This document shows, piece after piece, positions 1 through 24,137 of a stretch of 24,137 nt of DNA. Source of the DNA: Candidatus Hydrogenedentota bacterium (lineage in GTDB: Bacteria; UBA8481; J006); contig RFFU01000056.1 in assembly GCA_003697085.1 (NCBI GenBank), positions 1 to 24,137 of the forward strand. The letters are read 5' to 3'. The notes under the pieces were generated by a model, which searched no databases, was not told the origin of the DNA, and saw nothing but the letters and a program-made list of their open reading frames with translations. Position 1 is the first letter of the stretch, and each line of letters begins with the position of its first letter. The translations under genes and the position numbers were made by a program.

Positions 1-7
1 CACTGGT

Positions 8-130
8 GTCATCCCGAGTTCTCCGTAAGGCGAACGAGGGATCCCCTCCGCGTGAAATTCTGCGCAGGGGGACGCGCCAACAGGTAGGGCGACCGGCCGA
101 TCGCCCCTACAGTCCGCAATCGATTCCATC
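8..130. repeat. Repeat-rich left edge: partial GTCATCCCGAG element and a GTAGGG/CCCCTAC hairpin
   Basis: Positions 8-18 read GTCATCCCGAG, a one-base variant of the terminal sequence of the larger elements at 15106 and 16254. It is followed by a degenerate GCGAACGAGGGATCCC, comparable to the CAGCGAGGAATCC of those elements. Positions 84-92 and 101-110 (GTAGGGCGA and TCGCCCCTAC) form a hairpin with one bulged base. I see no gene in 1-340. The open frames here encode only low-complexity translations of pyrimidine-rich DNA. Confidence 0.55.
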
Positions 131-154
131 CGCCTCCTTTTCTCCACCGTTTTT

Positions 155-174
155 CGCAGACAAGAGTGTCTGCG
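155..174. repeat. Hairpin repeat, CGCAGACA/TGTCTGCG type
   Basis: CGCAGACA (155-162), loop AGAG, TGTCTGCG (167-174) form a perfect 8-bp stem. The hairpin is followed by GCTCCAC-type sequence and then a long C/T tract (about 181-300) with TTTGCC and CCGTGTT phrases. The same unit recurs at 7742-7761 and 14970-14989. Confidence 0.7.
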
Positions 175-312
175 CTCCACATTTCCTTTTCACTTTTGCC
201 TTTCTCCTTCCCCTGCCGTTGCCCTTGCCCTTGCGCTTGCCCTCCCTCCTTCCGTGTTCTTCCGTGTTTTCCGTGGTTCTCCCTACTCTTCCGCCATTTC
301 CGTTGGTCCCTC

Positions 313-342
313 TTGACACGCCCCTTCCCTTTGATATACAAT
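313..342 (+). promoter_or_regulatory. Promoter of the toxin-antitoxin pair
   Basis: The -35 box TTGACA (313-318) is a perfect consensus. The -10 box TACAAT (337-342) matches five of six bases, with an 18-bp spacer. Transcription would start near 348-351, so the ATG at 341 lies inside the -10 box and cannot be used. The next in-frame ATG, at 356, would sit only a few bases from the 5' end, giving a leaderless or nearly leaderless mRNA. Confidence 0.65.
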
Positions 343-355
343 GTCTTTACGGTGT

Positions 356-583
356 ATGACTAAGACACTCACAAAGCACGGAAACAGTTACGCGCTGGTG
401 ATCGACAAGGGGATCCTCGAGCTGCTCAAGATCACCCCCAAGACACCTCTCAACATCTCGACCGACGGCCGACACCTGATTATCTCCCCGGCCCGAAGCG
501 CCAAGCGTGAGAAACTCTTTCGCCAGGCGCTGGAAGAAGTGAATCGCGTGCACGGCCGGGTATTGAAACGCCTCGCCGAATAA
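356..583 (+). CDS. AbrB/MazE/SpoVT-type antitoxin
   Basis: This 75-residue protein begins MTKTLTKHGNSYALVIDK, the swapped-hairpin beta-barrel DNA-binding domain of the AbrB/MazE/SpoVT family (residues about 1-45). A basic helical tail (SAKREKLF to RVLKRLAE) follows and is the likely toxin-binding part. A toxin of the Doc/Fic family lies 30 bp downstream, so the pair reads as a type II toxin-antitoxin module. In the family the antitoxin neutralises the toxin and represses the operon. I chose ATG 356 because ATG 341 overlaps the -10 box and the domain begins exactly at 356. The class is clear; the partner assignment rests on adjacency. Confidence 0.8.
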   Translation: MTKTLTKHGNSYALVIDKGILELLKITPKTPLNISTDGRHLIISPARSAKREKLFRQALEEVNRVHGRVLKRLAE

Positions 584-613
584 AGACGCGGAATTGATAA
601 AGGAAACCTGATT

Positions 614-1009
614 TTGGATGAACCTTTATTCCTCGAGCTGACCGAGGGCCTTGAAGTTCACCGGTCCCAGATCGAACGTTACGGCGGGTCCCACGGCGTT
701 CGGGACCTCGGCCTGCTCGAATCTGCCGTCGAGACACCTCGCGCCACCTTCGGCGAGGTCTTTCTTCATTCCGATCTCTTCGAGATGGCCGCGGCGTATC
801 TCTATCACATCGCGATGAATCATCCCTTTATCGACGGAAATAAACGAACAGCATTCGTTGCCGCGCTTGTTTTCCTGAGAATGAACGGATACCACGTTCC
901 CGCGGCGGATACGCGAAATTACGGCCTCGTCCTCGGCGTGGCCGAGGGGCGAATCGCCAAGTCGACGGCGGCCGAGTTCTTCCGTAAATACGCCAAGCCG
1001 CTCAAATAA
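614..1009 (+). CDS. Doc/Fic-family toxin (death-on-curing type)
   Basis: This 131-residue protein contains HPFIDGNKRTA (about residues 73-83), the Fic/Doc active-site loop HPFx(D/E)GNxR with the catalytic histidine and the phosphate-binding GN-R residues. Its length matches single-domain Doc toxins, and the GVRDLGLLESAVETP segment is typical of them. Doc proteins phosphorylate EF-Tu; other Fic proteins transfer AMP. The NKR ending resembles Doc, but the substrate cannot be decided here. The start is TTG at 614, with AAAGGAAA ending about eight bases upstream. It follows the antitoxin closely and shares its promoter. Confidence 0.85.
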   Translation: MDEPLFLELTEGLEVHRSQIERYGGSHGVRDLGLLESAVETPRATFGEVFLHSDLFEMAAAYLYHIAMNHPFIDGNKRTAFVAALVFLRMNGYHVPAADTRNYGLVLGVAEGRIAKSTAAEFFRKYAKPLK

Positions 1010-1108
1010 GAACCTGAACGAGGAAAAGGGAGGAAGAAAAGCCCTCGAACCCTCCTCCGGTTCATTCATCGAAATTTGGATCGTTGACTTCTCGCCGGTT
1101 CGTCGAGT

Positions 1109-2755
1109 TCAGGTGAGATCGTCAAAATGTTTTACGCGGTTCCTTCCCTCCCTCTTCGCGGCGTACAACGCCGTGTCGCTCTCGTAGATCAGTTCCGATA
1201 CAATCCGCCCGGGCTGATAAGTCGTGACTCCGCAACTGACCGTAAGACGCAACGGGACATCCGCCCCCGCAAACTCGAAATCCTCAACCGCCTTCCGGAA
1301 CCGCTCCGAAGCAATCATCGCCCCCTCCTTCTCCGTATGTGGCATTATCACCGTAAACTCTTCGCCTCCGTATCGGCACAGAATATCGACCTCCCGAAAC
1401 GACCGCCTCATCACCCGCGCCAAACCCACCAGAACCGCATCGCCGGTCTGGTGGCCGTAGGTATCGTTGATATTCTTGAAATGATCCAGGTCCAACATCA
1501 TCAGCGAAAGCGGAGTCCCGGATCGGCGCGCCCGAGCGATCTCGTCGCCGAGTCTCTGGAGGAAATACCTTCGGATGTAGAGCCTCGTTAACCCGTCGGT
1601 GATCGCCATATCGTAGAGGTGAGCGTTTTCCAACGCCACGGCCAGAATCTCGGTCAGCGTACTCAACACCGCCTCGTCTCCGGCGTCGAAGGCCGTCCCA
1701 TCCGATTTCGCGTGAAGATTGACCACTCCGAAACACCGGCCCTTGGCGATCAAGGGAAGCGCCAACAACGATTCGTCCTTCTTCTGCCCGGAATAGGAAC
1801 GATACTCGGAACTCTCTGCGAGGCGTTCGATCTTGATCGGTTTTCCTGTCTCGAGCACCCGCCCCGCAACTCCTTCTCCCTTGCGCAGTCGAACGATGTT
1901 TTCGGTGCCTTGCGTCAATCCCAAACCCTTTTTGATCTCCAACATCCCGGTCGATTCCTCGAGCAACATCACGGACATCTTCGAAATTCCGGCTATCTCG
2001 GCGAAAGCCTTGACCGCGTTTCCCAGAACCTTTTCCTGTTCGAGATCGCCGACGATCTCCTGGCCCAGTTCCTGGAGTTTGTTGAGACGGTTCACCTGAC
2101 GCTGAATTCGGTCGGCCATCCTGTTGAAGGTTTCGGCGATCCTCCCCACTTCATCCCTCGTTTCGACCGGAGCCCGAACCTCGAACCTCTGTTCGCCAAA
2201 CGCGGCCACCACCTGACTGAGGTGTTCCAAAGGAGCGGTGATGGACCGGGCCAGGAGAAAAGTCAAGCCGGCTCCAAGCGAACCGATGAGAAGCGCGACC
2301 AATACCATCTCCAGAAGAAGTTTTCGTTGAATTTGTCGATACTTCGAGAGATCGAAGGTCACACGCTCGTATCCGTAGATTCTTCCCGAGTGCTTCAACC
2401 GCATCGGGTAGGTCTTCGCCAGGTCCCCTCGACGCCCCCCTTGCTCCCGCGGATACGTCACAAGCCGTTTCATATGACGGTCGAAGAGTTCGATGAGAAC
2501 GATGTCCTTCTGTTTCTCCACCATCCTCTTCAGGACCGCTTCGATCTCCGCCCGCTCCTTCTCGATGTGGCCGCCGGTGTAGACGAGCGCGGGCAGGAGC
2601 AAGACGCTAATGCTTGAACTCATCGCCTCCAACCGATCCTCGAGGTGCTCCTCGACGAGGTTCGACAACTGCTGCTGAACGACGGCGACGGTCGCCGTCA
2701 AGACGCCCAGCACCAGCAAGGCGACCAGGCCCATCAGTTTCTTCCGCAGGCTCAT
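1109..2755 (-). CDS. Membrane diguanylate cyclase: sensor-HAMP-GAF-GGDEF
   Basis: This 548-residue protein makes cyclic di-GMP. In order: a transmembrane segment (about 7-27), a periplasmic sensor region, a second transmembrane segment (about 151-172), a HAMP linker, a GAF domain, and a C-terminal GGDEF domain. The active site is RYGGEEF. The inhibitory RxxD site is present as REVD, five residues before GGEEF, so product inhibition is expected. A start at 2839 is possible but would overlap the upstream gene and add a basic leader. ATG 2755 has GGAG nine bases upstream and opens directly into the membrane anchor. It is the last gene of the minus-strand run that starts with BMC shell genes, 46 bp behind the lipoprotein gene. 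A regulatory link to the compartment is only inferred. Confidence 0.92.
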   Translation of the reverse strand: MSLRKKLMGLVALLVLGVLTATVAVVQQQLSNLVEEHLEDRLEAMSSSISVLLLPALVYTGGHIEKERAEIEAVLKRMVEKQKDIVLIELFDRHMKRLVTYPREQGGRRGDLAKTYPMRLKHSGRIYGYERVTFDLSKYRQIQRKLLLEMVLVALLIGSLGAGLTFLLARSITAPLEHLSQVVAAFGEQRFEVRAPVETRDEVGRIAETFNRMADRIQRQVNRLNKLQELGQEIVGDLEQEKVLGNAVKAFAEIAGISKMSVMLLEESTGMLEIKKGLGLTQGTENIVRLRKGEGVAGRVLETGKPIKIERLAESSEYRSYSGQKKDESLLALPLIAKGRCFGVVNLHAKSDGTAFDAGDEAVLSTLTEILAVALENAHLYDMAITDGLTRLYIRRYFLQRLGDEIARARRSGTPLSLMMLDLDHFKNINDTYGHQTGDAVLVGLARVMRRSFREVDILCRYGGEEFTVIMPHTEKEGAMIASERFRKAVEDFEFAGADVPLRLTVSCGVTTYQPGRIVSELIYESDTALYAAKREGRNRVKHFDDLT

Positions 2756-2801
2756 CGCCGATTTCTCCCGCCGTCTCCGTCGAGGGCGGAACAACAAAGG
2801 T

Positions 2802-4475
2802 TCATGGCCCCTCTTCCCCTTCCCCTCCGGAGAATTCATTGATATCGCGCCACCGTTTCTCTCTCTCCGGCTCCACCGGCTCCTTCCGGCTCCGGAAAAA
2901 CTCTTCCTCTATCTCCCGCAGGCTCTTGCCGAGGTCGCGGCCCGGTCCCGCCTCGGTGAACTCCGTGTAGGCATCGCCGCCGCCGGCAAGAAAACTGTTC
3001 GTTGCCACAGTGTAAATCCGATCGTCGTCCAGCGGCTCCTTCCCAACGAAGACGTTCACGAGCCGATCCCAAGCCGGGCGCGAGGAATCGTAGTAAACGA
3101 TTATACCGGATATTTCGAGCGGCGTGTAACCGCCGTCAAGGGACTTCGCCACGATGCGCCGGACAAGCGAACCCGGCATCTTGAAAAGAACCACCGTGTT
3201 TCCGAACGGACTGACGGCGTAAAGGTCGCGCCGGCGGACTTCCCCCGCCGGAATTTCCGCTCGGATTCCTCCCTTGTTCTGAAAGGCGATCTCAGCCCCC
3301 GAAGCCTTTCGCATCAGATCCGTGATCAGATTGCCCAACGGGGAGGAGCCGTGAGCAAAGGAACGTTCGATCACGTCTCGCGCTCTTCCAACCACGACCC
3401 CCATCTCCGAATCGAACCGAGCCAGGATCGGAGCCAAAAACCGCTTCATCTCCGGGTCCGGAGGAAAGGAGTCGTTGTAAAGATCGACGAGCCGATATTC
3501 GAAACCGACCTTCCGACCCTTCACGACGTCCCATCGAAGATGAATCTCTCCAACCGCCGTTCCCTTCGCGCCGGTCTGAACCACACGCACGCCCTTGATC
3601 TCCAGAGGTTTCTCCAACCGCGTATGCGAATGACCTCCGACGATCAGATCGACCAACGGCCGTCCCGTCGCGGGATCCCGCTCCATTCCTAAAAGCGAAG
3701 CCAAAACGGAATCGTGACTCACGCCGGAGTGGGAAATCATCACGACGTACTCGGCCCCCTTCGCCCGCAATTCGCGCGCCGTCCGCACCGCCGCCTCCAA
3801 CTCCGGCTCCACGAAGGCGATCGAGGTGTCCAGAAGCGTCACCTTCGCCATATCCTCCGTCGTGATCCCGAAGAACCCGACATCGATTCCCAGGATTTTC
3901 TCGATGTGTGGCCCGGAAAGAAACGCCAGCCGCGCCCCCGTCCCGGCGTCCCGGAGATTTTCCGCCATCCAGGGAAATTTTGCGGACTGGACCAGAGTTT
4001 TGAGGTTCTCAACACCGTTGTCCAGATCGTGATTGCCGACCGCGGCGTAGTCGTATCCGATACGATTCATCACCTCGACCATCAATCTTCCCTTCGATTC
4101 GTTTCCTTCCGGCGTTCCCTGATAGATGTCTCCGGCGTCGAGGAGACGCACCGCAAGGTCCGGCCTTCGTGCGTCGGAATCCCGCCAGGTTCGAACGAAA
4201 CCCGCCAACGAAGCACTGCCGCCGATCAGAGGCGGATGCGCGGTATCGACCCAGACCGCTTTCAACGGCCGGATATTTCCGTGCACGTCATTCGTATGGA
4301 GAAGAACGATCTCGCGATACGAGCCGGTATTCGACGCATTCTCGGAGAGAGGAACCGCAGTGCAGGCCTGAAAGAAGAAAGCACCGAGGAGGAGGAAGGG
4401 CGCAAGCCATCGCCCCCGATGCCGAGTTTCTTTTCTTCGAGGCGATTCTTCCCGGAAGCCGCCCTTCTTCCGCAT
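2802..4475 (-). CDS. 5'-nucleotidase/UshA-type metallophosphoesterase lipoprotein
   Basis: This two-domain phosphoesterase is about 557 residues long. A basic n-region and hydrophobic stretch end in a lipobox-like FFQAC, so the mature protein should be lipid-anchored outside the inner membrane. The N-terminal metal domain shows HTNDVHG (about 60-66), GDIYQGT, GNHDLD and GGHSHT, the full calcineurin-type ligand set. The C-terminal 5'-nucleotidase domain shows QNKGGIRAEIPAGEV, SPFGNT and GGGDAYTEF. Members hydrolyse nucleotides, UDP-sugars or cyclic nucleotides. ATG 4475 has GGAAGGGG about eight bases upstream; GTG codons at 4514 and 4529 are alternative starts. It lies downstream of the BMC genes. 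Nucleotide hydrolysis would feed pentose phosphates (inference). Confidence 0.9.
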   Translation of the reverse strand: MRKKGGFREESPRRKETRHRGRWLAPFLLLGAFFFQACTAVPLSENASNTGSYREIVLLHTNDVHGNIRPLKAVWVDTAHPPLIGGSASLAGFVRTWRDSDARRPDLAVRLLDAGDIYQGTPEGNESKGRLMVEVMNRIGYDYAAVGNHDLDNGVENLKTLVQSAKFPWMAENLRDAGTGARLAFLSGPHIEKILGIDVGFFGITTEDMAKVTLLDTSIAFVEPELEAAVRTARELRAKGAEYVVMISHSGVSHDSVLASLLGMERDPATGRPLVDLIVGGHSHTRLEKPLEIKGVRVVQTGAKGTAVGEIHLRWDVVKGRKVGFEYRLVDLYNDSFPPDPEMKRFLAPILARFDSEMGVVVGRARDVIERSFAHGSSPLGNLITDLMRKASGAEIAFQNKGGIRAEIPAGEVRRRDLYAVSPFGNTVVLFKMPGSLVRRIVAKSLDGGYTPLEISGIIVYYDSSRPAWDRLVNVFVGKEPLDDDRIYTVATNSFLAGGGDAYTEFTEAGPGRDLGKSLREIEEEFFRSRKEPVEPEREKRWRDINEFSGGEGEEGP

Positions 4476-4593
4476 CGCGAACCCCTTCCCCCACCGCTTC
4501 GTTTCTTTCGCCACGATCTCCCCCCTCACTCCGTCCGCCCAATCCGGAATCCCGAGACCGCGGGCGGAGACGCCTTCCGCCGGAGTCCGCCTC

Positions 4594-5085
4594 TCACTCT
4601 ACCCGCTCGATCCTAACCCCGTACTCCCGCGCCAAGTCGGCCGCAAGCGGCGTGACACGTCCTCCCGGAAGGAGACGGATCACACCGCCGCGGCTTCGCG
4701 CGGAGCGCACATCCTCCGCCGTAACGACCTTCTTCCCCATCGGGTCGATCGACGCTGCGACGCGGCCGGTTCGCTCCCGGCGCCGGCCGATCTCTTCAAC
4801 CACGGCCGCAAAAACCGCCTCAATCAGTTCCCTTGTCTCGGCATCCTCGATCCGGGGGACCGGCTCCTGACGGAAGGAGATTCCCAGCGTCTTGGCCCGC
4901 TCGCGGGCGGCGGGGGTAATCAGCGCATTGGCGGGGATTTCGATGACAGCAGCCTTCCGGCGCCGCGCCGCGTTAACCATCTCCTCGCTTACGACCGGCC
5001 GTTTGATCCGGCGACCGGTTCGCCTTCCGTGAACCGCGCGCCGCACCTCCTCCTCCACGACGCGACGGATCAGTTCCAGGTCCAT
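4594..5085 (-). CDS. BMC-locus protein with two EutQ-N-like modules and two amphipathic helices
   Basis: This 163-residue protein has no clear catalytic domain. It is built of two repeats: an amphipathic helix (1-17, DLELIRRVVEEEVRRAV) plus a module (30-71), then a similar helix (82-103) plus a second module (119-160). Each module has VVSEEMV or VVTAEDV, a short variable part, and a (I/V)TPxA turn leading into a helix. From memory this matches the N-terminus of EutQ (LITANDI...IITPEAR) and, more weakly, of EutT. The helices resemble BMC encapsulation peptides. ATG 5085 has an AGGAG site four to five bases upstream. A scaffold or cargo-adaptor role is inference; no enzyme activity is claimed. 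Confidence 0.75.
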   Translation of the reverse strand: MDLELIRRVVEEEVRRAVHGRRTGRRIKRPVVSEEMVNAARRRKAAVIEIPANALITPAARERAKTLGISFRQEPVPRIEDAETRELIEAVFAAVVEEIGRRRERTGRVAASIDPMGKKVVTAEDVRSARSRGGVIRLLPGGRVTPLAADLAREYGVRIERVE

Positions 5086-5175
5086 TCTTCTCCTCGATCG
5101 ATTGATATAATCCGGCGGGACATCTTCTCAGCGGGGGGCGGGAGGCCGAAGCGAAACCCGCCGGGGGTCGGCGTC

Positions 5176-6597
5176 TTAGTAGATGCGGAGGGCATCCACA
5201 ATGGCCATGCGACGTTTTCGGGCGAAGTCACGTGGGGTGGTGCACCCTTCCCCCGTCGGCGTTGTGATGCTCCACGCCGTCGGGCCCTCGCCTTCGAGGC
5301 CGAGGCCGTTGTAACAGGAGCCGTTAACGACGAAGATCGAGCAGTTGGCGCGGCGGCCGAAGATCGTAACGTGTTCGAGATTCCGCGAATGGATCATCGC
5401 CGTGTGGGAATATCCGTGTTCGGCCTCCAAAGCCGCCTCCATCGCGGCCTCGAAGTTCGGCATCCGCACGATCGGAAGGATCGGCATCAATTGTTCCGTC
5501 TGCACCAGCGGGTGATTTTTATTCGAGCCGACGTCGCAGAAGAGGATCGGCGTCGAGGAAGGGATGGTCAGATCGATTCGTTTGGCAAGAACCGAGGCGA
5601 AGCGTCCCACCGAATCACGCCTCGGCCGGCATCGCGGACCGTGCGGCCCCTCATACCCTTCGAGACAGGTCTTGAGGAGCCGATCGAGTTGATAGGAACC
5701 GATCTCGACGGCTCCGTTCTTGCGCAGAGCCGCCTTGAATTCCTCCGCGACACTCTCGACGACGAAGACCTCCTTCTCCGCGATACAAACGATGTTGTTG
5801 TCGAGCGAAGCGCCTTGCACGACTTTCCTTCCCGCCCGTTCGATATCCGCCGAATCATCGACGATCACCGGCGGATTCCCCGGCCCGGCGGCCAGGCATC
5901 GCTTCCCCGAACGCGTGGCCGCCTTCACCACGCTCCCCCCACCCGTCACGACCAGCAATTTCACCTTCGGCGAATCGAAGATGGCTTGCCCCGTCTCCAA
6001 AGTCGGGTTGGCAACGGTCGTAAGCATATTGCGGGGACCGCCCGAGGTAAGGATTGCGCGATTCATCAATGTCAGCGCGCGCGTGGAAACTCGTTTCGCC
6101 CCGGGATGGAAGTTGAAGACGATCGAATTGCCGGCCGCGAGAGCGCAGATCGCGTTCGATGTCACCGTCTCCGGAGGATTCGTGCTCGGCGTGATCGAAC
6201 CCACAACACCGAACGGCGTGTACTCCTCCAGCGTCACCCCGAAGTCACCGCTGAACGAACGGTGCGGAATATCTTCGATCCCCGGCGTCTTGTCCACGAC
6301 CAAAGTAATCTTGTTCACCTTGTGCTCGGGATTCCCCATCCCCGTCTCGGAAACCGACAGTTCCGCCAACTCCCGAGTGTGCTCTCGAATCACCGCCCGC
6401 ATCGCCTCGATGATCGCGGCACGTTCGCGCAACGGCAACGCTACCCACGCCTTCTGGGCTTCTTCCGCCGCCGCCACGGCATCCTCCATCCGCGAGAAGA
6501 CGCCGTCGGCGTTCTCCACCCGAAGCGCCTCCGGATGATCCGCCTGAAGGCGGCTCATCACCCGGCTGACAATACCGGCTATCTCGGCATCATCCAT
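5176..6597 (-). CDS. eutE: CoA-acylating aldehyde dehydrogenase, BMC type (EutE/PduP family)
   Basis: This 473-residue enzyme should oxidise an aldehyde to acyl-CoA with NAD+ inside a microcompartment. The N-terminus MDDAEIAGIVSRVMSRLQ is a predicted amphipathic helix like the encapsulation peptides of EutE and PduP, followed by a variable linker. Family motifs are GVVGSITPSTNP, GNPPVIVD and NNIVCIAEKEVFVV; the last holds the catalytic cysteine. Length matches EutE (about 467). ATG 6597 has AGGAG eight bases upstream. The symbol marks the closest named family and does not imply an ethanolamine pathway, since no ammonia-lyase or diol dehydratase is in view. No partner alcohol dehydrogenase or phosphotransacylase lies in the window. 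Confidence 0.93.
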   Translation of the reverse strand: MDDAEIAGIVSRVMSRLQADHPEALRVENADGVFSRMEDAVAAAEEAQKAWVALPLRERAAIIEAMRAVIREHTRELAELSVSETGMGNPEHKVNKITLVVDKTPGIEDIPHRSFSGDFGVTLEEYTPFGVVGSITPSTNPPETVTSNAICALAAGNSIVFNFHPGAKRVSTRALTLMNRAILTSGGPRNMLTTVANPTLETGQAIFDSPKVKLLVVTGGGSVVKAATRSGKRCLAAGPGNPPVIVDDSADIERAGRKVVQGASLDNNIVCIAEKEVFVVESVAEEFKAALRKNGAVEIGSYQLDRLLKTCLEGYEGPHGPRCRPRRDSVGRFASVLAKRIDLTIPSSTPILFCDVGSNKNHPLVQTEQLMPILPIVRMPNFEAAMEAALEAEHGYSHTAMIHSRNLEHVTIFGRRANCSIFVVNGSCYNGLGLEGEGPTAWSITTPTGEGCTTPRDFARKRRMAIVDALRIY

Positions 6598-6771
6598 CTC
6601 TCATCTCCTGTCTCTCTCCCGCCTTCGTCGTTCCGACCGCGCCAAACCATCGGAAAGCCGCTCTCAATCCCGGTTCCACCATGCATTGGTTCCTTCGAAC
6701 CCGGCCGGTTCGCACAATCCGCTTCCCTCCTCGATCTTCCGCTCTCGACGTCCCTCGTCGGGAGATCCTTA

Positions 6772-7065
6772 CTACAGAGCGTTCGGTTTGCGAACCTCAC
6801 CTCCGTATTCGATCGCGTCGATCACCGCCGAGACCGCTGCGTCGATCGGAGTTCCTTCTCGCGGATAGGCCATCCGCGCGCTCGAGCCCGAGACGAAGAG
6901 CACCGTCTCCCCGGCTCCCGCTTGCACGGTGTCCGCCGCGACGACGAAACTGCCCTTCGGCTTCCCGTCCACCCCGCATTCCTCGATCAGAAGGAGTTTT
7001 GTTCCCTCCAACTTGGGCGATTTCCGCGTGGCGACGACGGTACCGACAACCCGGCCGATCTTCAC
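6772..7065 (-). CDS. eutN: BMC vertex protein, BMC-P pentamer (EutN/CcmL family)
   Basis: This 97-residue protein begins MKIGRVVGTVVATRKSPKLEG, the first strands of the EutN/CcmL fold. It continues with KLLLIEE, a mid-protein VAADTVQAGAGETVLFVSGSSAR signature and the TPIDAAVSAVIDAIE helix. Pentamers of this family cap the vertices of microcompartment shells. It begins 27 bp after the BMC-H gene on the same strand. A gap of 174 bp, in which I see no gene, separates it from the aldehyde dehydrogenase gene. The symbol denotes the family only. Confidence 0.94.
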   Translation of the reverse strand: MKIGRVVGTVVATRKSPKLEGTKLLLIEECGVDGKPKGSFVVAADTVQAGAGETVLFVSGSSARMAYPREGTPIDAAVSAVIDAIEYGGEVRKPNAL

Positions 7066-7092
7066 CGTATCCCGGTCTTACGCCCTGAACCC

Positions 7093-7383
7093 TTACTTCC
7101 GGTCGTCTTCAGCCACTCGGATCGGAAAGACTTCCTTCACGTTGGGATGCGGCCTCGGGATGACGTGAACCGAGAGCAACTCGCCGACCTTCTCCGCAGC
7201 CGCCGCACCGGCATCCGTCGCCGACTTACAGGCCGCGACGTCGCCGCGCACAAAGACGGTGACAAGGCCGCCGCCGACCTTCTCATAGCCGACCAGAAGA
7301 ACCTTCGCCGCCTTCACCATCGCGTCCGCCGCTTCGACCGCGCCGACCATCCCTTTCGTTTCAATCATTCCCAGTGCTTCCAC
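7093..7383 (-). CDS. eutM: BMC shell hexamer protein, BMC-H (EutM/PduA family)
   Basis: This 96-residue protein starts (M)[10 protein letters not shown] and has [29 protein letters not shown] and [11 protein letters not shown]. It is close to canonical EutM over its whole length. Six copies form the hexagonal tile, and the KVGGG loop lines the pore. I chose GTG at 7383 because GAGGAGG lies five bases upstream and the family begins exactly there. The open frame runs to 7461, but that extension matches nothing in the family. It is the first gene of the minus-strand BMC cluster. A possible but weak promoter, TTGTCA-18-TAGTTT, lies around 7465-7500. Confidence 0.95.
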
Positions 7384-7461
7384 GCTGACCTCCTCGGGAC
7401 AGAATTTTTCCTCTGGAAAGAGAGCGCAGCGCCTCTCCGCCGGCGTCTCTCCCTGGAACAC

Positions 7462-7819
7462 TGAAAACTACTCCAAGGAACCCGTGACTGACAAGGACAT
7501 TTTTCGGGGAAAAAAGCGCAAAGTTGAAAAGCCCCGGTATCGGAGTCGGGGAGGGAACGAGTTCGAAAAAACAATTCCCTTGAAGTAACGCTTTTCCTTT
7601 TGCCTTTTGACTTTTCCGTGTCATTCCGTTGTTCTGTGGTTTTCCGTCTTCCCGTGTTGTTCCATGTCTTCCATGGTTTTTTCGTTCACCGTTCTTTTTC
7701 GTTTCTTTTCTGAATTCCATTGGAATGTCAGCCCATTCTTTCGCAGACAAGAGTGTCTGCGCTTCACCTTTCCTTTTTCCTTCTGCCTTTTGACTTTTGC
7801 CTTTCTTTTCTTCCGTGGT
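7462..7819. repeat. Spacer upstream of the BMC cluster with hairpin and pyrimidine tracts
   Basis: I see no gene here. A CGCAGACA-AGAG-TGTCTGCG hairpin lies at 7742-7761. It is flanked by C/T-rich tracts with TTTTGCC/TTTTGAC phrases and by CCGTGT/CCGTGG phrases (about 7614-7690 and 7812-7818). A CCCCG/CGGGG inverted repeat near 7530-7552 could act as a weak terminator for the minus-strand pseudogene to its right. Confidence 0.5.
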
Positions 7820-8230
7820 CTATTTCTTTTCTGCGATTTTCACTATCGAGGAGGGGATATTCGGGCTTTTGGGATTGACGAACAGTTTCCTTTCGGCGGG
7901 AGAAATCACCACGTCCCTATCTTCCATTGGAACACCCTCCAAGAGAACCTCGTCTCAAAAAACAAGTGCTCCCGTAAAGCATCCTCTATTCTCGAACCTT
8001 GCTTCAACCGGGCCGACATAGGGACAGAGATGTTCCTTACCGTCAGCGGTGGTAACCTTTCGCTTATACAATTCCTTCAGATTCAACTGAAGGGCGATCT
8101 TTTCTGGTATGCAGAGGTGTAAGGCTCCGGAATTAAGGCTCCGGAATCCACCAATGCTTCGACTTCCATTGTCTTTCGTTTTCGTTCTTTTGGGTTCCCA
8201 AGAATAATCTTGGCCTTCACCAATTCCCAT
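7820..8230 (-). pseudogene. Clan AA (retropepsin-like) aspartyl protease, broken
   Basis: Read on the minus strand, fragments add up to a typical small bacterial clan AA aspartyl protease. The pieces are VKAKIILGNP, then EVEALVDSGA with the active-site D-S-G, then LHLCIPEKIALQL, TADGKEH, VGPVEARFENR, DEVLLEGVPMEDRDVVISPAE and LFVNPKSPNIPSSIVK. They are not in one frame. An extra base near the ATG at 8230 shifts the start. A 14-bp tandem duplication (8120-8133 and 8134-8147) breaks the frame just after the active site. A TGA at 7957-7955 stands where GGA (Gly) is expected. The frame then stays open to TAG at 7822-7820. An AGAGGAG site precedes the ATG. Three independent lesions make it a pseudogene unless they are sequencing errors. 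Confidence 0.8.
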
Positions 8231-8880
8231 AACACGTCTCCTCTGACGTCTTTCAGCAATGCCTATGTCCCAAGATCTACTTTATACCTCGCCGCCATTC
8301 TTCTGTTCCCAAAAAGTTTTCCTCCTCGTTCCCAGGATTCCCATAGGCACGTTTCCGCGCCGAGGCTGAACCTCATATTCGGCGGAGACGGCGGAAGGAA
8401 TAGGCCATCGGAAGTTGATGCATGTTCCGGGGGCCTCGCCGATGTTAGTACGGGCATGGCCGAAGGCACGGGCGAAGCAAAAGTCAAAAGGAGAAAGGCA
8501 AGGTCAAAAGCCAAAAGAGATGGAAAGATTTGGAGCGCAGACTCTCCCGTCCGCGGCAAACCTCTGGGAGCGTGGGCATCCTACTCGCAGGCAACCGCCC
8601 TCTTCCGCATGTTGGAGAACCTGCGTACCGTTTCTGCCGGCAGGGATGCCGACGTTCGCAGGGCTCGCACCTCTCCCGGGTCTTTCTGCCGGCAAGATGC
8701 CGGTGGCCCCAGGGAGGGCGTTCTTCGCGGGTGTGATGGTTTCGGGTTGTTTGAAGGTGGGTTTTGAGGGATATTTTTGGGGGAACGTGGCAAATAATGA
8801 TGAGAGACGGAGAGACAAGTACCGCGGAGCGAGGTCAAGGAGCGCAATACGAAAAGCAAGGAGCCGGGTTTCGTGTTTAG
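8231..8880. repeat. Repeat-rich spacer before the thi operon
   Basis: No gene is supported. On this side the purine strand is on top: about 8476-8530 is AAAGGCAAGG/AAAAGCCAAAAG sequence, the reverse complement of the pyrimidine tracts elsewhere. A degenerate CGCAGAC/GTCCGCG hairpin follows near 8536-8554. Further hairpins are GCCGGCA-GGGA-TGCCGAC (8636-8653) and GCCGGCA-AGA-TGCCGGT (8688-8704). I looked for a TPP riboswitch (CTGAGA ... ACCTGAT core) and did not find one. Confidence 0.55.
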
Positions 8881-8891
8881 TGGAGTAACCG

Positions 8892-9113
8892 ATGGTATAT
8901 GAAGAAATGTTGACGATCATTTTGAACGGAAAGGAGCGTTCCGTTCCCGAAACCGTGCGTACGGTGGCGGACCTCGTCGAGCATCTCGGTTTGAAGGACC
9001 GACCGATCGCAGTGGAGGTAAACCGAGAATTGGTTCCGCGTGCCAGCCATCCCCATCACGGACTTTCGTCCGGCGACCGGGTCGAGATTCTCCAATTCGT
9101 CGGCGGTGGTTGA
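8892..9113 (+). CDS. thiS: ThiS sulfur-carrier protein
   Basis: This 73-residue ubiquitin-fold protein carries sulfur as a C-terminal thiocarboxylate for thiazole formation. The core is [13 protein letters not shown], followed by [23 protein letters not shown] and [13 protein letters not shown]. The protein ends in the diglycine that is adenylated and sulfurated. ATG 8892 has GGAG six bases upstream. ATG 8907 would give a start closer to the family norm, so the first five residues are uncertain. It leads an operon whose next genes are a kinase (4-bp gap), a response regulator and thiG. No thiF, thiH, thiO or thiC is visible. Confidence 0.92.
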
Positions 9114-9117
9114 AACG

Positions 9118-11172
9118 ATGGCGAAGAAGGAGGTTACGGAAGCGGAAGAGATGAGAACGGATGTGTTTCGTCTTCTTCCCTATCCGCTTCTGATCGTCGA
9201 AGGGGGATCGATCCTCTTCGCCAATCCCGCTGCGGAGCAATGGGGTTTCGAAGATGGAGGCAGCATCGACTCTCTTCCGCGGGACATTCTGGAAATCATC
9301 CGAGACGGCACGATTCGGCGGAAGAAGAAGAAGGAATACCGCGGACTGGTGATGAAACTCCCGGGCTTTTCCGAGGCGGTGACGATCGATCTCTCTCTCG
9401 TCCCCATCCCGTCGATTGAGCACCCGAACGCCTTGATCGTCTCATTCGTCGATGTGACGTGGCACCATCAGACGATGGACGAGATCGCGCGGATCGTTCT
9501 GGAAGCGGAAGCGGCGAACCGGGAATTGAACCTCAAGATTCGAATTCTGTCGGAGTTGGCTCGTCTCGGCGAGGCCCTTCTCAAAGCCGTCACGCCTGCG
9601 GACGTCAAAGACCTTTTGGTCTCTTCGCTCCGAAACACGGGCCTCTTTCGAGAAGTCCTTTTGTTGGAGAGCGGCATGAAGGAGAGTGGAGGAAATGCCG
9701 CATTGCCTTCGGATGCGAAGGAATGGCTGGAGGATTTCGAACGCGGTTTCAACCGCTCCGGTTTCTTCGCCAAGGACACTCTTATTCTCTGTCCGCTTCT
9801 TTCGCGGGAAAGCGCGTTCGGCATCCTTCTGCTTCGGGTCTGGGAGCCGGAGTCGGGATTGATCAGTCTGGTGGAAGAGGTGCGCTCTTTCGTGTCGCTG
9901 GGAACCTTCGCGCTCGAGAATCTCCTTCTCTCGGACGAGCTTCTGGACACCTTGCGCGATCTCTCGTTCCGGAATCGGGTTTCCCGGATTCTGCAATCGA
10001 CCCGTTCCCCCCACGATCTCGAGGTTTCATTGCGGAATCTGTTGCTTTCGTACCTGCCGATCAAGTGGTTTGGCATTGTGGACTCGGTTTCCGCGGCCAT
10101 TCCTCGTCCGCTTATGGAAACGGTGGAACAGGCGTTGCGCGGGCAAACGGTTGTGACTCCCGACGGAAGCGGGATGGCGGTTCCGGGAGGCCGAGGAGGA
10201 CCGGAGGGGGACGAGACCGGTTTGAGGCGGTACTCGGTCTTCGCGATTTACGGGGAGAAAGGCGCCTTCCACTCCGCGGCGCGCCGAAAATTGATCCAAT
10301 CCGTTTTCGACACAGCGGCGATCGCGCTGCGCAATGCGCGGCTTTACCAGGACATCCGAGCACACACGGTTGCGCTGGAATTCCTCAACAAAGAGCTGGC
10401 GCGTGCAGTGGAGAACCTGAAGGCGGCCAACGAGATGAAATCACGTTTTGTCTCGACCGTCTCGCATGAATTTCGAACTCCGCTGACAAGCATTCTTTCG
10501 TATGTGGAGACTTTGCTGGCCGAGGGAGAGAAAATCGACCCGGCGACGCGAAAGGAATTTTTGACGGTGGTGCAAGATGAGTCGCGGCGCCTCTCGCGCC
10601 TCATCAACCAACTGCTCGATTTCTCCCGGATCCAATCCCGCGACACGGAATTGTCGATCGTCAACGTCGATCTCGCGGACTTGCTCGGACAGATTCACGC
10701 CGCCTTGGAGCCGATCGCGGAACAAAAACTTCTCGAATTTCCGGAGCCGTTGGTAGAGGCTGCGTGCGCGGTCCTGGGGGACCGTGACGCGCTTCATCAA
10801 GTCTTGCTCAACATCGTTTCGAACGCGATCCAATACACGCTCCCGGGAGGCCGGGTACGGATTCTTCTGGATTCGGACGAAGAGTTCGCATATATTCACG
10901 TGGAGGACACCGGTGTGGGGATTCCGCCCGATTCGTTGGAGAACATCTTTGGTGAGTTCTTCACGGTAACGCAGACACGGGCGGAGGTTGCGCGGGCGGA
11001 GCATATCCGCAGCGGCGGCGGCAAGGAGGATCCCTCGTTCGGCACCGGTCTCGGCCTGGCCATCGCGAAGGCGATCGTCGACCGTCATCAGGGGCAGATC
11101 GAAGTAAGATCGAAAGTCGGTGAAGGCACCGTCTTCACGATTAAATTGCGAAGGAGAGGCGTGGAGGAATGA
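9118..11172 (+). CDS. Soluble hybrid-sensor histidine kinase (PAS/GAF-like, HisKA, HATPase)
   Basis: This 684-residue kinase has no membrane segment, so it probably senses a cytoplasmic signal. The N-terminus (about 15-115, FRLLPYPLLIVEGGSILFANPAAE) looks like a PAS fold. Two GAF-like regions follow (about 140-280 and 285-425), then a coiled linker. The dimerisation helix carries VSHEFRTPL with phospho-accepting His450. The ATP-binding domain has NIVSNAIQYT (N box), EDTGVGIP (G1) and GTGLGLAIAKAIV (G2). ATG 9118 lies four bases after the thiS stop. The open frame begins at 9040 inside thiS, but that part is shadow. The stop overlaps the next start in ATGA, so kinase and regulator are coupled. 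The ligand is unknown. Confidence 0.92.
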   Translation: MAKKEVTEAEEMRTDVFRLLPYPLLIVEGGSILFANPAAEQWGFEDGGSIDSLPRDILEIIRDGTIRRKKKKEYRGLVMKLPGFSEAVTIDLSLVPIPSIEHPNALIVSFVDVTWHHQTMDEIARIVLEAEAANRELNLKIRILSELARLGEALLKAVTPADVKDLLVSSLRNTGLFREVLLLESGMKESGGNAALPSDAKEWLEDFERGFNRSGFFAKDTLILCPLLSRESAFGILLLRVWEPESGLISLVEEVRSFVSLGTFALENLLLSDELLDTLRDLSFRNRVSRILQSTRSPHDLEVSLRNLLLSYLPIKWFGIVDSVSAAIPRPLMETVEQALRGQTVVTPDGSGMAVPGGRGGPEGDETGLRRYSVFAIYGEKGAFHSAARRKLIQSVFDTAAIALRNARLYQDIRAHTVALEFLNKELARAVENLKAANEMKSRFVSTVSHEFRTPLTSILSYVETLLAEGEKIDPATRKEFLTVVQDESRRLSRLINQLLDFSRIQSRDTELSIVNVDLADLLGQIHAALEPIAEQKLLEFPEPLVEAACAVLGDRDALHQVLLNIVSNAIQYTLPGGRVRILLDSDEEFAYIHVEDTGVGIPPDSLENIFGEFFTVTQTRAEVARAEHIRSGGGKEDPSFGTGLGLAIAKAIVDRHQGQIEVRSKVGEGTVFTIKLRRRGVEE

Positions 11173-11918
11173 GCAAGAAAGTGGTGCTGGTCGTGGACGA
11201 CCAGGCGAACGTGCGTAACATTCTCGAATTCAATTTCAAGCGACGCGGGTTCGATGTGTTGGCGGCTCCGGACGGATTGGCGGCGATCACGATGGCGGTC
11301 AATCAAACTCCCGATTTGGTGGTTCTCGATATTATGATGCCGGGAATTGACGGCTTCCAGGTACTTGAAAAACTCAAGTCCTCGGAAAAGACCCGGGAAA
11401 TCCCTGTTCTCGTCGTCTCCGCCAAGGGGACCGAACCCGATATTCTCAAGGCGATGCAGCTGGGCGCGAAGGATTACGTCGTCAAGCCCTTCAATATGGA
11501 TGCGTTGATCCAAAAGGCCTTCCGGCTGATCGAATCGGCTCCGGAGCGGAAGGAGGAAAAACCGCGGACCAATGAAAAGAAAACACTTCCCTACCCGATC
11601 GCCGGTTTCCTTCACGTGAAGGCGAACATCGATTCCGAAACGGAAAGAGACTTGGAAGAGACGGTTCTGGCGTTGGCTTCCGTCGTCAATTCCGGAATCG
11701 TGGTGGCGTTGGATCCGGAAGAAGATATACCGAGCCTGACCTTCGGAAAGTTGGCTCGCATTCAACAACAGGTGAAGCGGACCGGTTCGGAATTGATTCT
11801 TGCGACGAACTCGGATTCCCACCGGCAGACCCTCTCCGATTCCGGGTTCGGAAAGCATTTCAAGATCCTCCCGATTCCCGACGATCTCTGGGAGAAGGAG
11901 AAGGGGGAGAAGCAATGA
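11169..11918 (+). CDS. Response regulator, REC plus STAS-like C-terminal domain
   Basis: This is a 249-residue protein. The receiver domain (1-122) has the acidic pair D10/D11, phospho-acceptor Asp54 in VVLDIMMPG, and Lys106 in DYVVKPF. A charged linker (about 127-143) leads to a domain at about 145-240. That domain resembles a STAS/anti-anti-sigma fold ([18 protein letters not shown], then [15 protein letters not shown], then [13 protein letters not shown]). No DNA-binding domain is visible, so output is probably through protein contact. The start overlaps the kinase stop and the stop overlaps the thiG start, both as ATGA. The receiver is certain; the STAS call is by pattern only. Confidence 0.9.
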
Positions 11919-12712
11919 GCCTGCGGTATGACCCCGTTCAGAGAAAGACGGACGGGCCGCTCGTTGTGGGAGAAACCGCCTACCGGTCGCGGTTGATTGT
12001 CGGGACAGGCAAATACGCGGATCTCGAGGTGATGCGGAGGGCGTTGGAGGCCTCGGAGGCGGAGGTCGTCACTGTCGCGCTCCGTCGCGTTGATCTCGAC
12101 CGCCCCGACAAGAAGACGCTTCTCGATTTCATCCCGAAATCCTTCCGGCTCCTTCCGAACACGGCCGGGTGCTACACAGCGGAGGAAGCGGTGCGCGTGG
12201 CGCGTTTATCGAGGGAGATGGGGATCGGAAACGCGGTGAAATTGGAAGTCCTCGGCGATGAGCGGACGTTGTTGCCGGACGTTGTGGAGACGCTGAAGGC
12301 GGCGGAAACGTTGGTGGAGGAGGGGTTCGAGGTATGGGCCTACACGAACGACGATCCCGTGACGGCACGGAAACTCCAGGAGATCGGTGTGGCCGCGGTT
12401 ATGCCGCTGGGGGCCCCGATTGGAAGCGGGCAAGGACTTCTCAATCCCAATCCCATCAGAATAATTCTTGAAGAAATCCGGGTACCGGTTATAGTGGACG
12501 CCGGTGTCGGAACCGCTTCGGACGTCGTCCTTGCGATGGAACTAGGCATCGACGGTGTCCTGCTCAACACGGGGATCGCCGGCGCCGACGATCCCGTGCG
12601 TATGGCCCGAGCAATGGCGCACGCTGTTCGAGCGGGGCGCGAGGCTTTCCTGGCGGGCCGAATCCCGAAACGGTTGTACGCCAAGGCTTCGACGCCGGAA
12701 AAGGATTTTTAG
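11915..12712 (+). CDS. thiG: ThiG thiazole synthase
   Basis: This 265-residue TIM-barrel enzyme builds the thiazole phosphate of thiamine from 1-deoxyxylulose 5-phosphate, dehydroglycine and ThiS-thiocarboxylate. Motifs are [61 protein letters not shown] and [14 protein letters not shown]. Lys109 in [10 protein letters not shown] is the Schiff-base lysine. Length agrees with the family (about 255-270). ATG 11915 overlaps the response-regulator stop (ATGA), so it is translationally coupled to signalling genes. That gene order is not the usual thiS-thiG adjacency. Confidence 0.96.
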
Positions 12713-12763
12713 GAGTTGCCAAAACGCGGATGACGCGAATGAAAGGAAGAGGAGACGAAGAAA

Positions 12764-13744
12764 ATGACGACACAACAAGACCAACTCTTGCTGGAGCACT
12801 ACCGTGACCTGATCGGCCCGACGCCGGTCGTTCAACTGGACCGAATCAGTCCGCAGCCGGGCCCGACCTTCTTCGCAAAACTGGAATTTCTTCTTCCCGG
12901 GGGAACCTCGTCGGACCGCGCGATCGATTACCTCATCCGAAATGCCGAAAAGGAAGGAAGTTTGAGAACGGGAAGCGCGGTCGTGCTTCCGACCGACGGA
13001 ACGACGGCACCGGGAGCGGCGATCCTTTCCCGCGCCCGCGGCTACGAATTTATCGCGGTGATGCCGGAATCGACGCCGAAGGGTTTCGTGGAACACACGC
13101 GGTTGTTGGGAGGCGAGGTCGTCTTTTCTCCGGAACACGATCATATCCGCGGAGCGATTGCTTTGGCGAAGGAACTGATCAATGAAAATCCCGGCAAGCG
13201 GGTGTTGATCAACCTTTATGAGAACAGCGCGAATGCGGAGATCCACAAAAAGACAACCGGCCAGGAGATCATTCATGTGCTCGGAAAGAATATCGACGCG
13301 CTCGTGGTCGGAATTCATTCCGGCGGAACAATCGCCGGATGCACCGGTGCGCTGAAGGCCGTCAATTCGAGGTGCAAGGTGGTGGCGGTGGAGCCGGCGG
13401 AATCGAATGTTCTTTCGGGAGGGAAGCCGAGACCGCACAATTTGCACGGCCTGGGCCTTCCCGCTGTTCCGCCTTTCCTGAACCAGGCTCCCATCGATGA
13501 GGTCGTGAAGGTGACGGTCGAGGCGGCCGAGGACGGGCGCAGCGTCTTGGCCGAGAAGGAAGGGATCCTTGTGGGGCCGGCCGGCGGAGCCGTGATTGCG
13601 GCGATGCTGGAGGTCTGTGAGAAGATGGGGCCTGATCAAGATATCGTGGGAATTCTCAACGTTCCCGGACATTATTATTTGGCGCGGCCGGAGCCGGAGG
13701 AGGAAGAGGAGCGCTCGGAGGAGGAGGCGGCGCCGGTATCCTAA
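12764..13744 (+). CDS. Cysteine-synthase-fold protein lacking the PLP lysine
   Basis: This 326-residue protein aligns with CysK/CysM along its length (IGPTPVVQLDRI; YENSANAEIHKKTTGQEI; VVAVEPAESNVLSGGKPRPHNLHG). Key active-site sites differ. The lysine motif NPxxSxKDR reads LPGGTSSDR, placing Ser50 where the PLP Schiff-base lysine belongs. The substrate loop TSGNTG reads TDGTTA (77-82). The late SSGA and PDSGERYL motifs read GPAGGA and NVPGHYYL. The phosphate-loop glycines survive as HSGGT. A very acidic tail (EPEEEEERSEEE) ends the protein. It starts 51 bp after thiG on the same strand, with GAAGAAAA upstream. It is probably not a PLP enzyme; a sulfur-relay or regulatory role beside ThiS/ThiG is inference. 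Confidence 0.88.
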   Translation: MTTQQDQLLLEHYRDLIGPTPVVQLDRISPQPGPTFFAKLEFLLPGGTSSDRAIDYLIRNAEKEGSLRTGSAVVLPTDGTTAPGAAILSRARGYEFIAVMPESTPKGFVEHTRLLGGEVVFSPEHDHIRGAIALAKELINENPGKRVLINLYENSANAEIHKKTTGQEIIHVLGKNIDALVVGIHSGGTIAGCTGALKAVNSRCKVVAVEPAESNVLSGGKPRPHNLHGLGLPAVPPFLNQAPIDEVVKVTVEAAEDGRSVLAEKEGILVGPAGGAVIAAMLEVCEKMGPDQDIVGILNVPGHYYLARPEPEEEEERSEEEAAPVS

Positions 13745-14044
13745 AAACAGAAGAAGGCGCAGAAAACGGTACGCGGGCATTCCTGTCCGCGAAGCCCTGT
13801 CCGCAAAGTGCCGATCCGCCGGACCGATCCGCCGCGGGGGAGATCACCTGCACTTCATTCCGCAGGCAAGATGGTTTCCTGCCGGCGTGTAGGCCTGCAG
13901 TTCCGGGGAGGATGCTTTTTGCGGGTATTCCAGCGGGCAGGGATGCCCGCGCTCCCAGGGATGGCGGTCCTTGCGGATCTTCTGCCGGTAATCTTCAGCC
14001 GGTAAGGATGCCGGCGCTCCCAGGTCCGAGAACCCGCGCGTCCC
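13745..14044. repeat. Hairpin-repeat cluster downstream of the thi operon
   Basis: No gene is seen in these 300 bases. Clear hairpins are GCGGGCA-GGGA-TGCCCGC (13933-13950) and GCCGGTA-AGGA-TGCCGGC (13998-14015, one G.T pair). A looser one, GCAGGCAAGATGG...CCTGCC, begins near 13862. The two clear units are followed by GCTCCCAGG. They lie between convergent genes and could serve as transcription stops, but no T tract follows. Confidence 0.6.
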
Positions 14045-14851
14045 TCAAAAGATGCCTGGAAAGATGTCGCTTCTCTTAGTGGGGGTCAAGGAAAGGTACT
14101 CGACCTCGATATTTTCTCTGTCCAACAAGCGCACAACGACGGCGCCGGCGTCATAGCGCTCGTCGCGAGTGAACGCAAGAGAAGGAACGGAGAAGACGCT
14201 GCAACGCGGCGGGCGAATGCGGTTTCCCGGTTCGGGACGCTCGACCTTCAGAAGCGGCCGCGCGTGAAGGTAGTACGCGGCGTGGTCCGAACCGAGAAAA
14301 TGGGGTTGAGCGAGGCGGCCGTAACAGACCGCGCTGGTGTTTTCATCCGCGCTCGAACCGACATCCCAGCCGTGAGACCGCCGCCGCCGCTTGCTCCGTT
14401 TCGCGTAGTGTGGGGGAAGTACCGATTCATGAACAATCGAAAAATGGGAGGTTCTGATTCGCACGGGCAGCGCGTCCAGAAAGGCGATTTCTTCCCTTCC
14501 CAACGCCTTCACCGTCTCCTCGGCGGCGCGGTACGCGACCGGTCCGTACGTGTGAATGAATTCTCGATCGAGAAGAAGAACGTCGTGGTTTCCAAGAATG
14601 CAGTGCGCCTGGTGTTCCTGGAGCAGTTTGAGACATCGCGACGGTTCGGACGCCTCACCGGTAATGTCACCGGCGTGGAAGAACTTCGTCACCCCGTATT
14701 CGTCCTTTAGTACCCGCAGCATCTCCTCGAGAGCCTCGGCGTCTCCGTGGGTCGAGGCGACGATTCCGCAGACGGAATCAGGTTCGAGAAGAACCGTTTC
14801 GGTTCGATTCGGTTCTCCTGGTTTGAATCCCGGCTTCTTGTCGCTGCTCAA
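14045..14851 (-). CDS. Calcineurin-like metallophosphoesterase, YfcE/MJ0936-type, altered metal site
   Basis: This 268-residue protein has AGDITG (60-65) and the strong LGNHD motif (86-90), plus a later VHES. These are typical of small bacterial phosphoesterases that begin with (S)DxHG. Here the first motif reads VASTHGD, so the first metal-ligand Asp is Ser33 while His35 remains. The usual late GHTH is also not clear (GSDHAAYYLHARP). A basic insertion KRSKRRRRSHG (about 156-166) looks unusual. The likely start is TTG 14851 with GAGGGAG just upstream. Weakened or altered metal binding is inferred. It stands alone between two repeat regions and converges with the CysK-like gene. Confidence 0.75.
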   Translation of the reverse strand: MSSDKKPGFKPGEPNRTETVLLEPDSVCGIVASTHGDAEALEEMLRVLKDEYGVTKFFHAGDITGEASEPSRCLKLLQEHQAHCILGNHDVLLLDREFIHTYGPVAYRAAEETVKALGREEIAFLDALPVRIRTSHFSIVHESVLPPHYAKRSKRRRRSHGWDVGSSADENTSAVCYGRLAQPHFLGSDHAAYYLHARPLLKVERPEPGNRIRPPRCSVFSVPSLAFTRDERYDAGAVVVRLLDRENIEVEYLSLTPTKRSDIFPGIF

Positions 14852-14969
14852 TCTCCCTCTTCCTCCGAATCCGCCATTGCTGTTCGTGCGTTATTTCATT
14901 CTTCCAGTAAGAATAGTCGCCCCGCGTTCTTTCGTCTTCCTCTTTTCTTCATGTTTCCCTTTTTTCCTT

Positions 14970-14989
14970 CGCAGACAAGAGTGTCTGTG
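14970..14989. repeat. Hairpin repeat, CGCAGACA/TGTCTGTG type
   Basis: CGCAGACA (14970-14977), loop AGAG, TGTCTGTG (14982-14989). One pair is G.T; otherwise it equals the units at 155 and 7742. It is preceded by a C/T-rich stretch, 14920-14969. Confidence 0.65.
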
Positions 14990-15037
14990 CTCGATAATAC
15001 GGCGGATAATGGGGCGCCGATTTGGCAACCTGGGAAC

Positions 15038-15440
15038 GCAGGCATCTTGCCTGCAAGAATGGGCCGCAGGTTCTCCAACCTGCGGGGCGGATCGGCGTCC
15101 GCGTTGTCATTCCGAGCACCAGCGAGGAATCCTCTTCACGCGGTATCCCGCCGTGGTGCCGATACGCCCCCCTCACCCCAACCCTCCCTGCCTGCGCCGC
15201 GATGCGTCGCGGCAGGCAGGTCCCCCCGAGGGGCGAGGGAGAACGAGGCGGTTGTCAGCAGACTTGGGGGATTCCTCGTCAGGCTGCGCCAGCCTGCCGG
15301 CAGGCTGGCCCGCCCCGGAATGACACCACGGGCGGATCGGCAATTCGCAGACGTTCGCAGACTGGAGAGTCTACGCTTCAAATCTTCCGTTCCCTTTTCC
15401 CTTTTGCCTTTCTCCTTTTTTCTTTTTCCGTTGTCGCCGG
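15038..15440. repeat. Copy A of a long direct repeat, including an inverted-repeat-bounded element (15106-15324)
   Basis: The block opens with hairpins GCAGGCA-TCT-TGCCTGC (15038-15054) and CCGCAGGTT-CTCC-AACCTGCGG (15064-15085). An element follows from GTCATTCCGAG (15106-15116) to CCGGAATGAC, ending at 15324. These ends are inverted repeats of each other. After it come ACCACGGGCGG, the hairpin CGCAGACT-GGAG-AGTCTACG (15356-15375) and a pyrimidine tract. Nearly the same order recurs at 16195-16460, where the element is about 92 bp shorter. No protein coding is supported inside. Confidence 0.75.
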
Positions 15441-15442
15441 GG

Positions 15443-15805
15443 TCAGGCGAAGTGATCGACGAGGTTCGAAGGGGCTGGACCGCGGCGGAAACGAGCATAG
15501 GAAGCGTTTAGGACAATTCTTTGTCCGCCGGGAGGAATATCCTCGGAGAAGAGCGAGCCGAAAGGCCGAGGGACGGGAACAGGGCGAACGATCTGAAAGA
15601 GCCTGAGGGTGGGAAAAGAACCACGCGCGTCGTAGGTTGCCGTCGTCTCGGAAAAGGCCGCAACTGGCCGACGTTGAAATGAGTCGGCGATCGAGGCCGC
15701 CACTTGCAGTCCCGGCTCCGCCGCGGAGGCCGACCGAGGAGCCTCCATCTGCCTCGGAATCGGCTGAACACGCTCGGGAGCGCGTGTTCCGGCTACTCCG
15801 GCCAT
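15443..15805 (-). CDS. Possible 120-residue protein, unrecognised
   Basis: This frame has an ATG at 15805 with GGGAGGGAG about eleven bases upstream. It encodes an Ala/Arg/Pro-rich protein starting MAGVAGTRAPERVQPIPRQ and ending SNLVDHFA. I recognise no family. The middle (DIPPGGQRIVLNASYARFRR) looks more protein-like than the surrounding repeats, and the frame sits between repeat copies A and B where no other gene is found. There is no signal peptide or membrane segment. It could equally be chance open frame in GC-rich DNA. Confidence 0.35.
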   Translation of the reverse strand: MAGVAGTRAPERVQPIPRQMEAPRSASAAEPGLQVAASIADSFQRRPVAAFSETTATYDARGSFPTLRLFQIVRPVPVPRPFGSLFSEDIPPGGQRIVLNASYARFRRGPAPSNLVDHFA

Positions 15806-16194
15806 ACGTCCATGTCTCCCTCCCTTGTCTCACCTCGGCGCGACCGCGAATTTTTCTCTCTGCCGCCCGCCGGGGCCGGGCTCCATCCCGGTTCGTTTCC
15901 TACTTTCACAGAATTTTACCCCCGTAGCGCGGGAAAATCAACCTTGTTTTTCATCTTCCTTTTTTCTTCATCTTTCCTTCTGCCTCGTATTCGGCGGAAC
16001 CGGGAGGCAGACGTTCCGGGACGGAGCCGTCGGAACGAGAAAAAATGAGAAACGGGCACGCCATTTTCCGTCCCTTTTTTCTTTTGATTTTGCGCTTCTC
16101 TTGTTCCGTCGTTCCGAGGCGCGTCGGCGCGCCCCCTCCCCCATTAAGATTCGGCCCGAGGCCGTGACCGGCTTCCGTCGTTCCGGCGGGCACG

Positions 16195-16460
16195 ATGCCT
16201 GCAAGAATGGGGCGCAGGTTCTCCAACCTGCGGGGCGGATCGGCGTCCGCGTTGTCATTCCGAGCGCCAGCGAGGAATCCCCTTCACGCGGTATCCCGCC
16301 GTGGTGCCGATACGCCCCCCTAACCCAAACCCTCCCTGCCTGCGCCTGCCTGCCGGCAGGCAGGCCCGCCTCGGAATGACACCACGGGCGGACCGGCAAT
16401 TCGCAGACTGGAGAGTCTACGCTCCAAATCTTCCGTTCCCTTTTGCTTTTGCCTTCTTCC
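16195..16460. repeat. Copy B of the long direct repeat, including the 127-bp element 16254-16380
   Basis: Hairpin CGCAGGTT-CTCC-AACCTGCG (16213-16232) precedes an element bounded by perfect 11-bp inverted repeats, GTCATTCCGAG (16254-16264) and CTCGGAATGAC (16370-16380). ACCACGGGCGG, hairpin CGCAGACT-GGAG-AGTCTACG (16402-16421) and a pyrimidine tract follow. Both element flanks (GCGTCCGCGTT and ACCACGGGCGG) are identical to copy A, so the whole block was duplicated. The block is not two separate insertions. Confidence 0.78.
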
Positions 16461-16544
16461 TTTTCACTTTTGCCTTTTTCTTTTTTCCGTGTCTTCCGTG
16501 GTCTATTCCCTTCGGCGTGTTCCGTGGTTCGGCGGCTGGAAAAC

Positions 16545-16592
16545 AAAAAAAGGCCGCCTCTTCTCCGAAACATCCGGAAAAAGAAGGCGGCC
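16545..16592 (-). terminator. Strong intrinsic terminator, minus strand
   Basis: GGCCGCCT (16552-16559) pairs perfectly with AGGCGGCC (16585-16592), and the stem extends inward through CCG/CGG. Seven A residues at 16545-16551 become a T7 tract on the minus strand. No T tract follows on the plus strand, so it acts leftward. No minus-strand protein gene lies immediately to its right. Confidence 0.75.
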
Positions 16593-16713
16593 AAGAAGGC
16601 GGCAAAAGCCTTTTCGAATTCAATTCGTTTCCAAGTATCGGATTGCTCCTCAAGTGCGAATCCGATCGCCGAGGGAGAAATCCCTTGGAGAATCCGTTTC
16701 TCCGATTCGGCAC
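16593..16713 (-). ncRNA. Candidate small structured RNA ending at the intrinsic terminator
   Basis: A TTGACT box (16746-16741) and a TGATTT-like -10 (16722-16717, 18-bp spacer) could start a minus-strand transcript near 16713. It would run about 170 nt to the T7 terminator at 16545. The first half folds well: GTGC-GAATC (16713-16704) pairs with GATTC-GCAC (16662-16654). That stem encloses GGAGAA-ACGGA-TTCTCC and AGGGA-TTTC-TCCCT hairpins. It matches none of 6S, 4.5S, tmRNA or RNase P as I know them. The -10 is weak, so transcription is unproven. Confidence 0.4.
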
Positions 16714-16739
16714 TTTAAATCATCAAATCAACGAAAAAA

Positions 16740-17282
16740 AAGTCAAGAAGGTTATGATGTAAAAAGTTTTTGCCATAAGGCTAGATACCTTATTCTTCTT
16801 TCGTTATCACGTTTTCCACAGTTTCTTGACAGGCTTTCTTTCGAAAAGAATTCTTTGATGAAAAATCACCGAAATCTCATAACTGGCGTTATTTCAGTTC
16901 CTTTCCAACTATCTCAGTTCTCATCTTTTTCTTTCCAAATTTCCGTGAAATCGATTTGGGGGTGGGTCTTCAAAACTTGATAGGGACGAACAAACAGAAC
17001 AACTGTACGAATCTTTTTCGTCAGGACACTCAAACCACGGATCCCTCTTGAAAATTCACCTCTTTTCTCGTTGACGATTCCCCCGTCTTCCCTATTCTTT
17101 GCGCACTTCTGATCCGGGTGGTTGGACCGGAAGGGAACCACGGAACACGCGGAATAACACGGAAAGGAAGAACCCGTCGAAAGGATACGCCTGCCAACCG
17201 GAAGTTCCAAAGAACACGGGGGAGATAAGGGGCGGAGGGGGAATAATGGGGAATAACGCGAAGGAAGTGAGGAAAAGGCAGA
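16740..17282. other. AT-richer spacer upstream of the debranching-enzyme gene
   Basis: Positions 16740-17000 are clearly richer in A/T than the rest of the window. I see no gene. A perfect TTGACA occurs at 16826-16831, but the matching -10 (AATTCT, 17-bp spacer) is poor. Positions 17135-17165 carry ACCACGGAACACGCGGAATAA-type phrases, reverse complements of the CCGTGTT/TTCCGTGG phrases elsewhere. Any promoter for the downstream genes would be here. Confidence 0.4.
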
Positions 17283-19598
17283 TTGAAAAAGGAAGGACGA
17301 AAGAGAAAGATTAAAAAGCAAGGAACGAAAACAATTGTGGGGACGAGACGGAAAAGTCGTGCATCGGCGTCGAATGCTGAAGGAACCGGGAAGCATCTTC
17401 AAAAAGGCTCAGGAAAGGAAACCCGCGGCGCGGTTAAGGGCGCGGTCAAGAAATCTTCCGGACGAAAAAAGACTTCTTCTTCGGTAAAGAAACGCCCCTC
17501 GGCTGAGAAAACCCGCTCCTCCCGTTCCAAAAAATTCGCCTCCTCTTTTCGGAAGAGCACCTCGCGGCGCAAAGCCGCGGTACCCTCTAAGGTTTCGCAC
17601 CTTTCTACCGAAAATCCGTTTCCGATCTGGGATCGTGCAATCGAGGATCCGCAAAGGGAGTTCGAGGATCTTTACGGCCGGGAGTGGCTCGAACCGGACG
17701 GACTGGGCGGTTTCGCATCGGGAACGGCGTCGGGAGTCCGAACACGTTGTTACCACGCCTTGCTGCTCGTCGCGACACGTCCTCCCGTCGAGAGACGAGT
17801 CCTTGTAAACGACACGGAGGAGACCGTTTTCATTGGAGAAGAGCGTTACCCGATCAAGACACATCATTACATACCCGAGGTTCTTCATCCCGACGGCTGG
17901 CGGCGTCTGGTGCGTTTTCGGCTGGACCCCTGGCCGATCTGGACGTTTCGCATAGTACGGGAAGGGGAAGAGGACGTTCTCTTGGAGAAAGAGATCTTCG
18001 TTCCAAAGGGACGGCCGGTTGTCGTTGTAAGATATCGACTCCTTTCGGGAACCGAAGCAAGAGTGGAAACCATCCCGTTGTTGTCGGGGCGGGATTACCA
18101 CACGGTAATGGTCGTCAACGATGTTTTGAACGAAGGGGCCGCGGTGGGAGAGGGAACCGTCGTGTGGCACACCTATCCGACGTTGCCGGCGGTCCAATGT
18201 CGTCACAATGGAACATACGAGCATAATCCTCGCTGGTATTACCAGTTCCATTATGTCGTGGAGCGGTATCGGGGAGAAAGATTCGTCGAGGATCTCTGGG
18301 CTCCGGGCCGAATCACTTTCCCGCTGAACTCCTCGACGCAAAGATCCAGCGAGGGTTGGCTGGTCTTCGGAACCTCGCTTCCGAAGTCACTTTCCGGAAG
18401 GGCGGTATCGGGTTGGGCCGAAAGGGAGCGCAGTCGGCGCGAGGCGCTCGTTCCTCGCGCCAAGGATCGCGTGGAGGCGTTGTTGACGGCCTCCGCGGAC
18501 GCCTACCTTGTGAAGCGTGGTTCCGGGAAGACGATCGTCGCCGGGTACCCGTGGTTTACGGACTGGGGCAGGGACACGTTCATCTCCCTTCGCGGCCTTT
18601 GTCTTGCCACGGGTCGTCTCGAGGAGGCCCGTGCAATTCTCCTTCAGTGGTCCCGCGCCGTGGATAAAGGGATGATGCCCAATCGTTTTCCCGACGAGGG
18701 CGAAACGGCGGAATTCAACAGCGTGGATGCCTCGTTGTGGTTCGTAATTGCCGCCAACGAATTGCTTTCCCTCCTTCCGGAGGGCGAGAGAGCCCGACTG
18801 CAACGGCGTCTCGCCCCCGCCGTCGGGAAGATTCTGCGGGGATACCGTGATGGAACTCGTTTTAACATTCACATGGATCAAGACGGACTGATCTTCGCCG
18901 GCGCGTCGGACACCCAGCTGACCTGGATGGACGCGAAGTACAACAACGTCGTCTTCACGCCGCGGCATGGGAAACCGGTCGAGGTGGAGGCGTTGTGGCT
19001 GAACGCATTGAGAATCGGCGCCCGGCTGCTGAACGACCCCTCCTGGGAATCACTTTATCGGCGGGGGCTTCGTTCGTTCCGCTCGCGGTTCTGGAACGAG
19101 GAAACGGGATGTCTTTTTGACGTCATTGATACCCCGAGCGGAGACGACGGAGCGATTCGGCCGAATCAGATCTTCGCTCTTTCATTGCCGGCGCCCTTGC
19201 TTTCGCGGGAACGCGCCGCTGCGGTGCTGGCGGTGGTCGAACGTGAACTTCTGACTCCGATGGGACTGCGTTCGCTTTCCAGGAACCATTCCAACTACGA
19301 ACCTCGATACGGAGGTGACCGCTATTCCCGTGATCGAGCCTACCACAACGGTACGGTGTGGCCCTGGCTGATCGGACCGTACGTGGAGGCCTGTTTGCGG
19401 GTTCGCGGACGTTCCCCCGCCGTCAAGAAAAGCCTTCGAAATCTCCTTTCTGGATTCGAGGCGCATTTGTTCGAGGCGGGAGTCGGACATATTTCCGAGA
19501 TAGCCGATGCGGACCCTCCGCACAAACCGCGTGGATGTCCCTTTCAGGCGTGGAGCGTCGGAGAATTATTGCGGGCATGGCGACTGACAAAAATCTGA
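17283..19598 (+). CDS. Glycogen debranching enzyme (amylo-alpha-1,6-glucosidase) with basic N-terminal tail
   Basis: This is a 771-residue protein. Residues about 113-350 are the bacterial/archaeal GDE N-terminal domain (REWLEPDGLGGFASGTASG, RCYHALLLVA, HPDGWRRLVRFRLDPWP). About 385-765 is the (alpha/alpha)6 catalytic domain (GYPWFTDWGRDTFISL, MMPNRFPDEG, FNSVDASLWF, WMDAKYNN, RPNQIFALSLP, YHNGTVWPWLIGPYVEA). It removes alpha-1,6 branches from glycogen or limit dextrin. The first ~110 residues are Lys/Arg/Ser-rich (KKTSSSVKKRPSAEKTRSSR) and lack a family counterpart. The proposed start is TTG 17283; GTG 17337 is an alternative. No signal peptide is seen. The gene overlaps the next by 22 bp. 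Confidence 0.92.
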   Translation: MKKEGRKRKIKKQGTKTIVGTRRKSRASASNAEGTGKHLQKGSGKETRGAVKGAVKKSSGRKKTSSSVKKRPSAEKTRSSRSKKFASSFRKSTSRRKAAVPSKVSHLSTENPFPIWDRAIEDPQREFEDLYGREWLEPDGLGGFASGTASGVRTRCYHALLLVATRPPVERRVLVNDTEETVFIGEERYPIKTHHYIPEVLHPDGWRRLVRFRLDPWPIWTFRIVREGEEDVLLEKEIFVPKGRPVVVVRYRLLSGTEARVETIPLLSGRDYHTVMVVNDVLNEGAAVGEGTVVWHTYPTLPAVQCRHNGTYEHNPRWYYQFHYVVERYRGERFVEDLWAPGRITFPLNSSTQRSSEGWLVFGTSLPKSLSGRAVSGWAERERSRREALVPRAKDRVEALLTASADAYLVKRGSGKTIVAGYPWFTDWGRDTFISLRGLCLATGRLEEARAILLQWSRAVDKGMMPNRFPDEGETAEFNSVDASLWFVIAANELLSLLPEGERARLQRRLAPAVGKILRGYRDGTRFNIHMDQDGLIFAGASDTQLTWMDAKYNNVVFTPRHGKPVEVEALWLNALRIGARLLNDPSWESLYRRGLRSFRSRFWNEETGCLFDVIDTPSGDDGAIRPNQIFALSLPAPLLSRERAAAVLAVVERELLTPMGLRSLSRNHSNYEPRYGGDRYSRDRAYHNGTVWPWLIGPYVEACLRVRGRSPAVKKSLRNLLSGFEAHLFEAGVGHISEIADADPPHKPRGCPFQAWSVGELLRAWRLTKI

Positions 19599-20521
19599 TC
19601 GAAACCCTTTATCGTTCCGTCGCGCGCCAGCAGGCGCTCTTCACGACGCTTTTGCCGGATGATCTCGAACACGCCATGGTGGACGCGTATCTTCTCTTCC
19701 GTCTTCTCGACACGATCGAAGATTCTTCCCTCGCTCCGGAGGAACGCGCCGCTGACTTGGAAGCCGTCGCCGACGATTTTCCGGCGGCTTTGGAGAAACG
19801 GTCGATCCGGCACGCGCAAGCCGAGAGAACACCACCGGCCTACCGCTCCCTCCTCGAGAATTTTCAACAGATCTTCTCCTTTCACCGGGAACAACCACCG
19901 AACGTACAAGGCATCATCGAAGAAACCGGAGCGCGTATGGCCTCGGGAATGGCGAAGTTCGCTCTTCGGGAAGCGGAGGTTGGTCTCGGAAAACGCCCGG
20001 CGCTGATCGAGGACTTTTCCGAATTGGAAGAGTACTGCACCGTTGCGGCCGGATATGTCGGAGAGATGAGTGTGCGGCTCTTCGATCTTTTCGGCGCGCT
20101 CGCGAGGGCGGACGACGAAGTTCTCGAGGCCGGACGAGCGTTGGGAAACTTTGTTCAGATCGTCAATGTTCTTCGCGATAGTTCATCCGATCGTGAAAGA
20201 AATCGTTCCTATCGTCCGCGCGAGACGGCCGGGCTTGCGGACAAGGAATATCTTAACCAAGTCTTTTCCTTCGGGCGGAATATTGCGTCTCGGTCTGAAC
20301 TTCTCGGGGAAGTCGTGGTAAAACCCGAGGTCCGGACTTATTGCGCGACACTACACGGGATGGCGTCTCTCCACCTGACGTTTTACCAGCAGACGGCGCC
20401 GCGGATTCTCCACGAACGAATCAAGCCCCCCGTAACTCTCTTTATCCTGTTTCTTCCGCCTCGCCTGGTAGGACGTTTTCTCCTCTATAAGATCCGAGGT
20501 CTTTTCCGCGCAAGGGACTGA
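19577..20521 (+). CDS. Squalene/phytoene synthase family protein
   Basis: This is a 314-residue all-helical trans-prenyltransferase. The first Asp-rich motif is LLDTIEDS (about 43-50). The second is FVQIVNVLRDSSSDRERNRSY (about 193-213), which keeps the DxxxD spacing. YCTVAAGYVGEMSVRLF is the family signature between them. The C-terminus is hydrophobic and basic (FILFLPPRLVGRFLLYKIRGLF), suggesting membrane association. The family condenses two farnesyl or geranylgeranyl diphosphates head to head for sterols, hopanoids or carotenoids; the product cannot be read here. ATG 19577 overlaps the debranching gene's end, so the two are probably co-translated. The longer open frame from 19358 is shadow. 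Confidence 0.9.
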   Translation: MATDKNLIETLYRSVARQQALFTTLLPDDLEHAMVDAYLLFRLLDTIEDSSLAPEERAADLEAVADDFPAALEKRSIRHAQAERTPPAYRSLLENFQQIFSFHREQPPNVQGIIEETGARMASGMAKFALREAEVGLGKRPALIEDFSELEEYCTVAAGYVGEMSVRLFDLFGALARADDEVLEAGRALGNFVQIVNVLRDSSSDRERNRSYRPRETAGLADKEYLNQVFSFGRNIASRSELLGEVVVKPEVRTYCATLHGMASLHLTFYQQTAPRILHERIKPPVTLFILFLPPRLVGRFLLYKIRGLFRARD

Positions 20522-20625
20522 TTCGGCGTCCCTTCGCCTTTTGCCTTTTCCCTTTTTCCTTTTGCCTTTTCCCATAGTTCCTCCTTTCCCTTGCTTTTCC
20601 GTCCTTCTTTGCTAGGCTGCCACCT
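20522..20625. repeat. Pyrimidine tract before rpiB
   Basis: This spacer is nearly all C and T, with repeated CCTTTTGCC/CCCTTTTTCC units, the same composition as the tracts that follow hairpins elsewhere. No hairpin of the family is present. rpiB begins at its right edge with only a weak AGG-like site, so leaderless or weak initiation is possible. Confidence 0.5.
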
Positions 20626-21207
20626 ATGAAGCCCTTCTATCGCATCGCATTGGGATCCGATCACGGTGGATACCGTCACAAAGAGATCCTAAAGCGTTTT
20701 CTCGCCTCGTTGGGTCAGGAAGTGATCGACTGCGGATGTCACAGCGAGGCTTCTTATGATTTTCCGTTGAGCGCGGCGGCGGTGGCGCGGCGCATCGTGA
20801 ATCGGACGGCGGAACGCGGCGTGCTCATTGACGGAGCGGGTTTTCCTTCGGCGATGGTGGCGAATCGTTTCCCCGGTGTTCGCGCGGCGGTGGTGCACAA
20901 CGATTTTACCTGCACGATCAGCCGCCAACACAGCGACGCGAATGTCATCTCGTTCGGAGCAAAGGTCGTTGATCCGGACGAAACCTGCCGGCTCGTCGAA
21001 CTCTGGCTCCGCACGGATTTCCTCGGTGGAAAGTACCAGCGGCGATTGGATTTGCTAAGCGCCGTCGAACGGGAAGCCGCAGGCAAGACCTCGGGGAAGC
21101 GGCGGCTTTTGACCGCCCGAGACGTCGCCGAAAATCCTCAGGCCCTTACGGAAACCGATTCCGTGCTGCTCACACCCGCGGCCGTCGATCTTCTTCGGAA
21201 CCGCTGA
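20626..21207 (+). CDS. rpiB: RpiB/LacAB-type sugar-phosphate isomerase with BMC-like C-terminal module
   Basis: The isomerase core (1-145) has IALGSDHGGY, VLIDGAGF, RFPGVRAAVVHNDF, SRQHSDANVISFGAKVV and FLGGKYQRR. RpiB interconverts ribose 5- and ribulose 5-phosphate. The catalytic cysteine of E. coli RpiB (in GILICGTG) is Asp69 here, and GTG is GAG. An acid can serve as the base in the family (Mycobacterium uses Glu), so activity is plausible. Residues 146-193 are an extra tail, KRRLLTARDV ... SVLLTPAAVDLL. The tail matches the repeated module of the 4594-5085 protein and the EutQ N-terminus. This suggests co-localisation with the microcompartment (inference). A branched terminator follows directly. 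Confidence 0.9.
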   Translation: MKPFYRIALGSDHGGYRHKEILKRFLASLGQEVIDCGCHSEASYDFPLSAAAVARRIVNRTAERGVLIDGAGFPSAMVANRFPGVRAAVVHNDFTCTISRQHSDANVISFGAKVVDPDETCRLVELWLRTDFLGGKYQRRLDLLSAVEREAAGKTSGKRRLLTARDVAENPQALTETDSVLLTPAAVDLLRNR

Positions 21208-21264
21208 TCGGCGCCGGCGGCAGGCGTCGTCGCGAAGCGACGGTTGAGCGCCGATACCGTTTTT
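21207..21264 (+). terminator. Branched intrinsic terminator after rpiB
   Basis: ATCGGCGC (21207-21214) pairs with GCGCCGAT (21248-21255). Inside lies CGTCGC-GAA-GCGACG. ACCGTTTTT (T5 at 21260-21264) follows. It overlaps the rpiB stop codon and ends just before the convergent gene. Confidence 0.6.
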
Positions 21265-21297
21265 CCCTTCCCTTTTTCTTCTTCCTCTTCCTTTTCC

Positions 21298-22134
21298 TCA
21301 AGCGTACTTGCGCAAGGCCCAGCGAAAGAGCGTCCTGTCGGCGTCCCCCTTGAAGAGTCCGACGATTCCGCTGGTAATGTCGTGCGTATAGTAGCGTGCC
21401 TGTTCATACCAGTTTGTTCGAATTCCTTTTCCCATGATCGCCAGGGGGACCTGCATCACTTCCCGATCCCGCCAACAAGCCACGGAATGGCGCCCGCCGT
21501 CGGTCATACCGTGGTCCGCGACGACGATGATGACGTAATTGTAGGGGGCACACCAATCGAGTGTGTTGAGGATGTGTCCGAGAAGGCGATCACAGTTCTT
21601 GATGGCGTGAACATAGGGAGAGCCATAGTGATAGATGTGCTGATTCCGATCGCGACACTCGTGCGCCGCCTCGTCCGGTCGCGCGAAATAGACAAAGGTG
21701 AAGTCGTAATGGGGGATCTTTTTGCACGCAATGTCCAGCCGCACCTGGTCCGGAAAGGTGATCCTGTGGCGATTGAGCGTTCCGAAGCGCCTCAACTTCT
21801 CGTATTCTGCTCGGCGGTTGTAGAGACAATCCACGAGGTCGCAATGCGGGAAATACATCCGGCGTTCGTCCTCTGGATATCCCACATAACAGCTGCGCTT
21901 CCGCATTTTCTCCCAGAGTGAGACGCAGAGCGGCTTCCCGTTTCTGTTGTGCATAATCCGTCCGACGGCCATCGGAGTCAGAACCGGTTCATGCGTGTAG
22001 ATATTGGTGTAGAGCACGCCGTTATTGATCACGCGGAAGAGGTTCGGCAAGCCCATCCATTCGTTGACCTTGAATACGGCGTCGAATCGCACGCCGTCCC
22101 AAAGGTTCAACACTACCTTGAGGTTATTGTTCAT
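21298..22134 (-). CDS. Alkaline-phosphatase-superfamily phosphodiesterase/phosphatase, cytoplasmic
   Basis: This 278-residue protein starts MNNNLKVVLNLWDGVRFD, where Asp13 is the first metal ligand. THEPVLTPMAVGR follows and includes the likely nucleophile threonine. YFARPDEAAHE (about 180-190) and VVADHGMTDGGRHSV supply the paired D/H ligands. This is the pattern of the nucleotide pyrophosphatase/phosphodiesterase branch. There is no signal peptide, unlike many relatives. I chose ATG 22134 (ATGGAG just upstream) because the 45-residue extension to 22269 is basic and unlike the family. It converges with rpiB and diverges from the small membrane protein gene. The substrate is unknown. Confidence 0.8.
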   Translation of the reverse strand: MNNNLKVVLNLWDGVRFDAVFKVNEWMGLPNLFRVINNGVLYTNIYTHEPVLTPMAVGRIMHNRNGKPLCVSLWEKMRKRSCYVGYPEDERRMYFPHCDLVDCLYNRRAEYEKLRRFGTLNRHRITFPDQVRLDIACKKIPHYDFTFVYFARPDEAAHECRDRNQHIYHYGSPYVHAIKNCDRLLGHILNTLDWCAPYNYVIIVVADHGMTDGGRHSVACWRDREVMQVPLAIMGKGIRTNWYEQARYYTHDITSGIVGLFKGDADRTLFRWALRKYA

Positions 22135-22262
22135 CGCTCCATTCTCTAACTCGTATTCGTGCTTTCGAGGGAATCTCCGTTTTGTCCCGGAGAGCGGAGC
22201 CGGATTGTAACACGACCCGCGCCCCCTTCGGCAAGAAGTTTCCTTCCTAACGGAAATTCCTT

Positions 22263-22291
22263 CTTTCACAGACGCTCCACCGGTGTAGAAT
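22263..22291 (+). promoter_or_regulatory. Possible promoter of the small membrane protein gene
   Basis: The -10 box TAGAAT (22286-22291) matches five of six bases. A loose -35 (CTTTCA or TTTCAC, 22263-22269) sits 16-17 bp upstream. It lies between divergent genes, and the start codon at 22325 would follow a leader of about 27 nt. Confidence 0.4.
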
Positions 22292-22324
22292 TTTCGAAGA
22301 TGTATCGCAAGGGAGGAAGAGTGT

Positions 22325-22582
22325 ATGCCGTTGGGATCCGCGCGCCTTCACGGGCTGATCTTAGGGGTTTATATTCTTGTATGCGTAGCGGGATGCGTGA
22401 TGTTTCTGATGGTCACGAGTGAATACCGAAGTGGAAAGGGACAATCGGCGTTCCCCATCATCTTAATAGCGCTCGTTTTGGCGGTCCTTGGTTGGATGGC
22501 GTTGGACTGGTTCTGGTATCCGCAATACCAGAGACTTCCACTGGGAATCTTTATTAAACGCTGGCTTCGCAAGACGTTTTGA
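22325..22582 (+). CDS. Small two-helix membrane protein, unrecognised
   Basis: This 85-residue protein has two hydrophobic helices, about 9-30 (LILGVYILVCVAGCVMFLMV) and about 42-64 (FPIILIALVLAVLGWMALDWFW), joined by a polar loop. A basic C-terminus (IKRWLRKTF) is expected in the cytoplasm. GGGAGG lies about eight bases before ATG 22325. The site and the clean membrane pattern support a real gene. No family or function is assigned. It is transcribed divergently from the phosphodiesterase gene. Confidence 0.75.
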   Translation: MPLGSARLHGLILGVYILVCVAGCVMFLMVTSEYRSGKGQSAFPIILIALVLAVLGWMALDWFWYPQYQRLPLGIFIKRWLRKTF

Positions 22583-22921
22583 ATCGAACCGACGGCGGAT
22601 ATCTTCCGGACCGGAGTGTACGTCCTCTTTTTGCAGGCAAGATGCCTCCTGAGTGCGAAGGGCAAGGACAAAGGCAAGGCAAAAAGCAAAAGGCAAAAGG
22701 GAAAAGGGAAAAAGAGAGATGAAGATTTGGAGCGTAGACTCTCCAGTCTGCGAATTACCGTTCCGCCTCCCGCAGGTTGGAGAACCCGCGCCCCATTTCT
22801 GCCGGCAGGGATGCCCGCGTTCCCAGGTTAGAGAACCTGCGGATGCACGGTCTCGCCGGGCCGCCCTCGTATGTGTCTTTTCACTGTGAAATAAATCACC
22901 GTAAATTTCGCCCCCTTTCTC
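22583..22921. repeat. Hairpin-repeat cluster
   Basis: No gene is seen. Hairpins in order: GCAGGCA-AGA-TGCCTCC (22633-22649); CGTAGACT-CTCC-AGTCTGCG (22733-22752, one T.G pair); CGCAGGTT-GGAG-AACCCGCG (22771-22790); GCCGGCA-GGGA-TGCCCGC (22801-22818); and AGGTT-AGAG-AACCT near 22825-22838. A purine tract (22660-22730) lies before the second hairpin, the mirror arrangement of 16402. Confidence 0.65.
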
Positions 22922-22951
22922 TTGCTTAAGAAGGTCCCAAAAATTTATAAT
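22922..22951 (+). promoter_or_regulatory. Promoter of the secreted repeat protein
   Basis: The -10 box is a perfect TATAAT (22946-22951). TTGCTT (22922-22927) is the -35, with an 18-bp spacer. A start near 22958 leaves a leader of about 95-190 nt depending on the true start codon. Confidence 0.6.
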
Positions 22952-22957
22952 TTGGCG

Positions 22958-23104
22958 GTGGAGAAGTGTATCTCCGAGCTCCGGGGGGCGTATTGCGCCC
23001 AACGGGGGAAAGTTCGGCGGTGATTCGAGACAGGGGAGAGAAAAAGGTGGCGTGGTGACAACAAGGGCGGCTATCGGAAAACGACATAGCCAAGGAGGAT
23101 ATCC
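22958..23104 (+). promoter_or_regulatory. Structured 5' leader with hairpin beside the Shine-Dalgarno site
   Basis: Hairpins GGAG/CTCC (about 22960-22975), GGGCG-TATTG-CGCCC (about 22986-23000) and GGCTAT...ATAGCC (about 23069-23091) precede a perfect AAGGAGG (23092-23098). I could not match it to a known riboswitch class, including cyclic di-GMP type I. It may be a simple translation-control leader. Confidence 0.35.
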
Positions 23105-23144
23105 TTATTGCGGGCGCGCGGCGGAACCCAGTCCTCCGCGAACC

Positions 23145-24137
23145 GTGTCGAAACTGTTTTGCTCCTCTTCCCTTCTCCTAATCTTCGTTCCGCTCCTTCT
23201 CACCCTGGCCGCTCCGGCCGGAGCCACGTCGGTCTCCTTGACTCAACCACCTCTTTCACCGGCGACGCTGACGCCGGCGGATCCCGACACGGCGGTACTG
23301 GCTTTTACGATCACGGGAGCCGCGACGGATACATTGACCGGCTGCACCGTCACGTTTTCAGGGTTGACTCTTCCCTCCGACTTCGACACCGTAGCGCTCT
23401 ACATAGACGCGAATCGCGACGGGATTTACTCCCCGGCAACCGACGTTTTTCTCACCAATCTCGTCTCCGTGGGCGGCGGCCTCTATTCCTCGGGATTGCT
23501 TTCGTACGTCATGCCCAGTGGTTCCGATTCCTTTCTCGTCATCGTCAACATCTCCGACACCGCTGTCTCCGGCGATTCCTTTCAAAGCGGGATCGATATC
23601 AACCAAGTCACGACCGCTGTGGGCGGAGCGGGCCCCGGTTCGGCGCAGTTCCTGCCTGGATTTTGGATCATTTCCGTTCCCAGTGGCGGCGGGGGAATGG
23701 TGGTGAAGTTCACCGACGCCACGTATTCCGCTCCGCCCGGTTATATCTCGCCCGACACCGGCTTCATCCAACTGGTTGATTCGAGCGCGAACATGAACGC
23801 CGGTCTGACCGAGACGGCAACGGTGACGGTCACGAACCTCTTTACGGGAGAAACGGAGACCGTCATCTTGACCGAAATCAATGTGAACGCCGACACCTTC
23901 CAGGGTTCGTTCCCGATCTCGGACCTCCCCGCCGACTCGATCCCGCAGAACGGATTCTTGTACGCGGTGGGAGGAGACGTAATCCAGGTCGATCGTTCCG
24001 CCGGGCTGGCGATCGACACGACGACGATCTCGAGCGGCGGCGGTCCGACGGTGACGTTCACCGATTCGACCTTTGCGCCCGCCTTCTCCTATTCCACTCC
24101 CGACACGGGATATCTCGAAATCATCGACCCTGCGGCG
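23145..24137 (+). CDS. Secreted repeat protein, 5' part only (runs off the window)
   Basis: The frame starting at GTG 23145 opens with a good signal peptide, MSKLFCSSSLLLIFVPLLL then AAPAGA, and stays open for 331 codons to the edge. The mature part is Ser/Thr/Asp/Gly-rich and beta-like. Two repeats are visible: VKFTDATYSAPPGYISPDTGF (about 189-209) recurs as VTFTDSTFAPAFSYSTPDTGY (about 302-322), a period near 113 residues. Such repeats are typical of bacterial surface or exported adhesin-like proteins. The start is unsettled. GTG 23145 has no ribosome site; GTG 23052 is in frame with AAAGGTGG upstream; the perfect AAGGAGG at 23092 serves TTG 23108, which is out of frame. Confidence 0.75.
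   Translation, partial: MSKLFCSSSLLLIFVPLLLTLAAPAGATSVSLTQPPLSPATLTPADPDTAVLAFTITGAATDTLTGCTVTFSGLTLPSDFDTVALYIDANRDGIYSPATDVFLTNLVSVGGGLYSSGLLSYVMPSGSDSFLVIVNISDTAVSGDSFQSGIDINQVTTAVGGAGPGSAQFLPGFWIISVPSGGGGMVVKFTDATYSAPPGYISPDTGFIQLVDSSANMNAGLTETATVTVTNLFTGETETVILTEINVNADTFQGSFPISDLPADSIPQNGFLYAVGGDVIQVDRSAGLAIDTTTISSGGGPTVTFTDSTFAPAFSYSTPDTGYLEIIDPAA

Follow-up and report, generated by a model that had tools for sequence, protein, structure and literature searches.

The window, by which we mean the whole 24,137-nucleotide stretch of DNA analysed here, is an entire contig (C86) of a 3.2-Mb genome assembled in 145 contigs. It carries an apparent operon, read in one direction, that runs thiS, histidine kinase, response regulator, thiG and a cysteine synthase-like gene. 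The unit opens with thiS (8892-9113, +), encoding a sulfur carrier that ends in -VGGG, matches PF02597 at 57.8 bits and TIGR01683 at 74 bits (cut-off 37.45), and has a C-terminus resembling that of B. subtilis ThiS in 1tyg. The histidine kinase gene (9118-11172, +; PF00512, PF02518) overlaps by four bases the gene for a response regulator with a C-terminal STAS-like domain (11169-11918, +; PF00072, PF01740), which in turn overlaps by four bases thiG, the thiazole synthase gene (11915-12712, +; PF05690, E 2e-109), whose product ends in ASTPEKDF. The last gene (12764-13744, +) starts with ATG, encodes 326 residues without an internal stop and is referred to here as pseudo-CysK. An initial sequence-only reading of this DNA had placed the gene beside thiG, as the PF05690 match bears out, and had missed thiS and the surrounding operon. 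No Rfam match (RNA element or riboswitch) was found within the window.

Elsewhere the window holds several further features. Bacterial microcompartment genes occupy 4594-7461 on the reverse strand and encode an EutM-type shell protein (7093-7461), an EutN/CcmL-type vertex protein (6772-7065), an aldehyde dehydrogenase (5176-6597) and a small EutQ-like protein (4594-5085). An RpiB-type sugar-phosphate isomerase (20626-21207, +) carries at its C-terminus an extension, LLTARDVAENPQALTETDSVLLTPAAVDLLRNR, similar to parts of the EutQ-like protein; going by this resemblance, the extension might be a microcompartment targeting segment. Intergenic repeats, both direct and inverted, are dispersed at 7740-7790, 8602-8662, 15038-15433, 16186-16450 and 22675-22827; they are up to 180 nt long and about 75-94% identical, contain a phrase like TTCGCAGACTGGAGAGTCTACGCT, and have similar text in another contig (L109, about 3780-4325). 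An AbrB-type antitoxin-like small ORF (341-583, +) followed by a Doc/Fic-like protein (614-1009, +) is, by eye, a likely toxin-antitoxin pair.

Pseudo-CysK belongs to the superfamily of the cysteine synthases, with PF00291 (PALP, fold-type II) matching at 197 bits (E 6e-58) against a cut-off of 35. The nearest NCBIfam model is CysK (TIGR01139), whose curated cut-off of 351 bits it misses with a score of 241, as it misses those of cysKM (237 against 344) and cysM (153 against 394), and it passes none of the cysteine synthase models. An orthologue occurs in G001, a comparison genome of the same phylum and order and of a different family, which was the only other member of the phylum examined; the orthologue is also below the CysK cut-off (230 against 351 bits), where the genuine CysK of the same genome scores 464. 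An AlphaFold2 model of pseudo-CysK, computed from a 14-sequence alignment, has a mean pLDDT of 87.7 and a pTM of 0.86. The solved structures closest to it are cysteine synthases, and the top match is to the O-acetylserine sulfhydrylase 1o58 (Z 41.8, rmsd 1.5 over 291 residues), in agreement with the initial claim that the fold signature of CysK is intact. The sole disordered part of the model is an acidic C-terminal tail (residues 309-326, 13688-13741, +; PEPEEEEERSEEEAAPVS), with a pLDDT of about 40. The sequence-only reading had singled this tail out as unusual; it is present, but it is not conserved, and its absence from the G001 orthologue rules it out as a functional feature.

Within this fold, the active site has been dismantled. 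Where cysteine synthases have NPxxSxKDR, pseudo-CysK has LLPGGTSSDR, with Ser50 at the position of the lost Schiff-base lysine (loop LPGGTSSDR, residues 44-52, 12893-12919, +). The former substrate loop, canonically TSGNTG, reads TDGTTA (residues 77-82, 12992-13009, +), the former PLP-phosphate loop, canonically GVGTGGT, reads GIHSGGT (residues 183-189, 13310-13330, +), and the former C-terminal serine motif, canonically PDSGE, reads NVPGH (13658-13672, +). The changes in the lysine loop, the substrate loop and the serine motif had been read from the sequence at the outset, and all three are real both in the sequence and in a 66-sequence alignment drawn from many phyla. In that alignment all 64 canonical homologues have K50, N80, G82, Q151, G185 and S273, and all six of these invariant residues are lost in both pseudo-CysK members. 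The orthologue, which also has Ser50, reads LLPWNISSSR in the lysine loop, SDGPSA in the substrate loop and GVNSGST in the phosphate loop (so that HSGGT and NSGST stand in place of GTGGT), and lacks the C-terminal serine motif.

With every key PLP contact lost, pseudo-CysK cannot run CysK chemistry as known. Loss of the lysine alone would be no proof against PLP, because Lys-to-Ala mutants of OASS-type enzymes keep it as external aldimines, going by the titles of structure entries 1d6s, 3x44 and 5b1i; it is the other lost contacts that carry the case. Those mutants offer a precedent for a protein that is still a PLP enzyme, holding the cofactor non-covalently or via another lysine, but neither orthologue retains the asparagine, the phosphate-loop glycine, the loop glycine, S273 or the C-terminal serine, and we find this reading barely credible. 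On the residues present, pseudo-CysK probably does not bind PLP at all. Altogether, 29 sites conserved in canonical enzymes are lost in both members. The two share the same new residue at 11 of these, roughly what background identity predicts, and a strong new constraint on the pocket is to that extent unsupported. Asp78, Leu151, Tyr152 and Ser186 are conserved between the pair, leaving a pocket that is altered and partly conserved.

The orthologue is 47-49% identical in amino acids to the window protein, and its possession of Ser50 in another family shows that the serine is neither a recent mutation nor a sequencing error. The sequence-only reading had proposed that orthologues be checked for Ser50 and for linkage to thiG; both are conserved in G001, and no orthologue that keeps the lysine was encountered. 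The two genes have very different GC3 values (0.71 and 0.34) with both frames intact, and their identities at codon positions 1, 2 and 3 are 0.57, 0.69 and 0.28, close to the pattern of the neighbouring response regulator (0.58, 0.69 and 0.35), which points to purifying selection on pseudo-CysK. Decay is ruled out by the intact frames at such different GC3 together with the codon-position identities. The initial proposal of selection for a non-PLP function is upheld by these same identities and by the lysine loss, pocket changes and thiG linkage common to both genomes. It is thus well supported that the gene encodes a conserved pseudoenzyme, since the loss of catalytic residues is common to both orthologues and the frame is under purifying selection.

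We also examined identity in the former active-site shell, a set of 33 positions picked from knowledge of CysK. Between the two pseudo-CysK members it is 0.61, against 0.47 elsewhere in the protein, whereas in 885 canonical pairs with a background identity of 0.40-0.55 it ranges from 0.76 to 1.0 with a median of 0.91, and is never below 0.76. The pseudo-CysK value lies below those of all 885 canonical pairs, which indicates that the fold is still protected but the original chemistry is not.

The family is narrowly distributed. A two-sequence profile searched against 386 genomes returned only the two members, at 648 and 617 bits, with the next best at 251, and the best other loci inspected had all kept the lysine. 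No further member was found in the phyla that supplied the two ThiG proteins next in similarity (4 and 40 genomes), in a scan of viral contigs, or in a scan of GTDB contigs, which used exact peptides of the window protein and could pick up only close relatives. A 51%-identical fragment in genome G045 was rejected as a member, being a lysine-bearing CysK at a contig end. The pseudo-CysK pair forms a clade with support of 100/100 on a long stem of 1.94 changes per site. We conclude that pseudo-CysK derives from a CysK-type cysteine synthase, that it has kept the PALP fold and lost PLP chemistry, and that it has been retained since before the split of the two families within the phylum.

The sequence-only reading had looked towards CysM, which in actinobacteria is fed by the carrier CysO, and descent from such an enzyme is not supported, as the CysK score of the protein exceeds its CysM score and the window genome has a separate set of the latter kind. 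That set, on contig C62, comprises a lysine-bearing CysM-like enzyme, a JAMM protease and a fused ThiS/MoaD-MoeB-rhodanese protein. In G001, an ordinary CysK adjoins a metX-like gene, and there is also a ThiS-MetY-ThiF-JAMM set (L110:7749-9999), which looks like a protein-thiocarboxylate homocysteine route; its carrier ends in GGGR, and the last residue would need trimming. Pseudo-CysK is itself without the lysine, and its neighbourhood showed no JAMM gene. The CysO-type idea therefore fits the C62 and G001 ThiS-MetY-ThiF-JAMM loci, not pseudo-CysK, and the presence of other lysine-bearing cysteine enzymes in both genomes makes it very unlikely that pseudo-CysK is the organism's cysteine synthase.

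We turn now to the neighbour. The window thiG is the only thiG in its genome, and by alignment to 1tyg and 1xm3 its active site is intact: Lys109, Glu111 and Asp195 align with B. subtilis Lys96, Glu98 and Asp182, the catalytic residues. The operon thus combines a ThiS bearing a C-terminal GG with a ThiG bearing the catalytic Lys, Glu and Asp. In the two phylum genomes, and only there, ThiG stops earlier than usual and ends in STPxKDF, whereas nearly all other ThiG proteins have SSPxEG and then continue. ThiC is present in the window genome and was not found in G001, and a ThiE-like gene, nearly full length and below the cut-off, is present in both. Neither genome, in a pair that is 95% and 86% complete, has a ThiH above the cut-off (best 40 bits against 380) or a ThiO (best 58 bits against 251), and thus neither shows either source of dehydroglycine. 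The weak ThiH matches fall within two-gene loci resembling CofG/CofH. As a separate observation, a CofG/CofH pair (deazaflavin F0 synthesis) is apparently present in both genomes (L115, L116), which suggests factor F420 or F0 in the phylum. At this completeness, ThiO and ThiH are likely to be absent from the pair as far as profile scores can tell.

ThiG needs dehydroglycine, and a ThiH-ThiG complex has been reported to avoid its hydrolysis (PMC9046217). Pseudo-CysK could then be imagined to have acquired a new, PLP-free catalysis on the old fold, for example standing in for the missing ThiO or ThiH by supplying or channelling dehydroglycine for ThiG, and the intact ThiG and the ThiE-like gene fit such a gap in the pathway. 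However, pseudo-CysK has no site for the redox or radical cofactor that oxidising glycine or cleaving tyrosine requires, the pocket is not strongly conserved between the two members, and the genomes in which ThiO and ThiH are missing are themselves incomplete, so that we hold this to be most improbable. It is very unlikely, too, that the PLP-free CysK-fold protein is an obligate subunit of a variant thiazole synthase lacking ThiO and ThiH, in which it would protect, channel or help to form dehydroglycine or the thiocarboxylate on ThiG; if true, this would constitute a third bacterial route to the thiamine thiazole.

The order response regulator, thiG, pseudo-CysK is common to both genomes at 47-78% identity (ThiG 78%, response regulator 51%, pseudo-CysK 47-49%), and the outer flanks differ. 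In G001 neither thiS nor a histidine kinase lies beside thiG, so that the conserved core consists of three genes. As only two members are known, the linkage amounts to one independent comparison. At 28 ThiG loci in other phyla, the neighbour usually detected was ThiS, and flanks of about 1.5 kb yielded neither a CysK-like nor an RR-STAS gene; the association of thiG with pseudo-CysK therefore looks lineage-specific. The gene might have no functional tie to thiG at all, being a CysK-derived pseudoenzyme with an unrelated role that shares the transcription unit by chance. Its presence in two genomes only, the difference in flanks outside the core and a pair identity far under that of ThiG are all compatible with this, but the immediate gene order has held over a large divergence while the flanks changed, and thiS lies in the same unit in the window, which leads us to regard a chance association as unlikely.

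A role in signalling has to be weighed against the same gene order. Pseudo-CysK could recognise a protein tail or a small ligand, be it O-acetylserine, an amino acid or a sulfur species, and act together with the histidine kinase and response regulator/STAS protein encoded alongside it. In that case thiG would only be co-regulated, and CymR-CysK of Bacillus and CYSL-1 of worms would be parallels. Besides thiG, the RR-STAS gene is the other neighbour kept in both genomes, the changed pocket is partly conserved, and CysK-fold proteins are known as regulatory partners (PMC5562914; solved CysK complexes with regulator peptides). On the other hand, the histidine kinase is unlinked in G001, thiG stands between the response regulator and pseudo-CysK in both genomes, and there is no fusion to a sensory domain; we consider a sensor fairly unlikely. 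A response regulator with a STAS-like output is in any case an unusual pairing; it is linked to thiG in both genomes, with the STAS domain reaching threshold only in the window copy.

A fold kept without its chemistry, in a gene tightly linked to that of a single enzyme, points to a binding partner, and such a partner is supported by the retention of the three-gene order across families while the flanks changed. Pseudo-CysK is thus probably a non-enzymatic partner or regulator and not an enzyme. The likeliest reading, to which we give an even chance and for which the fold offers precedents, is that it specifically assists ThiG, a (beta/alpha)8 thiazole synthase, as a non-catalytic partner, and possibly ThiS as well. 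As such a partner, pseudo-CysK would dock on ThiG and activate or stabilise it; alternatively, once docked, it would hold the ThiS-thiocarboxylate or the labile imine intermediate in place, or shield ThiG intermediates. ThiS would be a second candidate partner, an idea raised as conceivable in the sequence-only reading and more plausible now that a true ThiS is seen to open the same apparent operon. We infer binding to ThiG or ThiS, and an effect on activity, from fold and linkage. The two-component proteins of the same transcription unit may tune the supply of pseudo-CysK. More speculatively, the STPxKDF tail of ThiG may serve for docking, much as CysE, CdiA-CT and EGL-9 insert their C-terminal tails into CysK-fold proteins. 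Asp78, however, sits where CysK has a Ser or Thr facing the carboxylate, which argues against simple docking of a C-terminal tail in the old pocket.

CysK is among the best-studied of PLP enzymes and is a known docking hub. In the literature that we covered, which is incomplete, we found no description of a bacterial CysK-derived family in which loss of the lysine is a fixed, conserved state. Pseudo-CysK shares with CysK the whole fold (as in the 1o58 match), 36-40% identity and the conserved core glycines, and differs in having no PLP lysine, rewritten substrate and phosphate loops and no C-terminal serine motif. Proteins of the CysK family act as hubs on which protein tails dock, and CYSL-1 of C. 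elegans is a CysK homologue without biosynthetic activity that is regulatory through protein binding (PMC5562914). CYSL-1 resembles what we propose for pseudo-CysK, a CysK homologue that has left biosynthesis and would bind proteins, but it is described as keeping a bisulfide-binding site, binds EGL-9, and is an animal protein outside any thiamine context. The CysM-CysO-Mec+ system likewise ties a CysK/M-fold protein to a ThiS-like carrier; its CysM, however, is a lysine-bearing PLP enzyme, and the window genome's own such set sits apart on C62.

Operons in Pelodictyon and Chlorobium, in which thiS and thiG occur with cysteine synthase genes, have been described as a sulfur-supply link (PMC1779556). 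They share with the present operon the combination of thiS, thiG and a cysteine synthase-family gene, but by description the enzymes there are ordinary cysteine synthases, whereas here the unit holds a dismantled enzyme and a response regulator. Within vitamin synthesis, the pseudoenzyme PDX1.2 boosts a vitamin-forming enzyme of B6 synthesis, as cited in PMC6522883 and PMC12727527. There is a distant relationship between the PdxS and ThiG barrels; PDX1.2 differs in being a paralogue of its own partner, while pseudo-CysK comes from a fold unrelated to ThiG. Its position beside thiG, in a lineage without a recognisable ThiO or ThiH, raises the testable question of how the substrates of ThiG are supplied.

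TSB-like is a fold-type II protein, and TSA (tryptophan synthase alpha subunit) shares the (beta/alpha)8 architecture of ThiG. In core eudicots, TSB-like is a dead PALP-fold paralogue that activates TSA (PMC12727527). Both TSB-like and pseudo-CysK are PALP-fold proteins that have lost catalysis, and the partner of TSB-like is a barrel enzyme; they differ in that TSB-like is a plant TSB paralogue with a demonstrated partner, whereas pseudo-CysK has a CysK ancestor, a bacterial thiamine context and a partner that we propose from linkage. Thus, if ThiG is indeed its partner, pseudo-CysK would be another PALP-fold pseudoenzyme in the service of a barrel enzyme, in parallel to TSB-like and TSA.
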